Below, piece after piece: positions 1 through 64,000 of a DNA stretch of 64,000 nt. Numbering within the stretch: the stretch's first letter is position 1; each line of letters starts with the position of its first letter. Source of the stretch: Desulforamulus ruminis DSM 2154 (lineage in GTDB: Bacteria; Bacillota; Desulfotomaculia; Desulfotomaculales; Desulfotomaculaceae). The DNA is taken from contig NC_015589.1 in the NCBI RefSeq assembly GCF_000215085.1, positions 3,050,120 to 3,114,119 on the forward strand, read 5' to 3'. Position numbers and translations under genes: made by a program. Below the pieces are notes generated by a model. The model was given only the letters and a program-made list of their open reading frames with translations. It did not search any database and was not told where the DNA came from.

Positions 1-308
1 GAATGCTGGTGAAATCCTGCCGCAGCCTCAAGGGTCCGCCAGTCCGGGGTAATGGCAGGAACCACTACTCGGTCCCCTGGGATAAAATCTTTTACTTCAC
101 TGCCTACTTCCACCACTTCACCAACGGCTTCATGGCCTAGAATCATATTGTATCTTTCCCCGATGGCACCTTCAAAAACCGTGTGAATATCCGACGTACA
201 AGGAGCAATAGCTAAAGGACGGCAAATTGCATCATAGGGGCCGGCCACCGGTTTAGCAGTCTCTATCCACCCCACCTCACCGATACGAAGCATCGCAAAA
301 CCCTTCAT
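1..308 (-). CDS. adh: NADP-dependent secondary alcohol (isopropanol) dehydrogenase, N-terminal part only
   Basis: Zinc-type medium-chain alcohol dehydrogenase that interconverts secondary alcohols and ketones with NADP(H). The frame opens at ATG 308 with a strong GGAGGT site just upstream and runs off the left edge of the window, so only about 102 N-terminal residues are visible. They begin MKGFAMLRIGEVGWIE and contain the conserved CTSDIHTVFEGAIGER and GHEAVGEVVEVGS stretches, which carry the catalytic zinc ligands Cys and His-Glu. This is very close to what I remember of the Thermoanaerobacter/Clostridium beijerinckii secondary alcohol dehydrogenases. The C-terminal NADP-binding half lies outside. 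The frame is open for about 90 codons upstream of the ATG, but that part resembles nothing and the ribosome site fixes the start. Confidence 0.9.
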   Translation of the reverse strand, partial: MKGFAMLRIGEVGWIETAKPVAGPYDAICRPLAIAPCTSDIHTVFEGAIGERYNMILGHEAVGEVVEVGSEVKDFIPGDRVVVPAITPDWRTLEAAAGFHQH

Positions 309-775
309 TAAAGCACCTCCAAATATTTTATAATCTAGTTTCATGAGACTTAAACCAGCTATACCCGTGTACCACCCCCGTTCTAATGCTCTTAGCGCAA
401 TTTGATGAAGGCTTATGCTCCTGCTGTCCAACACATCATTGACAATGACCTTGGGTATGTCCTTAGAACCAACGTGAAAAATGTCTTCTTGTCTGTACCG
501 GCAATATTTACTTAATTTTCCAACTGTTATAATAATTATCCCATAGTATCCCGCTCCTGTCGCCCTGCTACCGGGTTGTTCTCCGGTCTACGAACAGATG
601 GTTCTTGGCCCGTCAAAAACTATAAAATTACATGGCAACAAATAACCCTAACAGATGGTTTTCTCCTGTATGCTGTATACAATGAGTACCACCTGATCGG
701 GTAGTTAAATAAAAAACCCAGAATATCGTATATCCTGAGTATTCATTAAAAATATTCAATTGGATTCCTTTAGCA
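309..775. other. intergenic region between adh and the response regulator gene
   Basis: About 470 bp without a recognisable gene. It holds the ribosome-binding site and presumably the promoter of adh (minus strand). At its far end is the terminator of the response-regulator operon. No sigma-54 type -24/-12 promoter was found. Confidence 0.5.
708..739 (-). terminator. rho-independent terminator after the two-component operon
   Basis: On the minus strand a 10-bp stem (CTCAGGATAT, loop ACG, ATATTCTGGG, with two G-T pairs) is followed directly by TTTTTTATTT. It lies about 35 bp past the stop of the response regulator and separates this operon from adh. Confidence 0.7.
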
Positions 776-1417
776 CTATATAATCCCCTTCTCTAACAGC
801 TTTGCCACCAGGACAATGCGGTTATGAACCTCCATTTTCCGCATGATATTTTGTATGTGAAACTTAATGGTGTTCTCACTGAGATATAACTGTTCGGCAA
901 TTTCCCGGTTGGTTAAACCCTTGGCCACAAACCGGGCAATGGCGATTTGCTGCTCCGTTAAAGGAGAAGGAGTTTCATGCTGGTTTGGTACATCCTTTAG
1001 CTTGTTTACGATACAGGCAGCAACCTGTGAATCAATGACGGTTTCCCCCCGAACCACCGCCCTTATGGCCCTTTGCAAGGCAAAAATCTCCACGTTTTTA
1101 ATAAGGAACCCTTTCGCCCCTGCCATCATGGCTTGGACGATATAATCCTCCTGCTCGGCGTAGGCCGTTAAAATGATGGTTTTGATCTCCGGATATAGCT
1201 TAGTAAGGGTTCTGCAAATTTCAATCCCTCTTTCCTCGGGCATACGTTCATCAAGCAGGATTACGTTGGGTTGTTTGGTTCTTATTAACTCCAATAATTC
1301 CTTGCCTCCCGAGGCCTCCCCTATCACATCAAAGTCAGGCTCCCTTTGCAAGGTTAATTTAAGACCTTCTCGAACGATTTCGTGGTCGTCCACAATAATA
1401 ATGGAAATTGCTTTCAT
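776..1417 (-). CDS. NarL/LuxR-family response regulator
   Basis: A 213-residue DNA-binding response regulator. Residues 1-120 form the receiver domain: acidic pocket D10-D11, phospho-acceptor Asp56 in NVILLDERMP, Thr84 and Lys107. Residues about 150-210 form a LuxR-type helix-turn-helix containing LTNREIAEQLYLSENTIKFH. The start ATG has a GAAGGAG site. It lies 1 bp after the sensor kinase gene, so the two are co-transcribed and probably form one phosphorelay. Targets are not shown by the sequence; the neighbouring alcohol dehydrogenase genes are the obvious candidates (inference). Confidence 0.93.
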   Translation of the reverse strand: MKAISIIIVDDHEIVREGLKLTLQREPDFDVIGEASGGKELLELIRTKQPNVILLDERMPEERGIEICRTLTKLYPEIKTIILTAYAEQEDYIVQAMMAGAKGFLIKNVEIFALQRAIRAVVRGETVIDSQVAACIVNKLKDVPNQHETPSPLTEQQIAIARFVAKGLTNREIAEQLYLSENTIKFHIQNIMRKMEVHNRIVLVAKLLEKGII

Positions 1418-1418
1418 C

Positions 1419-3413
1419 TCAGTCAGCTCCTTCTACTGGGATTACAGCAAAAATTTCTGTCCCTTTAGGATCTAACTTTCGTATTTTTAAAGTTCCATTA
1501 ATGAATTCGGTGCGCTGCATCATATTTTTTAAACCAAATTTATTTTTTCCCTGCAGCGTCTCCATGAAGTTTTTGGAGATACCAACGCCATTGTCCATAA
1601 CAGCGATCTCGATTCTTCGATCCTTATAGGACAAATATATTTTAATTTCCGTAGCGGAGGCATGTCTTAAAGCATTGACCAATGCCTCTTGAACGATACG
1701 AAAAGCAATATTTCTAACTACGCCGGGAAGTTGAGGCATGGTCCCGGAGGTTTGCACATAAATTCTTACGGACCCGGCCTGATTTAAGTCACGGACTAAG
1801 CTTTCAATACTTTCCTGCAGACTGTAGGATGCCTCCATAGAAGCAAATTCGCCTACCACTTTACGAATCTCTTTAACCGCCTTGTGTACTAAGTCCTCTA
1901 AAAACTTAAGCTTTGCATATACCGGTGATTCAGACGAAAGTTCATTGAAACACCATTCAAAATGTAAGCCGATGGCAAAAAGTATTTGCAGTACGTTATC
2001 ATGCAAATCCCCTGCGATCCTGCTCCTTTCCAGCGAAATGGCCTGCTCTTCCCGCGCCCGGAAAAGAATATTGTACATATTTTTGAGTTCCTGGTTTTTT
2101 TGCTCCAACTGTTCCTTTTGCCTACAGGCAACCCGGTAATGGGATTCGGCCTTATCCTTGAGCTTCATCATGTCTTCAAACAATTTGGCATTTTCTAAGG
2201 CGATGGCGGTTTGATTGCCAAGTATTTGCAGAATCGACTGGCATACGTCATCCCCTTGATACTTAGAGAAAAACAGTATCAACCAGCCCAATATTTTCTT
2301 CCGAATCATCATGGGAAAAATGATAATGTCCTCAAAGCCATACCGCCGGTTTAAAAAAGCAAGGTTTGGCTGGCTTTTGACAGCCAGGTGGCGCATGCCA
2401 TAGGGATGAGAAAAATCAAGCACCGCCCGCTTGGCTAACATATTGGAAAAAAATGAATCCAATATTTCTTTTTCCTCACAGGATTCAGGTATATGAATGC
2501 TGATAAACTCTTCTGAATGGGCCATCATCATGGCATACTTGGCATCGGTTATTTGCATCAGGGTTTGACCGATGGCCAAAAGAAGCGGTTCAACCCCCTT
2601 ATTCAGCACAGCTAAGTTATCGGACATGCCTTTGAGGGATAATAGAGCGGTTTTGAGCCGCAAGCTTTCTTTTTCCAGCGTCTCAACCAAAGCACGATTT
2701 TCAATGGCCACAGCCACCGGACCGGCGATTCCCACACATAACTCCACCTCCTCCCGGGTAAAGGGATGCCCCAAATCCTCCCTCTTAATCACCAGAATTC
2801 CACTGATATTCCCCCTTGACATAAGGGGTACCGCCAGCAAGTGACCCTTATCATCGGAGGTTTCCGGAAGCCGCACCGGTGCTTTACGCGAAGCTAAACG
2901 GCTCCATAGTTCTTCCATGCTTTCTTCGGTGAACAGGAAATTCTGCCTTGGCGATTCGGAAATCAGTGTTTCAAAGATGACTTTACTGCCCTTTTGAACC
3001 CCCAGCAGGTGGCAATTAACCGGTCCTAAAATTTGCGTTAGCAAACGATTGGTCTTCTTTAAGATTTGTTCAAAGGGCAGGATATTGCTTACCGCTCTGG
3101 ATACTTCCAAAATGGCTAATGTCTGATCTGCCTTTTTTTTCAGAAGTTCATAGAGTTCTTCGATCTCCTTCTGGGATTGCGTAAGATTAATGTTGCATTT
3201 TTGCATTTGGGCAAAACTTTTTTTCAACTCACTATAATAGGTTTTGCTCGAATTCTTTACGCCGCTAAGCCTTTCCAAGGCAGACTTTTTTTCAAGTACC
3301 TCCTTAGGGTATCGCTTAGCCTCCGGGGGATGCAGCCGTTCTATCATACCCAGGGCTTGATTTTTGCCCGCGAGGGATTGCCGGTTATTCATTGTCCTTA
3401 GCCTGTGGGCCAT
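1419..3413 (-). CDS. soluble GAF-domain sensor histidine kinase (NarX/DegS-type catalytic part)
   Basis: About 664 residues, partner of the response regulator immediately downstream. No membrane segment is visible, so it should sense a cytoplasmic signal. Order of parts (numbering from a GTG three codons upstream): coiled coil (about 65-105), first GAF domain (about 105-245), second GAF domain (about 275-415), coiled coil (about 420-460), HisKA_3 dimerisation region with the phospho-acceptor His in AGDLHDNVLQI (His474), then an HATPase domain with VQEALVNALRHA and DNGVGI boxes. The gene overlaps the end of the iron alcohol dehydrogenase gene. The start could be GTG 3422, ATG 3413 or ATG 3392; I chose 3413 because AAGGTGAGG is best spaced for it. 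The ligand is unknown. The translational overlap with an alcohol dehydrogenase suggests control of alcohol or aldehyde metabolism (inference). Confidence 0.9.
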   Translation of the reverse strand: MAHRLRTMNNRQSLAGKNQALGMIERLHPPEAKRYPKEVLEKKSALERLSGVKNSSKTYYSELKKSFAQMQKCNINLTQSQKEIEELYELLKKKADQTLAILEVSRAVSNILPFEQILKKTNRLLTQILGPVNCHLLGVQKGSKVIFETLISESPRQNFLFTEESMEELWSRLASRKAPVRLPETSDDKGHLLAVPLMSRGNISGILVIKREDLGHPFTREEVELCVGIAGPVAVAIENRALVETLEKESLRLKTALLSLKGMSDNLAVLNKGVEPLLLAIGQTLMQITDAKYAMMMAHSEEFISIHIPESCEEKEILDSFFSNMLAKRAVLDFSHPYGMRHLAVKSQPNLAFLNRRYGFEDIIIFPMMIRKKILGWLILFFSKYQGDDVCQSILQILGNQTAIALENAKLFEDMMKLKDKAESHYRVACRQKEQLEQKNQELKNMYNILFRAREEQAISLERSRIAGDLHDNVLQILFAIGLHFEWCFNELSSESPVYAKLKFLEDLVHKAVKEIRKVVGEFASMEASYSLQESIESLVRDLNQAGSVRIYVQTSGTMPQLPGVVRNIAFRIVQEALVNALRHASATEIKIYLSYKDRRIEIAVMDNGVGISKNFMETLQGKNKFGLKNMMQRTEFINGTLKIRKLDPKGTEIFAVIPVEGAD

Positions 3414-4599
3414 GAACCTCACCTTCTTTAACGGATGAACGGGAGAACGCCCGGGAGAATATTTCCCTGATGTCTTTTATTCCCGCATCTCTGGGGTTGG
3501 TAATCAAACAGGCGTCTTTCGCCGCATTGGCGCTAAGCAGATTCATGGCTTCTTCGGAATAAAGGCAACCGGCCCTGGTAAAATTTTCGGCGATATCTAC
3601 TTCCCTAGCCAGGGTTCTGACCGCCTCAATGGCCCCTTTCGCCCTTTGGCGAAGGTTCGAGCCGTCTACAGATTGTCCTAATGCCTCCCCGATATCAGCC
3701 AGCCTTTCGATACAGGCGGGGAAATTATACTCCATTACATGAGGCAAAAGGATCGCATTGGCCATACCGTGCGGCAGATTAAACCGTCCCCCTACCTGAT
3801 GGGCCAGGGCATGAACTGCACCAATTAACGCATTGGATGCTGCAATTGCCGCCAGTAAGCTTGCTTTGGCCATGGCATCCTTTGCTTCCAGATTTGTTTT
3901 ACTGGAAACGGATTTTCCTAAATAAGAGGAAATTAATCGAATGGCGGTTAGAGAATAGCTATCTGTAAGAAAATTGGCTGCCAAAGACACATAAGCTTCT
4001 ATGGCATGGGCCAGAACATCCATACCTGTGTTGGCAGTCAATTGCGGGTCTTTGGTGGTTAAAATGAGAGGATCCGTTATGGATATGTCCGGAACCAGCG
4101 ACTTACTTACAATGGTCATTTTTACACTGCGTTGACTGTCCACAATCACCGCGAATTGAGTAATATCGGCTCCCGATCCGGCTGTGCTGGGCACCATGAT
4201 CATCGGGGGCAGCGGATTAGTAATTTTGTCTACCCCTTCGTAGTCATGGATTGTTCCCGGATGCGTGGCCATTACCGCCACGGCTTTGGCAACATCGATG
4301 GGGCTGCCTCCTCCAATGGCTACAATAGCATCGCATTGAGAGTCCAGATAGGCCCGGGTTGCCTGCTCCACTTCAAAATCTTTCGGATTCTCAGTTAATT
4401 CCTGCCAGATTTCAAAATGAATCCCTTCCCTCTTTAAAAATGGCAGCGCGGCCTCAATCCAACCGGCTTTTAAAATACCCGGGTCGGTTACCAGGAAGAC
4501 CTTTTCAGCGCCAACCCGCTGGGCGCAATAGCCCACCTGCTCGATGGACCCTCTGCCAAAAATGATTTCAGGTATCCTAAACTCTTGAATGAATCTCAC
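3385..4599 (-). CDS. iron-containing (group III) alcohol dehydrogenase
   Basis: About 404 residues; NAD(P)-dependent oxidoreductase acting on an alcohol or aldehyde, cytoplasmic. Visible motifs are the nucleotide-binding GGGSPIDVAKA, the MVPSTAGSGAD stretch, and metal ligands in GMDVLAHAIEA (Asp, His) and GAVHALAHQVGGRFNLPHG (His, His, His). The length is normal for the family. The longest frame begins at GTG 4617, which lacks a ribosome site; GTG 4599 is preceded by GGGGGCTGAGG at good spacing and gives the usual family N-terminus (VRFIQEFRIPEIIFG), so I prefer it. The end overlaps the sensor kinase gene, making a three-gene operon with the two-component system. Exact substrate not deducible. 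Confidence 0.92.
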   Translation of the reverse strand: MRFIQEFRIPEIIFGRGSIEQVGYCAQRVGAEKVFLVTDPGILKAGWIEAALPFLKREGIHFEIWQELTENPKDFEVEQATRAYLDSQCDAIVAIGGGSPIDVAKAVAVMATHPGTIHDYEGVDKITNPLPPMIMVPSTAGSGADITQFAVIVDSQRSVKMTIVSKSLVPDISITDPLILTTKDPQLTANTGMDVLAHAIEAYVSLAANFLTDSYSLTAIRLISSYLGKSVSSKTNLEAKDAMAKASLLAAIAASNALIGAVHALAHQVGGRFNLPHGMANAILLPHVMEYNFPACIERLADIGEALGQSVDGSNLRQRAKGAIEAVRTLAREVDIAENFTRAGCLYSEEAMNLLSANAAKDACLITNPRDAGIKDIREIFSRAFSRSSVKEGEVHGPQAKDNE

Positions 4600-4796
4600 C
4601 GCGGCCTCAGCCCCCACTCAAGAAATATTAATATAAGATTCAATAGATTAAATCAAACTTCCTTTATCATTAACTAAATTAATGAAATATTTTTTACTTT
4701 TAGAAAATTATTATTGGGAACTTAATTCTTCTCTTTGTAACACTTCCGCCTTCATTCCATATTATGGAGTATCATATAAAGAAAGGGGATGCACAA

Positions 4797-4928
4797 ATGG
4801 GTTACGGATGTGGCGGCGGCTGCAATGAAGGCTACGGCGGTGGCAACTGGACTTTCATCATCTTTTTGATTCTTATCCTGCTGCTTCTTGGCGGCAGCGG
4901 CGGCGGTTGCGGCTGTTACGACAAGTAA
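4797..4928 (+). CDS. small Gly/Cys-rich single-membrane-segment protein (YjcZ-like)
   Basis: A 43-residue ORF: Gly/Tyr/Cys-rich N-terminus (MGYGCGGGCNEGYGGGN), one hydrophobic segment WTFIIFLILILLLL, then a Gly/Cys-rich tail ending in CGCYDK. The AAAGGGG ribosome site is 8 bp upstream and a clear terminator follows within 10 bp, so this is a real monocistronic gene. The architecture (glycine-rich lead plus one hydrophobic helix) resembles the YjcZ family of short sporulation-associated proteins. Cys residues at both ends are a difference. The assignment is by overall pattern only. A longer reading frame on the other strand over the same bases is rejected. Confidence 0.6.
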   Translation: MGYGCGGGCNEGYGGGNWTFIIFLILILLLLGGSGGGCGCYDK

Positions 4929-4938
4929 ATTTATGAAA

Positions 4939-4969
4939 CAAACCCCCGGAGAAAATATCCGGGGGTTTG
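4939..4969 (+). terminator. rho-independent terminator after the small Gly-rich gene
   Basis: Stem CCCCCGGA / TCCGGGGG with loop GAAAATA, preceded by AAA and followed by TTTG. It begins about 10 bp past the stop codon at 4928. Confidence 0.8.
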
Positions 4970-5023
4970 TGGTTAACATTCCTTTTTTCAGTCTGAAGTA
5001 TTGCCGCGCCAAAATATTACAGC

Positions 5024-5065
5024 GAGAAAGAACCCTCCACTCATCTATGGGGAGGGTTCTTTCTC
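5024..5065 (-). terminator. long perfect hairpin, probable terminator of the DUF2680 gene
   Basis: Perfect 15-bp inverted repeat GAGAAAGAACCCTCC / GGAGGGTTCTTTCTC with a 12-nt loop. The stem itself supplies the pyrimidine-rich tail on both strands, so it can act in either direction. On the minus strand it lies about 40 bp past the DUF2680 stop. Confidence 0.6.
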
Positions 5066-5107
5066 TATGTTAAAGGAGGATCAGAGGAGCTATGCTATTA
5101 ATACCAT

Positions 5108-5665
5108 TTAATTTAAAGCATTCCCGGCCTCCGCCTTATCCTTCATGGTCGGCGCTTGGGGTTTCGGCATTTTTTGACGGAGCTGATCCATGGTAATTCC
5201 CTTTTCAGTTGCAATCTCATCCAGTGTTTTACCTGATTCCATTTCTGCCTTAAGTTCATCCGTCGTCATACCCAGGGCGGCGGCCGCCTCATTCAGAAAA
5301 TTGGTGTTTTGCGTCATATCGCCTTTGCCTTCCCCACCAGGACCGGCGGGTCTACCCATCCCCAAACCAAAACCAAAGCCTTCCTGAGCCAGAATTTTAT
5401 CCGCCTGTTCCTGCGTAATTTTGCCCTGCTCCAACTGCTCCTGAACCATCTGCTCTTTTGTCGCTTCAAGGGCTGCAGTTACTTGATCCTCACCAACTCC
5501 TAAGTTGGCAGCAAACTCGCTTATAAACTCCTTGTAATACTCATCCCTTGACTGATCCGGCGTACCCTGTGCATTTGTATCCGCAAAGGCACTCCCGGCA
5601 ATGGACCCGGCTAAAAGCATCCCACCCAGTGCAAGACCTGTCATTTTTTTACCTAGTTTAAACAT
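5108..5665 (-). CDS. secreted DUF2680 domain protein
   Basis: A 185-residue exported protein. Residues 1-29 are a typical signal peptide (KLGKK, hydrophobic core, cleavage near GSAFA-DT). Residues about 38-95 match the DUF2680 pattern common in clostridia (EYYKEFISEFAANLGV ... QGKITQEQADKIL). After a Gly-rich linker (GFGFGLGMG) comes a second helical repeat at about 120-165 built around NEAAAALGMTTDELKAEM and IATEKGITMDQLRQKM, similar in kind to the first. ATG start with GAGGTG upstream. Function unknown; single-gene unit. The repeated short helices suggest a cell-surface or spore-surface binding role, but the sequence does not prove this. Confidence 0.8.
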   Translation of the reverse strand: MFKLGKKMTGLALGGMLLAGSIAGSAFADTNAQGTPDQSRDEYYKEFISEFAANLGVGEDQVTAALEATKEQMVQEQLEQGKITQEQADKILAQEGFGFGLGMGRPAGPGGEGKGDMTQNTNFLNEAAAALGMTTDELKAEMESGKTLDEIATEKGITMDQLRQKMPKPQAPTMKDKAEAGNALN

Positions 5666-5918
5666 GCTAACACCTCGCTAAATTTTTTTGGCAAATTTAA
5701 CCTCTGTGATTATCTTAATAAAAGGAGCTTAAAGCAGCCTGAACGCCCCCTGAATTTTACCTTAAAACAAAAAATTCCGGAAAACGGCCTTATGAGCCCA
5801 CTACCCCTTCTCAGGAAATGATAGACGACATTGAGAAGCTGCTGTAAATATACAAATAATAAACCCCTTTAATGGAAAGGCTAACCACATAGCCTTAGAG
5901 CTTAAGGAGGTATGAATA

Positions 5919-6077
5919 TTGTCTCATTACTTTTTCAATATCGCTTTTGGCTTTGCCGCTTGAACCGGTGTACTTCTACTTTTGAGGGGCTCAAAAGTTC
6001 ATAAATTAAGAAAAGCACACATTATTCTCGGACTTATTTCTATAATCCTTTTTGTTGTCGGCTTTTTCTACAAGTAG
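5919..6077 (+). pseudogene. small two-helix membrane protein interrupted by an in-frame TGA
   Basis: An AAGGAGG site sits 8 bp before TTG 5919. The frame reads SHYFFNIAFGFAA, then TGA at 5961-5963, then continues as TGVLLLLRGSKVHKLRKAHI and ILGLISIILFVVGFFYK to TAG at 6075-6077. Both halves are hydrophobic and share one frame, giving a 52-codon protein with two membrane helices and a basic loop if the TGA were sense. A single C-to-T change (CGA to TGA) or G-to-A change (TGG to TGA) would explain it. Family not recognised. No hairpin like those after the two formate dehydrogenase TGA codons was noticed here. Confidence 0.45.
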
Positions 6078-6167
6078 ATAAGGAAATGGGAAAAAGTAAG
6101 CGCAAATAGGTTCATTCTTAAGGGCAGCCTCTGATCAAAGAACAGCCGTAATCTTAACCGACACAGG

Positions 6168-6204
6168 AAAAGAGGCATTCAACGGGCCACCGAAGAATGC
6201 CTTC
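6168..6204 (-). terminator. possible terminator of the acidic stalk-domain gene
   Basis: On the minus strand AGGCATTC, a 14-nt loop and GAATGCCT are followed by CTTTTCC. The stem is short and the T tract weak, but it lies about 50 bp past the stop at 6251. Confidence 0.4.
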
Positions 6205-6250
6205 TATCTACGTAGTTTTAAATCTGAAGCGCATGGTTAGTCAAATCTCT

Positions 6251-7312
6251 CTAAACCAGATCCCCATCATCCACATAATAGTCAAAACTTTCTAAGGAAT
6301 CCTGGTTTTCATCGTAGAAGTAAACAGTAACCGTATCAACGCTGACATCCGCATCGTCTTCAAAGGTATCAGCAATATCCTCACAAATATCCGTCACATC
6401 ACTTTCCATGGTACTGCTGCTTAAGTCATCCCACTCCGAGGCCGCGTCATCATCAACAGTCTCTAAAGTTGCGGTAACGGCTTCGTCATCGTCGTCATAG
6501 GAAACATCTGTTATCGTGAAGGTTAGATCACCTACATAAAAATTATCTCCTTCAAGGCTGTCCTCAACATCCTCTACATCTGAATCTGAGCTACCATCCC
6601 TGTAATCATCATCTTCAAAAGTTACCTCCAGGCTGTCGTCCCCGTATTTATTGAATTCTACCAATACATCATCGCTGTCGTTATCAATGATTTCTCCTTC
6701 AACTTCAGTATCATCTGATAATTGATCCTGAATACTGTAAACCACGTCTTCAATATAGTCCTCAATGTCGCTATCATCTAAATCAGCCCACTCATCCTCA
6801 TAGTCATCCAGATTCACTTCAATCGTAACATTAACATCATCTTCATCGCCCTCTAGAGTGATGTCATCAATTTTTACATCTTCCAAATAGTCATAATCGG
6901 ATACCAGATCATCCTCCAAATCACTGAGTTCATTATCATCAGCCTTTAGAGTTTCTATAGTATTATTTAAACTATCAATTTGCAGTTTGAGATTCTGGAT
7001 TTCTGCATCTTTTTGAAGCAATGCATCCGTTGATGTATTCGTATTTCCGGTTATTTTTACTGTTTTGCTTGCCTGAACCCATTCAACACCAAGTCCTAGC
7101 GCCTCTGATACCAACCGGATAGGAACAAAGGTCCTGCCGTCGTAAATAATCGGTTCCTCATTAGCTTGCAGACTAATCGCATTATTATTCACCAAGATCT
7201 GGATATCCTGATCGGTAATGCTGATTTGTTTTGTGGTTTCACTGGCTTCCGCAACGCTCATCATCATTACCATAGACGCTGCCAGTAATAATGTAATCAT
7301 TCTTTTCTTCAT
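6251..7312 (-). CDS. secreted, extremely acidic protein with copper-amine-oxidase-like N-terminal (stalk) domain
   Basis: A 353-residue exported protein. Signal peptide 1-23 (KKRMITLLLAASMVMMMSVAEA). Residues about 30-92 are a CuAO_N1 'stalk' domain (ILVNNNAISLQANEEPIIY ... GRTFVPIRLVSEALGLGVEW), a module common on clostridial surface proteins. Residues about 100-125 form a short coiled coil. From about 125 to the end the chain is dominated by Asp and Glu, including runs such as DDDDE and EDDDYRDGSSDSDVEDVEDS, with strand-like segments (VTVYFYDENQD) in between. ATG start with AAGGAG. The acidic part suggests cation binding or an extended surface protein; function unknown. Single gene with its own terminator. 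Confidence 0.75.
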   Translation of the reverse strand: MKKRMITLLLAASMVMMMSVAEASETTKQISITDQDIQILVNNNAISLQANEEPIIYDGRTFVPIRLVSEALGLGVEWVQASKTVKITGNTNTSTDALLQKDAEIQNLKLQIDSLNNTIETLKADDNELSDLEDDLVSDYDYLEDVKIDDITLEGDEDDVNVTIEVNLDDYEDEWADLDDSDIEDYIEDVVYSIQDQLSDDTEVEGEIIDNDSDDVLVEFNKYGDDSLEVTFEDDDYRDGSSDSDVEDVEDSLEGDNFYVGDLTFTITDVSYDDDDEAVTATLETVDDDAASEWDDLSSSTMESDVTDICEDIADTFEDDADVSVDTVTVYFYDENQDSLESFDYYVDDGDLV

Positions 7313-7653
7313 GAGTTAACTCCTTAAATTATTTTTTATTAAATCCCATATAACCTCGGTCTTTTTAAAGAAAATTCTCCTTTTGTAGGCTAAAAAAGAC
7401 AATATTATTGACCAGAGCAAATCCTTAAAATCATCTTTACTGCCGCCTGCGAGAAGCTTCTACCATAGCTAACTTAACAATAAACCCATATTTATCAATG
7501 TAATTTTTTCTTACTTAAAACATTTGTAAATCCCCCTTTATAATTAATGTTTCAATTGTAGAATTAAAGTTCGGAATAATTATGGAAAAAATATGGTAAA
7601 TTGTAAAACTTTATGTATTTTATATTTTCCCTAACACCCCAGCATTCCTTGGA
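7313..7653. other. AT-rich intergenic region, distal flank of CRISPR array 1
   Basis: About 340 bp of AT-rich sequence between the stalk-domain gene promoter and the degenerate distal end of array 1. No gene or structured RNA was recognised. Confidence 0.5.
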
Positions 7654-10600
7654 GTTTTGAATTTTTATACGTAAGCTAGTAACATAGAAAACCGCCCTTT
7701 TCGGACGGTTCTTCTTGTTATCTCAAATCCTTATAGGTAGGCTAGTAACTTTTCTGGTCCCCGATCATGCCAGCAGGGATGTAGTTTTGTTTCAAATCCT
7801 TATAGGTAGGCTAGTAACTTAACGCCACAGCTTTTGATCCTAAAAACTACATTGGGTTTCAAATCCTTATAGGTAGACTAGTAACCACCTTGTAGTAGTA
7901 GGTCAATCTCGATCTCTCCCTCCGTTTCAAATCCTTATAGGTAGACTAGTAACCGAGGAAGCAGAGTTTCATGCTGGTGATGTATTAGAGGTTTCAAATC
8001 CTTATAGGTAGACTAGTAACCCTAATCCGCCTGATGTGGCTTTGGCCTTTCGGTTTAAGTTTCAAATCCTTATAGGTAGACTAGTAACTTCAGGTTCTTC
8101 CATGCTTCCACAATAGAGTCAACGTTTCAAATCCTTATAGGTAGACTAGTAACTTTACGATACCGTCCCAAGCTTGTTGCACTGTTCCATGTTTCAAATC
8201 CTTATAGGTAGACTAGTAACTCCCATTCCACATAGTTGGTCACTTCCACCCGTCCGTGTTTCAAATCCTTATAGGTAGACTAGTAACGATATTACTAAAA
8301 AATATGGTGATGTTGTTGCATTATGTTTCAAATCCTTATAGGTAGACTAGTAACAAAACTCTTCTTTCAGCTTCGGCGGCTGCAGTTTGGAGTTTCAAAT
8401 CCTTATAGGTAGACTAGTAACCCACACTGGTTTTGCTCAGCAGTTGCTTAATCTCGTTTCAAATCCTTATAGGTAGACTAGTAACGGCTGCAAGGATGCC
8501 GTAAACGTCGCCATAGAGGATGGTTTCAAATCCTTATAGGTAGACTAGTAACTCGTATAGGCTCATGACACGAACCACCCTTTGCGTGTTTCAAATCCTT
8601 ATAGGTAGACTAGTAACGTTGGAGATAAATAGGATCCGGTTATCCGCCCCTGGTTTCAAATCCTTATAGGTAGACTAGTAACTTCCTACTAAGGATAATC
8701 TTGCCCATTTTGCCCAGGGTTTCAAATCCTTATAGGTAGACTAGTAACATGCCAACGCACCGACAAAGAAAACATTGAGATGCTGTTTCAAATCCTTATA
8801 GGTAGACTAGTAACGTCTCAGTAGACAAAGAAAATGACACATATGACGGAGTTTCAAATCCTTATAGGTAGACTAGTAACATCGAAAACCGGGCCGTCAA
8901 ATAGACATTGACCATCCCGTTTCAAATCCTTATAGGTAGACTAGTAACTGATTATTACCTATGCGCACAACCACGTTATTGTGGTTTCAAATCCTTATAG
9001 GTAGACTAGTAACAATGCCAGGAGAACGTCTTATTGATGCTCTTGTAGAGTTTCAAATCCTTATAGGTAGACTAGTAACTATTGCGGACTTTCTCCAATC
9101 CCTGGTCAGCAGCCAGGTTTCAAATCCTTATAGGTAGACTAGTAACAATTACCGCAAATATTAGTCATATAGAACTAACTAAGTTTCAAATCCTTATAGG
9201 TAGACTAGTAACAGAAGATATATTTTTAAAAATGAATCAAATGACTCCGTTTCAAATCCTTATAGGTAGACTAGTAACGTATGAACGCTGCTTAGATCAA
9301 GTGGATCATTTTGGTTTCAAATCCTTATAGGTAGACTAGTAACGATCGACATAGCAGTCACAAGGCTGCGAGAGTGTGGTTTCAAATCCTTATAGGTAGA
9401 CTAGTAACAGTCCGTTATCGTTTAACCATTGGCTGATTTTGTCAAGTTTCAAATCCTTATAGGTAGACTAGTAACATGGAAAGTAAGCCTTTGGATATAA
9501 CGATCATCATTGTTTCAAATCCTTATAGGTAGACTAGTAACAGAATGAAAGAATTTGGACTGAAATTTTCAGTAGAAGTTTCAAATCCTTATAGGTAGAC
9601 TAGTAACTAAACTACAAGCACTTAAACAACTCAAAGCAGGGGAGTTTCAAATCCTTATAGGTAGACTAGTAACGTCCATCCACGGGCAGAAAACGCCAGT
9701 TTGTATACGGTTTCAAATCCTTATAGGTAGACTAGTAACTTTCATCTTTACCTGGGTTAGGCGAGGAAGACAATAGTTTCAAATCCTTATAGGTAGACTA
9801 GTAACGCGATAAATCTCTTTCAAGTCTTTTTTTCTTGATGGTTTCAAATCCTTATAGGTAGACTAGTAACGATTTTCCTTGCCTTCACCGCTTGTTTTCT
9901 TGACTTGTTTCAAATCCTTATAGGTAGACTAGTAACTCTGCCGCAAGTGCGCGGAGGAGATCGAGATAGGTGGCTCGTTTCAAATCCTTATAGGTAGACT
10001 AGTAACAGTTTGACATCTCCCTGAAACAAGTCCGAATCGCGGGTTTCAAATCCTTATAGGTAGACTAGTAACCATGTAGTCCGGAAACCAATGCCAGCCC
10101 ACGTATTCACAGTTTCAAATCCTTATAGGTAGACTAGTAACGAAATGTTGTTGCGTATGGCTTTTGTTCCATCTGGAGTTTCAAATCCTTATAGGTAGAC
10201 TAGTAACAAGCCTCTCTTCCCTGCGTTCGTTGTGACGTAGCACAGTTTCAAATCCTTATAGGTAGACTAGTAACATGCTCTGCAGGACCCAAATGTAATC
10301 AAACACGCTTAGTTTCAAATCCTTATAGGTAGACTAGTAACCCATTTAGAATAATTCTTGCAGTGCGACCTAAACGGTGTTTCAAATCCTTATAGGTAGA
10401 CTAGTAACTTCTTTGATGCGTTTTTGTCTGTCATCTTGGCATCGGTTTCAAATCCTTATAGGTAGACTAGTAACGTGCTACGCGTCGAATGTCACTGTCA
10501 TTCCGTACAGTTTCAAATCCTTATAGGTAGACTAGTAACAAATGTTGTTGCGTATGGCTTTTGTTCCATCTGGAGTTTCAAATCCTTATAGGTAGACTAG

Positions 10601-10938
10601 TAACAGTCTTTTCTCCCCTGGTTTCAGTTCTTACAATGCGGGTTTCAAATCCTTATAGGTAGACTAGTAACTTGTTGCCTTCATGTTTAATCCGAAAGAC
10701 TATATCCTGTTTCAAATCCTTATAGGTAGACTAGTAACGGCCGCCTTCTGCACCGCAGATAAAGCAGACTGGTAAGTTTCAAATCCTTATAGGTAGACTA
10801 GTAACGTGCTAAAACATTCGTCGGTTGTCTTTCTACATATGTTTCAAATCCTTATAGGTAGACTAGTAACTTAATCGTCGTCGGCTTATACCGACGACAA
10901 CATCCGATGTTTCAAATCCTTATAGGTAGACTAGTAAC
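7654..10938 (-). CRISPR. CRISPR array 1: 50 repeats, 49 spacers, type I-B
   Basis: I count 50 copies of a 30-bp repeat, spacing about 66 bp, spacers 35-38 bp. Read on the minus strand the repeat begins GTTACTAGTCTACC and ends TATAAGGATTTGAAAC. The left end holds the old copies: repeat 1 (7654-7683) has 7 differences, repeat 2 (7720-7749) has 3, and repeat 3 keeps one. The right end is uniform and abuts a leader shared with arrays 2 and 3, so transcription and spacer addition proceed from the right. The array lies directly downstream of cas2 in the same orientation. The spacer at 10142-10177 recurs at 10540-10574 with one base less at its left end. Protein-like frames across the array are artefacts. 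Confidence 0.98.
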
Positions 10939-11121
10939 CCGTCGGAACCCGCTAATTTAAAGACATGTTAAAAATAGCTTCATGTCCTTTTTAATTTCCT
11001 AATTTTTCAAATCCCTTTCATTCCAAGGGTTTTATCTTTTTAAATTGTCGTCGATCCCCGGGGTTTTTTGCACTACCTACGATCGACGACAAATTTACTT
11101 AAAAAAATTTTCAAATTCTAT
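10939..11121 (-). promoter_or_regulatory. leader of CRISPR array 1
   Basis: AT-rich 183-bp region between cas2 and the first (newest) repeat. From the repeat outward it contains an inverted repeat GACATG/CATGTC (10962-10967 and 10981-10986), a second around CCCTT/AAGGG (11013-11029), and a third with 12-bp arms TTGTCGTCGATC/GATCGACGACAA (11045-11056 and 11081-11092) around a 24-nt core. The same three elements at the same distances occur before arrays 2 and 3. It should hold the array promoter and the adaptation signals. Confidence 0.85.
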
Positions 11122-11385
11122 TTAAAGGATATTTCCTTCCCCGCCTTTTTGCAAGCCTAATATCTCAGGGAAGAAGTATTTGGTTGTGCGCAAATTATAA
11201 AGGATGATCGAATCTTCCTCTTTATTAATGATTCTTTCCAGTTCCATTTTAAGCTTCGTAAGATTGGCTTCGGATATTTCCCCCTGTAAAACGGAATTCT
11301 GCACCCAGTTCAAGTACTGGCGGCATTTTTTGAGAACCTTATTTACTCTCTTTTGGTTGACATCATAGACCAGTACAACAAACAT
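11122..11385 (-). CDS. cas2: CRISPR-associated endonuclease Cas2
   Basis: An 87-residue Cas2. It starts MFVVLVYDVNQKRVNKVLK, with the conserved first-strand Asp in YDV, and contains QNSVLQGEIS, the usual second motif. ATG start with GGGGGTGAG. Last gene of the cas operon, 42 bp after cas1, followed directly by the leader of array 1. With Cas1 it forms the integrase complex that inserts new spacers at the leader end. Confidence 0.95.
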   Translation of the reverse strand: MFVVLVYDVNQKRVNKVLKKCRQYLNWVQNSVLQGEISEANLTKLKMELERIINKEEDSIILYNLRTTKYFFPEILGLQKGGEGNIL

Positions 11386-11427
11386 TCGGCCTCACCCCCT
11401 GTTGCCTCCAGATCATCCTATCCAATG

Positions 11428-12420
11428 TCACCATCGGGCTATAAAAGGAGTATAATCCTTTTCCCCCATCAGATGCTTTTCCAGCTTATAAAGCTCCAGA
11501 CGGATCATGCGGCGATAGGAAACGGACCGGCCAATCTCCCGGTGCTGAATGGTGGTCATTAGCTTTTTGTCTAACTCCTCGATAAAGCATCTCTTGGCCT
11601 TATCTTTAAGCAGAATTCCTTCGGTGCTTTGCTCAAAATCCTGTTTGGTAATCATTTTTTTGCCGATCAGGAAAAAGATTAACCGATCAATTAGAATGGG
11701 TTTAAAGATCTCCGCTATATCCAAATTCAGAGTAAAGCGCCGAAAATTCGTAGCGTGAAGAAAGCCAATCCGGGGGTCCAGATGGGTTTTATAAATTTCA
11801 CTTAAACAGATGGAATACATTAAAGAATTGCCAAAGCTGATGAGGGTGTTTAAATAATTTTTCGGGGGACGGCGGCTTCTTTCCTGAAAAATAAAGTCGG
11901 GATGGCCGATGATGGCGTCAAAGGCCCGGTAATAATGATCCCGGATGTTGCCTTCAATGGCCATCAGGGCTGCAATGTCCCGGCAGTCATCCACAGAGGG
12001 AAGCAGTCTTTCCACGGCGGCAATAAATTCACCCACCTCTTTCTCCCGGCCATGATAATATTTCAGCACCTGGCGAATATTTTTTGCCGCCCCCCGCACA
12101 AACTCCCGGGCAATAGCTAATCGCCGCTCCTCATCCAAATAATGCTCCGACTGCCGCAGGATCATATAGCCGGAACTCAAATGCTCCCGGGGATAGAAAG
12201 TGCCCATATAGTAACCATGGTGGCTGAAGTAGTGCAGGATAATCTCCTTTTGGGAAAGGAATTCCAGAAGTTTTTTGTTAAACTGTACTTCCCCGAAAAT
12301 CATGATCTCCCCGGTATCTTCAACGGGAAGAAACCGCCGCCCGGTTTCTGTCTCAAAGTATAAGGTGTTGTCTTTGCGATGGATTTCCCCGTTGGAGAAA
12401 ATATACAGCGTCTTTTTCAC
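11428..12420 (-). CDS. cas1: CRISPR-associated integrase Cas1 (type I-B)
   Basis: About 330 residues, the metal-dependent integrase of spacer acquisition. Catalytic residues are visible: Glu156 in MAIEGNIRDHYYRAF, His222 in IGFLHATNFRR, and Asp234/Glu237 in LNLDIAEIFKP. The N-terminal beta domain begins KKTLYIFSNGEIHRKDN, typical of subtype I-B. The frame is open to 12429 (MMRVKK), but GTG 12420 is better spaced from GGAG and matches the usual family start. It lies between cas4 and cas2, the standard adaptation module. The catalytic set is complete, so the adaptation machinery appears functional. Confidence 0.96.
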   Translation of the reverse strand: MKKTLYIFSNGEIHRKDNTLYFETETGRRFLPVEDTGEIMIFGEVQFNKKLLEFLSQKEIILHYFSHHGYYMGTFYPREHLSSGYMILRQSEHYLDEERRLAIAREFVRGAAKNIRQVLKYYHGREKEVGEFIAAVERLLPSVDDCRDIAALMAIEGNIRDHYYRAFDAIIGHPDFIFQERSRRPPKNYLNTLISFGNSLMYSICLSEIYKTHLDPRIGFLHATNFRRFTLNLDIAEIFKPILIDRLIFFLIGKKMITKQDFEQSTEGILLKDKAKRCFIEELDKKLMTTIQHREIGRSVSYRRMIRLELYKLEKHLMGEKDYTPFIARW

Positions 12421-12440
12421 CCGCATCACTCCGTTTCTTT

Positions 12441-12947
12441 CTAAGACCAGCAGAATTCGGCATAGGCACAGTTTTTACAGAATTTAATCTTCCGGGGTTG
12501 GGGCGGTTTATCCAAGTAAACAATGCGCAAAATCTCCCGCCGCACCCGCTCCAGTTCCTGTTCCGTTTGTTCATCCATCAGGACTTCCTCCCGGACTTTT
12601 TCTTTAGGAAACCGCAGTTCCCCCCGGGCCTCAATGCCCCGCTCTTTCAGTTCACTTAAGTAAAAGGCCAACTGCATCCGGGCGCTCTCCTTGTATTTGG
12701 AGCTTTTCTTTACTTCACCGATGACCATTTGCCCGTTTTCCATATGAAAGACATCAATTTTACTGCCGCCCACACTGATTTCCTTCTTCTCACGTTGATA
12801 GGTATTCTCACCGATAAAGCGGCCCAGGGACACATTATCGTTATCCTGGTCGGGGTTGATCTGATGGCTGATCAGCCAGACCTCACGGGGGCAGATGTAA
12901 TAGTACCAGACCAATGTACCGCTTACACCGATCTCCTTTTCCGGCAC
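12441..12947 (-). CDS. cas4: CRISPR-associated exonuclease Cas4
   Basis: About 168 residues; RecB-like nuclease with a 4Fe-4S cluster, which in I-B systems trims prespacers and selects their PAM. Seen: N-terminal VSGTLVWYYYICPREVWL with the first Cys, the nuclease motif around IGEVKKSSKYKESARMQLA, and the C-terminal cluster motif FCKNCAYAEFCW. The frame stays open to 13049, but GTG 12947, preceded by AGGGGG at 7 bp, gives the family-typical N-terminus; the extra 34 residues are unlike Cas4. About 130 bp separate it from cas3, and it is 20 bp ahead of cas1. Confidence 0.94.
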   Translation of the reverse strand: MPEKEIGVSGTLVWYYYICPREVWLISHQINPDQDNDNVSLGRFIGENTYQREKKEISVGGSKIDVFHMENGQMVIGEVKKSSKYKESARMQLAFYLSELKERGIEARGELRFPKEKVREEVLMDEQTEQELERVRREILRIVYLDKPPQPRKIKFCKNCAYAEFCWS

Positions 12948-13079
12948 GGAGTATCCCCCTTTCCATAAAACAATTGGTCTATAAGATATACCTTTCTTCG
13001 AAAGCCTCAGAAAATGTTCTCGTAAAAGTAAGTCACTGCTATTTAGCAAACTAATAATTGATTGAGAGATTGTACATTA

Positions 13080-15455
13080 TTAAAAAATCATTGTTTCCCC
13101 CTCAACAACTAATCCTTTATCATCTGAATAATAACCGTCTTTTAATATCCATAGTCCTGTGTTTATTTTAAATTCATAAGCAATTTGTTGTGGATAGAAA
13201 CCCGGTTTTACAAATACATTTACTGATACCATAGCCATACGACCAGCTACCCTACGCCATGCTTCTCGTCGCTCCCAAATATTCTTTATTTCCATGATCT
13301 CGCACATATCTTGGTATAGTGTTGGATCCTGCTCTATCACCAAAAACGTATACTGCTGTTTTTCCTTACCTCGTAAAAGTTCCCGTATGGAGACATCATC
13401 TTGCCATCGTGCAAACCTTTCCAAGTGAATAAATCCAGTATCTTTCCTAACAGATAATTCTTTAAAGTAACAATCTGTCAAGGTCAGTATATCTTCTTCT
13501 AGTACTTCTTTGTATTCTTTCAGCAATCTTCTAGTAACTGAAAGATGTACCTCGTCATAAATCATTTCAGAATAACGTTTTCCCTCATCAACAATGTCAA
13601 TAATCTCTATTATTCCGCGTGTTTCTTTTCCACCCTCTCGATTACATCTCCCAGCAATTTGAATCAGACAATCTAAAGGCGCAAAATCCCTAATAATTAA
13701 ATCCATATCAATATCTACCCCTGCTTCAATACACTGGGTGGAAACTACTATACACGGATTTCCTTCTTTAATTTTGTCAATAGACTGCAAACGATTCTTA
13801 GGGGTAACATCAGCACTAATAAAAAAAAGTGGAATATCTGCAAATTCATCTTTTCCCTTACGCCAGTCATCAATATAGTCTCTAACCTTTCGTGCGCTTT
13901 TTCTTGTGTTAAAAGTCAGTAACACTCGCAATCTTTGAGTAAACCAATCATCTAATCTTTCTTCTAACTCTAAACAAAATTCATCAAGACTTATATGAGT
14001 ATTTAACCGCAGACGCAAGCAGTATCTTTTACATTGAGCAAAGTATAGATTAGGATTTTTTAATAAGGGTTCAGCATTTTTTACAAAAGGCGGTAAGGTT
14101 GCTGACATTAACAATAATTTGCTATTTCCAACTAGAGTTAATTGTTCAAATATTTCATCTAGTGGTTGCCATAACTTACATGGCAATGATTGGACTTCAT
14201 CCATTATAATAAGGGCATCGCACAGATTATGAAAACGCATTTGATATTTTGCATATGGTTCTATCAAACTAAATAAAAACTGATCATAAGTAGTAATTAT
14301 AATATCATTTCGCCATGTGTCTACTAAAAAGCTATTGTCACCTGTCGTTAGTTCAGAATCGTATACTCGATCGGATAAAGAATGACTGGTTAATAACCAT
14401 TCGCTATCGTTCTCAACTCCACCAACTCGTAATAATTTTTTATACTCATTCACTGTTTGGTCAATCACCGATAAAAAAGGCAATACTACGATAATTTTAG
14501 GTGGATGCCAATAATTATCAGTATTTTCACGTAATTTAAGCGCCCATGTTGCTGCCAATAAGGTTTTTCCTGCACCAGTTGGTGCAGTGAGGTTAAATAT
14601 TCGGCTATCTCTCTTGTTGGCAATTACTTCTACTACTTCGTTACGTATTTTTTGCCGTAGACAATTAGTATCGGTTACATCTGGTTTGCCAATACGTTTA
14701 TCTATCCATTTCGATTGCCATTGATTTACGGGACGCATAAGATATATTGCTGGGTCAGATACAGCAAGTAATGCTTTGTCAGCTTCCAGCATAATTGAGT
14801 ATATAAATTGACATTTAAGTCGAAAGGCTATAGCCTCCTGAAGATATAAATTTTTATTCTCCTTGATTAGCTTACTGTTTAAAAATTTTAAAGCCTTACG
14901 AATAAGCAATGTTATTTCCTGAGGTGAATCTCTTACCGTTTTTATTTCATTAAATTCCAAATTCACTTCTGAAGACAGTATTTCAAAATCTATTGACGAA
15001 ATTTGGCGTTGAATGGTGGAAACATTGCTACCATTAGCAAAGCGTTCAATTGCATGTTTTGTTTCATCAACAAAACCTACTCGTTGCTCGGAAAAAGTTG
15101 GCAACCGCGAATGATGACCACTAATCGCTGCAACCACCATTAAGGCATCTCGCACATCCCATTCTTGTTCCTTTGCTATAATTAAAGTTAAAAATACAGA
15201 TAACCCAGTATGTGCTTTATCACTACTATTTCCTTTATAACTCTCTGGATCTTTGATGTATTCCTGAAAGAAATCGGTTGCTTTTCCCAAGTCATGGAAT
15301 ACAGCAGTGCGTTCCATGATGTCTTGAATACGGAATGTAACTGTTCGTGACGAATGTAATTGTTGCAAAGCTCGCATAGCAATCCTGACCTGATCAATAT
15401 GCTCATGCAATAATAAATGAGGATGAGATCTCAAACTGCTATGCCCTTGGCTCAT
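13080..15455 (-). CDS. cas3: CRISPR-associated helicase-nuclease Cas3 (HD + helicase)
   Basis: A 791-residue effector nuclease/helicase that degrades DNA bound by Cascade. The HD nuclease domain is N-terminal: His54-Asp55 in AVFHDLGKATDFF, His82, and His114-His115 in ISGHHSRLP. The helicase part has Walker A at about 290-298 (TAPTGAGKTLL), a Walker B box DEVQ at 419-422, SATLPP, and motif VI IQIAGRCNREGG. The start ATG overlaps the cas5 stop by 4 bp. All catalytic motifs are intact, so interference should be active. DEVQ instead of DEVH is a small variation. Confidence 0.96.
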   Translation of the reverse strand: MSQGHSSLRSHPHLLLHEHIDQVRIAMRALQQLHSSRTVTFRIQDIMERTAVFHDLGKATDFFQEYIKDPESYKGNSSDKAHTGLSVFLTLIIAKEQEWDVRDALMVVAAISGHHSRLPTFSEQRVGFVDETKHAIERFANGSNVSTIQRQISSIDFEILSSEVNLEFNEIKTVRDSPQEITLLIRKALKFLNSKLIKENKNLYLQEAIAFRLKCQFIYSIMLEADKALLAVSDPAIYLMRPVNQWQSKWIDKRIGKPDVTDTNCLRQKIRNEVVEVIANKRDSRIFNLTAPTGAGKTLLAATWALKLRENTDNYWHPPKIIVVLPFLSVIDQTVNEYKKLLRVGGVENDSEWLLTSHSLSDRVYDSELTTGDNSFLVDTWRNDIIITTYDQFLFSLIEPYAKYQMRFHNLCDALIIMDEVQSLPCKLWQPLDEIFEQLTLVGNSKLLLMSATLPPFVKNAEPLLKNPNLYFAQCKRYCLRLRLNTHISLDEFCLELEERLDDWFTQRLRVLLTFNTRKSARKVRDYIDDWRKGKDEFADIPLFFISADVTPKNRLQSIDKIKEGNPCIVVSTQCIEAGVDIDMDLIIRDFAPLDCLIQIAGRCNREGGKETRGIIEIIDIVDEGKRYSEMIYDEVHLSVTRRLLKEYKEVLEEDILTLTDCYFKELSVRKDTGFIHLERFARWQDDVSIRELLRGKEKQQYTFLVIEQDPTLYQDMCEIMEIKNIWERREAWRRVAGRMAMVSVNVFVKPGFYPQQIAYEFKINTGLWILKDGYYSDDKGLVVEGETMIF

Positions 15456-16180
15456 AAAAACATCACTACCCTTTTGCCAATTTTGTAAGCATCCGAGGTT
15501 CTAATCATTATGGGACGCGCATTTGCTTCGAATAAATAATTGTCATGTGTGAATATCCGATTAGGTGTTACAGTTCGCGGCATTCGAAGTAATTGAATGG
15601 TAAGTGAGTTATCATATAATTCTTGAAAGTTTATATTAGCTTGTTTCTGACGAATCACATTGCTGACGGCATATACTGCCGGGTCAAGCTTTTGGACCGG
15701 TTCTGTATCAATATATTCTATCTCAGCCAGCATCTCGGAAACTCCAAGACATGGTTGGAAATGCCAGCGACGATCCTTTATTCGTTCCTCAAATTCAACA
15801 TGGTAATTATCGGGCAAGATAGCCCACACATTATAACAAGGGTTAATTAGCCATTCCTGAACAATCAACGTTGCCTGTTCCAATTTGGTATTAGCATCTT
15901 GTTTTTGGGTTCTTTTTATTATGTGTTGCAGTGGCGTAGGAGGATCTTTACGAAATTTAGCTTTATGCCAATGAGTTTTTGGCGATTTTCCACTAATCGC
16001 AAACTGGACAGGTTCTAGCAATTCTTGTGGTGTATCCTTTTCTAGGCCAAGTACAGCACCAACTATACCTAATAATACAGTCCTGGTAGGTACTGGATAG
16101 CTTAATGCACTTGTCCCTGCTTCGGCTTTCAAGAAATGGCCAAACCTACCTGATAAACGAAACTGAATCGCATTTTTCAT
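15452..16180 (-). CDS. cas5: Cascade subunit Cas5 (type I-B)
   Basis: A 242-residue RAMP-fold protein that caps the crRNA 5' handle in Cascade. The N-terminus shows the Cas5 signature: IQFRLSGRFGHFLKAEAGTS followed by SYPVPTRTVLLGIVGAVLG. Overlaps of 4 bp with cas7 upstream and cas3 downstream indicate translational coupling. Length and position (cas8-cas7-cas5-cas3) fit the I-B order. Confidence 0.94.
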   Translation of the reverse strand: MKNAIQFRLSGRFGHFLKAEAGTSALSYPVPTRTVLLGIVGAVLGLEKDTPQELLEPVQFAISGKSPKTHWHKAKFRKDPPTPLQHIIKRTQKQDANTKLEQATLIVQEWLINPCYNVWAILPDNYHVEFEERIKDRRWHFQPCLGVSEMLAEIEYIDTEPVQKLDPAVYAVSNVIRQKQANINFQELYDNSLTIQLLRMPRTVTPNRIFTHDNYLFEANARPIMIRTSDAYKIGKRVVMFL

Positions 16181-17154
16181 ACAGAGCCAACATCCTTAAG
16201 TAATTCTTCAACCTCCAATAACCTCCAATCGACCGGTATATCCTCTAATAGAGAAATATCAGTAGACTTAGCATATCGAATACGTTCAATCCGCTTTTGC
16301 TGCCCCTGAATACGTTCATGTAATTTACTTAAATCCACCTTATAATCTTCTGGCGAAGCCCAAACTTTTTCTTCTTTACCAGTAGCAGCTATTAATCTTA
16401 CGTACTCATGTAAGCGGCCAAACTGAAACTCCTCATCAGCTTTATATTCAATACTAATTAACAAGTGTGGAATTTGGCCCACCTTAGTCCTGGTATTGGC
16501 ATTAGCACGTACACCGTGCCATAAAGCTTTTAAAAATAAATCATAGTCCTCATCGCTCATCCTTGAAATTCTTGCCGAATGTTCGTTGGCAATACCAGAA
16601 AAGCCAATTAAGGCATATCTTAACCCATAATAAACTGTAAATGTTCCTTGGGTCTTGAGCTCATCACTACCAAAAGTAGTAGTACCATGAATATCAACAC
16701 TCTCTGCTTTATGTAATATTTCCCCCATATTTAATTGTACTGCTCCAGTCATCGTTTTTGGCTCTGGTTTAGGATCCCAATTATCATCTTTTTCTTTTTT
16801 AAAAGCAAATGAACTGCCAAATAATCGGGCATCAATAAATGCATTCAACAGAATGTCTACCAACGCTTTTCCTTCAACCTTTTTATTACCAGTAGTATTA
16901 AGGTAATGGACCACCCTCCCTGTCAGATTTGTAGTACGCCCTTCAATAGTATCCACTAAAATATCAAACCCACGCATTTTTAAAAAATCCCGTACAAATC
17001 TTTTCATACGAACATCAGTCACATAGTATGTACCATCAGGTAAAACTCGAGGGCGGTTTTCATCTGGATCACCATTAGGATTACCCATCTTAATATCATA
17101 GAGAAATAAGAATTCCCTGCGTCCTGATAACGTTTTTGTCTTATTTAAAGTCAT
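16177..17154 (-). CDS. cas7: Cascade backbone subunit Cas7 (Csh2-like, type I-B)
   Basis: A 325-residue RAMP protein that polymerises along the spacer part of crRNA. The N-terminus REFLFLYDIKMGNPNGDPDE followed by RPRVLPDGTYYVTDVRMKR is the Csh2 hallmark and assigns subtype I-B. ATG start with GGGAGTG upstream. It overlaps cas5 by 4 bp and lies 14 bp after cas8. Confidence 0.95.
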   Translation of the reverse strand: MTLNKTKTLSGRREFLFLYDIKMGNPNGDPDENRPRVLPDGTYYVTDVRMKRFVRDFLKMRGFDILVDTIEGRTTNLTGRVVHYLNTTGNKKVEGKALVDILLNAFIDARLFGSSFAFKKEKDDNWDPKPEPKTMTGAVQLNMGEILHKAESVDIHGTTTFGSDELKTQGTFTVYYGLRYALIGFSGIANEHSARISRMSDEDYDLFLKALWHGVRANANTRTKVGQIPHLLISIEYKADEEFQFGRLHEYVRLIAATGKEEKVWASPEDYKVDLSKLHERIQGQQKRIERIRYAKSTDISLLEDIPVDWRLLEVEELLKDVGSV

Positions 17155-17168
17155 TTTTATACACTCCC

Positions 17169-19190
17169 TTATTTATTTTTTATAGATGGAATAATAGTCT
17201 CAGTCATGGATTGTCCTAAAAGAAGATAATAGCTTGTTTGAACCTCGTCAAGGCAAATGTTATCACCTAAATTTATTCCTAATCGTCCTATTTCAGCTAC
17301 TAATTTTCGAACCTTCTCATTTCCTTCAATATCATAAGCAAAGCTTTTATCTCTTATTTTATTATATAGCTCTGGTAAATCTCTTCCTTTTAATGTAAGC
17401 CGCTTTAACCAAGTCAGCGCATTGGCACCAACATTAACACCCTTTGCTCCCTGTACCTGCAATACTTTACCGTATAATACACCTAATAAGAAAGCATAAG
17501 CTTTATCAGGACTATCAATGCCGCTTTCCGGGCCAAAATAAGGTCTAAGTTCCAGCATTGTTGGTTCAAAATAAGAAGTTTCCATTCTAAATATCCCTAC
17601 CTTTTTAAAGTAATACAACCACCAGTTTACATATTTTATCCAACCCGCTGCTGTCAAATATGGACCCTTTTTACCCAAACCCTCATATAATAGTCCATAT
17701 TGCCCGTCAGTTTTTTCAATAGCCTCCAGCCAATACCAACGTGCTGTAAGCAAAAATTCACCCCAAAATCTGTCCTTTTCCATCAAGTTTCCATGATAAA
17801 CGTTCTCAGCTAATAACCGTTTTAATTGAAATAACCGTTGACTGGCATTGACACTTTTGGCCCTTTTCCCGCCGGGTCGTTTAAAAAGAGGTTTTAATGC
17901 TTGTAATGATAATTTTGGTGTTAAATTAATTTTTGAGTTATCTAGCTGGATAGCTGGAAACAATGCATGTTTCCAAAACAGGGATTCTGTATTAATCTCT
18001 GAGAGTTCGCGTAATCGGCTAGGTAACACGTGCTCTATTGTTCCAACAACATTTTCAATGTTTTGTCCAATATCCACCCACAATATCGATAAGTTTAAAA
18101 TGCTTTTTTCCTCTTTTAACATATCAAGCAGCCAATCTTCATCGAAAGTAACATTGTCGCCCATAGATTGTATATAACGTGTAACCTGCTCTAATACTTC
18201 AATCCGTGTTTCTGGCAGTGTACCAGGTAAAAATATCGGTACTACAAGAGCATTTTCACCAGCAATCTTTGCTGTGTAAGGTATTTTGTCCTTTTGGGGA
18301 CCTCTCTTTTTTAAAACATGGTTTTTATAGATATATAATAGATCCGCGCATGCTCCGCACAAACTATACCCTTTCCAGGCTTGTTTTACATCAATACCCG
18401 GAAAAGCGCCCGCTCTGTCAGGATTTTTTATATTGATTCCCGCCCCTTTTAATCCATTGGGAAACACTAAAACATTCGATGTATTGCATAAGTAACACAT
18501 CTGGTTTTCCTTGGCTGGTGAGCTAGATGTAACATACCGCTCCCCTGCTAACTTTTCTTTTAATAAATACTTAATATATACAAGTTGTTCACCAGGGTAT
18601 TTTCCATCAGGTGTTTTAATAGTAAGAAAAACTGTGCCAGATTGTGGGCCAATCTTATCAACTACACAAGCTAGTAAATTTTTATATTTATTTTCTGCCC
18701 AATCTACCTTCGTCCCATCTAAAAATTTGATTTCTTTATACTCTAATAACATAATAATGTCTTGAAAATACCGACTCCAGGGTTTTTTCGAATCTGCAAT
18801 CTCCTTAAAATAATTAATTGTTGTTTCTAAGATTTTTTCTGAAGGTCCAGCTCCTTTATCTTTACTATAACTACGCTTTATTACTGGACCTACTTGGGCA
18901 CTCTGGGAGCCAGAAGGTTTAATAAATGGTAGTTTGTCCGCTGTACAACCGCTAGCACTATTGCTTACAGTTACGTCTTGTACTGAAACACTGACAACAT
19001 CTTCCGCATCTTTTTCTATTACATATACTTTTTCAATTCTTCCACTGTCTTCTACAAGAAGAGAAAATAATTTATGTGGCTCGTTGTTACGTAAGGACAA
19101 ATACCAGTTTTCAGGATCCACAGGAATATTTGTATTACAAAGTTCCTGCACTAGATAATCCAACCCCAAGGTCCGCATACCTACAAGCAA
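17169..19190 (-). CDS. cas8b: Cascade large subunit Cas8b (Csh1-like)
   Basis: A 673-residue large subunit, expected to recognise the PAM and recruit Cas3. It is recognised by place (between cas6 and cas7), size, and a zinc-binding pair CYLC ... CGAC (about residues 229-284: MCYLCNTSN and YSLCGACADLL), typical of Csh1. The start is TTG 19190, spaced 8 bp from GAGGAGG. The family diverges fast, so the assignment rests on context plus the Cys motif. No frameshift or internal stop. Confidence 0.9.
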   Translation of the reverse strand: MLVGMRTLGLDYLVQELCNTNIPVDPENWYLSLRNNEPHKLFSLLVEDSGRIEKVYVIEKDAEDVVSVSVQDVTVSNSASGCTADKLPFIKPSGSQSAQVGPVIKRSYSKDKGAGPSEKILETTINYFKEIADSKKPWSRYFQDIIMLLEYKEIKFLDGTKVDWAENKYKNLLACVVDKIGPQSGTVFLTIKTPDGKYPGEQLVYIKYLLKEKLAGERYVTSSSPAKENQMCYLCNTSNVLVFPNGLKGAGINIKNPDRAGAFPGIDVKQAWKGYSLCGACADLLYIYKNHVLKKRGPQKDKIPYTAKIAGENALVVPIFLPGTLPETRIEVLEQVTRYIQSMGDNVTFDEDWLLDMLKEEKSILNLSILWVDIGQNIENVVGTIEHVLPSRLRELSEINTESLFWKHALFPAIQLDNSKINLTPKLSLQALKPLFKRPGGKRAKSVNASQRLFQLKRLLAENVYHGNLMEKDRFWGEFLLTARWYWLEAIEKTDGQYGLLYEGLGKKGPYLTAAGWIKYVNWWLYYFKKVGIFRMETSYFEPTMLELRPYFGPESGIDSPDKAYAFLLGVLYGKVLQVQGAKGVNVGANALTWLKRLTLKGRDLPELYNKIRDKSFAYDIEGNEKVRKLVAEIGRLGINLGDNICLDEVQTSYYLLLGQSMTETIIPSIKNK

Positions 19191-19205
19191 GTTACCAACC
19201 TCCTC

Positions 19206-19958
19206 TCAAAATTGTTCATTTCCACTCACTACCATCTCCACACAGCCAAATCCCTGAGCGTTCTTCCCTCCCAGTCCCCCGTCCACCGCCATCTGCAGCA
19301 GTTCCGTGGGCCCGGTCAGTTCCATCAGGCCGGAGTAGCCTTTGATAATGGTTCCTTTGTAGTTGACCAGGTTCATCTTTAGATTGCCGGTTTTTCTTAC
19401 CTTGACTTCCCCGGGCGGGGCTTCCCGGTTGAAAAAGGCCTGGTATTTCTTGCGCAGGTTGTTCTCAATCAGCCCGCTATAATCCGGGTCTCCGGGCTGA
19501 AAGTAGCAGGTGTATTTCCGTCCGTCCAGCCGGCGCATGGTGCTGTAGGCTACCACCGGGGATAGGGTTCTCAGGAGTACCTTTTCTCCCCGTACGGTGA
19601 ACTGCCGGACGGTGACGGCTTTGACTTCCGCAAAGTGGCTGCCCAGCCGGATTTGTCCCCGGGTCAGGAACCCGTTGGCAATGGACTGGCAGAAATCGTT
19701 TACCGGGGAGGAAAGGGTCAGGCTCACATCCCCGGTGAACCGGAGGGTGTTTTTGTCCCGATTGGCCTCAAACCGTCCGCTTACTCTGGAGAATGTAAAC
19801 AGCTTAAACCTGCGGCTGCCGCTTTCATAGCCTTTATCATGCAGAAAAACCGCCAGTTCCGGATCAATGGTTCCGTATACTGCGGCTTGTACTAAATGAT
19901 TATAGTGAACCGGCAATTCCAGTTCTTTTTGTGGGGTCAGGGTAATAAACAGGTGCAT
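19206..19958 (-). CDS. cas6: CRISPR RNA endoribonuclease Cas6
   Basis: A 250-residue RAMP endonuclease that cuts the repeat RNA to leave an 8-nt 5' handle. Starts MHLFITLTPQKELELPVHYN; the N-terminal His residues (His18, His20) and Tyr19 may contribute to the active site. The C-terminal glycine-rich loop GGLGGKNAQGFGCVEM is the Cas6 signature. First gene of the operon. Codon and base composition are more GC-rich than in cas8, cas7, cas5 and cas3. One Cas6 would have to process the three related repeats, which share the 3' half TATAAGG and end in TTGAAAC. Confidence 0.95.
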   Translation of the reverse strand: MHLFITLTPQKELELPVHYNHLVQAAVYGTIDPELAVFLHDKGYESGSRRFKLFTFSRVSGRFEANRDKNTLRFTGDVSLTLSSPVNDFCQSIANGFLTRGQIRLGSHFAEVKAVTVRQFTVRGEKVLLRTLSPVVAYSTMRRLDGRKYTCYFQPGDPDYSGLIENNLRKKYQAFFNREAPPGEVKVRKTGNLKMNLVNYKGTIIKGYSGLMELTGPTELLQMAVDGGLGGKNAQGFGCVEMVVSGNEQF

Positions 19959-20110
19959 CCTTGATCACCATCCGGGAATGAATTTTCTTTCGTATGATAC
20001 CAATATCAATGGTAAGGATATTTTAGACAAATACTTCAAAACCTCTCCTTATTTTATCAAAATATTGAGTCAGAAAAGCTAAAAACGTGTCGAACGGTAA
20101 AATAATTATA

Positions 20111-20150
20111 ATGCAAAAGGGAAGCACTCCCGGAGAATGCTTCCCTTTGA
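20111..20150 (-). terminator. terminator of the NAD(P)-linked formate dehydrogenase operon
   Basis: On the minus strand an 11-bp perfect stem AAAGGGAAGCA / TGCTTCCCTTT with an 11-nt loop, followed by TTGCATTATAATTATTTT. It lies directly after the stop of the formate dehydrogenase alpha gene and separates that operon from cas6. Confidence 0.8.
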
Positions 20151-20151
20151 T

Positions 20152-22833
20152 TTACACTATTTTTTCAATCCGAACCGCACAAATTTTAAATTCCGGTATT
20201 TTGGATACCGGGCAATGGGCCGGGTTGGTCAGCTTGTTGATGGCCGCCTCCGGGAAATGGAAGGAGGCAAAGACCATGCCTTGGGGGACTGTTGCCGATA
20301 TATTTACCGACATTTGCACTTCTCCCCGCCGGGAGATCACCCGCACCTTGTCCCCGGTGCACAAATCCAGGGCTTCGGCGTCGCCGGCATGGATGTCCAG
20401 TTTCTCCGACCCGCAGACTTCAACCAGACCGGTGCGCAGGGTCATGGTGCCGGTGTGGTAGTGCTGTAGGCGCCGTCCTGTGTTGAGCAGCAGCGGGTAC
20501 TGGGGGTCCGGCAGTTCTGCGGGGGGCAGATATTGCACCGGGTGAAATTTGCCTTTCCCCCTGCTAAAGGTTTCTTTATGCAGGTAAGGGGTACCGGAAT
20601 GTTCCCTGGAGGTACAGGGCCATTGGATGCCTCCCTGTTCCAGGCGGTCATGGGTGATTCCTCCGTAGGATGGCGTCAGAGAGGCCATTTCTTCAAAGAT
20701 TTCCCGGGGGCTGTTGTAGTTCATAGGATAACCCAGGGCGGCGGACAGGGAACAGAGAATTTCCCAGTCCGCCTTGGCGCCGTTGACCGGTTCAACCGCC
20801 TTCCTTACCCGCTGCACCCTGCGTTCGGTGTTGGTAAAGGTCCCGTCCTTCTCGGCAAAACTGGCCGCCGGGAGGATGACGTCCGCCAGCTTTGCGGTTT
20901 CCGTCAGGAAAAGATCCTGCACCACTAGAAAATCCAGGTTCTTTAGCGCCTTTTCCACGTGATTGGCGTCGGCATCCGACAGCACCGGATTTTCCCCGGC
21001 AATGTACATGGCTTTGATTTTTCCTTGGGAAGCAGCCTCTATCATTTCCGTTGCCGTCAGTCCGGGCTTGCCGTCCAGAGAAACACCCCAGGCCCGGCTG
21101 AACTTGCGGCGGCATTCTTCATCCGTTACCGGTTGGTAGCCGGTAAATACATTGGGCAGGGCTCCCATGTCACAGGCTCCCTGGACGTTATTCTGGCCCC
21201 GCAGGGGGTTGATGCCCGTTGAGGGCTGGCCGATCTGCCCGCAGAGAAGCACCAGATTAGCCGCTGCCAGAACATTATCGGTGCCGCTGACATGCTGGGT
21301 TAAACCCATGGTATATAAAAGGGAGGCTTTTTCCGCCCGGGCATAGCCCCGGGCGGTTTCCCGGATGGTTTGGGCGGGAATGCCCGTCACCTCTTCCGCA
21401 TATTCAGGCGTATATGCCCGGACCCCTTCCCTGAGTTCCTCCAGGCCTTCGCATCGTGCCTGAACGAACTCCCGGTTCCATAGTTCTTCTTCTAAAATAA
21501 CCTGAACCATACTGTTCAGCAGAGCGATATCGGTACCGGGATGCAGTTGCAGGTGTTGCCCGGCCAGTTCCGCCAGTTCGGTCTTCCGGGGATCCAGCAC
21601 CACCAGTTGGGCCCCCTGTTGGACCGCCCTGCGGATACGGTGGGCGATGATGGGATGGGCCTCGGTGGTGTTGGTGCCGATGGCCAGGATAAAGTCCGCC
21701 CCGGCAATTTCATCAATGGAGTTGGTCATAGCCCCGCTCCCCAGTGCTGCCGCCAGACCGGCGACGGTAGGGGCGTGTCAGAGGCGGGCGCAATGGTCAA
21801 TATTGTTGGTCCCAATGACCGCCCGGGCCAGTTTATTTAAAAGATAGTTCTCTTCATTGGTGATGCGGGCTGAGGCCAGTATTCCGACGGAGTCACCGCC
21901 ATGGTTGCTTATGGTTTCTTTAAGCCTCCGGGCGATTTCTTCCAAAGCCTCGTTCCAACCGGCTTCCCGGAGCTGCCCTTCTTTGCGGATCAACGGGCTG
22001 GTTAACCGTTCCGGGTGGTGAATAAAGCGGTAGCCAAATCTTCCCTTTACACACAGGTGCTTCCCGTTAATACCCGAGCGGGCGGCGGTTACACCTACAA
22101 CCCGGCCTTCTTTTACTTGTAAGTTCAGTTGGCAGCCCACGCCGCAGTAAGGGCAGGTGGTGGTAACGGCAGTAAGGTCCCACCTGCGCCCCTGTCCCGC
22201 CATTTGTTTTTCTCCCAGGGCTCCCACCGGGCAAACTTCAAGGCAGGAACCGCAAAAAACGCAGTCGGAGTCCTGCAGGCCGCCGTCTAAAGGAGCCGCC
22301 ACCCGGGCCTGAAAGCCCCGGAAGGCAAAATCCACGGCGCTGCGGCCCACTACTTCTGCGCAAACCCGGACACATTTGCCGCACAGGATGCATTTGTTCA
22401 TATCCCGGACAATAAAGGGATTGCTGTCATCCAGGGGCAGCGAACGGGCATCCCCCGCAAAGCGGCCCTTGCGCACCCCGTACCGGTAAGCGTAGTCCTG
22501 CAGGGCGCAGGCGCCGCATTTTTCACAGGTCATGCAATCCTCCGGGTGATTGGCCAGCAGTAATTCCAGAATGGTGCGCCGGGCCTCCAGAACCCTTGGG
22601 GAATCTGTAAAAACTTCCATCCCCGGCCGGATCTCGGTGACGCAGGAGGCAGGCAGGCTGCCCCAGCCGGCCACCTCCACCACGCAGATGCGGCAGCCGC
22701 CATAGCGGGACAGTTCCGGGTCGTGACAAAAGGTGGGAATGGCTAAGCCCAGCTTCCCGGCAGCCTCCAGGATGGTGCTTCCTTTAGGCACGGACACAGG
22801 CCGGCCATTGATGGTTAATGCAATCTCAGACAT
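20152..22833 (-). CDS. fdhA: selenocysteine formate dehydrogenase, catalytic subunit (cytoplasmic, NAD(P)-linked)
   Basis: Reversible formate/CO2 oxidoreductase subunit, 893 residues if the in-frame TGA at 21778-21780 is read as selenocysteine (residue 352: NNIDHCARL-U-HAPTVAGLAAALG). Upstream and downstream parts are in the same frame and both match the family. Order: [2Fe-2S] ferredoxin domain (Cys in FCHDPELSRYGGCRICVVE), NuoG-type His-Cys3 cluster region, two [4Fe-4S] ferredoxin motifs (CILCGKCVRVC, CVFCGSCLEVCP), a [4Fe-4S] cluster with CPYCGVGCQL, then the molybdo/tungsto-bis-MGD domain. Just after the TGA is a GCC-GGTCT-GGC hairpin, as in known bacterial SECIS. Layout and length resemble my recollection of Moorella FdhA. 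AGGAGG before ATG. Downstream of a NuoF- and a NuoE-like gene in one operon. Confidence 0.95.
21738..21780 (-). promoter_or_regulatory. bacterial SECIS element in fdhA
   Basis: Minus strand: TGA followed within 20 nt by a hairpin whose apical loop is GGTCT closed by CGCC/GGCG, with outer GCCCC/GGGGC pairing possible. The loop matches the GGUCU apex known for the E. coli fdhF SECIS. It should recruit SelB to insert selenocysteine. Confidence 0.8.
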
Positions 22834-22846
22834 TTGGCTCCCCCTC

Positions 22847-24799
22847 CTAAGACCTTACAACTGCCTTGAATTTACAGCGGGTCAAGCAGCTTCCGCAGCG
22901 AATACATTCACTGTGATCAATGACATGGGGCTGTTTTTTCTCCCCGTGGATGGCTTGAACCGGACATATTTTTGTACAGAGGCCGCAGCCCCGGCATTTT
23001 TCCTCGTCAATCCGGTAGCTGACCAGTTCGGAACAAACTCCGGCGGGACAGCGCTTGTCCACAATATGGGCCAGGTATTCCTCCCGAAAATATTTCAGGG
23101 TGGATAACACCGGGTTGGGACAGGCCTGCCCCAGCCCGCACAGGGAGGTGTTTTTTACCACCCGGCAGAGCCTTTCCAGATTGTCCAGGTCTTCCAGGGT
23201 GGCACTGCCCTTGCACATGCGCTCCAGTATTTCCAGCATGCGCTTGGTGCCTTCCCGGCAGGGAGTACACTTGCCGCAGGATTCAGCCTGGGTAAAGGCC
23301 AGGAAGAACCGGGCCACATCCACCATGCAGGTCTCTTCATCCATAACCACCATGCCGCCGGACCCGATGGTGGCTCCGGCAGAAGACAGGGAATCAAAGT
23401 CCACCGGCAGGTCCAGATGCTGGCGGGTCAGGCATCCCCCGGAGGGGCCCCCCAGTTGGACCGCTTTAAACTCTTTGCCCCCCCGGATGCCCCCGCCGGT
23501 TCCAAAAATGATGTCTCTCAGAGGAACGCCCATGGGCACCTCCACCAGGCCGGAGTTGGTTACCGCTCCGCTCAGGGCAAATATTTTGGTGCCGGGGGAT
23601 CCTTCGGTTCCGATTTTTTTGTATTCTTCCGCTCCCAGGCGAATAATTAAAGGCACATTGGCCAGGGTTTCCACATTGTTCAGGACGGTGGGCTGATTCC
23701 ACAAGCCCTTCTCGGTGGAACGGGGAGGCTTCACCCGGGGCATTCCCCGGTTGCCCTCAATGGAGGCCTGAAGGGCCGTGCCTTCCCCACACACAAAGGC
23801 CCCCGCCCCTTCTTTTAAAATAATGTCAAAATCAAAGCCGGAGTTCAAGATATTGCTTCCCAGCAGGCCATATTCCCGGGCTTGTTGAATGGCTGTCTTC
23901 AATCTCCGGATAGCCAGGGGATATTCCGCCCGGCAGTAGATATAACCCATAGCGGCCCCCACAGCATAGCCGGCAATCAGCATTCCTTCCAGTACTGCAT
24001 GGGGGTCTCCTTCCAGCACCGAGCGGTCCATGAAGGCCCCCGGGTCCCCTTCATCGGCATTACAAATAATAAATTTGCGGGTTCCTTCCGCCTTCCTGGC
24101 CGAGGCCCATTTCCTGCCGGTGGGAAACCCGGCTCCGCCCCGCCCCCGCAGTCCTGATTGTTGAATTTCTTCAATCACTTGCTCCGGCGGCAGGCCCTGC
24201 AAAACTTTGACCAGGCTATGGTACCCCCCCGCCGCAACATAATCGCCGATTTGTTCGGGATCAATATTGCCGCAGTTGGCCAGCAGCAGCCTGGTTTGCC
24301 CGGCATAGAAGGGAATTTCCTGAAAGTGAGGGTAATGAATCCCGGAAGTCGGCTCCTGGAAAGTAAGCCGGTCAATAATTTTTCCTTTAACCAGATGCTC
24401 GTCCACAATTTCCTTGGCATCCTCGGGCTGAACCCGGGTATAAAAAACACCCTCGGGTTTGATATGAACAATGGGACCGTTTTCGCAGAAGCCATGACAA
24501 CTGGTCCTTTTAACCCTGACCGTCCCGGTGAGACCGGCCTTTTCTATTGCCTCTGTCAATTGCTCTGCCAGACGACCGGAACCCGATGAGGTACAGCCGG
24601 TTCCGCCGCAGACAATCATTTGCTTTAGACCGTCTTCCCTGTCCACCCTTACCAGACCGGCAAATTGTTCCCTGGCCTCACGGCAGGCTTTATCGGTATG
24701 ACAAAAGGGACCCATGGTCCGGCATTCCACATACCGCCGGCAGGGGGAGCCGGGACGATGGGTGCACTGCCGGCAGCAGGCTTCCATGATATTCTGCAT
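22847..24799 (-). CDS. NuoF/HndC-like flavoprotein subunit of formate dehydrogenase (NAD(P)/FMN)
   Basis: A 650-residue cytoplasmic electron-transfer subunit. Order: a Cys-rich head (residues 8-41, ACCRQCTHRPGSPCRRYVEC and more), a thioredoxin-like [2Fe-2S] domain (about 60-150; VCGGTGCTSSGSG and SCHGFCENGPIV), the NuoF core with NAD-binding GLRGRGGAGFPTGRKW and FMN-binding NADEGDPGAFMDR, the [4Fe-4S] ligands CGKCTPCREGT, and a C-terminal pair of ferredoxin clusters (CRGCGLCTKICP, CIRCGSCLTRC). The same layout occurs in HydB/HndC subunits of electron-bifurcating enzymes, so with the neighbouring genes this may be an NAD(P)- and ferredoxin-dependent formate dehydrogenase. Bifurcation is inference. 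ATG start with GGGAGCGAG. Ahead of fdhA by 13 bp. Confidence 0.92.
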   Translation of the reverse strand: MQNIMEACCRQCTHRPGSPCRRYVECRTMGPFCHTDKACREAREQFAGLVRVDREDGLKQMIVCGGTGCTSSGSGRLAEQLTEAIEKAGLTGTVRVKRTSCHGFCENGPIVHIKPEGVFYTRVQPEDAKEIVDEHLVKGKIIDRLTFQEPTSGIHYPHFQEIPFYAGQTRLLLANCGNIDPEQIGDYVAAGGYHSLVKVLQGLPPEQVIEEIQQSGLRGRGGAGFPTGRKWASARKAEGTRKFIICNADEGDPGAFMDRSVLEGDPHAVLEGMLIAGYAVGAAMGYIYCRAEYPLAIRRLKTAIQQAREYGLLGSNILNSGFDFDIILKEGAGAFVCGEGTALQASIEGNRGMPRVKPPRSTEKGLWNQPTVLNNVETLANVPLIIRLGAEEYKKIGTEGSPGTKIFALSGAVTNSGLVEVPMGVPLRDIIFGTGGGIRGGKEFKAVQLGGPSGGCLTRQHLDLPVDFDSLSSAGATIGSGGMVVMDEETCMVDVARFFLAFTQAESCGKCTPCREGTKRMLEILERMCKGSATLEDLDNLERLCRVVKNTSLCGLGQACPNPVLSTLKYFREEYLAHIVDKRCPAGVCSELVSYRIDEEKCRGCGLCTKICPVQAIHGEKKQPHVIDHSECIRCGSCLTRCKFKAVVRS

Positions 24800-24814
24800 G
24801 TGTTTTCTCGCTCC

Positions 24815-25300
24815 CTAATCGCAGTTAGCTATTTTTTTCAGGGCCTTTTCCGGGGATAACTGACCCTCGGTCCGGTCATTAATCATGATTACCGGGGCCA
24901 AGCCGCAGGCTCCTAGGCAGGCCACCGTTTCCAGAGTAAAACGAAGGTCCCGGGAAGTCTCTCCCGTTTCAATGCCAATGGATCTTTTAATGGCTTCCAG
25001 CACCCGGTTCCCGCCCCGTACATGGCAGGCGGTTCCTTGGCATACTTTAATGATGTTGCGGCCCCGGGGCTTTAAATGAAATTGGGAGTAAAAGGTGGCC
25101 ACCCCGTAGGTCCTGGAAGCGGGTATTTTTAACTGCAAGGATATTTCACGAATCAGTTCCGGTGAAAGGTACCCGTATATTTCCTGGGCTTGCTGCAATA
25201 CAGGGATTAGAGCTCCTTCGACATCGCGGTATTTTAACAGAAGCTCCGCCAGGCGTTTTTGTTTTTCTTGAGCTTCGTCTAAACAAAGAGTATCATACAA
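24815..25300 (-). CDS. NuoE/HndA-like [2Fe-2S] subunit of formate dehydrogenase
   Basis: About 161 residues, thioredoxin-fold [2Fe-2S] protein. Ligands: Cys in VCQGTACHVRGG and Cys in ACLGACGLAPV, spaced as in NuoE. The N-terminal helical domain includes LIPVLQQAQEIYGYLS and SRTYGVATFYSQFHL. First gene of the NAD(P)-linked formate dehydrogenase operon. ATG 25324 lacks a ribosome site, whereas TTG 25300 lies 7 bp after GGAGGTG; I take the TTG. It passes electrons between the FMN subunit and partner carriers. Confidence 0.92.
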   Translation of the reverse strand: MYDTLCLDEAQEKQKRLAELLLKYRDVEGALIPVLQQAQEIYGYLSPELIREISLQLKIPASRTYGVATFYSQFHLKPRGRNIIKVCQGTACHVRGGNRVLEAIKRSIGIETGETSRDLRFTLETVACLGACGLAPVIMINDRTEGQLSPEKALKKIANCD

Positions 25301-25393
25301 AGTCCAACACCTCCGCCGGGACATGGTTTTTAATCATAAGCTTCATTTTACTACGTTTGCCGGCAAAGTTCCACCCGGAACCATTTTCTGCTC

Positions 25394-25432
25394 GAAAAAG
25401 GGAAGGGCAGCCGGGGCCGCCCTTCCCTTGAA
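25394..25432 (-). terminator. terminator of the tat/formate dehydrogenase operon
   Basis: Minus strand: AAGGGAAGGGC, short loop, GCCCTTCCCTT then TTTCG. An 11-bp GC-rich stem, 8 bp past the tatC stop. It separates the two formate dehydrogenase operons. Confidence 0.8.
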
Positions 25433-25440
25433 TATTTTAC

Positions 25441-26265
25441 TTAATCGTCACGGTTTGTCTCTGTAACGTTGCTTTCCGCTTGATTTTCTGCTTCTAATAG
25501 TTCCTGTTCTTTTTCTTCCCGTGCTTTCCGTTTGGCCTTGCGCTTTTTCAACCACTCTACAAGCTTAACAATGCTGACACTCAATTCAAACAACAGGTAA
25601 ATGGGTGCAGCCATCATCAGGGGGGTAATAATGTCCGGGGAGGGAACCAGCACAGCCCCGGTCACTACAGAAATCAGGAGGGCCATTTTGCGCTTTTTAA
25701 CCATCCATTTGTGATCAATGACGCCCAACTGGGCCAGAAAAAATACCGCCAGAGGCAGTTCAAAAACTACGCCGAAGGGCAAAATAAACATCATAGCAAA
25801 GGAAACATAATTTCCGACGGTCAGCATGGGCAGTAGTTCTTCTCCGCCGAAATGGAGCAGGAACCTAACCCCGATGCTGAAAACAGTATAAAAGGAAAAA
25901 AGAACTCCGGCAATAAAGAAAAGATAAGAAACCACCACAAAGATGGTAAAGTAAACCTTCTCGGTTTTTCGCAGGGCCGGCATGATAAAACTCCAGAACT
26001 GCCACAAGGTTACCGGCAGCGCCACCAGAAAACCCAGGAAAACAGAAAGTTTAATTTTGGTCATTAAAGCTTCCATAATGCCGATATAGTGCATTTTATT
26101 GCCGGTGCTTGTTACCGGCTGAAGAATGATTTCCAGAATAAAGTCGCTGAAAAACCAGCATACCCCCGCCATCACAATGGTGGCGGCCAGGGAAATGATC
26201 AGCACCCGGCGGAGTTCCTCCAGGTGCTCCATCATCGTCTGGTCTTTTTCTTCCTCCTGGACCAA
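25441..26265 (-). CDS. tatC: Sec-independent protein translocase TatC
   Basis: A 274-residue inner-membrane protein with six predicted helices. The TatC hallmarks are the N-terminal MEHLEELRRVLI motif (Tat signal recognition), FWSFIMPALRKTEK, and the FGVVFELPL segment with its conserved Glu. A charged C-terminal tail (KKRKAKRKAREEKEQE) is longer than usual. TTG start 7 bp after AAGGGGG. Last gene of the formate dehydrogenase operon; with TatA at the operon's start it supplies the export route for the Tat-signal catalytic subunit. Confidence 0.95.
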   Translation of the reverse strand: MVQEEEKDQTMMEHLEELRRVLIISLAATIVMAGVCWFFSDFILEIILQPVTSTGNKMHYIGIMEALMTKIKLSVFLGFLVALPVTLWQFWSFIMPALRKTEKVYFTIFVVVSYLFFIAGVLFSFYTVFSIGVRFLLHFGGEELLPMLTVGNYVSFAMMFILPFGVVFELPLAVFFLAQLGVIDHKWMVKKRKMALLISVVTGAVLVPSPDIITPLMMAAPIYLLFELSVSIVKLVEWLKKRKAKRKAREEKEQELLEAENQAESNVTETNRDD

Positions 26266-26303
26266 GTGATTACCCCCTTCTGCTGCGAGATGAAACCGGT
26301 CTT

Positions 26304-27119
26304 TTAAACCTGCTGCCTTTTATCGCCCCGCTGATAACCTTCAGCCTGGGCCAGGCGATCCAAGTTGACGGTGGCTAAATCCTCGCAAAACAGATCGACT
26401 TCTCCGCAGATCCTCTCGTCCACTGTTTTTAAATAGCTTTTACAGTGATCGCAAAGGTATACCCGGTATTGATTTTTTTCGTCCGCGGAAATAAAGGTTG
26501 CCTGAGAGGCGTTTTCATCCTGGCAGTAGGGGCAACCCAGTCTTTTATAGCGCCATTGGGTTTCACAGCGCCCGCAATAAAGCTTGCGAATCCCTTCCTT
26601 CCCTGCCAGCTTGGCCATAGTCGGTTGGTCTCCGCACACGGGACAGTGGCTGCCTGTCCAATTCTGAAAATCCAATTGTTTTGCCACCTGCTGGCCGTAC
26701 TCCTGCAGCAGGGGCTTAAAGGTGTTGAGGGCAAGAAAGTCCAACAATTCCAGGGGGATACCGAGCTCCCTGGCCCAGTTCGCTTTATTGCCGCCAATAT
26801 GCAACAGGGAGTGAATCAGTTCTTTTCTCTGTTCCCCGCCTAGGGATTCCAGGTTTTGCAGAAATTCCTCCGGCAGAGGCCGGGGACCGGCCTGCCATTT
26901 CCGGCAGGCCCGGGCCACAGCGTAAAAACGATGGAACATCTTCTCCAAGTTCATTTCCGGCGGGGCAATCTCAAGCATTGCCTTTCCCTGTTCCCACAGG
27001 TTTTTTTGCCGGGAATCCAACTCCCTGTTCCACTCTAATGTTTCCGATGCATTCTCTAGATCCAGTATTTCCAGATAAAAGTTTGCCAGATTTTCTGCAT
27101 TGTCAGAGATATTCTCCAT
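26304..27119 (-). CDS. fdhE: formate dehydrogenase accessory protein FdhE
   Basis: A 271-residue cytoplasmic rubredoxin-like chaperone needed for active formate dehydrogenase. The diagnostic Cys pairs are present: CPVCGDQP, YCGRCETQW, GCPYCQDE and LCDHCKSYLK (about residues 158-232), which bind metal. ATG with AGGAG upstream. It lies between the membrane subunit gene and tatC in the exported formate dehydrogenase operon, as expected for a maturation factor. Confidence 0.94.
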   Translation of the reverse strand: MENISDNAENLANFYLEILDLENASETLEWNRELDSRQKNLWEQGKAMLEIAPPEMNLEKMFHRFYAVARACRKWQAGPRPLPEEFLQNLESLGGEQRKELIHSLLHIGGNKANWARELGIPLELLDFLALNTFKPLLQEYGQQVAKQLDFQNWTGSHCPVCGDQPTMAKLAGKEGIRKLYCGRCETQWRYKRLGCPYCQDENASQATFISADEKNQYRVYLCDHCKSYLKTVDERICGEVDLFCEDLATVNLDRLAQAEGYQRGDKRQQV

Positions 27120-27155
27120 TAGAGCAGCTCCTTTAAATCTCTTTTAAACGGATGT

Positions 27156-28307
27156 CTAGTGGTGTTCCTCATGCTCGAGAACATTAAAGTTCTCAACCAC
27201 AAAGCAGTAGACCAGGCATCCAATAGCCACCAGGCCAATACTGACCGCCCATTCCATGATGGAGGGGAAGTACCAGCCGCCCAGGGCCGCGGACATACCG
27301 GTAAATACAACGTTCATACGGTTTAGGATTAAGCCGCCGCTCACCAGGGCTCCGAAGGTAATCAACCCTTTACGGGTAGAACTTAGTCCGCTGAAAGCAA
27401 TGACGATGGGTACAATAATCCCCAGAACCATTTCAATCAGGAACATGTTTCCTTCTAAGTTGCCCTTGAAGACCAGCCCTAATACGCCCCGGTTGATCAG
27501 GTCGTAAATCTTCAGACACAGGTAGATCACCATAAAGGTGCCGGAAATCCGGACCAACCCGCGCAGTACCGGGATGGGAACCTGATGATTGTAGGCCCTG
27601 CCTGCCAGAGCGGTTTCAACGCAGATCATGGCGGGACCCACAAAGAAAGAGGACATCAGGAAGAACAACGGAATCATGGTTGACCACCACAGGGGATAAA
27701 GTTTATCCACCATAATCAGATACAGTCCGCCCAGGGAGGACTGGTGCAGGGTGGGGAAGATAATCCCGATGATCATCAGCACCGGCAGAGCCTTTTTAAA
27801 GAGATTGTGGTACCGGGTGCCCACCTTTTCGGTGACGATCTCGCCAAACTCCAGCACCTGCACGGTAGTGTAGCAGGACACGCACCAGAAAACTTCAAAC
27901 AAGACCGAGGCATGGCCCCAGGATACAAAGGGACGCCAGAAGTTAAACCACTGGCCGATATCCAGGAACAGGCCGGCCATAACCAGCAGATAACCCAGCA
28001 GCGAGGTCAGCATGGCGCTGCGGGCGATGGAATGGTACTTGCCCCGGTGCAGCACATGCACAATGAGGGCCGTGCCATAACCGCCGCCGGCCAGGGCCAC
28101 CCCGGTCAAAACGTCAAATCCGATCCAGAGACCCCAGGGCCACTGGTCGTTCAGGTTGGTGCTGGTGCCCAAGCCGGTGGCCAGGCGATAGAGCATCACC
28201 GCCACGCAAAGGCCGGCCAGCAGCAATAAAAATTTGCGAGTGTTGGTCATTTTAAACCGCCACTTATATTCCGTAACTTCTTTTAATACTCCTTTAATTG
28301 CCGTCAT
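27156..28307 (-). CDS. NrfD/HybB-like membrane subunit of exported formate dehydrogenase
   Basis: A 383-residue polytopic protein of the NrfD/HybB family with about ten hydrophobic segments. Recognisable parts: NDQWPWGLWIGFDVLTGVAL near the N-terminus and a C-terminal GGWYFPSIMEW. Such proteins exchange electrons with menaquinone and contain no heme. It stands where FdnI (cytochrome b) stands in the E. coli enzyme, right after the four-cluster ferredoxin subunit, so it should connect the extracellular enzyme to the quinone pool. ATG with GGGGGG upstream. Confidence 0.9.
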   Translation of the reverse strand: MTAIKGVLKEVTEYKWRFKMTNTRKFLLLLAGLCVAVMLYRLATGLGTSTNLNDQWPWGLWIGFDVLTGVALAGGGYGTALIVHVLHRGKYHSIARSAMLTSLLGYLLVMAGLFLDIGQWFNFWRPFVSWGHASVLFEVFWCVSCYTTVQVLEFGEIVTEKVGTRYHNLFKKALPVLMIIGIIFPTLHQSSLGGLYLIMVDKLYPLWWSTMIPLFFLMSSFFVGPAMICVETALAGRAYNHQVPIPVLRGLVRISGTFMVIYLCLKIYDLINRGVLGLVFKGNLEGNMFLIEMVLGIIVPIVIAFSGLSSTRKGLITFGALVSGGLILNRMNVVFTGMSAALGGWYFPSIMEWAVSIGLVAIGCLVYCFVVENFNVLEHEEHH

Positions 28308-28354
28308 CTTTTTCCCCCCAATAACCTTTTTTGTTGGCTTTCGTTACCCATTGA

Positions 28355-29164
28355 CTACATGTGAACATCTTGGCCGTTTTCCTTGGCAATCTGTTCACGC
28401 CGCTTGGTGTAGTGGTACATCACGGTCAGCAAAGTGCCCCAACCAACGGCAATAATGGGTGTCCATTTAAGAAAGTTATGGGAGTATTCGGGCAACGGCC
28501 TGGTTCCCAGGTTGGGACGGAAACCAAAGGTTTCAAAGGGTACGTCGGAAATGTACAACCAGGCTGTACCTCCGGCCTCTTTTTCGCCTAGGACCTTTTT
28601 AAGATACTTGGGGTTGCTGTTTATTCTGGCCCAGGCCTCTTTTAACAGTTCATCCCGTTCGCCATATTTCATGGCTCCCGTAGGGCAGGTTTCCACGCAG
28701 GCAGGCCCCAGGCCGTATCCCAGACGGTCATACTTGCCATTGGGATCGAAACAAAACTGGCACTTGGAAACCAGAGGGAAGGTTTTATCCCACTGGTATT
28801 TGGGAACGTCAAAGGGGCAGGCCAGCATGCAGTAGCGGCAGCCCACACACAGGTGAGGGTAATAAACCACCGCGCCGGTCTTGGGGTCCCGCTGCAGGGC
28901 CTTGGCAAAGCAGGCCGAAGCGCAGGCGGGATGCTCGCAGTGCATGCACTGCCGCTTGGCGGATCTCATGGTGTAATCATTTTCAGCCTTCACCACTTCA
29001 ATGCGCACGGTGGTGTAGGTATAGCCGTTCATATCCGGCGGGCTGGTCAGGCCGTCTTTAAATTCAGGGTTGCTGGAAGGAAGGTCGTTCCACTGCTTGC
29101 AGGCAACCTGGCAGGCTTTACACCCCATGCATCGAGTAATATCAACGAGTACGCCCTTCGCCAT
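28355..29164 (-). CDS. formate dehydrogenase iron-sulfur subunit (FdnH/HybA-like)
   Basis: A 269-residue electron-transfer subunit with four [4Fe-4S] motifs: DITRCMGCKACQVACKQWN, CMHCEHPACASAC, CVGCRYCMLACPFDVPKY, and CQFC ... PACVETCPTGAMKYG. A C-terminal hydrophobic helix (about 235-252, FLKWTPIIAVGWGTLLTVMY) anchors it in the membrane. It has no signal peptide and is probably exported bound to the Tat-tagged catalytic subunit. Its ATG follows the catalytic subunit stop with no gap. Confidence 0.94.
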   Translation of the reverse strand: MAKGVLVDITRCMGCKACQVACKQWNDLPSSNPEFKDGLTSPPDMNGYTYTTVRIEVVKAENDYTMRSAKRQCMHCEHPACASACFAKALQRDPKTGAVVYYPHLCVGCRYCMLACPFDVPKYQWDKTFPLVSKCQFCFDPNGKYDRLGYGLGPACVETCPTGAMKYGERDELLKEAWARINSNPKYLKKVLGEKEAGGTAWLYISDVPFETFGFRPNLGTRPLPEYSHNFLKWTPIIAVGWGTLLTVMYHYTKRREQIAKENGQDVHM

Positions 29165-32100
29165 TTACGACACCTCCCTGCCGGCCTTCTTAATATTGCA
29201 GAGGAAGGCCTTATATTCCGGAATACTGGTGTTGGGATCGCCCACACTGGGCGTCAGGTCGTTGGCTGTAGCGCCTTTGGCAATACCCATATAACCGAAG
29301 CACCAAGGCATGCCAATTACTTCAACCTCTTTCCCTTCCACATTTAAGGGCACACATACGCCGGAGACGGAAACTTTACAGGTAATCTTGCCCCGGACGG
29401 TTTCGATGACCACATCATCCCCGGTCTTAACCCCGATTTGCTGGGCCAGTTTGGGGGAGATATTGGCAAACATGTGGGCGGATATTTCCGCCAGGGAGGG
29501 GCAGTTACGGGTAACCGCACCGCTCTGATAGTGCTCAATGACCCGGTGGGTAGTGCCCACATAGGGAAATTCTTTACTGCCGGTTTCCGCAATTTTGCTG
29601 AAGTCCCCTTTAAAGCGGACGGTTAAAGGCATATTTTGCTGTCTGGAAACAAGATTCTTAACCGGACTTTCAATGGGCTCGTAGTGTTCGGGCAGGGGCC
29701 CGTCAACCACTCCCTTAACGGCGAAAAGCCTGGCGTGCTCCTCTTCCAGCATGAGGAAAGGAACGGTTTTATCCGGCGGTACCGGAATCGGCTTGCCATT
29801 GGGTTCCGGAGCCGGGTCTGAGGCTTTAAAGTCCGGCACATCCTCGGTAATCCACTGGCCCTGCAGAGCATCCCATTTAATGGGCGCCTTCTTGGGGTTC
29901 CAGGGGTTGCCCGCAGCATCCATGGAGCAACGGTTATAAACAATACGGCGGTTAGCCGGCCAAGCAAAGGCGAATTGCGGGAAAAGCCCCAGCCCGCTTT
30001 TGTCCTTCAACAGGCGACGCTTGGCAGCCACGGTTTTGGCCTCTTTATCTTCCGCCCAGTAACCGCTGTGTATCCAGCAGCCGCAAGCGGTGGAACCATC
30101 GGCGGTCAGCTTGGCAAAGCCCGGCAATACCTGGCCGGTGGCAACGTCATAACCGTTAATTTCCACCGCCACTTGATCAATGTTGGGTTCGTCCTCACCA
30201 GGTATGTCATAGTTCCAGACCATGTTCCGGATGGGTTCCGGGAACTTGCCGCCGCTTTGATACTCTTTTTTCACCGCTTTAAACAACCGGTCGGCAATCC
30301 AGAGATCGCTCTTGGCTTCACCCGGAGGGTTCACTGCCTTGTAGCGGAACTGCAGCCAACGGCCGCTGTTAATGACCGTGCCTTCTTTTTCATAGGACAT
30401 GGCTGCCGGGAAGAAGAATACCTCGGTTTGAATCTTGGCGGGATCCGCTTCCGGCCGGTGCCAGAAAGCCGCGGTCTCGGTTTCAAACAAGTCCACTGCA
30501 ACCAGCCAGTCCAGTTTTTCCATGGCTTTGCGGCCCTGGAAGGCGGACGGTCCGCCCACTGCGGGATTCTGGCCCCAGGCGATCATGCCCTTGATATTTC
30601 CCTGGGACATTTCCGAGAAAATACCCATATGGGAACGCTCCTTGCCGTCGTGCTTGGGCACCCAATCGAAACAAAAATCGTTTTCTTTAGTGGCTTTATT
30701 ACCATACCAGGCCTTTAACATGCTGATCAAAAATTTTCCCCGGTTGGACCAGAAGCTGGTTTTGGGGACATCTTTGTCCAGATAATCCTGCAGCTTGGTA
30801 TGTTTACTGGCATAAATCATCGGGTTATAGCCGGGCAGCAGGTGGTTCAACATGGCAAAATCGGTGGAACCCTGAACATTGGATTCACCCCGTTGGGCAT
30901 TTACACCGCCCCCGGGAATTCCGATATTGCCCAGCAGCAACTGCAGAACGCAAAGAACCCGGCAGTTTTGGGAACCATAGGTATGCTGGGTAATGCCCAT
31001 GGCATAAATCACATTGCCGGCTTTGTCCGGTTTCCCGGTGGAAGCAAACAACTGGCAGGCCTTTTGGAAAGTCTCTTCCGGCATACCGGTAATCTTGCAA
31101 ACGGTCTTCATATCATAACGGCTGACATGCTTTTTCAGGATTTGAAAAACGCAGTTGGGATCCTGCAAGGTGGGGTCCTTTTTAATGTTTTCTTTCTTCA
31201 GGCCGTCCTTGGCCAGGTCCCCTCCCTCCATCTGGTACATCCAGGTATCTAATTTATAACTCTTTTTGCCATTGGTTTCCACAAGGCCCGAAAAAACACC
31301 CTCTTCAAACTTGTATTCCGGGTTCACCAAATAGCTGGCATTGGTATAATTCAGCACATAATCCTTAAAATACAGATCCTTTTCAATTATATAGTTAATC
31401 ATTCCGTTAATAAAAGCAATGTCGGTACCGGGACGCAGGCGGGCGTGGATATCGCTCAGACCGGCCGATTTGGTCAGTCTGGGATCCGCAACAATCAGCT
31501 TAGCCCCCTTGTCCTTAGCCTTCATAATCCATTTCATGGCCTGCGGGTGGTTTTCCGCAGAGTTGGAACCAATCATTAAAAATACATCGGTATTTTTAAA
31601 ATCAATGAAATGGTTGGTCATAACACCCCGTCCAAAAGAAGCAGCCAGACCGGCTACCGTGGAGGAGTGTCAGAGACGGGCGTGGTGCTCAATATTCAGG
31701 AGCCCCCAGGATCGAAACATTTTGTGCAGCAGGTAGTTTTCTTCATTATCCAGGGAGGCGCTGCCAAAGGTAGCGATGCCCGTGGACCGGTTCACCACAA
31801 CACCCTTTTCATCCCTTTCCTGAAAGGACTCGTCCCGGGTTTTTTTCACCCGCTTGGCAACCTCCGAAAGGGCCCAATCCCAGTCTTTTTCTACCCATTC
31901 GGTAGAACCGGGGGCCCTGTAGAGAGGCTTGGTCACCCGCAGTCTGTTGATAACGCGGTCGCCTTTCTTTTCAATGGTATTGTAGGTGTCAATAATAGCA
32001 TTGCCTTTGGAGCAAATGGAGCCTTCATTAATGGGGTGATCCGGGTCTCCTTCACAATAAACAATCTTGTTGTCACTGTTGGAGTATAGAATAATCCCGC

Positions 32101-32284
32101 AACCACAGCCGCAAAAGGCACAAACGGTATAGGTTTCTTTTACCCTTCTGATTTTAGAGGGTAATTTCTCTCCGGAGAATTTCTCGTGGGACTCTTCCGC
32201 CAAAGCAGGCTGGGCCAACAAAGTTAGGCCCGCAGTCCCCAAGCTAATATTTTTTAAAAAATCGCGCCTGTTCATTTTCCTCAT
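29165..32284 (-). CDS. fdnG: selenocysteine formate dehydrogenase catalytic subunit, Tat-exported (FdnG-like)
   Basis: A 1039-residue molybdo/tungstoenzyme when the TGA at 31670-31672 is read as selenocysteine (residue 205: EHHARL-U-HSSTVAGLAASFG). Tat signal at the N-terminus (MNRRDFLKNISLGTAGLTLLAQ), then the [4Fe-4S] motif CAFCGCGCGIILY, the bis-MGD core with GGGVNAQRGESNVQGSTD, and a C-terminal MGD-binding domain. The GCC-GGTCT-GGC hairpin follows the TGA as in fdhA. It acts outside the membrane, oxidising formate and passing electrons through the ferredoxin and NrfD-like subunits to quinone. Downstream of tatA, same operon. A second possible start at residue 4 (MNRRD) would not change the signal. 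Confidence 0.95.
31632..31672 (-). promoter_or_regulatory. bacterial SECIS element in fdnG-like gene
   Basis: Minus strand: after the TGA comes CACTCCTCCACGGT, then hairpin AGCC-GGTCT-GGCT. The same apical loop and the same distance from the TGA are found in fdhA at 21778, although flanking bases differ. Supports recoding as selenocysteine. Confidence 0.8.
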
Positions 32285-32328
32285 GTAACTTTAACCCCCT
32301 CGGTTTACCGGGTTTCTTTCTAACCGGG

Positions 32329-32553
32329 TTAAGATGGTTTCTCTGTAGGTTCTTCTTTGGTAGCTTGAGCAGCTTTCTCTCTTTTCTCTTCCTGCTCAAA
32401 GGTTCCCGAGGTTGCCCGTCTGAACTCGTTTATGGTTTTACCCATTGCTTTGCCCACTTCCGGCAGTTTCCCGGGCCCAAAAATGATTAAGACCACAATC
32501 AAGATTAACAGTAGATGTGTTGGTTGAAATAGTCCCTCGAAGAAGATATTCAC
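32329..32553 (-). CDS. tatA: Sec-independent protein translocase TatA
   Basis: A 74-residue TatA: short N-terminal membrane helix (THLLLILIVVLIIFGPGKLPE) with the conserved FGPGKLPEVGKAMG hinge, amphipathic helix, and a charged tail rich in Glu and Lys. Begins GTG 32553; the AAAGGGG site is close to the start codon, so the exact start is unsure. First gene of the exported formate dehydrogenase operon, which also encodes TatC, so a dedicated Tat pair travels with its substrate. Confidence 0.93.
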   Translation of the reverse strand: MNIFFEGLFQPTHLLLILIVVLIIFGPGKLPEVGKAMGKTINEFRRATSGTFEQEEKREKAAQATKEEPTEKPS

Positions 32554-33015
32554 TCCCCTTTCTAAAAAATTTTATTTTCACTTGGCTTGGTGAAAGTTAG
32601 CACAGAGCTGCCAAGTGATTTATAAATGAATCATGTCTTCATTATGCCAAAGAACCCGCTAGCTTGGCAACTGTTATATATTCTTAATTTCAGAAAATTT
32701 AAATAAAAACCTTGTATTTCTTGGAAAATCTTCTTATTATAAAAGTTTGTACCAATTGTTCACAAATCGGTATGCCCCAGAGATTCTTTTTTACCCTCCT
32801 TTGCAAAAATTTATACTCCAAGTATAATGATAGTATATTTTTCAGGCAAATTAAAAATACAGGTTGGCCGGTGGATGGTTATCTGCCTTAAATTATGAAC
32901 ATTGTTAAGTTCAAGCTTAACTTATCTTAATATTTTTATTATTATGGACTTTTTTCACGAATGAAATTTTCACTACATAATTTGAATAAACATCCCGTTG
33001 AAAGACGTGACAAAT
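32554..33015. promoter_or_regulatory. divergent promoter region between tatA/fdn operon and mobA
   Basis: About 460 bp, AT-rich. Four TTGGC/GCCAA half-sites occur within 100 bp of tatA: CTTGGC at 32581, GCCAAG at 32610, TGCCAA at 32645 and TTGGCA at 32666. The second pair forms TGCCAA-N15-TTGGCA. They may bind a regulator of the formate dehydrogenase operon. No molybdenum-cofactor riboswitch was recognised, and the one -24/-12-like match has a spacing one base too short for sigma-54. Confidence 0.35.
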
Positions 33016-33615
33016 ATGTATAAAAAAGAACGGTATTCAGCGGTTATCCTGGCCGGTGGCAAAAGCAGCCGCATGAAAACCAACAAAGCCATGTTAAATC
33101 TGCACGGTAAATCCCTTTTACAAATTATTGTGGATCAATTGACTCCCTTTTTTGAAGAAATTCTGCTTATCAGTAATGACCCGGACTACTATCGGCAGTT
33201 TGGGTTGCCCATCTATGGCGATCTCTTTGCCAACCGTGGACCGCTGGCGGGAATCCATGCAGGCCTTGAACACATCAGCGGTAAAGGGGCCTTTTTTATT
33301 GCCTGCGACATGCCCTTTTTCAGCCCCCTCCTGGCCGGTGAACTTTTAGCAGAACTGGGCCAATATCAGGTGGTTGTCCCCCAAAAGGGCCGTTTTTTGC
33401 AGCCTCTTCACGCTGCTTACCGCAAGGACTGCCTTCCCTTCATCGAACAAACCCTTTATTCGGAGCGTGCTAAAATCATTTCCTTTTTTGATTTGGTCCA
33501 GGTAAAGTATTATGATATGAATCAACACCCGGAGTATAACTGGGACAGAATCTTTTTTAACGTCAATACTCCGGAGGAATATCGGTCCGCCCTGTTATTA
33601 AAAGAACAGGGATAA
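33016..33615 (+). CDS. mobA: molybdenum cofactor guanylyltransferase MobA
   Basis: About 199 residues. Transfers GMP to molybdopterin to make the MGD cofactor that both formate dehydrogenases in this window need. N-terminal nucleotide-binding motif VILAGGKSSRMKTNKAML, then the GPLAGIHAGLEH and FFIACDMPFF motifs with the metal-binding Asp. The frame also offers TTG 32998, but ATG 33016 gives the usual family N-terminus; neither has a strong ribosome site. Divergent from the tatA-fdn operon, fitting a shared physiological role. Confidence 0.93.
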   Translation: MYKKERYSAVILAGGKSSRMKTNKAMLNLHGKSLLQIIVDQLTPFFEEILLISNDPDYYRQFGLPIYGDLFANRGPLAGIHAGLEHISGKGAFFIACDMPFFSPLLAGELLAELGQYQVVVPQKGRFLQPLHAAYRKDCLPFIEQTLYSERAKIISFFDLVQVKYYDMNQHPEYNWDRIFFNVNTPEEYRSALLLKEQG

Positions 33616-33620
33616 AAAAC

Positions 33621-33757
33621 AATAGAACGCCGATTTTCGCGGATTTAACAGATTTACACGGATTTTTTACTTCTTTTATACAATAACTCTGGGGAAATTG
33701 TAATTAAAAATTAAAATCCACGTAAATCCGTATCATCCGTTAACTCCGTGTGCTATT
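33621..33757. repeat. intergenic hairpin repeat, copy A
   Basis: Imperfect inverted repeat starting AATAGAACGCCGATT and ending CTCCGTGTGCTATT, built from short units such as CGGATT, CACGGATT and AATCCGT. A related, more symmetrical copy lies at 58512-58612. This looks like a dispersed, mobile-type intergenic hairpin (REP/MITE-like). It follows mobA and is not coding. Confidence 0.6.
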
Positions 33758-33768
33758 CTTTTTGGATT

Positions 33769-33822
33769 TAAAAGGGGCTGTTTGCACTAAGCTTCTCGCT
33801 TTTCATGTGCAACAGCCCCTAC
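33769..33822 (-). terminator. terminator of the spoVA operon
   Basis: Minus strand: stem AGGGGCTGTTGCAC / GTGCAAACAGCCCCT (one bulge), large loop, followed by TTTAAATCC. It lies a few bases past the spoVAF stop. Confidence 0.75.
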
Positions 33823-33827
33823 TGGTT

Positions 33828-35351
33828 TTATTCCCGGCCGGTCTTTTTCCTGTCCGGCTTTCGAGCAGGTTCCGGCGCGGCCTGCCGGACCTTGTTCAAA
33901 GGGTGAAAGATGGCCGGACGGATATTTCTTACAGACACCGGGGTACGGATCAAAACCGCCAGCATTTCTTTGGCGTTAAAGGGGATTAAGGGCCACAGAT
34001 AGGGAACTCCCAGGGAACGGGTGCGCATGAGATAAACCAGCACCAACAGCACGCCCACAATTAAACCGGGCAGGCGGAAAGCCGCTGTGATCAGAAGCAG
34101 GAAAAGCCTTACAATGCGGACGGCCCAACTCATTTCATAGCTGGGAATTAAAAAGGTCGCCACCGCCGCAATGGCTGTGTACATGACCACTTCGGAATTA
34201 AACAACCCCACCGCCACCGCCATATCGCCCACCAGCAGGGCGGCAATAATGCCGGTGGCCGTGGCCAGGGCCGAAGGCGTATGGATGGTGGCCAGCCGGA
34301 TCATGTCAATGGCCAGTTCCGCCAGGACAAATTGGCCGATCAGCGGGATTTTACCCGGTTTATTGGGTCCGATAAACTGTAAGGCCGGAGGCAGTAATTC
34401 CGGCTGGACGGCGGCCAGAAACCATAGAGGCAATAAGAACAAAGCGATGGCCAGGCCAAGATAACGCACCCAGCGGACATAGATGCCCACCGGAGGACCC
34501 TGCCGGTATTCCTCGGCTGCCTGGAAATGATCCCAGAGAGTGCAGGGGGTAATGATAATGCTGGGGGAAGTGTCCACCATCACCAGGATACGCCCCTCCA
34601 GCAAGTGGGCTGCCGCCACATCGGGCCGTTCGGTGAAACGCACCTTGGGAAACAAATTACCGTATTTGCCCGGTTGGATCAGTTCCTCCACCGCTTTTTC
34701 CGCCATGGGAATACCGTCAATTTTTACTTTTTGTAAATTATCCTTTACCTTCTGCACTAAATCCGGGTTGGCAATATCGGAAATGTAGGAGATGACCACA
34801 TCGGTTTTGGACCGGGTACCCACCTGCATGACCTCATTGCGCAGCCGGGGGTCCCTGAGGCGTCTGCGGAGGAGCAGGCAGTTTTGGACCAGGGTTTCCA
34901 CAAAACCATCCCGGGAACCCCGCACCACCTTCTCCAGATCCGGTTCCTGAGGAGCCCTGGCCGGATATTGGCGCAGGTCAATGACCAAGGCCTGCTCTTC
35001 ACCGTCGATGAGCATGGCCAAAGGCCCGCTGAGCACCCCGTCAATGACCTTCTCCAGGCTGTCCACCGCTTCCACCTGAATATGATTGATATGTTCATGA
35101 AACAATTTTTTCAGGCTGTTGGGAGTGACTTCTCCCCGTCTTAATTCATCCAAATTCCGTAGTATCAGGGACATGACCTCGTCCTTGACAAAGCCGTTGA
35201 CAAAATACATGGCGATGTCTTTGCCGGCCACATTAAATTGTCTTAAAACAATATCAAAACTCTTTCCGTACCCCAGTACGTCGTTGAGGTATTCCATATT
35301 CCGATTCAGGCTGGAATACACTTTAGGGGCTTTCTCCAGTACTTCCGGCAT
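33828..35351 (-). CDS. spoVAF: stage V sporulation protein AF (GerA-family membrane protein)
   Basis: About 507 residues. An N-terminal soluble domain (1 to about 290) resembles GerAA-type germinant receptor subunits, followed by membrane helices (about 295-460) and a basic tail. Typical stretches: VNGFVKDEVM, VEAVDSLEKVIDGVLSGPLA, DTSPSIIITPCTLWDHFQ. Last gene of the spoVA operon; such proteins modulate dipicolinate release in germination. ATG 35351 follows AGGAG at 8 bp, preferred over 35360. It overlaps spoVAEa. Confidence 0.92.
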   Translation of the reverse strand: MPEVLEKAPKVYSSLNRNMEYLNDVLGYGKSFDIVLRQFNVAGKDIAMYFVNGFVKDEVMSLILRNLDELRRGEVTPNSLKKLFHEHINHIQVEAVDSLEKVIDGVLSGPLAMLIDGEEQALVIDLRQYPARAPQEPDLEKVVRGSRDGFVETLVQNCLLLRRRLRDPRLRNEVMQVGTRSKTDVVISYISDIANPDLVQKVKDNLQKVKIDGIPMAEKAVEELIQPGKYGNLFPKVRFTERPDVAAAHLLEGRILVMVDTSPSIIITPCTLWDHFQAAEEYRQGPPVGIYVRWVRYLGLAIALFLLPLWFLAAVQPELLPPALQFIGPNKPGKIPLIGQFVLAELAIDMIRLATIHTPSALATATGIIAALLVGDMAVAVGLFNSEVVMYTAIAAVATFLIPSYEMSWAVRIVRLFLLLITAAFRLPGLIVGVLLVLVYLMRTRSLGVPYLWPLIPFNAKEMLAVLIRTPVSVRNIRPAIFHPLNKVRQAAPEPARKPDRKKTGRE

Positions 35352-35907
35352 TAAAACCACTCCTGTTGATAATTTCTAATAAAGCCCGGGTGGTAACCTT
35401 GGCCCCGTAATGGTAATCATCGGCGCCGTTCATTTTTCCGATGTCCCCGATTCCCACCACCACCGGAACCTCCAAATCATTGAGAATTTCCACCGTATCT
35501 CCCTGGATTTCTTTCTTCCGCATAAACTTGCCGAATTTATTGACCGAGCCCTTGAGCACCTGTCCCTCACTGGTTACCGATACATCCACTCTGGCCCCGT
35601 CCGGGGTATAGCTGTTGGAAGCCACGGCCAGCACCCCTAGAATATTGATCTCGGGATGGTTGTACACTTCCAGCAGGGCCTTTTCTCCCAGTCCCTGGCC
35701 TTCCGCTCCCTTGTCGTCAAACATCACCACCACCGGATCATGCACGGCGGATTTAATCAGTTCCACCAACTGGCTGCCGGTGAGGAAGGTAGGATTTCCC
35801 GCGGACATGGAGATGCACCTTGCTCCCACATTCCTGGCCGCTACCTCCAGAGCCCGGCGGGCAATCAGGTCTCCATCGGTCACCAGGATTACATTGCGCT
35901 TTTCCAT
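35323..35907 (-). CDS. spoVAEA: stage V sporulation protein AEa
   Basis: A 194-residue soluble protein of the SpoVAEa family; starts MEKRNVILVTDGDLIARRAL and contains VVVMFDDKGAEGQGLGEKAL and GVLAVASNSYTPDGARVDV. Part of the dipicolinic acid channel operon of the forespore. Placed between the membrane protein SpoVAEb and SpoVAF, and overlapping spoVAF by about 30 bp. Confidence 0.92.
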   Translation of the reverse strand: MEKRNVILVTDGDLIARRALEVAARNVGARCISMSAGNPTFLTGSQLVELIKSAVHDPVVVMFDDKGAEGQGLGEKALLEVYNHPEINILGVLAVASNSYTPDGARVDVSVTSEGQVLKGSVNKFGKFMRKKEIQGDTVEILNDLEVPVVVGIGDIGKMNGADDYHYGAKVTTRALLEIINRSGFNAGSTGESP

Positions 35908-35916
35908 TCCGGCACC

Positions 35917-36270
35917 CTATCCTTTAGGCCTAAAAACCAGGGCGGCCAGATAGCCAAAGACCACCGCCGCGGTAATTCCACCCGCCGCAGCGCTCAGGGC
36001 ACCCTTAAAGGCTCCTAAAAATCCGTCTTTCCGCACTTCCTCAATGGCGCCTTGGGCCAGCAGATGGCCAAAGCCGCTTAAAGGTACGGTGGCGCCTGCT
36101 CCGGCAAAATCCACCAGGGGCTGGTAGAAGCCCAGGGCGCTGAATATGGCGCCGGTGGTAACAAACCCGACCAGGATATGGCCCGGAGTGATCTTATAAC
36201 TGGTCAGATCCATCAGTAATTGCCCAATCACACAAATGGCTCCGCCCACTAGAAAAGCTTTCATCAGCAT
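35917..36270 (-). CDS. spoVAEB: stage V sporulation protein AEb
   Basis: About 117 residues, integral membrane protein with about four helices, containing LVGGAICVIGQLLMDLTSYK and PLVDFAGAGATVPLSGFGH, closely similar in pattern to SpoVAC upstream. Part of the dipicolinate channel in the forespore membrane. ATG 36270 (or 36264) follows AAGGAGGGG; the longer frame to 36309 only overlaps spoVAD. Confidence 0.93.
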   Translation of the reverse strand: MLMKAFLVGGAICVIGQLLMDLTSYKITPGHILVGFVTTGAIFSALGFYQPLVDFAGAGATVPLSGFGHLLAQGAIEEVRKDGFLGAFKGALSAAAGGITAAVVFGYLAALVFRPKG

Positions 36271-36283
36271 TTTCCACCCCTCC

Positions 36284-37297
36284 TTAATTTGCCTGCACGA
36301 CCACCCCATGACCGATTCCCGGAATACTTTCCCCCTGCTGGCAACTGCAGGGGGACAATAAAGCGCCGGTTCCTAAACCAAAGAAATTTTTTAATCTTCC
36401 TGCTTTCATTTCCTTTAATAAATAACCGCAGGTTACCGTAGCTGAACAAGCGCACCCGCTTCCCCCGGCATGGGTATCCTGGCTTTCATCAAAAATCAGC
36501 ACGCCACAGTCCTGATAATTTGTCCCAAGTACAATTCCCTGCTGCTCCGCCAACCGGATGACCAGTTCCCGCCCATATTTGCCCAAATCACCGGTAATGA
36601 TTAATTCGTAAGTTTCCGGCGGTTGGTCTATGTCTTTCAGGTGCCGGACAATGGTATCCGCCGCTGCCGGAGCCATGGCAGCTCCCATATTGTTGGGATC
36701 TCCTTCTCCGTAGTCCACCACTCTGCCGATAATGGCGTGGGTTACCCTGGGACCCTGGCCGGTTTTCCCCAGCACCACGGCGCCGGACCCGGTTACCGTC
36801 CACTGGGCGGACATGGGTCGCTGTACCCCCTGCTCGGTGGGAAAGCGGTACTGTCTTTCCGCCGTGGCATAATGGCTGCAGGCACCTAACAATACGTACC
36901 GGGCAAAACCCCCGTCAATGAGCATGCTGCCCAGCGCCAAACCCTCGTACATGGTGGAGCAGGCCCCGTACAATCCCATAAAGGGGATGCCCAGGCTCCT
37001 GGCTGTAAAATTGGCGGCAATAATCTGGTTGCTGAGATCCCCGGCCAGTAAAAAATCCATGTCCGCCGGCTTTAACCCGGCTTTGGACAGGGCCAGTTCC
37101 ATGGTCTCCTGCAAAATTTTTTGTTCCGCCTTCTCCCAGGTTTTTTCCCCGTAGTACATGTCGCCGGCAATCCGATCAAAATAATCCTTCAGGGGCCCTT
37201 CCCCTTCCTTGGGCCCTACAATGGAAGCAGCAGACAGAATCACCGGCGGATTGGCAAAGGCAATGGTTTGTCTGCCAATTTTTTTTGCAGCCCCGAT
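36284..37297 (-). CDS. spoVAD: stage V sporulation protein AD, probable ATC start
   Basis: Thiolase-fold protein of the SpoVA complex that binds dipicolinic acid; 337 residues from ATC 37297, as long as B. subtilis SpoVAD. The first ordinary start codon in frame (GTG 37243) would delete the conserved KKIGRQTIAFANPP N-terminus. Between the spoVAC stop and that motif there is no ATG, GTG or TTG in frame, but AAGGAGG lies 9 bp before ATC. Family stretches include ILSAASIVGPKEGEGPL, YGACSTMYEGLALGS and LITGDLGKYG. The N-terminal codons include an A8 tract, so a slippage event or sequence error is the alternative. Confidence 0.9.
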   Translation of the reverse strand: MGAAKKIGRQTIAFANPPVILSAASIVGPKEGEGPLKDYFDRIAGDMYYGEKTWEKAEQKILQETMELALSKAGLKPADMDFLLAGDLSNQIIAANFTARSLGIPFMGLYGACSTMYEGLALGSMLIDGGFARYVLLGACSHYATAERQYRFPTEQGVQRPMSAQWTVTGSGAVVLGKTGQGPRVTHAIIGRVVDYGEGDPNNMGAAMAPAAADTIVRHLKDIDQPPETYELIITGDLGKYGRELVIRLAEQQGIVLGTNYQDCGVLIFDESQDTHAGGSGCACSATVTCGYLLKEMKAGRLKNFFGLGTGALLSPCSCQQGESIPGIGHGVVVQAN

Positions 37298-37312
37298 ACC
37301 GCTCTCCCTCCT

Positions 37313-37780
37313 TTATAATGAGATAATGTATGAAATCATTCCCGCCACCCAGGCTGTGACAATCCCAAAGACCAGCACCGGTCCGGCAATGGTAAACAAT
37401 CTGGCCCCAACGCCAAAAACCATGCCCTCGCTGCGAAACTCCATGGCCGGTGCAACCATGGAATTGGCAAAACCCGTAATGGGAACAATGGTTCCTGCCC
37501 CGGCATATTTGGCAATTTCATCATAAAGGCCCAGGCCGGTTAAAAAAGCAGCCACAAACACCAGAACCGCTGAAGTGGCCAAACCCGCATCCTGCAGCCC
37601 CAGTCCCCGGCCTGTAAAAAAATCCGTTAAAAGCTGTCCGCCGGCACAGATGGCGCCCCCAAATAAAAAGGCCAGAACTACATTTTTAAGCAGCGTGGGT
37701 TTGGGATTAACCTCCTGAACCAGTTTTTGATATTCTTTTTGATTCATCTCCGATGGATCAAAGGAATGAATTTTATCCAT
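37313..37780 (-). CDS. spoVAC: stage V sporulation protein AC
   Basis: A 155-residue membrane protein: hydrophilic N-terminus (MDKIHSFDPSEMNQKEYQ), then about four to five helices with FLFGGAICAGGQLLTDFF and KYAGAGTIVPITGFANSM. SpoVAC is the mechanosensitive pore of the dipicolinate channel. ATG 37780 follows GAAGGGAGGG; a frame to 37852 lacks a ribosome site. First spoVA gene here, after sigF. Confidence 0.94.
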   Translation of the reverse strand: MDKIHSFDPSEMNQKEYQKLVQEVNPKPTLLKNVVLAFLFGGAICAGGQLLTDFFTGRGLGLQDAGLATSAVLVFVAAFLTGLGLYDEIAKYAGAGTIVPITGFANSMVAPAMEFRSEGMVFGVGARLFTIAGPVLVFGIVTAWVAGMISYIISL

Positions 37781-37878
37781 GTCATCCCTCCCTTCGCCTG
37801 GAATCCTAAAGTTATTATTTGTGCCCAGAAGTCTTTTATTCTTTAAACCCAATATAAAAATCCGGCCTAAGCCGGATT

Positions 37879-38661
37879 TTAACTCCCCGTTGGGGTTAGC
37901 AATTCTTTTAATTTTCGCAGGGCCTGCCGTTCCAGCCGGGATACTTGAACCTGGGAAAGTCCCAGGCGAAGGGCTACTTCGGACTGGGTTTTATCTTCAA
38001 AAAACCTCCATAAAATAATCTGCCGGTCCCTCTCGGGAAGTTCAACCAGCAACTGCTTTACGGCCAGTTTTTCCAGCCAGGGAGAATCGCCGTCTTCTTC
38101 ACTGCTTAACTGATCCAGAATATAAATGGGGTCCCCGTCATCCTGGTGCAGGGTCTCATAAATGGAGGTGGGGGTCTGGGCGGCCTCCAGAGCGCTCACC
38201 ACTTCTTCCCGGCAGAAGCCCAGTTCCTTGGCGATCTCATTAATGGAAGGGTCCCTGCCCAGCCTGGCGGTTAAACGATCCCGGGCCTGCTGTATTTTAT
38301 AAGCGGTTTCCTTCAGGGAGCGGCTTACCTTCACGGGATTATCGTCCCTGAGAAAACGTCTGATTTCTCCTATAATCATGGGCACCGCGTAGGTTGAAAA
38401 TTTTACATCATAAGACAAATCAAACTTATCAATGGCTTTCATCAGCCCGATACAGCCGATCTGGAACAAATCTTCCAGCTCGTAACCCCGGTTGTTAAAT
38501 CGCTGTACCAGGTTAAACACCAGCTTTAAATTACAGTTTACCAGTCTTTCCCTGGCATCTGCATCTCCGGCCTGGGCCTTTTTAAGCAGACTCCTCATTT
38601 CCTTGTCGCTCAGCAGGGGAAACCGGGGCAGATTCATTTCCAAAAGCCTTGTGGAACTCAT
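37879..38661 (-). CDS. sigF: RNA polymerase sporulation sigma factor F
   Basis: A 260-residue forespore sigma factor. Region 2 (ARERLVNCNLKLVFNLVQRF; GCIGLMKAIDKFDLSYDVKF), region 3 (INEIAKELGFCREEV) and region 4 with the helix-turn-helix (TQSEVALRLGLSQVQVSRLE) are present. ATG 38661 follows GAGGCGGG; the frame upstream overlaps spoIIAB and is not used. Third gene of the spoIIA operon, controlled by SpoIIAA/SpoIIAB, and expected to switch on the spoVA genes that follow. Confidence 0.96.
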   Translation of the reverse strand: MSSTRLLEMNLPRFPLLSDKEMRSLLKKAQAGDADARERLVNCNLKLVFNLVQRFNNRGYELEDLFQIGCIGLMKAIDKFDLSYDVKFSTYAVPMIIGEIRRFLRDDNPVKVSRSLKETAYKIQQARDRLTARLGRDPSINEIAKELGFCREEVVSALEAAQTPTSIYETLHQDDGDPIYILDQLSSEEDGDSPWLEKLAVKQLLVELPERDRQIILWRFFEDKTQSEVALRLGLSQVQVSRLERQALRKLKELLTPTGS

Positions 38662-38677
38662 TGGCAACCCGCCTCTA

Positions 38678-39124
38678 CTAATTTGCCCTGGCTCTGGCAC
38701 CCCGAATACCAATATTTTTAAACATGGTAATGGTTGTGCCCACTCCTTTTTGGGATTCAACATTGATACGATCACTAAATGACTGCATAAAAACAAAGCC
38801 AAGGCCCATTCTCTCCGGATCGGTAGAGAAGGCGGGCTGCATGGCCAGTTTAATATCCGCAATGCCGTTGCCGCAGTCCTTGATCTGAATCTCCAGGCCC
38901 TCTTTATAAATGGTAACGGTCAGATAAACAATTTTATCCGGCTTGTTCCTGTAGCCGTGGATAATGGCGTTTCCAACAGCCTCGGAAACCGCTACTTTAA
39001 TTTCTTCCAACTCAGGCAGGGTACAATCCAGTTGCGAAGCAAAGGCAGCCACCGCCACCCGGGCAAAGGCCACATTTTCCGGAATGCTGTAGAATTCTAA
39101 GGAAAAACGATTAAGCACCTGCAC
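38678..39124 (-). CDS. spoIIAB: anti-sigma F factor SpoIIAB
   Basis: A 148-residue GHKL-type serine kinase that binds SigF and phosphorylates SpoIIAA. ATP-binding motifs: EIKVAVSEAVGNAIIHGYR (N box), KDCGNGIADI (G1) and ERMGLGFVFM (G2). GTG 39124, 8 bp after AAGGAG, gives nearly the same length as the B. subtilis protein (146); the frame extends to TTG 39145 without a site. Overlaps nothing, 13 bp after spoIIAA. Confidence 0.95.
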   Translation of the reverse strand: MQVLNRFSLEFYSIPENVAFARVAVAAFASQLDCTLPELEEIKVAVSEAVGNAIIHGYRNKPDKIVYLTVTIYKEGLEIQIKDCGNGIADIKLAMQPAFSTDPERMGLGFVFMQSFSDRINVESQKGVGTTITMFKNIGIRGARARAN

Positions 39125-39137
39125 CTGTATCACTCCT

Positions 39138-39476
39138 TTAGACAATCTTACTAAGAGCCTTGGCTTCGTCCGGAAAGTCCTCCATAATTTGCAGCAGCCC
39201 GGACAACTCCAAAACTCTTTTAACGGGGGGCTGGGCTCCCACCAGGACGACTTTGCCTCCCTGTTGCGTCAATCGTTTGTAGCGCCCCAGGATCACTCCC
39301 AAACCGGAACTATCCATGAAGGTAACCCGGGACAGGTTTATAATCAGGTGCCGGATTTTTCCCTGAAACAGCTCTTTATCCAGGGTCAGCCGCAGCTTGT
39401 CCGCTACGCCCAGATCCAATTCTCCCCCCAGGCGAACCACTAACGTATCCTGCCTGTGTTCCATATCCAACTGCAT
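39138..39476 (-). CDS. spoIIAA: anti-anti-sigma factor SpoIIAA
   Basis: A 112-residue STAS-domain protein. The phosphorylated serine lies in VTFMDSSGLGVILGRYK (Ser56/57, equivalent to Ser58 of B. subtilis). In its unphosphorylated form it releases SigF from SpoIIAB in the forespore. First gene of the spoIIA operon. Confidence 0.96.
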   Translation of the reverse strand: MQLDMEHRQDTLVVRLGGELDLGVADKLRLTLDKELFQGKIRHLIINLSRVTFMDSSGLGVILGRYKRLTQQGGKVVLVGAQPPVKRVLELSGLLQIMEDFPDEAKALSKIV

Positions 39477-39565
39477 GGTCGGTAAGCCTCCCCCTTGTCT
39501 TGTGTTCCTAATGGGTTCTACCCAAAGCCTTTCTTTTCCTGCTAAATTTTTCCAGAATTAATGTC

Positions 39566-39598
39566 GAAAAAGCAGCCGCCCGGAAGACGGCTGCTGTG
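39566..39598 (-). terminator. terminator between dacF and the spoIIA operon
   Basis: Minus strand: stem AGCAGCCG / CGGCTGCT with a 9-nt loop followed by TTTTTCG. It follows the dacF stop, so dacF and spoIIA are at least partly separate units. Confidence 0.75.
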
Positions 39599-39609
39599 CT
39601 TTCGTATTT

Positions 39610-40857
39610 TTAATCCATACCATAAACCCGGTCTAACACTTTATTAAACAGTCTAAAGGCCGAAGCTTTCTGAACCTCTTTCTGGGCCACCAAATTCACT
39701 TTTAGAACTTCCTGACCGTCTTTCATAACCAAATATTGACCGATCACCTGACCCTTTTTAACCGGCGCCTCAATTTTATCCGGCAGTTGAACTTTTCCCT
39801 GAACGGTTTTCTCCTGCCCCTTGAGCACCACTAAGCCTACAGGATCGGCAGTAGCAATTTTCAGCTTTTCCACTTCACCTTTGTCCACGGCGATTTCTCC
39901 AATTACCTGACCGGCTTCCGCCAGATTCACTGCCTTATATTTGGCAAATCCATAATTAAACAATTTAATGGTTTCCTGAAAATGAGTTCTCGGCATGGGG
40001 CAACCCAGCACCACCGAGACTAAACGCAGTCCATCCTTTTTAGCCGAAGCGGCCAGACAATATTTGGCCTCATTGGTCCATCCGGTCTTTCCGGCATCGG
40101 CACCGGGATACCATTTTAACAGTTTATTGGTATTCCACAATTTGAAATCGCCGCCCCGGAGGTCATGCTCATAAATGGAGGAGACTTCCCGGAACAAGGG
40201 ATAGCGCAAACACTGGCGCAGTACCTGGGCCATATCATAGGCCGAAGTATAATGATTTTCCACCGGCAGTCCGGTGGGGTTAGAGAAATGGGTGTTCTTC
40301 AAGCCCAATTCCTGGGCTTTTTGATTCATCAACTCTACAAAGGCTTCTTCAGACCCAGCGATGGCTTCAGACATGGCTACGCTGGCATCATTGGCGGAGC
40401 CGGTGGCAATGGAAATCAGCATTTCCTTCATAGGAAGCTCTTCCCCGGGCTCCAGAAAAATTTGAGACCCGCCCATACTGGCGGCATGTTCACTGGTGAC
40501 AATTTTATCGGTGGTTTTGATTTTCCCCTGGGCCTCTGCTTCACAAATTAAAAGCATGGTCATCAGTTTGGTTACACTGGCCATGGGACGGGACGAATGC
40601 ATGTCTTTATCCAGCAGAATCTGCCCGGAGCTATAGTCCATTAATACGGCTGTTTCCGCGGTGGTCTCCAATGGAAAACTTTTCTTCTCTTCCCCGGCAG
40701 CTTCCGGAGCCGGTTTAGGTCCATTAAGATCGGGAGCCTGCTGGCCGGCCGGTGGCTTTTGAGTTTCCGGTGCGGCCAGGGCCGACGGCAGGCAAACTGT
40801 AAAGGCCAGTGATAAACAAAGTAAAATAAATACAGTGGATTTAATCCTCGGTTTCAT
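39610..40857 (-). CDS. dacF: D-alanyl-D-alanine carboxypeptidase (DacF-like, S11 family)
   Basis: A 415-residue secreted serine peptidase that trims peptidoglycan stem peptides. Signal peptide KPRIKSTVFILLCLSLAFTV then a Pro-rich linker (about 30-60). Active-site motifs: SVTK (MASVTKLMTML), SAN (ATGSANDASVAMSE) and KTG (DAGKTGWTNEAKY). A C-terminal PBP5_C beta domain follows, ending in an amphipathic helix (FRLFNKVLDRVYGMD). ATG 40857 has AGAGGGGGAAAC upstream. Its place next to spoIIA matches dacF of bacilli, which acts in the spore cortex. Confidence 0.92.
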   Translation of the reverse strand: MKPRIKSTVFILLCLSLAFTVCLPSALAAPETQKPPAGQQAPDLNGPKPAPEAAGEEKKSFPLETTAETAVLMDYSSGQILLDKDMHSSRPMASVTKLMTMLLICEAEAQGKIKTTDKIVTSEHAASMGGSQIFLEPGEELPMKEMLISIATGSANDASVAMSEAIAGSEEAFVELMNQKAQELGLKNTHFSNPTGLPVENHYTSAYDMAQVLRQCLRYPLFREVSSIYEHDLRGGDFKLWNTNKLLKWYPGADAGKTGWTNEAKYCLAASAKKDGLRLVSVVLGCPMPRTHFQETIKLFNYGFAKYKAVNLAEAGQVIGEIAVDKGEVEKLKIATADPVGLVVLKGQEKTVQGKVQLPDKIEAPVKKGQVIGQYLVMKDGQEVLKVNLVAQKEVQKASAFRLFNKVLDRVYGMD

Positions 40858-40965
40858 TTTGTTTCCCCCTCTGGTTCTCTTTTCAACTCTCCTTTTATTT
40901 TTTGCTTTCAGGACTGATCTATGCTGAATAACCGAAGGGATTTTCTGGTAACCAAGATTAATCAC

Positions 40966-41212
40966 TAAAAAAATAGATTTATAATAAAGGACTTTATAAT
41001 ATTATGCAGAAAAATTTTATTTAGCATTGAAAATGGAGTCATTATTTTCCTCCAAAATTTTGTCGTCGATCGGAGGTAGTGCAAAAATCCCCGGGGATCG
41101 ACGACAATTTGAAAAAGTAGAGCCCTTATGGTTAAAGGGTTTTACAAAATCAGGGAACCCAATAGACATGTTCGCCATTTTAACATGTCTTTAAATTAGC
41201 CCCCTCCCACGG
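40966..41212 (+). promoter_or_regulatory. dacF upstream region and leader of CRISPR array 2
   Basis: Leader elements in order towards the array: TTGTCGTCGATC (41060-41071), 24-nt core beginning GGAGGTAGTGCAAAAA, GATCGACGACAA (41096-41107); a CCCTT/AAGGG hairpin near 41123-41140; AGACATGTT/AACATGTCT (41164-41172 and 41182-41190), ending 23 bp (from CATGTC) before the first repeat. The same elements precede arrays 1 and 3. Confidence 0.85.
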
Positions 41213-42905
41213 GTTTTTAGCCTACCTATAAGGGATTGAAACGAGGGAGAACACAATGGACTGGAGCGGACAGAAAAGTTTTTAGCCTACCTATAAGGGA
41301 TTGAAACTCCGTTCCTAAACAACATAGGTCTTCCTTTTTTAATGCGTTTTTAGCCTACCTATAAGGGATTGAAACTCTTCTCCAATCGCTCCATTTCTTT
41401 TTCTAACTCCGTTTTTAGCCTACCTATAAGGGATTGAAACAGACGGGAACCATCGAATAGAGTAGCATCTACCGCCGGGGTTTTTAGCCTACCTATAAGG
41501 GATTGAAACGCTGTTCATCAGTTAGGGTATTGAGAGCTGCGATTTCCGTTTTTAGCCTACCTATAAGGGATTGAAACTTGCTTAAACTGGATGAAAAAAC
41601 AGGGTCTATTGAGTTTTTAGCCTACCTATAAGGGATTGAAACCAGATGTCATATCCGACTATGTCAGACCACCCAAAACGTTTTTAGCCTACCTATAAGG
41701 GATTGAAACCAGTCAAATCAAACTCCACCACATCATCAAACTTTCCGTTTTTAGCCTACCTATAAGGGATTGAAACTTGTTTCGCCAACCACGTACTGGA
41801 AACGAGCATCGTGGGTTTTTAGCCTACCTATAAGGGATTGAAACTCCGAGGCGGGAAGCTATATGGTACGTCAATCAGAGTTTTTAGCCTACCTATAAGG
41901 GATTGAAACCTAGATCGTCCTCATCGTCTGTGGCATCAATTTCAGTTTTTAGCCTACCTATAAGGGATTGAAACATGGTTATGTTTATATCGAGTCCCCA
42001 AGTAATACTCGTCGTTTTTAGCCTACCTATAAGGGATTGAAACGTGGTTTCTTTGCTTTACGCCATTGCTCAATAATTTGTTTTTAGCCTACCTATAAGG
42101 GATTGAAACATCTTTTCGGCGTCCGTCTCATACTGCCATCGGTCAGTTTTTAGCCTACCTATAAGGGATTGAAACTACATGATTGGGATGATTATGCCGG
42201 AAAACTTATGGTTTTTAGCCTACCTATAAGGGATTGAAACTCCGTTGGTATAATTAGCTTGGTTGCACCACATGCAACGTTTTTAGCCTACCTATAAGGG
42301 ATTGAAACTTGAAAGCTCTCTTAATACCTCAACAATACTCTTATTGTTTTTAGCCTACCTATAAGGGATTGAAACATCAGATTGGCTTGATCTTTCATTT
42401 CCACCCTCCCTGTTTTTAGCCTACCTATAAGGGATTGAAACTACCGTAATCAACGTTTATAGACTGACCGCCTTGGTCATGTTTTTAGCCTACCTATAAG
42501 GGATTGAAACAGAAGTCTATCCCCATATTAAAGATGGATGAGGAAAGTTTTTAGCCTACCTATAAGGGATTGAAACTTTCTTCTCGGCATCATCCATCCC
42601 TCCCTCGGAAGTTTTTAGCCTACCTATAAGGGATTGAAACACTTCTACCTCGACATTCACTACAATGCCGGGGTACTGTTTTTAGCCTACCTATAAGGGA
42701 TTGAAACTTGGCAAGAATTGCTTGTTTTCCTCTGTTTCCGAAGTTTTTAGCCTACCTATAAGGGATTGAAACAGATATGGCAACTGCAAAAAGTATGGCT
42801 GTCCGTAAATGTTTTTAGCCTACCTATAAGGGATTGAAACTGGTTTCAACCCTTGATGGTCGCTTCTTAAAAAACGTTTTTAGCCTACCTATAAGGAGTA
42901 AGAAC
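41213..42905 (+). CRISPR. CRISPR array 2: 26 repeats, 25 spacers
   Basis: I count 26 copies of a 30-bp repeat that begins GTTTTTAGCCTACC and ends TATAAGGGATTGAAAC, with spacers of 34-40 bp. The last copy (42876-42905) is degenerate at its 3' end (AAGGAGTAAGAAC), marking the old end, so the leader is on the left and transcription is on the plus strand. The repeat differs from array 1 and array 3 mainly in the 5' half. No cas gene is nearby; the operon at 11-20 kb probably supplies the proteins. Confidence 0.98.
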
Positions 42906-43114
42906 ATACCATAATGGAAACTGCTGTATCCCAGTAAAATCAAAAGCCTAGCTCTGTAAAAACTTTGCTCTAATTTGTTTTTGGGGACAAATTGGGGACC
43001 GCCGCAAAGTAATAATCCCCGGCAACTCTAATGAGTGCCGGGGATTTTACAATTTTACCATTATCAATAAAAAGGAGCGGATGAAAGTTGAATGAAATAA
43101 CAGGACAACTTAGA
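42906..43114. other. trailer of CRISPR array 2 and terminator region
   Basis: The trailer contains CTGTATCCCAGTAAAATC, which recurs in similar form after array 3 (CTGCACCCAGTAAAATC). No gene. The hairpin at 43014-43048 follows. Confidence 0.5.
43014..43048 (+). terminator. terminator downstream of CRISPR array 2
   Basis: Perfect 11-bp stem AATCCCCGGCA / TGCCGGGGATT with a loop of 11 nt, followed by TTACAATTTT. Probably ends the array 2 transcript; it may also serve the minus-strand stalk-domain gene. Confidence 0.7.
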
Positions 43115-43753
43115 TCAATTTGGGTCGTCCTCTTTAGGAATATTAATTTTAATCGGTTCATTAAACAAATTATTGAGAACTTGCCGCTCAGTTAGCTCGG
43201 TTATCTGATCTTGAAACCGTTCGTGATCTATAGTGGCGTCGATCGAATTAATAACATCTTGTGCGGTTTCTGCATTCTCCCACATCTCATCAACCAATTG
43301 TTCGTCTTCCTTAACTAGATCACCATAATGAACAGCATAAACAGTTTGAGTGGCATCATCCCATTTTACTGTAAATGCTAAATTTTTTAAGACGACACTA
43401 ATTGGTAAATATGTCCTGCCATTTTTTACAACCGCTTGGGTATCATTAGCAACTTGCTTATCATCCACAAAAATGTAACTCTTACCAATCGGTACTTTTA
43501 TCACAGTGTTATTTTTTTCAACTATAGCAACTTGATTTTCGCCATCCCACTTAACAATAGCACCAGCTTCTTCCATAGTAGCCTTCAAAGGAACCTGTGT
43601 TCTATTATTCTCATCAAGGTAAGGCTTGCCTGCATCTGTTGCAAAATTAACATAACGACCATTTATATTAATTTTGATTTCCGGGGCTGCGTTTGCACTT
43701 GCACAAAAGCTCATAATGAAAATACTAGTAAGAATTATAATTACTCTATTCAT
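43115..43753 (-). CDS. secreted copper-amine-oxidase-like N-terminal (stalk) domain protein
   Basis: A 212-residue exported protein. Signal peptide NRVIIILTSIFIMSFCASANA. Two stalk-type repeats follow: IKININGRYVNFATDAGKPY ... RTQVPLKATMEEAGAIVKW (about 27-75), and SYIFVDDKQVANDTQAVVK ... RTYLPISVVLKNLAFTVKW (about 90-135). The C-terminal third is helical and charged, without a recognised enzyme domain. ATG 43753 follows AAAGGTGG. A pseudogene with the same kind of domain lies just upstream. Function unknown; probably cell-surface. Confidence 0.75.
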   Translation of the reverse strand: MNRVIIILTSIFIMSFCASANAAPEIKININGRYVNFATDAGKPYLDENNRTQVPLKATMEEAGAIVKWDGENQVAIVEKNNTVIKVPIGKSYIFVDDKQVANDTQAVVKNGRTYLPISVVLKNLAFTVKWDDATQTVYAVHYGDLVKEDEQLVDEMWENAETAQDVINSIDATIDHERFQDQITELTERQVLNNLFNEPIKINIPKEDDPN

Positions 43754-43869
43754 AAAACAAATTCCACCTTTCATTAATCTACCAAAATTCACCTCCATTC
43801 CACTATTATATATTGGTATATAATACTTAAATATCAGAAAAATGGCAATTAAAATTTGTAACTTTCTTT

Positions 43870-44201
43870 CTACTCCAGCGTTACAGTTTTACTCCCCTCA
43901 TCCCACTCCACCGTCCGGCCCAAAACTTCTGCCAGAGATCGGACTGAGGCGTAGGACCGGTCAATCAGAAGGCGCGTTAACACCTGACTACCATAATAAT
44001 CTTTACGGTTCCGGGTTCAACCGGTTCAAGCATTTCCACGCCCAGATAATCGGCGATTCACTAGGCAATGGCCGTGGCTACTGTTTCCTGAAAGGCAGCA
44101 GACCTCAGTGATGCTCAGGATTGCTGATAAACGCCATTTCCACAAGGCAGGCGGGCATATCAGTTCCCCGAGTCTTATGCATTGAATCTTATCCAGGCGC
44201 T
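43870..44201 (-). pseudogene. decayed N-acetylmuramoyl-L-alanine amidase with C-terminal stalk domain (remnant)
   Basis: Translation of the minus strand needs at least three frames but gives clear family pieces in the correct order: TRGTDMPA and VEMAFISNPEHH (amidase_3 C-terminal core), RSAAFQETVATAIA, IADYLGVEMLEPVEPGTVKI, then LIDRSYASVRSLAEVLG and VEWDEGSKTVTLE before TAG at 43870-43872. This is the C-terminal part of an amidase plus a copper-amine-oxidase-like domain. The N-terminal half is missing; the frame joins the end of azoR at about 44202. Confidence 0.75.
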
Positions 44202-44830
44202 CTAGACAAACCACTCAACGAAAGCCGGAATTTGAGTATAGGCTTCCTTAATAATTGTTTCTGTACGGTCAGGTATTGCACCGTGTCCTTCAATTACAAG
44301 GCTTCGATAATTCTCAACACCCATGAATTTCATTATATCTTTTAGATAAGAGTCGGCATGATTCATTGGATCATTTGAATGAAATCCGCCAGACGCTGGA
44401 TGTGTAAACATTTCTTGTTCGTAAGCAACCCTTGAGGTCCTTTGGGGGTATATTTAAACGTTTTACCGGCTACACATACGGTGTCGATGTATTCTTTAAC
44501 CCTGGACGGTAACCCCAGGTTCCACATAGGTGTAACAAAGATGTACTTGTCAGCCTGCACAAACTGGTCAGTAAATTGATCGTAACGTTGAAGTTTATTC
44601 TTGGTTTGTCCGTTCAGTTCATCCAAGGAAATCCCTTTTTTAAGGTTCTCTATCACATATAAAAGGTCGGAATCTATCTCAGGAATATCCGTATTATATA
44701 GATCAATAACCGTAATTTCATCTTCCGGGTTTGCTGTCCGGTATGCTTTAAGAAAAGCCTCACCAACGCCTAAACTAACTGATCGTTCAACTGTTTTGGG
44801 GTTTGCTGTTAAATACAATATTTTTGACAT
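44202..44830 (-). pseudogene. azoR: FMN-dependent NADH-azoreductase, single-base frameshift
   Basis: AzoR reduces azo dyes and quinones with NADH through FMN. Residues 1 to about 147 (SKILYLTANPKTVERSVSL ... VTPMWNLGLPSRVKEYID ... GPQGLLTNKKCLHIQ) are in one frame. The rest (ASGGFHSNDPMNHADSYLKD to AFVEWFV) is in another. The expected CAG-GCG-TCT-GGC reads CAGCGTCTGGC near 44390-44396, i.e. one G is missing. Restoring it gives a full-length protein of about 209 residues. Everything else is intact, so this is a recent mutation or a sequence error. ATG 44830, with AAAGGAGAATTAG upstream. Confidence 0.85.
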
Positions 44831-45263
44831 ATCTAATTCTCCTTTGGATGTTTTATTGTTTGAATATATATAGTCCTCTGAACCCGCTCATAAATCCACT
44901 GATTCAACCACTTATCCCATCACCGACCGCATTACTGAATAGTGTTTCCGTAAGTGAACTAAAAAATAGTAATTAGTGTACCCGAATAACACTTCCCATG
45001 GGACCTTTTTTAAATAGGTACATCCTTTAACAAGCATTCGGTTCAGTATTATTTCTTTATTCTTTACCCTCATCCGTAAGGAAAATTAGGCTTTATAGTA
45101 AAAAGTTTTAAATATTCTAAAAACTACGAAAAGAGAAGAGATAAAAAGCATTAATCAGATTATAAATAGAAAAAATACAAGGAATACAATTATTAGGATT
45201 GATCATTTACTTAAAAAAACTATATAATTGTCTAGACAATAAATTTTTTAGAGGTAGAAGCGT
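44831..45263. promoter_or_regulatory. divergent region between azoR and marR, with operator-like palindrome
   Basis: About 430 bp, AT-rich. Just before marR lies a perfect 14-bp palindrome ATTGTCTAGACAAT (45227-45240). A related TTGTCCGGACAA is found after marR. No gene was seen in the rest. Confidence 0.55.
45227..45240. promoter_or_regulatory. operator-like palindrome upstream of marR
   Basis: ATTGTCTAGACAAT, perfect 14-bp dyad about 24 bp before the marR start. The place suits autorepression by MarR. The second site at 45712 shares the TTGTC-N2-GACAA core. Confidence 0.55.
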
Positions 45264-45692
45264 ATGGAATTTAAACTTGATAACAGCCTGGGTTTTATTT
45301 TAAACCGATCAAACACACGAATGAAGCATACCTTATTACACCATTTTAAAGAATATAATGTAACTCCCGAACAATGGGCGATTTTAAATCGTTTGTGGGA
45401 GAAAGAAGGTTTATCCCCTAAAGAATTAGCCGAGCTAACATCAAAGGATCAGCCAACAACCGTGAGAATTCTCTCCAGGCTCGAAAAAAAAGGCTACATT
45501 ACAAGACAAGTGAACCCAGAAGATAATAGAGCTTATTTAATCTCTCTTACAAGTGAGGGTCGGGCAATAAAGGATAAGCTGTTTCCCTTAGCATTTGAAG
45601 CTCTTAATAAAGCGATAAAAGGAATTGATAAGGAAGAACTTGAAGTGACCAGGGCTGTACTTAATAAAGTATTTAAAAACCTAGAAAGCTAG
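45264..45692 (+). CDS. MarR-family transcriptional regulator
   Basis: A 142-residue winged-helix repressor. DNA-binding part at about 30-100: TPEQWAILNRLWEKEGLS, PKELAELTSKDQPTTVRILS, RLEKKGYITRQVNPEDNRAY with the conserved D-x-R wing. Helices at both ends form the dimer. ATG with GAGGTAG upstream. It probably controls the following transporter and perhaps azoR, using the TTGTC-N2-GACAA palindromes (inference). The inducer is unknown. Confidence 0.92.
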   Translation: MEFKLDNSLGFILNRSNTRMKHTLLHHFKEYNVTPEQWAILNRLWEKEGLSPKELAELTSKDQPTTVRILSRLEKKGYITRQVNPEDNRAYLISLTSEGRAIKDKLFPLAFEALNKAIKGIDKEELEVTRAVLNKVFKNLES

Positions 45693-45711
45693 TTGTTTTT
45701 TGACCAATTTC

Positions 45712-45723
45712 TTGTCCGGACAA
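45712..45723. promoter_or_regulatory. second operator-like palindrome, upstream of the hypothetical-MFS pair
   Basis: TTGTCCGGACAA, perfect 12-bp dyad 20 bp after the marR stop and about 155 bp before the next gene. It shares TTGTC-N2-GACAA with the site in front of marR. Confidence 0.5.
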
Positions 45724-45877
45724 TTATATTGTTAAATTTGATCAAAATAACTTAAGCCTTATTTTCTCCCTTTGAGGTCAAAAAAATGCTGAAAAAAGTA
45801 GCAATAATTCTTTGCTAGTCTGTAGCATTTCTATATTTGCCTCCCAGAGGCCTTATTAGCGATAAGGGGGAGTTATT

Positions 45878-46162
45878 ATGAGAAATGATTTAGTGTTTAA
45901 AAATTCCTATGATGCCCATATGGCTGCGTATTTTGACCCTGAATGCCTTCAAAGAAGCGGCTACCAGCTTAAGAAATTTGTAGATGGGTACAGGTATTAT
46001 CCAATTAATAAAAAACAAGCCTATGTTATCAGAAACTCGCAGGTTGTTGAATTAGGACAGCATGTTTCAACCTATTATTGGTCCGGTGAGTCAAAGTTCC
46101 CAAATCACTTTAAATGTCTAATAATACCCTTTAGTCATACGATCAAACAAAAACAATTATAA
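45878..46162 (+). CDS. hypothetical protein
   Basis: A 94-residue protein of no family I recognise. It is Tyr- and Lys-rich, without signal peptide or membrane segment, and carries CLQRSGYQLKKFVDGYRYYP and QAYVIRNSQVVELGQHV. ATG with AAGGGGGAG upstream. It stands between marR and the MFS transporter and probably shares their transcript. Could be an effector-binding or small regulatory protein; nothing in the sequence proves this. Confidence 0.6.
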   Translation: MRNDLVFKNSYDAHMAAYFDPECLQRSGYQLKKFVDGYRYYPINKKQAYVIRNSQVVELGQHVSTYYWSGESKFPNHFKCLIIPFSHTIKQKQL

Positions 46163-46235
46163 TTTGGTTCAAGATTGTTTCTTACTCTTAAACACACCAA
46201 CAGTTAAACTAAAAATTCTAGAAGGAGATATCATC

Positions 46236-47405
46236 ATGAGCCAAAGACAAGCTTTATGGACCAAAGATTTCGTCTTGATATGTCTTACCAGTTTATTTAT
46301 GTTTACCAGTTTTTATTTCTTAATAACTACCTTACCAATGTATGTTACCGATGTTTTAAAGGGGAATGAAAGTAATGTTGGGTATATTGTTGGAGTTCTC
46401 ACCATAACGGCTGTTTTAGTCCGCCCAATCTCCGGTTACCTGCTTGACACAATGGGCAGAAAAAGCGTTGTTGTTTTCGCTTTAGTAGCCTTTGTGCTAG
46501 TAACAATAGCCTATAATTTGGCAACAAGTTTGTTGATACTATTCCTTTTAAGAGCGATTCACGGATTTTCCTGGGGCTTTACTTCAACTGGGGCAGGAAC
46601 TATAGCCAGTGACATTGTGCCCGCTGCTAGAAGAGGTGAAGGAATGGGTTATTACGGATTAGCCGGTACTCTGGCTATGGCGGTGGGGCCTGTATTAAGT
46701 ATTTATATCCTTGGTCTTTATGGGTTTAATACGTTATTTACAGCAGGTTCCATCATTGCAGCTCTTAGTCTTGCGTGTCTCCTCGGTATAAAGGGTTCTG
46801 AGGTAAAAACAGATAAAAAGAACACGAAGATTAGCCTCAACAGCTTTTTAGAACCTAGGGTCTATTCTTTATCTATGGTATTGTTTTTTGTTAATTTGAC
46901 CTATGGGGCCATTGTTTCCTTTATTACCCTCTATGCCAAAGAACTGAACATTGCTAATGCAGGAATCTTTTTTATGGTCTACGGAGTAGCCCTTTTATTT
47001 GTCAGACCCTATGCCGGAAAAATCTTTGATAAACATGGCCCTAATCAAATAATGCTCATTGGTTTCATATCTTTGGCAGCTTCTTTTATAGTGCTTTCAA
47101 TAGCAACCGGATCCTTTATGTTTATCTTATCGGCTATCATAATGGGCATAGGCTTTGGTATTATTCAGCCTACGCTTCAGGCTATGGCCATAAATCGCGT
47201 GGAGCCATATCGCAGAGGAGCCGCTAACGGCACCATCTTTACTGCCCTTGATTTAGGCATTGGCATTGGCTCTATCTTGCTGGGGTTAGTCTCTAATCAA
47301 TTTGGGCTGTCCTATCTGTACCTGATCTGTGGTTTTATCTTAATCATTCCTATGGTTGTTTTCTTTACAAAGGATGCTAAAAAGCCAAGTAACCAACTTG
47401 GCTAG
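46236..47405 (+). CDS. major facilitator superfamily transporter
   Basis: A 389-residue membrane protein with about 12 helices. The MFS signature between helices 2 and 3 is clear (GYLLDTMGRKSVVVFALV), and a weaker copy lies in the second half (RPYAGKIFDKHGPNQIML). ATG 46236 follows GAAGGAG; the frame upstream of it is not used. Next to marR and a probable operator, so likely a drug or metabolite exporter under MarR control. Substrate unknown. Confidence 0.9.
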   Translation: MSQRQALWTKDFVLICLTSLFMFTSFYFLITTLPMYVTDVLKGNESNVGYIVGVLTITAVLVRPISGYLLDTMGRKSVVVFALVAFVLVTIAYNLATSLLILFLLRAIHGFSWGFTSTGAGTIASDIVPAARRGEGMGYYGLAGTLAMAVGPVLSIYILGLYGFNTLFTAGSIIAALSLACLLGIKGSEVKTDKKNTKISLNSFLEPRVYSLSMVLFFVNLTYGAIVSFITLYAKELNIANAGIFFMVYGVALLFVRPYAGKIFDKHGPNQIMLIGFISLAASFIVLSIATGSFMFILSAIIMGIGFGIIQPTLQAMAINRVEPYRRGAANGTIFTALDLGIGIGSILLGLVSNQFGLSYLYLICGFILIIPMVVFFTKDAKKPSNQLG

Positions 47406-47429
47406 ACAACACATCAAATAACTGAAATG

Positions 47430-47472
47430 AAACCATACTTGACGGATTTTTATGTTAAGTATGGTTTCTTTA
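47430..47472 (+). terminator. terminator of the marR-MFS unit
   Basis: Stem AAACCATACTT / AAGTATGGTTT around a 15-nt loop, followed by CTTTATG. About 25 bp past the MFS stop. Confidence 0.7.
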
Positions 47473-47572
47473 TGATCAAAAAGGACCGTTCCATTGTCCA
47501 CGCCGTCCTATAGACACTAAGTATTCTTTGTATTATAATAAATAATACAAAGGTCGAAAGAAGGGGCGGCAG

Positions 47573-47947
47573 ATGATACTAAGGATAGACATGACAAGCG
47601 ACATCCCAATTTATCAGCAAATCCGCAATGAAATTGTGTTTGGCGTTGCTAAAGGTCATATGAAGGCGGGCGATTTGCTGCCTACCGTCCGTCAATTGGC
47701 CGCCGATATCGGAGTTAACCCGATGACTGTAAATAAGGCATATGCTCTTTTAAGAGAAGAAGGAATTATTGTAATTGACCGAAGACATGGCGCGCAAATC
47801 AGCAACCGTGGAATGAACGGAAACGCATTTGATGCCAATTTTGATCAGCAGGTGGAACTTTTAATCTCGGAAGCACGCATGAAAGGCGCTTCAAAACAGG
47901 ATATTCAAAAGCACATATCGGATATCATTGACAGGGTTTACGAATAA
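47573..47947 (+). CDS. GntR-family (YtrA-type) transcriptional regulator
   Basis: A 124-residue regulator: N-terminal winged helix (SDIPIYQQIRNEIVFGVAKG, then LPTVRQLAADIGVNPMTVNK and LLREEGIIVIDRRHGAQI) and only a short C-terminal helical tail, as in the YtrA subfamily. ATG near GGGGCGGCAG. It is 12 bp ahead of a membrane-protein gene that it probably controls. Confidence 0.92.
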   Translation: MILRIDMTSDIPIYQQIRNEIVFGVAKGHMKAGDLLPTVRQLAADIGVNPMTVNKAYALLREEGIIVIDRRHGAQISNRGMNGNAFDANFDQQVELLISEARMKGASKQDIQKHISDIIDRVYE

Positions 47948-47959
47948 GGAGGAATTTCT

Positions 47960-49342
47960 ATGCTTCTATCACTGCTCATTATTGCATGGCTGAGTTTTGG
48001 AACCATGGCATTTGTCGCATTATTTTATAAAGATCATCATGATCGTCAAATATTAGGCGTGGTGCTGTCGCAGGAGCATGCAAAGTCACCGCAAGTACAG
48101 GCAACGATTCAGGACTTCAAAAGGGCTTGTTATACGGTTTTGCTGCTGTCTGTAGGCCTTAGCCTTTTTATGCTGATTCAGACGATTCGTCCCTATGCGG
48201 AATTCTATATGTTATTTCTCGTTATGGCCAACCTCTTTGCAAATTGGTTTATTATCCACCGTTTTCAGCAGAGATTACAATCAATAAAAAGGAAAAATCA
48301 ATGGGTCTATCCCCAATCACGAATCATAAGGGTTGATCTGAACGTTTCAAAAGAAAAGGGTAAATCAGCCGTTACCTCTATATGGATTTGGCTATTCCTT
48401 TTGATAAGTTTTATTCCTACAGCTTTTCTTATCTTCCATCCGCAAATGCAAGAATCCTATCCAATAGGATTCAGTCTTATTGGTCCATTGTGCCAATTAA
48501 GTACAATTTATTTCTATTATCAAATGAAAAACCGTCAAGCATCGGTACTGAGCGATAACACGGAGATCAACAAAGCATGTGCTAGGACGGAGGAGCGTAT
48601 CAACACCATGTCGGCGACGCTTTCCTCTTTGGCCATGCTGGTATTCTGGATTCTGTTTAATATTTCTATAATCTATATAAAAAATGATATGTTTACAGCT
48701 TTATCGGTGGTTATATTGGTTTCCTTCCTGCTTGCAATTGCTAATTGGCAGCAGAGAAAAATTCGTGCAGCGCAACATTACTTTTTCGGTGAAGTATTGA
48801 AAGATGATAGCGGTATTTATGAACAGGAAAGTACTTGGAAATGGGGATTTTACTATAATCCCAATGATCCCAGAATAATCGTCCCTAAACGGATTGCCAA
48901 CATGGGTTGGACCATCAATATTGGAAGACCCGCCGGCAAAGCCATTGGTGCGGGAGTTCTGGTTTTCTTCCTTGGCATCATTGGCATCGTTGCATATGGA
49001 GGTTTTAAGGATTATACCATAACTGAAAATAATTCCAAGATCATGATTGACGCTGCCATGTATGACATCAGCCTGGAGAAGAATCAGGTTATCTCTGTGT
49101 CAATCACTGATAAAATTCCAAAAGGTACTCGCACAAATGGATATGGAGGCGTAAATAAAAGCTTCGGACATTTTTCAATTGAAGGTTTCGGGAAATGTAT
49201 GCTCTATATTTATAATGATGTTGATAAATACATTGTTCTGAAGTTGGAGGGCGATGATCCGGGTTATGTGATTGTTAATGATAAATCCCAGGATAAAACG
49301 GAGCAGCTATATCAAACCATCAAGCAATGGCTAGAGGAATGA
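47960..49342 (+). CDS. multi-span membrane protein with DUF5808-like segment
   Basis: A 460-residue protein with two N-terminal helices, one further pair at about 150-180, another at about 220-255, and a last one at about 325-345. The stretch WKWGFYYNPNDPRIIVPKR (about 293-311) followed by MGWTINIGRP is the DUF5808 pattern often found in proteins paired with YtrA-type GntR regulators. The C-terminal 115 residues form a soluble, PH-like beta domain. AAGGAGG before ATG. Function unknown; possibly a cell-envelope stress protein. Confidence 0.7.
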   Translation: MLLSLLIIAWLSFGTMAFVALFYKDHHDRQILGVVLSQEHAKSPQVQATIQDFKRACYTVLLLSVGLSLFMLIQTIRPYAEFYMLFLVMANLFANWFIIHRFQQRLQSIKRKNQWVYPQSRIIRVDLNVSKEKGKSAVTSIWIWLFLLISFIPTAFLIFHPQMQESYPIGFSLIGPLCQLSTIYFYYQMKNRQASVLSDNTEINKACARTEERINTMSATLSSLAMLVFWILFNISIIYIKNDMFTALSVVILVSFLLAIANWQQRKIRAAQHYFFGEVLKDDSGIYEQESTWKWGFYYNPNDPRIIVPKRIANMGWTINIGRPAGKAIGAGVLVFFLGIIGIVAYGGFKDYTITENNSKIMIDAAMYDISLEKNQVISVSITDKIPKGTRTNGYGGVNKSFGHFSIEGFGKCMLYIYNDVDKYIVLKLEGDDPGYVIVNDKSQDKTEQLYQTIKQWLEE

Positions 49343-49667
49343 GCCTTACTATTGAAAATTAGCAATAAGGGGTCAGCCCTCCGTCCTGATAAAAATTAAT
49401 TTTGGATAGAGGATTTTTAAATATTAAGAAGAAGGAATTTACAAATATCTACTGAATAAGGGATTGATCACTTTTATTTCCCCTTTACATTTGCAAATTT
49501 TCGTTGGTTTAAATTGTCGTCGATCGCAGGTAGTGCAAAAACCCCCGGGGATCGACGACAATTTAAAAACATAAAACCCTTGGAATGAAAGGGTTTTGAA
49601 AAATCAGGAAGCAAAAGCGGACATGAATCTATTTTTAACATGTCTTATATTTAGCGGGCTGCGACGG
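49343..49667 (+). promoter_or_regulatory. intergenic region with leader of CRISPR array 3
   Basis: Leader elements towards the array: TTGTCGTCGATC (49514-49525), 24-nt core starting GCAGGTAGTGCAAAAA, GATCGACGACAA (49550-49561); AACCCTT/AAGGGTT (49575-49594); GACATG/CATGTC (49620-49625 and 49639-49644), ending 23 bp before the first repeat. The order and distances equal those of arrays 1 and 2. The first 170 bp show no further feature. Confidence 0.85.
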
Positions 49668-51696
49668 GTTTCTAGCTTACCTATAAGGATTTGAAACTGT
49701 TTCTTCATCTAAAGCAATAATTTCACCTTGAATGGTTTCTAGCTTACCTATAAGGATTTGAAACCGTAATCGTCAGATGTAATTTCCGGGGCGAAAACAG
49801 TCAGTTTCTAGCTTACCTATAAGGATTTGAAACTAGGGAGGATGCCATCATTTAAACATCCATAAAGGCCTTGGTTTCTAGCTTACCTATAAGGATTTGA
49901 AACTTTTTTATAAAAGCGAGAGTAAGGGCGGCTATCGCGTTTCTAGCTTACCTATAAGGATTTGAAACTGTTACTCCGGCGCCGCTGGTCCTGACCCCCG
50001 GTGCCAGTTTCTAGCTTACCTATAAGGATTTGAAACATATAAATATATCATGATATATCATGATATGTCAATACGTTTCTAGCTTACCTATAAGGATTTG
50101 AAACAAAAGATACTGAATTCTTTCATAAGGTTCATTACCGTTTCTAGCTTACCTATAAGGATTTGAAACTCTTTTTGGCGTAACTCCTCTTTGAGCGGGA
50201 TAGGTTTCTAGCTTACCTATAAGGATTTGAAACTCTGTCGATTGACTCTGAAGTGGGTGGGGCGGCGGCTAGTTTCTAGCTTACCTATAAGGATTTGAAA
50301 CCCCCAAGGTATAGGGGGTATAAATATAGTAGATACCGTTTCTAGCTTACCTATAAGGATTTGAAACAACTGTCTGGCTTGATAATCCAACTTCATCGCC
50401 AATAGTTTCTAGCTTACCTATAAGGATTTGAAACTCGGTATTGAGTTATGCGACCCCACAACCTTCCAAGTTTCTAGCTTACCTATAAGGATTTGAAACA
50501 TTTCATTGGGGTTCATGAATTACATTTGTATGTTCCAGTTTCTAGCTTACCTATAAGGATTTGAAACTGAAAATAGAATTTTAAAGGAGAAACTTGGAGG
50601 TATTCAGTTTCTAGCTTACCTATAAGGATTTGAAACCTCTCCCACATCTATCCCCAAAGGGAACCCCTGGCCTGCGTTTCTAGCTTACCTATAAGGATTT
50701 GAAACTATAGAGCCGCCGTTCAATTGTTCGGTTGCTATGTCAGTCTATGTTTCTAGCTTACCTATAAGGATTTGAAACTACATCATTTTATCCCTCTTTC
50801 TATTTTTCTTTTTCGTTTCTAGCTTACCTATAAGGATTTGAAACACTGAGTTCATGCTACACACTCCTTTGTTGTAGATATGAGTTTCTAGCTTACCTAT
50901 AAGGATTTGAAACTATTTTAAAGCGCTTTTATCATCACCTACTGGTGTAGTTTCTAGCTTACCTATAAGGATTTGAAACCCCCGGCACAATTTGAAAACC
51001 TATTCCCCATACAGAAGTTTCTAGCTTACCTATAAGGATTTGAAACCTTGCACTCTTGCCCCGATCCCCGGCAGCTTTCTGAATGTTTCTAGCTTACCTA
51101 TAAGGATTTGAAACATAAATGGCATAGTGACAACACTAATACAGATAGGTTTCTAGCTTACCTATAAGGATTTGAAACCCGGGACACTGACGTAGGCCGC
51201 TGCATCCGGAATGTGGTTTCTAGCTTACCTATAAGGATTTGAAACACCCCGATACAGACGATGAATCTTCGGCTTGCGACTGGTTTCTAGCTTACCTATA
51301 AGGATTTGAAACGTATAGATCAAGTTGAACTTCTTCAGCGTCAGGGATTCGTTTCTAGCTTACCTATAAGGATTTGAAACTTACTGATGATTGCTTACTT
51401 TCTTTATTTACAAGCAGTTTCTAGCTTACCTATAAGGATTTGAAACTTTTTCACGAATTCCTCTGCTGCAACCATAGCAGCCAGTTTCTAGCTTACCTAT
51501 AAGGATTTGAAACGAATTGCAATAGCCTTGGCCTCTGTTGGCCGACCTATGTTTCCAGCTTACCTATAAGGATTTGAAACTATTATCCTTACTTCCCCCT
51601 TCTCCATTTGTTTATAGTTTCTAGCTTACCTATAAGGATTTGAAACGCAGTTAAGGGGGAAAGGGTTCCTCCGGCCGTCACCGGCGTTTCTAGCTT
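49668..51696 (+). CRISPR. CRISPR array 3: 30 full repeats plus one truncated
   Basis: I count 30 full copies of a 30-bp repeat that begins GTTTCTAGCTTACC and ends TATAAGGATTTGAAAC, spacers about 34-41 bp. Copy 29 (51551) has one change (GTTTCCAGC). The final copy at 51686 stops after GTTTCTAGCTT and runs into a trailer related to that of array 2. Leader on the left, plus-strand transcription. The spacer after 50075 region (about 50037-50074) is an AT-rich near-palindrome. A minus-strand frame across 50217-50402 is an artefact of the repeats. Confidence 0.98.
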
Positions 51697-51983
51697 GAGG
51701 ATCATACCCGGAACTACTGCACCCAGTAAAATCTAGTTTCAACTATGATTTACCTGCCCTAACCCTTTGGTTGATTGGGCACCGTTTTTAAAACGATTTA
51801 AAATGAATAAAGCCCCGGCATTGCCGGGGCTAACATTTTGTAGTTATTTGATTTATATGTTGACATAAAGGACCATTCGTTGTATCAACTTCCCTAACAA
51901 TTGAGATAGCCCCTGCTAATGTTAGCATGGGGCTTAAATATTTGCACTATATCAGGATGCCGAATAACCCGCCGAAATTTCAG
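51697..51983. other. trailer of CRISPR array 3 and intergenic region
   Basis: Contains CTGCACCCAGTAAAATC, shared with the array 2 trailer, then two hairpins: the terminator at 51811 and an imperfect AGCCCCTGCTAA / TTAGCATGGGGCT dyad at 51911-51935 near the end of the pdp gene. No gene seen. Confidence 0.5.
51809..51840 (+). terminator. terminator downstream of CRISPR array 3
   Basis: AGCCCCGGC-ATT-GCCGGGGCT stem-loop followed by AACATTTTG. About 110 bp past the last repeat. Confidence 0.6.
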
Positions 51984-53312
51984 CTATTCAAATTGGAAAA
52001 CAGAGCTGCCGGACACTTTGCCCAGTAAAATATTACCCTGGGCAGGGGGGGCGCCGTTGATGGTAAAGGCTTGTTGAATCATCTGTTCCACGGCAGTCAA
52101 ATCCATATCCTTTTGGGCATGAAGATCTGCCAGGGTTTCCCCGGCTGAAATTTTGTCGCCGATCTTCTTTTTCAGCACAATGCCCACCGCAAGATCAATA
52201 ACGTCCTCCTTGGTAGCCCGTCCCGCGCCCAAAGCCATAGCTGCCAGGCCGATTTGTTCCGCCTGGATTTCGGCAATATACCCGTCAAGCTTTGCCTGCA
52301 CCGGATAAAGAACCGCTGCCGCGGGTAAAAGTTCCTCCCGGTCCGCCACTTCCGGATTCCCTCCTTGGGCCGCCACGAATTCTTTAAATTTATTCAGAGC
52401 AGCCCCGGAATCAATGATCTGCTCCAGTCGGGTGCGGGCGGCGGGCGGGTCTTCCGCCATCCCGGCCAGTACCAGCATCTCACTGCCCAACTGCAGGCAT
52501 AGTTCCCGGAGGTCCTCCGGCCCTTGTCCCTTCAAGGTGGCAATGGCCTCCCGCACTTCCAGGGCATTGCCCACGGCATAACCCAGGGGTTGGTCCATAT
52601 TGGTTACCAGGGCCACGGTTTTTCGTCCTACCTGGTTGCCGATATCCACCATGGTCCGGGCCAGGTTAAAAGCATCCTCCAGCTTTTTCATAAAGGCGCC
52701 GCTGCCCACCTTCACATCCAGGACAATGGCGTCGGCCCCCGCAGCAATTTTTTTGCTCATGACGGAAGCGGCAATCAAGGGGATGCTGTCCACGGTGGCG
52801 GTCACATCCCGCAAGGCGTAAAGCTTTTTATCGGCGGGAGCCAGGTGCCCGGTCTGAGCCACCACCGCCAGATTGATCCGCCGGACCTGTTCCAAAAAGC
52901 TCCGGTTATCCATGGAAACCCGGAAGCCCGGGATGGCCTCCAGTTTATCGATGGTTCCTCCGGTATGCCCCAGCCCCCGGCCGGACATTTTAGCTACCGG
53001 GACACCGGCAGCAGCCACCAGCGGGCCAAGCACCAGGGTGGTTTTGTCTCCCACTCCGCCGGTGCTGTGCTTATCCACTTTCACTCCCGGCAGGGAGGAT
53101 AAATCCGCCCGATCGCCGGAACGGGCCATGGCCAAGGTTAAATCCGCCGTTTCCTCCGGTTCCAGTCCTTGAAAAAAGATCGCCATAGTCAGGGCGGCTG
53201 CCTGGTAATCCGGCACATCTCCCCGGGTGTATCCCTGTATGAAAAAATCAATTTCAGCGGCGCTTAGTGTACCGCCCCGCCTTTTTTTCAGTATGATATC
53301 GTACATGCGCAT
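51984..53312 (-). CDS. pdp: pyrimidine-nucleoside phosphorylase
   Basis: A 442-residue enzyme that splits thymidine, uridine and deoxyuridine with phosphate. N-terminus [20 protein letters not shown]; phosphate-binding [16 protein letters not shown]; the family signature around [21 protein letters not shown]-terminal domain with NILLGKVSG end. ATG with AAAGAAGG upstream. It follows deoB in one operon, so the released pentose phosphate passes directly to phosphopentomutase. Confidence 0.95.
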
Positions 53313-53338
53313 TGATCGTACCTTCTTTCCGGCCGGAC

Positions 53339-54520
53339 TTATAGAAGAATCTTCGGGGCAAAGCTGGTTCCTGTTTTAAAGGGAACCCCGAAAAAATCTC
53401 CCAGGGTGGCGGCCACATCCGCAAAGGAGGACCGGATGCCCAGGTTAACTCCGCCTTTGACCGGTGCTCCAAACACCAACAGCGGTACATATTCCCTGCT
53501 GTGATCGGTGCTGGGCGTGGTGGGATCGCAGCCGTGATCGGCGGTGATCAGCAGCACCTCCTGGGGCAGCATGGCGGCCAATATTTCCGGCAGCCGTCGG
53601 TCAAAATCCTCCAGGGCGTTGGCATAGCCCCGGGCGTCGTTGCGGTGACCGTAAAGGGAATCATATTCCACCAGATTGGCCATGATCAGGCCTTCCGGAT
53701 TGGTTCGCATAAAGCGGAGGGTCTGGTCCACCCCATCCATATTGTCCCGGGTGGTAACCTTTTCGGAAACACCCTGCCCGGCAAAAATATCATAGATCTT
53801 GCCTACCCCCATGGTCTTAATTCCCGCCTCCTGCAGGGACACCAAAAGATTGGGCACCGGCGGGGTCACGGCATAATCATGCCGGTTGCTGGTGCGTTTA
53901 AAGGAGCCGGGCTGCCCCAGGAAAGGACGGGCAATTACGCGCCCCACCTGGTGTTCGTCAACCAGCATTTCCCGGGCGATTTGGCACATGCGGTAGAGTT
54001 CTTCCAGGGGAATCACCTCTTCGTGGGCGGCAATTTGAAAGACGCTGTCCGCCGAGGTATAAACAATGGGCCGTCCCGTTGACATATGTTCCCTGCCCAG
54101 TTCTTCAATGATCTGAGTTCCGGAAGCCACCACATTGCCCAGGGATTTCCGGCCGATTCTTTTTTCAAACTCCTCAATCAACTCCCGGGGAAATCCCTGA
54201 GGGTAGGTCCGGAAAGGTTTCTCTAAAATGATCCCCGCCATTTCCCAGTGGCCGGTGGTGGTATCCTTGCCCGGTGAAGTCTCGGCCATTTTACCGTAGG
54301 CTGCCCGCGGCTGAGGCACCGGAGGAACTCCTTCGACGTCCAGGATGTTGCCAAGACCCAACTGTCCGAGATTGGGCAGCTTTAACCCTTTTACGGCCTT
54401 GGCCACGTTGGCCAGCGTATTGCTTCCGGTGTCGCCGTAATCCGCCGCATCGGGCAATTCGCCAACGCCTACGCTGTCCAAAATAATAACGGTAACGCGC
54501 TTTATTTTCTTCTCCAACAA
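53339..54520 (-). CDS. deoB: phosphopentomutase
   Basis: A 393-residue alkaline-phosphatase-fold enzyme that converts (deoxy)ribose 1-phosphate to 5-phosphate. Metal-binding motifs: [20 protein letters not shown] with Asp at the N-terminus, the phospho-acceptor Thr in [11 protein letters not shown], and [19 protein letters not shown] near the C-terminus. TTG 54520 start with AAGGGGTG. Between xerD and pdp, as in many Firmicutes. Confidence 0.96.
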
Positions 54521-54552
54521 GATAGGTTCACCCCTTGGTTATTCAGTCATTT

Positions 54553-55443
54553 TTATGCTCTTGGGTGGGACTGGGTATAGACTTCTTTTAAACGGATCTT
54601 GGTTAGATGGGTGTAGATTTGGGTGGTGGAGATATCCGCATGCCCCAGCATTTCCTGAACCGATCTCAAATCCGCACCATTTTCCAGCAGGTGTGTGGCA
54701 AAGGAATGACGCAGGGTGTGGGGAGTAATGGGTTTATTAATCTTCCCTTCCCGGGCGTACTTTTTGGTGATTTTCCAAAAGCCCTGGCGGGTTAACCTTT
54801 TACCCTGGACATTTACAAAAAGGGCCTGGTGCTCCAGCTTGCCTTTGGTTAGTCTGACCCTTGCCCAGGCCAGGTATTCCCGGACATAATGGGCAGCCAC
54901 CGACCCCAGGGGAATAATCCGCTCTTTAGAACCTTTGCCAAAGCAGCGAATATATCCCATATCCAATTGTATATGCTCAATATCTAAGGCCACCATTTCC
55001 GAAACACGAATGCCGGTAGCATAAATTAATTCCAGCATGGCTTTGTCTCTCATGCCGGCGGGATCTGCCAGTTGGGGTTGGCTGAGTAAGATTTCCACCT
55101 CGGCAGTGGACAAGATCTTAGGTAAACGCTGCGCCAGCTTAGGAGCCTCCAGAGTTGCCGTGGGATCCTCGGAGATCAACCCCTCCGCCAGCAGAAAGCG
55201 GTAAAAATGCTTCAGCGCCGCAATGTGACGGGAGATGGTAGCGGGAGCTTTGCCGCTCTTCTGCAATTTGTAAAGGTGGGACAATATTTGGTTGCGATCG
55301 GCTTGATTTAAAGAAGAGGCCCCTTGCTTTTTTAAATGCGACAAATATTGGCTAAGATCTATTCGGTAGGAGGCCAGGGTATTTTGGGCTAAACCCCTCT
55401 CAACTGCCAGATAATGAATGAACTCTTCCAACCAACGTTCCAT
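54553..55443 (-). CDS. xerD: site-specific tyrosine recombinase XerD
   Basis: A 296-residue recombinase that resolves chromosome dimers at dif. N-terminal SAM-like domain (MERWLEEFIHYLAVERGLA). Catalytic residues: Arg in YATGIRVSEMV, Lys in FGKGSKERIIPL, His-x-x-Arg in TPHTLRHSFATHLL, His in MLGHADIS and Tyr in TQIYTHLTK. All are intact. ATG 55443 follows GGGGGAGG. Next to a DUF4227 (YqzK) gene as in Bacillus, so this is the housekeeping XerD, not a mobile-element integrase. Confidence 0.95.
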   Translation of the reverse strand: MERWLEEFIHYLAVERGLAQNTLASYRIDLSQYLSHLKKQGASSLNQADRNQILSHLYKLQKSGKAPATISRHIAALKHFYRFLLAEGLISEDPTATLEAPKLAQRLPKILSTAEVEILLSQPQLADPAGMRDKAMLELIYATGIRVSEMVALDIEHIQLDMGYIRCFGKGSKERIIPLGSVAAHYVREYLAWARVRLTKGKLEHQALFVNVQGKRLTRQGFWKITKKYAREGKINKPITPHTLRHSFATHLLENGADLRSVQEMLGHADISTTQIYTHLTKIRLKEVYTQSHPRA

Positions 55444-55476
55444 TATCCTCCCCCTTATAAAAGCCATAAAAATTTA

Positions 55477-55503
55477 AAGTAGTCCAAAAGTTTTGGACTA
55501 CTT
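55477..55503. promoter_or_regulatory. perfect 27-nt inverted repeat between yqzK-like gene and xerD
   Basis: AAGTAGTCCAAAA-G-TTTTGGACTACTT, 13-bp arms. On the minus strand it is followed by TAAATTTTTATGG, so it may terminate the yqzK-like transcript; its AT-rich symmetrical form would also suit an operator for xerD, whose ribosome site begins about 25 bp away. Confidence 0.5.
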
Positions 55504-55576
55504 CAACAAATATCCATAGATTTCCTTTATTTTACTGTCAGAAAACATAATAAGATTTTAAAGTAAAAACCCTTTC

Positions 55577-55840
55577 TCATGTTTTATGTCGATAATATTT
55601 TACCAACTGTTCCACTGCCCGATCCAATAACCCCGGCCGATCGTCTTCACTAACTTCGATCACAGGGGCCTGCACCCGCATGGGATTGCCGCTGGGAACC
55701 TTTTCATGGTCATACAACCCGGAACACTTTACCAGGTTCACCAACTGAACAACCAAAATAGCCAGTACCGCCAAGGCAAAAACCAGCCTTAAACCTTTTA
55801 AAACTTTTTGCCTCAGCCGGGTTATCAAGACCACAAACAT
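55577..55840 (-). CDS. YqzK-like DUF4227 membrane protein
   Basis: An 87-residue protein with one N-terminal membrane helix (LRLVFALAVLAILVVQLVNL) flanked by Arg/Lys and a short soluble tail. Size, single helix and position directly upstream of xerD agree with the YqzK/DUF4227 family of Firmicutes. Assignment relies mainly on that synteny. Function unknown. Confidence 0.65.
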   Translation of the reverse strand: MFVVLITRLRQKVLKGLRLVFALAVLAILVVQLVNLVKCSGLYDHEKVPSGNPMRVQAPVIEVSEDDRPGLLDRAVEQLVKYYRHKT

Positions 55841-55992
55841 TTTCTTCCCCCCACACCGTTGATTTCATCTCAGGGCTAAAAAAAGGTTATGCCCGGAACT
55901 TTCCTTTTAGACCAAGCAAAGACCGGGTTAAGTACGCACAAAAAAAGTTTATCTACCATATCTTGGTATTAAGAACCTAGGAGGTGAGCCTA

Positions 55993-56229
55993 TTGGAAAA
56001 GATCCAATTAAACTTTTTAAATCCTCAAAGCCCCTTCACCTTATTTTTAATTTTAGTTTTATTGGTGTTAGGAACTGAAAAAGAGTTGGAATCTTATTTG
56101 GAAAATGCCAAGAACTTTGTTCTGGAAACCAGGCGATCCATGGAGAGTATCCGTGGAGGGGTTCAAAACATGCACGCCAACATGACAGCTTTTCAAACCC
56201 ATTTACTTCAGTTAAATGAGAAAAAATAA
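55993..56229 (+). CDS. small membrane protein with coiled-coil tail
   Basis: About 78 residues. After EKIQLNFLNPQS comes one hydrophobic helix PFTLFLILVLLVLG, then an amphipathic helix (KELESYLENAKNFVLETRR and more) to the end. TTG 55993 lies 8 bp after AGGAGG; GTG 55984 overlaps that site. Terminator follows. Family not recognised. Confidence 0.65.
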   Translation: MEKIQLNFLNPQSPFTLFLILVLLVLGTEKELESYLENAKNFVLETRRSMESIRGGVQNMHANMTAFQTHLLQLNEKK

Positions 56230-56235
56230 AGAAAA

Positions 56236-56268
56236 AATGCGCCCCCTGCCAGGGGCCATTTTTTTGGC
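56236..56268 (+). terminator. terminator after the small coiled-coil membrane protein
   Basis: GCGCCCCCTGCCAGGGGC hairpin followed by CATTTTTTT, 7 bp past the stop. Confidence 0.75.
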
Positions 56269-56331
56269 ATAAAATTTCCTTAATTTAGCATAGGATTTTT
56301 GGAAGAAGGGTCTGGAAGGAGGCGCAGTGCA

Positions 56332-56787
56332 TTGACCAGCGGTACCATTACCTTATTGTTTTTACTGATCATCGGTTTTGTATCCGATTCTACCTTAATT
56401 GCCACAGCCGCCTGCCTTCTGCTCATTATTAAATTAACCAAAACCTTTCGCTTTTTTTCCCTTTTAGACCGCCGGGGGCTGGAAGTAGGCTTAATTTTTC
56501 TCATGCTGTCTGTGCTGGTTCCACTGGCTCACGATAATATGGCCTATCTGGATTTGTTAAAAAAGACTTTGTCTCCCCATGGTATTTTGGCCATGATTGG
56601 GGGCGCTCTGGCTACCCATATGAACGGTGAAGGCTTAAAACTTTTAAAGCTGGACCCTCAATTGATTTTCGGCATGGTCTTAGGTTCCATTATCGGCATT
56701 GTTTTTCTCGGCGGTATCCCCATCGGTCCCTTAATGGCTGCCGGACTGACCGCTTTATTTCTGGAAGTTATTTACTGGTTTAAGTAG
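56332..56787 (+). CDS. DUF441 family membrane protein
   Basis: A 151-residue protein with four to five helices, matching the DUF441 (YeaL/YtwI) family: RGLEVGLIFLMLSVLVPLAH, SPHGILAMIGGALATHMNG, and GSIIGIVFLGGIPIGPLMAAG. TTG 56332 is 8 bp after AAGGAGG; the longer frame to 56299 covers that site. Function unknown. Confidence 0.85.
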   Translation: MTSGTITLLFLLIIGFVSDSTLIATAACLLLIIKLTKTFRFFSLLDRRGLEVGLIFLMLSVLVPLAHDNMAYLDLLKKTLSPHGILAMIGGALATHMNGEGLKLLKLDPQLIFGMVLGSIIGIVFLGGIPIGPLMAAGLTALFLEVIYWFK

Positions 56788-56791
56788 TAAA

Positions 56792-56831
56792 AAATGGCCC
56801 TCGCCATCTCCGGCGCGAGCCATTTTTTTAT
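56792..56831. terminator. bidirectional terminator between DUF441 and SASP genes
   Basis: AAAAAATGGCCCTCGC, short loop, GCGCGAGCCATTTTTTT. T tracts on both strands, placed between convergent genes. Confidence 0.8.
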
Positions 56832-57124
56832 TCGCCCTTTAAAAGAAGACGGTTTTTATAGTTCCAGGCTAAAACCGCTTCGGCAAAGGCCACCATTTTT
56901 TTGGTCATGCCGCCCCCTACATTCCCATTCATGCGGCTGGGCAGTTCGCCCTTATCCATAGACGCATACTCAGGCAGGCCTAATTCCGCAGCCATCTCAT
57001 CTCTGAATTCCTGCAGGGCCGGTTTAACATAACCTTGCAGCTCTTTGGGAACCAATCCTGTGGAGGCCGTTATTTTCATTAAATCCACGGGGTAAATCTC
57101 TTGCTGCACCAGTTCTTTAGACAT
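56828..57124 (-). CDS. alpha/beta-type small acid-soluble spore protein
   Basis: A 98-residue DNA-binding spore protein. The SASP core is at about 38-90: EFRDEMAAELGLPEYASMDK, GELPSRMNGNVGGGMTKKM, VAFAEAVL. The GPR protease site is expected near DEMAAELG. It has about 20 extra residues at the N-terminus (KELVQQEIYPVDLMKITA) compared with the usual 60-70-residue form. ATG with AGGAGGG. Expressed in the forespore in known species. Confidence 0.85.
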   Translation of the reverse strand: MSKELVQQEIYPVDLMKITASTGLVPKELQGYVKPALQEFRDEMAAELGLPEYASMDKGELPSRMNGNVGGGMTKKMVAFAEAVLAWNYKNRLLLKGE

Positions 57125-57239
57125 GTTTTTCCCTCCTGGATTTTTAAAAAATATTAGCTTGCCCTTTTCTTATTTCTATTATGCCCCACAGCAAATTTTT
57201 TATGTAAACAATTTTTTCTTTTGTTTACATTGTTTGCTT

Positions 57240-57872
57240 TTATTTTGCTAGGATGGCAGCCGCAGCCTTGATCAACTGGGGGGTTACAAAGGCTTCCACC
57301 AGTCCGGCCGCAGCGGCGATACAGGCCACGATGAGAATCAGCAGGTGATAGCCCATTAGTCCCGGACAAACAGGCATTCTGGAATCGTGAAATCTTTTGA
57401 TTAACAGCCAGGAAAAGGACAGCGCTGCCACACAGGCCATAAATATGGCGGGAAGCAGTAAAATATTCTGGGGCAGCACCGAGGTCAGGGCCAGTAAAAT
57501 GCCTTCACCATTCCCCTGCCGGGTTAAAAATCCCAGGGTAAAACCCAGGGAAAAGCCCCTGGCAAACAGCAGCGCCAAAATTACCGGAGCGCCCACCACC
57601 GTTAGGCCCAACAGGTAAACCATGCCGATAAAAAAAAGATTATTGGTAATGGCATTTTTGACCGCAAGGGGGCGGTCAATGGATATACTTCCAGCCTGAC
57701 TCACAAACATTTCCAGGTATTCTGAAAGCTGTACCGTCTTTTGTCCATCCAGATGATGAGCACCCCAACCACCAAAAGCCAAGCCTGCCAGAAGAGCCAC
57801 CGTTGCCAGCAGATACATGGGCCAACCCTCACGCAGGGATGCTCGAAAAATTTTGCTGCACCCTTGTTTCAA
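57240..57872 (-). CDS. spoIIM: stage II sporulation protein M
   Basis: A 210-residue membrane protein with about five helices, part of the SpoIID-SpoIIM-SpoIIP engulfment machine in the mother cell. Typical: FRASLREGWPMYLLATVALL, NLFFIGMVYLLGLTVVGAPV, FARGFSLGFTLGFL. TTG start after GGGGGTGACGGG. Its place near xerD and other yqz/yqk-type genes matches other Firmicutes. Confidence 0.93.
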   Translation of the reverse strand: MKQGCSKIFRASLREGWPMYLLATVALLAGLAFGGWGAHHLDGQKTVQLSEYLEMFVSQAGSISIDRPLAVKNAITNNLFFIGMVYLLGLTVVGAPVILALLFARGFSLGFTLGFLTRQGNGEGILLALTSVLPQNILLLPAIFMACVAALSFSWLLIKRFHDSRMPVCPGLMGYHLLILIVACIAAAAGLVEAFVTPQLIKAAAAILAK

Positions 57873-57919
57873 CCCGTCACCCCCCGCCTCCTGTCAAGTT
57901 CATCTTTCAGGTGACTCCT

Positions 57920-57950
57920 GTACATGTTTATGCCGTTAGAAAAGTTAAAT
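57920..57950 (-). promoter_or_regulatory. possible sigma-E-type promoter of spoIIM
   Basis: Minus strand: GCATAAACAT resembles the sigma-E -10 element (CATACAAT), with TATTT about 14 bp upstream as a weak -35. It lies about 50 bp before the spoIIM start, which is sigma-E dependent in B. subtilis. Pattern match only. Confidence 0.3.
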
Positions 57951-58023
57951 AGTACTACCCGTGTTGGAGGAATTTTGTTTATTATGGCGAAAACTGCCTC
58001 AGGATAAGATGGGGGGAATCGAA

Positions 58024-58476
58024 ATGGACTACCGGGAAGCGGTACAGGACCTTGCTCCCTGCGGTCTTGACTGCAGCAGGTGCGCAGACCATGAAAGGGG
58101 AGAAATTAAACAATTAAGCCAAAGACTCCGGCAGTTACTTGGCAATTACGGGCGTCTGGCTCAAATAAAGGCTGCGGAAAAACCGGCCTTTGAGCATTAC
58201 GCTCATTTTAGGGAAATATTAAGTCTCTTTGCCGATGGTCCCTCCTGCGGAGGCTGTCGGAGCGCTCAGGTAAAATGCCCTATTTCCTGCCTGGCCAAAA
58301 CCTGCCATAAGGAAAAGAAAGTGGATTTTTGTTTCCAGTGTGGTGAATATCCCTGTACCGAGCAATTTAAAGATCTCCGGGGACTTCGCAAACGCTGGCA
58401 GGAAAACAACGACGCCATGAAAGAAACCGGTGTGGCGGCGTTTCACCTGGAGCAAAAAAAGCGCCCCAGATATTAA
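58024..58476 (+). CDS. DUF3795 protein (Cys-rich)
   Basis: A 150-residue cytoplasmic protein with the DUF3795 Cys pattern: LAPCGLDCSRCADH at the N-terminus, then CGGCRSAQVKCPISCLAKTC and FCFQCGEYPC. About eleven Cys residues suggest metal or Fe-S binding. ATG 58024 follows GGGGGG. Single gene, divergent from spoIIM. Function unknown. Confidence 0.85.
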   Translation: MDYREAVQDLAPCGLDCSRCADHERGEIKQLSQRLRQLLGNYGRLAQIKAAEKPAFEHYAHFREILSLFADGPSCGGCRSAQVKCPISCLAKTCHKEKKVDFCFQCGEYPCTEQFKDLRGLRKRWQENNDAMKETGVAAFHLEQKKRPRY

Positions 58477-58511
58477 AAATCCGAGGCAATAACAAAACCA
58501 ACCAACTAATT

Positions 58512-58612
58512 AATAGAACACGGATTCACGGATTATACGGACTTACGCGGATTTTAAAATAAATTATTAATCCGTATGAATCCGCGAAAATCCGTATAAT
58601 CCGTGTTCTATT
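58512..58612. repeat. intergenic hairpin repeat, copy B
   Basis: Near-perfect dyad of about 45-bp arms starting AATAGAACACGGATT and ending AATCCGTGTTCTATT, made of repeated CGGATT/AATCCG units. A less symmetrical relative is at 33621-33757. Not coding; sits between the DUF3795 gene and the ComB-like gene. Confidence 0.65.
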
Positions 58613-58622
58613 ATTCTTTAGT

Positions 58623-59300
58623 CTATTTTCCGTAAGCTAAAAAGCCTTCTTCAACAATACACTTTAAAATATATTCCGCAGCCAGCAGATCCTCCAGGGA
58701 ATTGGCGGTGGAGGCTACCACACAAATGCCGGCGTCCCGTTTCACCGCTTCTTCCACCGCCCTGCGGGCAGCGGCTTTGGCCGGTGCGGAGCCCCTTTTC
58801 CGCATGGTCCTGGCCACCGTTCCGGTGACCACTGCCGGGGCTCCGGCGGTCAGGGCCGCATCGTAGGCCACCCCTCCGGTGGCGGTGACAGCCACCACTA
58901 CCCGGCCCTGCAAATCGCATAACTTGGTCGTTTCGGCACCTAAATTGGGAAGGATGGCGGTTACTTCCGCTCCCCCGGCCTGAACGCCGGCAAGAAAACG
59001 GGAAGCATTGGCCGCTCTCTCCTGATCCGTACCCACTCGGGGTTCGGTCACCAGCACCACACTGCTGCCGGCTGCCAAAGCGGTTTCCGCGGCTTTTCTG
59101 CCCACGGCCTCCGGGTCCAGGGCCACCGGAGGGGACGCGGCGTCCGGACTGGCCCCGAACACGGCCAGCGCCCCGGCATCCAGGGCTGCTTCCAGGGTGG
59201 TGGACATATCAATCACATCCACCACCACCACCACCATGCCCGCCCGGGCCGCCTGGGCGGCTCCACTGGCATTGGCTGTAAGGGTCACAAGCCTTGTCAT
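58623..59300 (-). CDS. ComB-like protein (2-phosphosulfolactate phosphatase fold)
   Basis: A 225-residue cytoplasmic protein, very Ala/Val rich. The order of motifs resembles ComB: VVVVVDVIDMSTTLEAALDA near the N-terminus (ComB has DVLRATST), LPNLGAETTKLCD in the middle, and ICVVASTANSLEDLLAAEYI near the C-terminus. The catalytic Arg of ComB is replaced (DMSTT), so activity on phosphosulfolactate is doubtful. ATG 59300 follows AAGGAG. Divergent from the 52-residue gene next to it. Confidence 0.5.
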   Translation of the reverse strand: MTRLVTLTANASGAAQAARAGMVVVVVDVIDMSTTLEAALDAGALAVFGASPDAASPPVALDPEAVGRKAAETALAAGSSVVLVTEPRVGTDQERAANASRFLAGVQAGGAEVTAILPNLGAETTKLCDLQGRVVVAVTATGGVAYDAALTAGAPAVVTGTVARTMRKRGSAPAKAAARRAVEEAVKRDAGICVVASTANSLEDLLAAEYILKCIVEEGFLAYGK

Positions 59301-59386
59301 TGCAAACTCCTTCCATTTTTTATCAGAGAGCATAAAAAAGGTCCCCTCCTTCATATACTGTCCCATAACGGAAGGAGGACAAACCC

Positions 59387-59545
59387 ATGACACAGGTCTA
59401 CATTTATCAAGATCGAGTCTATTTCCTCTGTCAGGTGAAAGATTTATGTAAACTGATCCGGGAATACGCCGGACAATACCATACGGTGCAGGAATTTATT
59501 CAGCTTCATTGCTTAAATCCCGGAGTTCTGCACGAACCCGACTGA
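59387..59545 (+). CDS. 52-residue hypothetical protein
   Basis: A real small gene judged by GAAGGAGG 8 bp before ATG. The protein (TQVYIYQDRVYFLCQVKD, then LCKLIREYAGQYHTVQEF) is compact, without membrane segment, with three Cys. It ends 1 bp before the convergent DUF3866 stop. I do not recognise the family. Confidence 0.6.
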   Translation: MTQVYIYQDRVYFLCQVKDLCKLIREYAGQYHTVQEFIQLHCLNPGVLHEPD

Positions 59546-59546
59546 T

Positions 59547-60635
59547 TTACGGACAGTTTTTGGTCAGATCCTGTGCTACATAGACTCCGGCAGCACCGGC
59601 GGCCAGGAAAAATTCCCGGTCCTGTTGCACACCCCTGCCCATGGTGGTAACCTTCACCCGGTATTCTTCCAAGGCGTCCAGAACCGGCTCCGCCCCGACA
59701 ACAGCCACATCGTGCTTGCGGCTGATGCCCGATTCTTCCAACTGCCGCAGTACCAGTTCCATCTTTTCCGGCTCCAGCCGAGGCAGAGCTACGGTGGCTT
59801 TGGATAAGGCAATGCTCCCCAGGGCGGTGCGGGTGTGATGGCTGATACCCTTGTGCCTTTCCCGGGCATCGGCAAAACTAACCCGGGGAATGGCCACCGG
59901 CCGGCCTCCCAGGATATTGACGGCATTAATGATTTCTCCCTGCTCCACCCCGGTAAAGCCGTAGCGGGAGCCGCTGCCCACAATACCCGGCCCCATGGCG
60001 GCAATGACGACATCCGCCCTGGCCACCGCCTTGCAGGCCAGCAGACCGGTATATACATTGATGGCCTCATAGTCTCCCCCGAAGGCGTGACCGCAGGTCA
60101 CGGTTGCCTGCAGCAATCCCTTTTCCTTTAGTTCAAAAACCAGCTTGGACAAAGCCAGGGGCAGGGCGGCTCCGTCGGTCATCAGGTAAGCCACCCGGAG
60201 ACGTCCCTGTCCCAGTTTTCTCAAGATGGCTGCCGCCGGGGCCAGCATGCTGTGCAGGGTGCCGATAATCACCGGTGCGCCGTCCAGCCGGTGGGTCCGC
60301 TGCATCACCTCATAATGGGGACTTTCCGGCTCTTCCACCGCCAGGGTTTTCACCTGACAGGGGCTGTAACGCATTTTCATAATATGACCGGCCTGATCCA
60401 CATCCAGCCGGGTATTGGAGAGATTGGCCATGACAAAATGGGCACCGCCGGTGCCCAACCTTTTATAAACCGCCGTGGTGTTTAGAATCACCGGGTCTCC
60501 GACCTTCACCGGGCCGGTTACGGCGTCGTAACTAACGGCCCGCTGAATCTCGCCTTCCAGTTCAACCAAAATTTCAGAAATACCGGGCCGGGTGGAGGCG
60601 ATTTCCGTCACCACCGCCTTGCGAACACGAATCAA
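59547..60635 (-). CDS. DUF3866 family protein
   Basis: A 362-residue cytoplasmic protein matching DUF3866 of clostridia: IRVRKAVVTEIASTRPGISE at the N-terminus, GTGGAHFVMANLSNTR, MKMRYSPCQVKTLAVEEPES, CGHAFGGDYEAINVYTGLLA, and GPGIVGSGSRYGFTGVEQGE. TTG 60635 is 8 bp after GGAGG. Glycine-rich loops suggest a nucleotide- or substrate-binding fold. Function unknown; in an apparent operon with two small membrane proteins and a peptidase. Confidence 0.85.
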   Translation of the reverse strand: MIRVRKAVVTEIASTRPGISEILVELEGEIQRAVSYDAVTGPVKVGDPVILNTTAVYKRLGTGGAHFVMANLSNTRLDVDQAGHIMKMRYSPCQVKTLAVEEPESPHYEVMQRTHRLDGAPVIIGTLHSMLAPAAAILRKLGQGRLRVAYLMTDGAALPLALSKLVFELKEKGLLQATVTCGHAFGGDYEAINVYTGLLACKAVARADVVIAAMGPGIVGSGSRYGFTGVEQGEIINAVNILGGRPVAIPRVSFADARERHKGISHHTRTALGSIALSKATVALPRLEPEKMELVLRQLEESGISRKHDVAVVGAEPVLDALEEYRVKVTTMGRGVQQDREFFLAAGAAGVYVAQDLTKNCP

Positions 60636-60706
60636 AAAGAAGACCTCCAATAACCAATGAAGTCAACAACCATAGCACCGTCCATTATTGCCTGTTTCCT
60701 GCCTGC

Positions 60707-60886
60707 CTAAACGGTTCTGTTCCGCTCTTCCAAATCCCCCAGTTTTTTACGGATCACTTTCATTTCTTCCAGGATGGCCGGCAGGGTAAAATAAGACATC
60801 CGTATCACACCCACCACAGCCGCCAGTCCGACCAGCAGCCAGACAAAGCCCAGCAGGCCAAAGAATCCTCTTGCTGCAAAGTCCAT
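60707..60886 (-). CDS. small membrane protein with charged helix, 59 residues
   Basis: One N-terminal membrane helix (FFGLLGFVWLLVGLAAVVGV) followed by a charged helical tail (LEEMKVIRKKLGDLEERNR). ATG 60886. Architecture matches the next upstream gene (60956-61150), suggesting an old duplication or a pair that interacts. Family not recognised. Confidence 0.55.
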   Translation of the reverse strand: MDFAARGFFGLLGFVWLLVGLAAVVGVIRMSYFTLPAILEEMKVIRKKLGDLEERNRTV

Positions 60887-60955
60887 ACAGACACCGCCTT
60901 ATTTTAATCTTTTCTCTACTACCGCACTGCAAGGCAGCAGAGTACTTTCGCCCGG

Positions 60956-61150
60956 CTAGCCCTTTCCGTCCAGCTTTCTTTCCAGCTCCGCCAGGCGCTG
61001 CTTGATCTCCCGCAGGTCTTCCGCCATCCGGGCGGGTCTTTGCAAGAAAGCCGCCCGGATGAGCATGGCCACACCCACAATGATCAAGAGCAGGAACAAC
61101 AAATTAAACAACTGGGCCACCATCGTACCGTTAAACCCGATACTTTCCAT
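60956..61150 (-). CDS. small membrane protein with charged helix, 64 residues
   Basis: One membrane helix (QLFNLLFLLLIIVGVAMLIR) and a coiled-coil tail (MAEDLREIKQRLAELERKLD). ATG 61150 with GGGGTAGG. Six bp after the peptidase gene, so co-transcribed. Function unknown. Confidence 0.6.
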   Translation of the reverse strand: MESIGFNGTMVAQLFNLLFLLLIIVGVAMLIRAAFLQRPARMAEDLREIKQRLAELERKLDGKG

Positions 61151-61156
61151 GCAAAC

Positions 61157-62284
61157 CTACCCCGCTTCCTGGGCCACCCGGATGATCTCTACCATTAGTT
61201 TTGCATTGGCCACCAGATTTTCTTCCGCAATAAATTCCTCGGTGGTATGAACCTTTTCCATGCCGATGCCCAAATTGGCACAATCAATGCCCCGGCCGTT
61301 AAAAACATTGGCGTCACTGCCGCCTCCGGTTTGCCCCAGCACCGGCTCCAATCCCAGGTTCCGGCAGGCCTGAACCGCCGTCCGCACCGGCCAGGAATCC
61401 GGAGCCAGGTTAATTGGGTCATACTCCTTGGCTACCTTCAGATCCACTTGGGCGCCGAATTGCTCCACCGCTCCCTGAATGGCCTCCAGCATGTGATCCA
61501 ACTGGGCCTTGGCTTTTTCCGGGCTGATGCTGCGGGTTTCGCCCTCCAGGGTAACCAGCTCCGGCACAATATTAGTGGCTCTGCCGCCGGAAATGAGTCC
61601 GATGTTGGAGGTGGTTTCATTGTCAATCCGCCCCACCTGCATGGCGGCAATGGCGTGGGCAGCCACCACAATGGCGTTAATGCCTTCTTCCGGGGCAATG
61701 CCCGCATGGGCGGCTTTCCCCTTGATGGCTGCTTTAAAGGAAAACTGGGTTGGCGCTTTAATAATAATTTCCCCCGGAGGACCGCCGCTGTCCAGGACAA
61801 AACCGGCCTTAGCGATAATTCGTCCATAGTCTAAATTTTTAGCTCCCACCAAGCCAATTTCTTCCCCCACGGTGAAAACCACCTGCAAGCCCCCGTGAGC
61901 TATGTTTTGCTCTTTAATCACCCGCAGACTTTCCAGAATGGCGGCCACGCCGGCCTTATCATCGGAACCCAGGATGGTGTCGCCGGCTGAAAGGATCTTC
62001 CCCTTTTCACGACGGGGCTTGACCCCTTTGCCGGGTTTCACGGTATCCATGTGGGCGCACATTAGAAAAACCGGTCCCTTCCCCCCGTTCCCGGGCAGAT
62101 TGGCAATCAGATTGCCGGTTCCCCGGCCCACCTCTACGGCGCCGGCGCCATCTTCAAACACCTCAAGGCCCAGTTGAGTCAGTTTTTCTTTCAGCAAATC
62201 GGCCATTTGCCGTTCCGCTCCGGATTCGCTGTCCACCTGGACCAGTTCCATAAACTCGCCAATTAACCTTTCGGAATCAACCAA
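61157..62284 (-). CDS. M20-family metallopeptidase (PepT-like)
   Basis: A 375-residue zinc peptidase. Metal-binding motifs: LMCAHMDTVKPG (His, Asp), LGSDDKAGVAA (bridging Asp), FTVGEEIGLVGA (general base Glu-Glu), and the C-terminal KVHTTEEFI (His). The dimerisation domain is at about 185-290 with KAAHAGIAPEEGINAI. TTG start after GGAGGTGAGC. Probably a tripeptide or aminoacyl peptidase. Promoter-proximal gene of the small operon that runs to the DUF3866 neighbourhood. Confidence 0.9.
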   Translation of the reverse strand: MVDSERLIGEFMELVQVDSESGAERQMADLLKEKLTQLGLEVFEDGAGAVEVGRGTGNLIANLPGNGGKGPVFLMCAHMDTVKPGKGVKPRREKGKILSAGDTILGSDDKAGVAAILESLRVIKEQNIAHGGLQVVFTVGEEIGLVGAKNLDYGRIIAKAGFVLDSGGPPGEIIIKAPTQFSFKAAIKGKAAHAGIAPEEGINAIVVAAHAIAAMQVGRIDNETTSNIGLISGGRATNIVPELVTLEGETRSISPEKAKAQLDHMLEAIQGAVEQFGAQVDLKVAKEYDPINLAPDSWPVRTAVQACRNLGLEPVLGQTGGGSDANVFNGRGIDCANLGIGMEKVHTTEEFIAEENLVANAKLMVEIIRVAQEAG

Positions 62285-62343
62285 AAAAGCTCACCTCCAG
62301 AATGCAAATTAAAATCTTATGGATTGAAGTCCGTATAAATTTA

Positions 62344-62378
62344 TGCCGGTGGCACATTGTAAATTATACCACCGGCTG
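62344..62378 (-). terminator. possible terminator of the 2-oxoacid oxidoreductase operon
   Basis: Minus strand: GCCGGTGG / CCACCGGC stem with a 16-nt loop, followed by ATAAATTTATA. No strong T tract. Confidence 0.45.
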
Positions 62379-62393
62379 TTAAAAGATATTTTA

Positions 62394-62942
62394 CTATAAA
62401 TTGGCTGTTTTGGCTAGCTGAGCCCCTTTTTCCAGAGCCAGTTGGTTCACCGGAATCAGGCGGTGATGCCGGGAAGGAAGTACTTTTTTCAACGATTCCA
62501 CCACCGCTTCGATGGATACAATCTTGGTCAGTTCAATGAGCACGCCCAGAATCACATTGTTGGCTACTTTGCCGTTGCCCAATTCTTCCGCAATGCGGTT
62601 GGCCGGTATTTCCATCACCTTTACATCGGTGCGCTTTACCTTTTGCTCCACCAGGGAGGAATTGACCAGAATCAAGCCCCCCGGAACCACGGTATTTTCA
62701 AATTTATCCAGGGAGGGGCGGTTCATGATAATCAGCGTGGTGGGTTCCGTCACCAAAGGGGAACTGATGGGTTCATCGGAAATGGTGATCCCGCAGTTGG
62801 CGGTACCGCCTCTCATTTCCGGTCCGTAGGAAGGAATCCAGGCTACCTGCTTCCCTTCCAGCATCCCGGCATAAGCCAGTAATTGTCCGGTGGACAGGAC
62901 CCCCTGACCGCCAAAACCCGCAATTAAAATCTCCTGCAGCAT
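62394..62942 (-). CDS. 2-oxoacid:acceptor oxidoreductase, gamma subunit
   Basis: A 182-residue subunit of a 2-oxoacid:ferredoxin oxidoreductase. Starts LQEILIAGFGGQGVLSTGQL, then PSYGPEMRGGTANCGITIS, both typical of KorC/VorC-type gamma subunits. ATG after GGAGGTG inside the beta gene end. Last gene of the operon. Substrate (2-oxoglutarate, branched 2-oxoacids) cannot be read from sequence alone. Confidence 0.92.
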   Translation of the reverse strand: MLQEILIAGFGGQGVLSTGQLLAYAGMLEGKQVAWIPSYGPEMRGGTANCGITISDEPISSPLVTEPTTLIIMNRPSLDKFENTVVPGGLILVNSSLVEQKVKRTDVKVMEIPANRIAEELGNGKVANNVILGVLIELTKIVSIEAVVESLKKVLPSRHHRLIPVNQLALEKGAQLAKTANL

Positions 62943-63692
62943 CTATTTCACCTCCGCCGGTTCCTTGTACACCCCAAGGGGGTAGTACGGGATCATGTTT
63001 TCAGCCAGCCACTGGATGGATTCCTTTGGCGAGAGCCCCCAGTTGGTGGGGCAGGTGGAAAGGACTTCAATCAAAGTAAAGCCCAGTCCGGCCTGCTGAA
63101 TCTCAAAGGCCTTGCGGATGGCCTTTTTGGCCTGCAGAATGTGTTTGGGGTCATGGACCGAGACCCGGGCCACGTAGGCTGCACCGTCCAGGGTGGAAAG
63201 CATTTCACAAATGCGCACCGGCAGCCCGTTCCGTTCCTTCTCCCGGCCCTGGGGGGTGGTGGTGGTCTTTTGACCCGGCAGGGTGGTGGGAGCCATCTGC
63301 CCCCCGGTCATGCCGTACACGGCATTGTTGACAAAAATGGTGGAAATCTTTTCGCCCCGGGCTGCGGCGTGAACAATTTCCGCCGTACCAATGGAAGCCA
63401 GATCGCCGTCCCCCTGATAGGTAAATACCATCCGGTCCGGCAGACAGCGCTTGACCCCTGTGGCCACCGCCGGCGCACGTCCATGGGAGGCCTGGAACAT
63501 GTCCACATTAAAATAATCATAGGCAAACACCGAGCAGCCCACCGGGCAAACCCCCACGGTATGGTCCCCGATGGCCATTTCATCAATCACTTCCGCCACC
63601 AAGCGGTGGATGATGCCGTGGGTACAGCCGGGACAGTAGTGGAATTGCTTATCGGTCAGGGCCTGGGGCCTCTTGCAAACAACCTTGGCCAT
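62943..63692 (-). CDS. 2-oxoacid:acceptor oxidoreductase, beta (TPP-binding) subunit
   Basis: A 249-residue thiamine-diphosphate subunit. The N-terminal cluster/TPP motif FHYCPGCTHGIIHRLVAEVI, TPP/Mg motif GDGDLASIGTAEIVHAA, and NAVYGMTGGQMAPTTLPGQK are present. It has few Cys, so it belongs to the KorB/VorA group without the extra ferredoxin domain. ATG overlaps the alpha-subunit stop (TAATG), showing translational coupling. Confidence 0.93.
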   Translation of the reverse strand: MAKVVCKRPQALTDKQFHYCPGCTHGIIHRLVAEVIDEMAIGDHTVGVCPVGCSVFAYDYFNVDMFQASHGRAPAVATGVKRCLPDRMVFTYQGDGDLASIGTAEIVHAAARGEKISTIFVNNAVYGMTGGQMAPTTLPGQKTTTTPQGREKERNGLPVRICEMLSTLDGAAYVARVSVHDPKHILQAKKAIRKAFEIQQAGLGFTLIEVLSTCPTNWGLSPKESIQWLAENMIPYYPLGVYKEPAEVK

Positions 63693-64000
63693 TACTGTGC
63701 ACCCCCTGCCATTAATTTTTTCACTTCCGCAAAAACATCCTTGGCCAAAGGCACCATACCGCCGCTGCGGCCATAGAAACCAACCGGTTTCCTGCCGTTT
63801 ACGGCCAGTTTTACATCTTCAACCATCTGCCCCATGCTCATTTCCACGCAAAGGAATTGTCCGGCCTGTTCAGCGGCCTTGGCATAAACTTCGGACGGGA
63901 AGGGCCACAGGGTAATGGGACGAATCAATCCGGCTTTAATGCCTTCAGCCCGGGCCTTATCCACCACGGATTTGGCAATGCGGGCCGCCGTACCAAAACC
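63692..64000 (-). CDS. 2-oxoacid:acceptor oxidoreductase, alpha subunit, C-terminal part
   Basis: About 102 C-terminal residues; the gene enters from beyond the right edge. It reads GFGTAARIAKSVVDKARAEG, then LIRPITLWPFPSEVYAKAA and FLCVEMSMGQMVEDVKLAV, the typical end of KorA/VorB alpha subunits. The start at 63967 that a gene finder might pick is internal. Confidence 0.92.
   Translation of the reverse strand, partial: GFGTAARIAKSVVDKARAEGIKAGLIRPITLWPFPSEVYAKAAEQAGQFLCVEMSMGQMVEDVKLAVNGRKPVGFYGRSGGMVPLAKDVFAEVKKLMAGGAQ

Follow-up and report, generated by a model that had tools for sequence, protein, structure and literature searches.

A putative ATC start codon of spoVAD in Desulforamulus ruminis and the retention of weak start codons across the genus

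The textbook gene with an AUH start (AUU, AUA or AUC) is infC, which regulates itself through IF3. In Escherichia coli, the weak AUU start of pcnB reportedly limits the amount of protein, as is proposed here for spoVAD. To our knowledge, few non-AUG starts conserved across species have been described. In Staphylococcus aureus, AUU and AUA starts behind a strong Shine-Dalgarno sequence give about 10% of the expression obtained from AUG in poor medium (PMC13009471). In Streptomyces, IF3 represses sigR at its GTC start, which sets the SigR:RsrA ratio (PMC5472188). As for the SpoVA proteins, a study of Bacillus anthracis describes two spoVA loci (spoVA1 and spoVA2) that have unequal roles and a common core of the C, D and Eb subunits, the D subunit sitting like a plug on the channel (PMC13059800).

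The start site of sigF-linked spoVAD in D. ruminis

D. ruminis is a sulfate reducer that forms spores. The gene considered here lies in a window of 64,000 nucleotides, which is the whole stretch of DNA analysed, between spoVAC and spoVAEb. The features of the locus, in coordinates of the window, are:

37879 to 38763, minus strand: sigF, upstream of the spoVA genes (TIGR02885, 353.8 bits, cut-off 321.45); its start, ATG 38763, was picked by Shine-Dalgarno score alone
37313 to 37780, minus strand: spoVAC, from ATG 37780 to TAA 37315-37313 (TIGR02838, 183.6 bits, cut-off 164)
37307 to 37313, minus strand: Shine-Dalgarno sequence AAGGAGG, which overlaps the stop codon of spoVAC and is separated by 9 nt from the ATC; duplex energy with the 16S tail -12.8 kcal/mol
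36284 to 37297, minus strand: spoVAD, 337 aa counted from the ATC, stop included, assigned by family profiles and structures
37295 to 37297, minus strand: ATC, the proposed spoVAD start codon, at the position homologous to the spoVAD start of relatives
37279 to 37286, minus strand: A8 tract, in the Lys-Lys codons; a slippery site is not conserved here
37241 to 37243, minus strand: GTG at codon 19, the first in-frame standard start, rejected as the actual start; -0.4 kcal/mol
35917 to 36270, minus strand: spoVAEb, from ATG 36270 (TIGR02839, 150.8 bits, cut-off 131.1)

The product belongs to the SpoVAD family, with 494.9 bits to TIGR02845 (cut-off 411.8) and 518.4 bits to NF006160 (cut-off 402). 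In D. ruminis, no ATG, GTG or TTG is found in frame from the spoVAC TAA to the KKIGRQT motif, and a scan of all frames found no standard start before the A tract. The codons that follow ATC 37297 are GGG GCT GCA AAA AAA ATT GGC. Residues 2-332 of the chain in PDB entries 3LMA and 3LM6 align with residues 5-335 of spoVAD, numbered from the ATC; since these SpoVAD structures align from their residue 2 at residue 5, the normal start must be at most a few codons away from the ATC. In codons 4-20 the mismatches at codon positions 1/2/3 are 0.25/0.17/0.57, and in the remainder of the gene 0.19/0.12/0.51, a pattern by which substitution in the N-terminal codons is of the coding type. Initiation of spoVAD at ATC 37297 is strongly supported at the level of sequence.

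A start at ATC had been proposed in a first-pass annotation of this DNA, and the position of the codon, the strength and spacing of the Shine-Dalgarno sequence, the protein families, the structures and six relatives agree with it. Rescanning also bore out that no ATG, GTG or TTG precedes the conserved N-terminus in frame, GTG 37243 being the first; the placement of AAGGAGG 9 bp before ATC 37297 was verified, and the recomputed length from the ATC is again 337 aa. The A8 run had been placed at 37278-37285, one base off its actual coordinates.

Start codons inside and outside the genus

Of nine Desulforamulus genomes compared, seven carry the sigF-linked spoVAD. The two others are G003, a single contig that is 99% complete and has the second copy only, and G007, which is 72% complete and whose paralog has an in-frame TAG. 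At the homologous position the codon is ATC in D. ruminis, ATT in D. putei, ATA in four genomes (G006, G004, G002 and G005, the last being D. aeronauticus) and CTG in G008, and in 7/7 these weak codons sit 15-21 nt before the G of the GxQT motif. None of the seven has a standard in-frame start at or before the conserved N-terminus. Six of the seven have an AUH codon at the homologous start behind a strong Shine-Dalgarno sequence, the seventh having CTG. A TGA lies in frame one codon ahead of the ATA (TGA NNN ATA) in G006, G005 and G002, and a TAG immediately 5' of the CTG in G008; because of these stops, the start in the four genomes cannot be further upstream. In G008 an indel has shifted the ATA of its nearest relatives out of frame, and the CTG is the remaining start candidate, the least certain of the calls.

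The duplex energies of the Shine-Dalgarno sequences at the weak starts of the seven genus members range from -12.3 to -14.8 kcal/mol, and those at the first downstream standard codons from -0.3 to -7.1. These values bear on the reading that a sequencing error hides a standard start, or that the gene is truncated and truly begins at GTG 37243, which is indeed the first standard codon. This GTG, however, has no Shine-Dalgarno sequence, and a start there would drop 18 residues, most of which are aligned with the SpoVAD structures. Moreover, the first standard codon is not stable among relatives, falling at codons 19, 47, 26, 9, 11, 46 and 10. As seven different genomes agree on the missing standard start, the sequence error that the first-pass annotation had allowed for is rejected, and we give this reading practically no credence.

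The same annotation had raised slippage on the A tract. A programmed frameshift, with a standard start in another frame and a slip on the tract, would be in keeping with the A7-A8 run among the first codons and with the standard codons out of frame near the site, each seen in five of the seven genus members. However, the tract reads A8, A8, A7, A7, A7, A6 and none over the seven genomes (A6 in G004, no run in G008), the nearby upstream GTGs coincide with the Shine-Dalgarno sequence itself, and outgroups with a standard start carry the same Lys-Lys run. Frameshifting is rejected as very improbable, because the tract is not conserved and because, in D. ruminis (G000) and D. putei (G001), it is preceded near the site by no standard start, whatever the frame. 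D. ruminis, where both genes are in the same frame with a single TAA between them, could suggest that SpoVAD arises exclusively by readthrough from spoVAC or as a fusion with its product. Over the seven genomes, however, the spoVAC stop has offsets of 0, 2, 1, 1, 0, 2 and 1, with a gap of 13-28 nt, and a separate Shine-Dalgarno sequence precedes every spoVAD. As the stop occurs in all three relative frames, this reading is also rejected and seems to us scarcely conceivable.

Outside the genus and within the order, 52/52 loci (51 genomes) have a standard start at the homologous codon: ATG in 21, GTG in 7 and TTG in 24. These comprise 50 loci from 49 genomes, taken at E <= 1e-125, a threshold that excludes more distant spoVAD copies, plus two added by hand, in G010 and in G021, where the gene is split. 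The start count covers spoVAD outside the genus other than that of the 52% type. In 49 of the 50 loci the distance from the start to the GxQT motif is exactly 21 nt, and in G012 it is 24 nt. A further 13 of 13 relatives, named or MAG, have a standard spoVAD start (16 loci minus three repeating genomes already counted). The first-pass annotation had named a standard start in related genomes as what would speak against a start at ATC; as such starts are confined to loci outside the genus (0/7 inside it), they date the change and do not refute it.

Among the standard codons of the sister families, the weaker TTG is frequent in spoVAD (24/52, against 3/31 for spoVAC and 4/31 for spoVAEb), which hints at a broader trend. 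In a comparison that ignores shared ancestry and in which the spoVAC and spoVAEb starts were chosen by Shine-Dalgarno score, TTG was found in 16/32 spoVAD and in 7/62 spoVAC plus spoVAEb (Fisher p 8e-5).

In a tree of 39 SpoVAD proteins the seven genus members group together with a support of 99. Since they form one clade, the loss of the standard start counts as one event, and the simplest history would be that the standard codon was lost once, at the origin of the genus, with at least three later changes among weak codons. The ancestor of Desulforamulus probably passed from a standard start to an AUH codon (ATC, ATT or ATA), after which the weakness was kept while the codon drifted. A weak start is retained across species in all seven genomes that have the copy, at divergences where dS is mostly saturated; one pair, G005 and G002, is 97% identical. 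The comparison strongly supports the position of the spoVAD start and shows its retention as a weak codon over the genus. A codon class that is kept with a codon that varies is how retained weakness, rather than one retained codon, would be expected to look.

Neighbouring genes, the second spoVA locus and the translation machinery

In the seven genus members both spoVAC and spoVAEb start with ATG (7/7 each); for the spoVAEb of L005 the Shine-Dalgarno picker gave a TTG beside the ATG, and it was counted as ATG. A second complete spoVAC-AD-AEb locus is present in 9/9 genomes of the genus (L002 at G000:C1:2625357-2626343 in D. ruminis), and its paralogous spoVAD, which is 49-54% identical to the sigF-linked copy, starts with ATG in all nine. 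The spoVAD of the second locus evolves more slowly than the sigF-linked gene, whose dN is the higher in 20/21 matched pairs (mean 0.169 vs 0.107). Outside the genus, genomes with two copies retain standard starts (TTG in G030, G100 and G099, ATG in G036), so that a second spoVA locus alone is not sufficient for a weak start.

A serious rival to our explanation, which we regard as possible and on balance unlikely, is a non-adaptive weakening: given a second spoVA locus, the good start of the sigF-linked copy would have been lost by drift, and the copy would be on its way to being lost. The AUH start would then give low but sufficient protein and would not be under selection; the ATC start is common to this account and to ours, and the reason for its retention differs. 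The complete second locus throughout the genus, the higher dN of the sigF-linked copy and the absence of this copy from G003 are all in its favor. However, in 7/7 the frame is open, the Shine-Dalgarno sequence is strong and purifying selection on the sigF-linked gene, judged from dN of 0.015-0.224 with dS mostly saturated, is strong, and the neighboring spoVAC and spoVAEb retain their ATG. Moreover, one A-to-G change would turn ATA back into ATG, and no ATA lineage has undergone it. As third-base drift alone would leave no ATG with an estimated probability of about 0.25 (third-base G use 0.14-0.36), selection for a weak spoVAD start is plausible, not proven.

The comparison with infC made in the first-pass annotation proved apt, as this gene starts with ATT in 8/9 genomes of the genus (L074-L081), the ninth match being partial. 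A Shine-Dalgarno sequence of the GGAGGTGA type precedes the infC ATT in 8/9 genus genomes, and the infC duplex energies are -15.2 to -20.1. A background screen took in 65 genes with conservation in at least three relatives; 35 of them lie in the window and 30 in a region of 60 kb around infC. Conservation upstream of the first standard start was found in 11/65, and when the flagged genes were read individually only spoVAD and infC had a non-standard start. The other flagged genes were two formate dehydrogenases split by TGA and seven in which, as judged by eye, the extension contains an ATG or ends with one; the gene at 51984-53375 has a weak Shine-Dalgarno sequence, and its family profile also starts at the ATG. 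Since the screen spans about 3% of the genome, further non-standard starts are possible elsewhere.

Two observations concern the formate dehydrogenases themselves. The gene for a formate dehydrogenase-N alpha subunit (29165-32290, minus strand) has an in-frame TGA at 31670-31672 that is kept in five relatives and is very likely a selenocysteine codon. In a second alpha gene (20152-22854, minus strand) the family match starts directly after the TGA at 21778-21780, which is likely to be a selenocysteine codon too.

No unusual initiator tRNA that reads AUH was found in the nine genomes. A stem pattern gave 34 places, of which 22 were checked with ARAGORN; every checked site that is a tRNA has the anticodon CAT, and the only fitting anticodon (TAT, in G006) is not in a tRNA. 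The 12 places outside the ARAGORN check have CAT or anticodons unable to read AUH. Likewise, no unusual anti-Shine-Dalgarno sequence was seen, the standard 16S tail with CCTCC being present in 7/9 genomes; in the other two, G001 and G002, the tail was not matched, perhaps because rRNA is missing from the drafts. Inspection of start-region folding by eye revealed no shared structure.

Proposed mechanism and comparison with known systems

We propose that the strong Shine-Dalgarno sequence over the spoVAC stop would place the ribosome at ATC 37297, which the initiator tRNA would read as formyl-methionine. Since IF3 disfavors such codons, the yield of spoVAD should be clearly below that of a gene with an AUG start; a lowered SpoVAD level is likely on this analysis, and discrimination by IF3 is probably the route to it. 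By analogy with the known cases, the weak start would lower SpoVAD, which sits like a plug on the dipicolinic acid channel, relative to SpoVAC and SpoVAEb or, alternatively, would lower this SpoVA complex relative to the complex of the second locus. The likely setting would be one of dosage, given a second complete spoVA locus with an ATG-started spoVAD. We infer the low yield, the dependence on IF3 and the dosage reason. Taken as a whole, the explanation of an ATC-initiated spoVAD with reduced yield, a weak start retained genus-wide and a dosage setting appears to us highly probable.

It is also conceivable, and in our opinion quite doubtful, that the weak start works as a developmental gate, with SpoVAD made in quantity only once IF3 activity drops in the forespore. 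In that case the loading of the spore would be tied to the state of the forespore translation machinery, and the AUU-started infC, which encodes IF3, and spoVAD would form a linked pair, the gate being kept while the codon varies among species. The spoVAD start offers a clean test of whether the weakness of a start codon sets the subunit ratios of the dipicolinic acid channel, and of IF3 action in forespores. In practical terms, an annotation pipeline that accepts only ATG, GTG and TTG would trim 8 to 46 residues from SpoVAD in the seven genomes.

Searches of the open-licence literature, on non-canonical starts and on the start codon of spoVAD, listed no case of a conserved non-canonical spoVAD start. 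The nearest parallel is infC, which like spoVAD combines a strong Shine-Dalgarno sequence with an AUH start, and does so in the same genus. However, infC is autoregulated via IF3, whereas SpoVAD is a protein without a known role in translation, and infC holds ATT in the genus while the spoVAD codon varies between ATC, ATT, ATA and CTG. In the case of B. anthracis, the likeness to Desulforamulus lies in the presence of two spoVA loci and in their core, and the abstract of that study makes no mention of a start-codon effect (PMC13059800). Streptomyces sigR resembles spoVAD in that an uncommon start codon occurs in an operon with products that are required in ratio; unlike spoVAD, it uses a GTC codon and belongs to an actinobacterium, and both the ratio to RsrA and the effect of IF3 are demonstrated there (PMC5472188). 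In S. aureus, non-canonical starts with strong Shine-Dalgarno sequences are described for cvfC1 (AUU), ccpN (AUA) and citZ (AUA), of which cvfC1 and ccpN are conserved (PMC13009471). These are not sporulation genes, and their yield was measured, whereas that of spoVAD is predicted. Non-canonical starts are thus known as a class, and the conserved spoVAD case is an addition to them.

What the first reader, a model, noticed from the sequence alone, without database searches (positions are those of the whole stretch)
41123..41212. Two further position-locked inverted repeats between the distal element and the first repeat
Towards the repeat each leader has a CCCTT/AAGGG dyad (11013-11029, about 41123-41140, 49575-49594) and then GACATG/CATGTC. 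The latter ends exactly 23 bp before the first repeat in all three arrays (10962, 41189 and 49644 against repeat edges 10938, 41213 and 49668). In array 2 the arms extend to AGACATGTT/AACATGTCT. Three nested dyads at fixed distances look like an ordered nucleoprotein platform for leader-end integration.
Basis: partly seen in the sequence, partly recalled or inferred. Interest (0 to 1): 0.6.

Follow-up and report, generated by a model that had tools for sequence, protein, structure and literature searches.

The report
Unconserved dyads in a phased CRISPR leader
Two short inverted repeats beside three CRISPR arrays are real but found only in those three leaders; what evolution keeps is a distant 44-bp element held at a helix-phased distance from the first repeat, with this stretch as spacer DNA whose length matters more than its sequence.

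Summary
CCCTT-N7-AAGGG and GACATG-N13-CATGTC are present in all three leaders, and the second ends exactly 23 bp before the first repeat each time. Sharing two dyads exceeds chance modestly (p about 0.001-0.02). The interpretation of these two dyads fails. Three further array leaders in the same genome and nine related leaders lack them. With arrays 1-3 removed, the arms pair at chance (22 vs 23.6 expected; 20 vs 18.2), and in each dyad only the right arm is kept. Across 91 leaders, long dyads (arms of 8 bp or more) are as common as in shuffled sequence. Arrays lacking the dyads still carry many uniform repeats.

What is conserved flanks them. Upstream is a rigid 44-bp inverted repeat (GTCGTCGA-N28-TCGACGAC), found in about a quarter of sampled species of the phylum and associated with Cas1b (p=1e-9). 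At the junction is a -28..-1 motif. Their separation is quantised: period 11.85 bp (95% 11.55-12.15), confirmed in a held-out set (p about 1e-7) and close to the in vivo lac-loop helical repeat (11-11.6 bp). I read 41106-41212 as a mostly sequence-free, length-phased linker inside a looped adaptation complex. That mechanism is inferred; the phasing and the lack of dyad conservation are shown.

The parts
41062..41105 (+). Distal 44-bp inverted-repeat element of array 2 leader (GTCGTCGA-N28-TCGACGAC)
41106..41212 (+). 107-bp linker of array 2 leader; length class about 108-109, sequence largely unconstrained except the last 28 bp
41123..41139 (+). Dyad 2, CCCTT-N7-AAGGG (array 2); right arm kept in the six own-genome leaders, left arm not
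41165..41189 (+). Dyad 3, GACATG-N13-CATGTC; arms extend to 9 bp (AGACATGTT/AACATGTCT) in array 2
41185..41212 (+). Proximal conserved leader motif, -28 to -1 (window: CATGTCTTTAAATTAGC...CACGG; relatives: CCTTATTTTTAGG...GACGG)
41213..41242 (+). First repeat of array 2 (Rfam CRISPR-DR2 on opposite strand)
11047..11090 (-). Distal element of array 1 leader
10939..11046 (-). 108-bp linker of array 1 with dyad 2 (11013-11029) and dyad 3 (10962-10986)
49516..49559 (+). Distal element of array 3 leader
49560..49667 (+). 108-bp linker of array 3 with dyad 2 (49577-49593, arms to 9 bp at 49573-49597) and dyad 3 (49620-49644)
11428..19958 (-). Type I-B cas operon: cas1b, cas4, cas3, cas5, cas7/csh2, cas8b-like csh1, cas6 (cas2-like ORF between cas1 and array 1, not tested by profile)
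   Evidence: cas2 from reading

Best explanation
The stretch is the linker of a type I-B CRISPR leader. Two flanking sites are under selection: a rigid 44-bp distal inverted repeat (probably the binding site of a dimeric protein or of the Cas1-Cas2-Cas4 complex) and a proximal motif ending at the leader-repeat junction, where Cas1-Cas2 would cut. The linker is bent or looped so that both sites face the same complex. Its length is therefore kept in steps of one helical turn of in vivo DNA (about 11.5-11.9 bp), while its sequence drifts. The two dyads are shared by three paralogous leaders that sit in one length class, which is why they look position-locked; they are not maintained as dyads. Shown: dyads not conserved, element rigid and widespread, spacing phased. 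Inferred: looping, the bound protein, a role in adaptation.
For: Left arms diverge while right arms stay in six own-genome leaders: dyad 2 left/right identity 0.44/0.93, dyad 3 0.54/0.69, linker mean 0.57. Excluding arrays 1-3, Watson-Crick pairs at the dyad positions in 12 related leaders are 22 vs 23.6 expected and 20 vs 18.2; in 90 leaders 1.30 vs 1.22 of 5 and 1.69 vs 1.58 of 6. Dyads with arms >=8 bp in 91 linkers: 8 observed, 8.2 expected. Mean RNA-fold z of linkers -0.31 and -0.41. Spacing: 52 genus-collapsed leaders R=0.60, p<1/5000; held-out 28 leaders at pre-fixed period and phase p=6e-8, family-collapsed p=1e-7; new classes at 156 and 168 bp match the prediction. Every hit is 44 bp when gaps of 18-40 were allowed. 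Element in 40 of 66 cas1b-positive vs 3 of 47 negative genomes, p=1e-9. In vivo lac-loop repeat 11.60 bp (PMC1762422) and 11 bp (PMC8501960).
Against: No binding or adaptation experiment. The shared dyads exceed chance within arrays 1-3, so some lineage-specific use is possible. Pairing of dyad 3 with arrays 1-3 included gives p=0.006, driven by the three paralogues. The fitted period is above the 10.5 bp of relaxed DNA and slightly above most lac values. Own leader 5 has lost the left arm of the distal element, yet its array has at least 23 uniform repeats. Weak AAGGG/GGTTT enrichment 16-45 bp after the element hints at a one-sided motif in the linker.
Confidence: 0.72

Rival explanations
1. 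One reading: dyads 2 and 3 are two further protein sites of an ordered integration platform, here a lineage-specific version used by arrays 1-3 only.
For: Both dyads shared by three leaders beyond chance (p 0.0008-0.024); 9-bp versions in arrays 2 and 3; conserved leader inverted repeats are known in type I-F (PMC12259127) and C. difficile I-B (PMC8406132).
Against: Not kept in three own-genome leaders with uniform arrays, nor in congeners beside cas1b; pairing at chance elsewhere; left arms diverge faster than right arms.
Confidence: 0.13
2. The dyads act as RNA hairpins, mainly weak intrinsic terminators that stop transcripts crossing between the array and its neighbours.
For: Hairpins of -6.5 to -14.1 kcal/mol (dyad 2) and -6.4 to -8.7 (dyad 3), most better than nearly all shuffles; dyad 2 is terminator-like with a T-rich tail in all three leaders, always on the strand opposite to array transcription; some differences between arrays are A-U to G-U and keep RNA pairing.
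Against: Linker RNA structure is not general (mean z -0.31/-0.41) and absent in array 1 as a whole (z -0.68); other own leaders lose it; stems have only 3 G-C pairs.
Confidence: 0.1
3. GACATG-N13-CATGTC is an operator for a regulator specific to these arrays.
For: Exact matches only at these three leaders in 3.97 Mb.
Against: No copy at the cas operon or elsewhere; one-mismatch matches (4 places) are near the control count; paralogy alone explains the three.
Confidence: 0.05

Closest known systems
Sulfolobus islandicus type I-A leader: Csa3a distal motif (-143 to -94) and Cas1 proximal motif (-25 to +7) (PMC9456107)
   Same: Two-site layout at almost the same distances; distal motif mutation cut multi-spacer uptake 15-200 fold there
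   Different: Different subtype and domain; no csa3a shown here; the 44-bp element and its phasing are not described in the passages read
IHF/upstream-motif leaders of type I-E and I-F (PMC12259127; Santiago-Frangos 2021 known to me only from memory and its citation)
   Same: Leader folded so that an upstream motif meets Cas1-Cas2; inverted repeats and phasing matter in I-F
   Different: No IHF site sought or found here; type I-B with Cas4; distal motif 108-152 bp from the repeat and in several length classes
Clostridioides difficile 630 type I-B leaders with two conserved inverted-repeat motifs upstream of every array (PMC8406132)
   Same: Same subtype, conserved leader inverted repeats; adaptation shown in that species
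   Different: Their sequences are in a supplement I could not read, so identity with the 44-bp element is untested
In vivo lac repressor DNA loops (PMC1762422, PMC8501960)
   Same: Preferred spacings separated by 11-11.6 bp in living cells
   Different: Transcription repression, experimentally measured; here only natural spacing statistics

Membership tests
Type I-B CRISPR leader | Directly precedes an array of uniform 30-bp repeats | tested here: met
Type I-B CRISPR leader | Genome carries type I-B cas1b, cas4, cas3, cas5, cas7, cas8b, cas6 | tested here: met
   (cas1b and csh2 over cut-off; cas5h and csh1 below cut-off but best hits)
Type I-B CRISPR leader | Directs integration of new spacers | not testable with these tools
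   needs an adaptation assay; uniform leader-end repeats are compatible
   8 observed, 8.2 expected
Helix-phased distal leader element | Element-to-repeat spacing clusters at multiples of a helical turn | tested here: met
Helix-phased distal leader element | Bound by adaptation or DNA-bending protein | not testable with these tools
   none
Intrinsic terminator (dyad 2) | G+C-rich stem followed by a T run | tested here: inconclusive
   terminator-like, antisense to the array, only 3 G-C pairs

The most novel reading that the evidence does not exclude
In a widespread group of bacterial CRISPR leaders (type I-B where cas genes were examined), a rigid 44-bp distal inverted repeat must lie on the same helical face as the integration site. 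The leader linker evolves by whole turns of underwound in vivo DNA (about 11.5-11.9 bp), showing that spacer integration in these bacteria uses a looped complex.
Probability: 0.6. Interest if true: 0.72.

Novelty: new variant of a known kind. Interest (0 to 1): 0.5.

Why it matters
How Cas1-Cas2-Cas4 finds the leader end in bacteria that do not use IHF is an open question. The dyads in the finding do not answer it. The surrounding anatomy does give a directly testable rule: a fixed 44-bp element, a -28..-1 junction motif, and a linker whose length is quantised by the in vivo helical repeat. Half-turn insertions should abolish adaptation and full-turn insertions should restore it. The analysis also shows that a 'position-locked' motif in a few paralogous leaders is weak evidence for function.

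Tried and rejected
General dyad enrichment in linkers: none. Column-pair covariation scan over 90 leaders: the top element-anchored excess (z about 5, columns 27-33 with 45-51) has almost no perfect helices and was taken as shared ancestry. Pair counts on the first 10 leaders gave a hint for dyad 3 (8/500 shuffles) that disappeared once arrays 1-3 were excluded. Compensatory change C-G to T-A in dyad 2 of congener G004 (AAATCC/GGATTT) looked promising but is isolated. RNA structure of the leader: not general. Distal element as an RNA hairpin: disfavoured, since internal length never varies and pair 9-36 is C-A in half of 125 distinct elements. Sigma-70 promoter overlapping the dyads: none found in the linkers. 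Global identity clustering to remove redundancy failed because A+T-rich linkers align at 57% by chance; genus and family collapsing was used instead. Literature search for the element sequence found nothing relevant. The catalogue of leader motifs (PMC12171695) and the phasing paper (PMC8552246) are not held, so prior description of the element cannot be excluded.

Full report
Setting. The window lies at 3,050,120-3,114,119 of a 3.97-Mb genome. It holds a type I-B cas operon (11428-19958, minus strand) and three arrays of 26-50 repeats. Repeats differ between arrays but are nearly uniform within each.

The observation. The second ends exactly 23 bp before the first repeat in all three leaders. 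Arms of 5-6 bp are ordinary in one A+T-rich leader; the 9-bp forms (dyad 3 in array 2, dyad 2 in array 3) have p about 0.01-0.02. Two dyads shared by all three leaders have p 0.0008-0.002 when alignment columns are permuted and 0.004-0.024 when blocks of four are permuted. These thresholds were chosen after seeing the data.

Are they kept? Three more leaders of the same kind exist in the genome (L009-L011). Aligned with arrays 1-3, the left arm of dyad 2 has 44% pairwise identity but its right arm 93%; for dyad 3 the figures are 54% and 69%, against 57% for the linker. Symmetric constraint would act on both arms. Adding congeners and other leaders of the same length class (15 in all) and excluding arrays 1-3, Watson-Crick pairs at the dyad positions are 22 of 60 (23.6 expected from re-paired arms) and 20 of 72 (18.2 expected). 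In 90 leaders from many taxa the figures are again at chance. Perfect dyads with arms of 8 bp or more number 8 in 91 linkers, with 8.2 expected. Linker RNA folding is near neutral.

Are those other arrays alive? Own arrays 4 and 5 have 20 and at least 23 repeats, and arrays of G004, G006, G008, G043 and G072 have at least 13-21 nearly identical repeats, several next to cas1b.

What is kept. Most hits with enough downstream sequence precede a repeat array. When the inner gap was free between 18 and 40 bp, every hit was 44 bp long. Its presence goes with cas1b: 40 of 66 against 3 of 47 genomes, p=1e-9. The inner positions pair poorly, so a protein site with two half-sites fits better than an RNA hairpin. 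At the other end, positions -28/-27 (AA), -24/-23, -17, -14 to -11, -8 and -4 to -1 (ending GG) are the most conserved; congeners read CCTTATTTTTAGG...GACGG. The right arm of dyad 3 abuts and partly overlaps this motif.

Phasing. The distance from element to repeat falls into classes near 84, 97, 108, 121, 133 and 145 bp. After collapsing to one value per genus and class (52 values) the periodicity is R=0.60 at 11.9 bp, beyond 5,000 smoothed controls. A held-out set was then gathered. With sequence duplicates removed (28 leaders), the test at the earlier period and phase gives p=6e-8, and two further classes appear where predicted, at 156 and 168 bp. Collapsing by family gives p=1e-7. The joint period is 11.85 bp, 95% 11.55-12.15. 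Differences between classes within a genus or family (10-13, 21-24, 46-48) fit 11.5 bp best of the four periods tried. Reported in vivo helical repeats of lac loops are 11.60 (PMC1762422) and about 11 with maxima near 133 and 144 bp (PMC8501960). Relaxed B-DNA at 10.5 bp fits worse (R=0.38). Diverse taxa share each class and single genera span several classes, so common descent alone does not explain the pattern, although relatedness is only partly controlled.

Mechanism. The best reading is that the distal element and the junction are contacted by one looped or bent complex during adaptation, and that the linker serves for length and bending. The S. islandicus I-A leader, with a distal Csa3a motif at -143..-94 and a proximal Cas1 motif at -25..+7, is a close functional parallel (PMC9456107). 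That is what it works like; membership in that mechanism is not shown, and no binding protein is known here. The two dyads are then features of a recently shared linker. Because all six leaders of this genome carry linkers of 107-109 bp, anything common to paralogues appears position-locked.

Residual possibilities. A lineage-specific use of the dyads in arrays 1-3 is not excluded. Dyad 2 is terminator-like on the strand opposite to array transcription in all three leaders, and the dyads form hairpins of up to -14.1 kcal/mol. The exact dyad 3 occurs nowhere else in the genome, so a broader regulon is unlikely.

Limits. Scans required near-exact element arms, so arm variation is under-sampled. 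Repeat starts were located by similarity to this repeat family; leaders with other repeats were dropped. Two papers most likely to have catalogued the element could not be read, and C. difficile I-B leaders are reported to hold two conserved inverted repeats (PMC8406132). Novelty of the element itself is therefore uncertain; I found no report of the spacing rule in the papers I could search.

Noticed in passing
L010:423-466 (G000:C1:1799922-1799965): The distal element of own leader 5 has lost its left arm (TATGAGAGACAACAG...) while the right half is intact; its array still has at least 23 uniform repeats, so it is a natural test of whether one half-site suffices.
   Followed up: partly
L012 (G000:C1:1100410-1102600, minus): An array of the same repeat type whose first repeat is truncated and whose upstream has no distal element; probably an orphan that lost its leader.
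   Followed up: partly
window:10871-10908: The first (newest) spacer of array 1 contains TTGTCGTCGG-TATAA-GCCGACGAC, a palindrome resembling the arms of the distal element; its source was not sought.
   Followed up: no
L013 (G001:C27, downstream of the element at 66306): A congener array with an altered repeat GTTTTTAGCCTACCTATCCTGAAAATTAAA, whose 3' half no longer matches the family.
   Followed up: no
G259:C1:717683-739999: Ten copies of the distal element within 22 kb of one genome, suggesting a dense cluster of arrays.
   Followed up: no
linkers, +16 to +45 after the element, e.g. window:41121-41150: AAGGG, GGTTT, CCTTG and AATCC are enriched there over the next 30 bp (e.g. AAGGG 16 vs 6 leaders), a possible one-sided motif that would explain the kept right arm of dyad 2.
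   Followed up: partly
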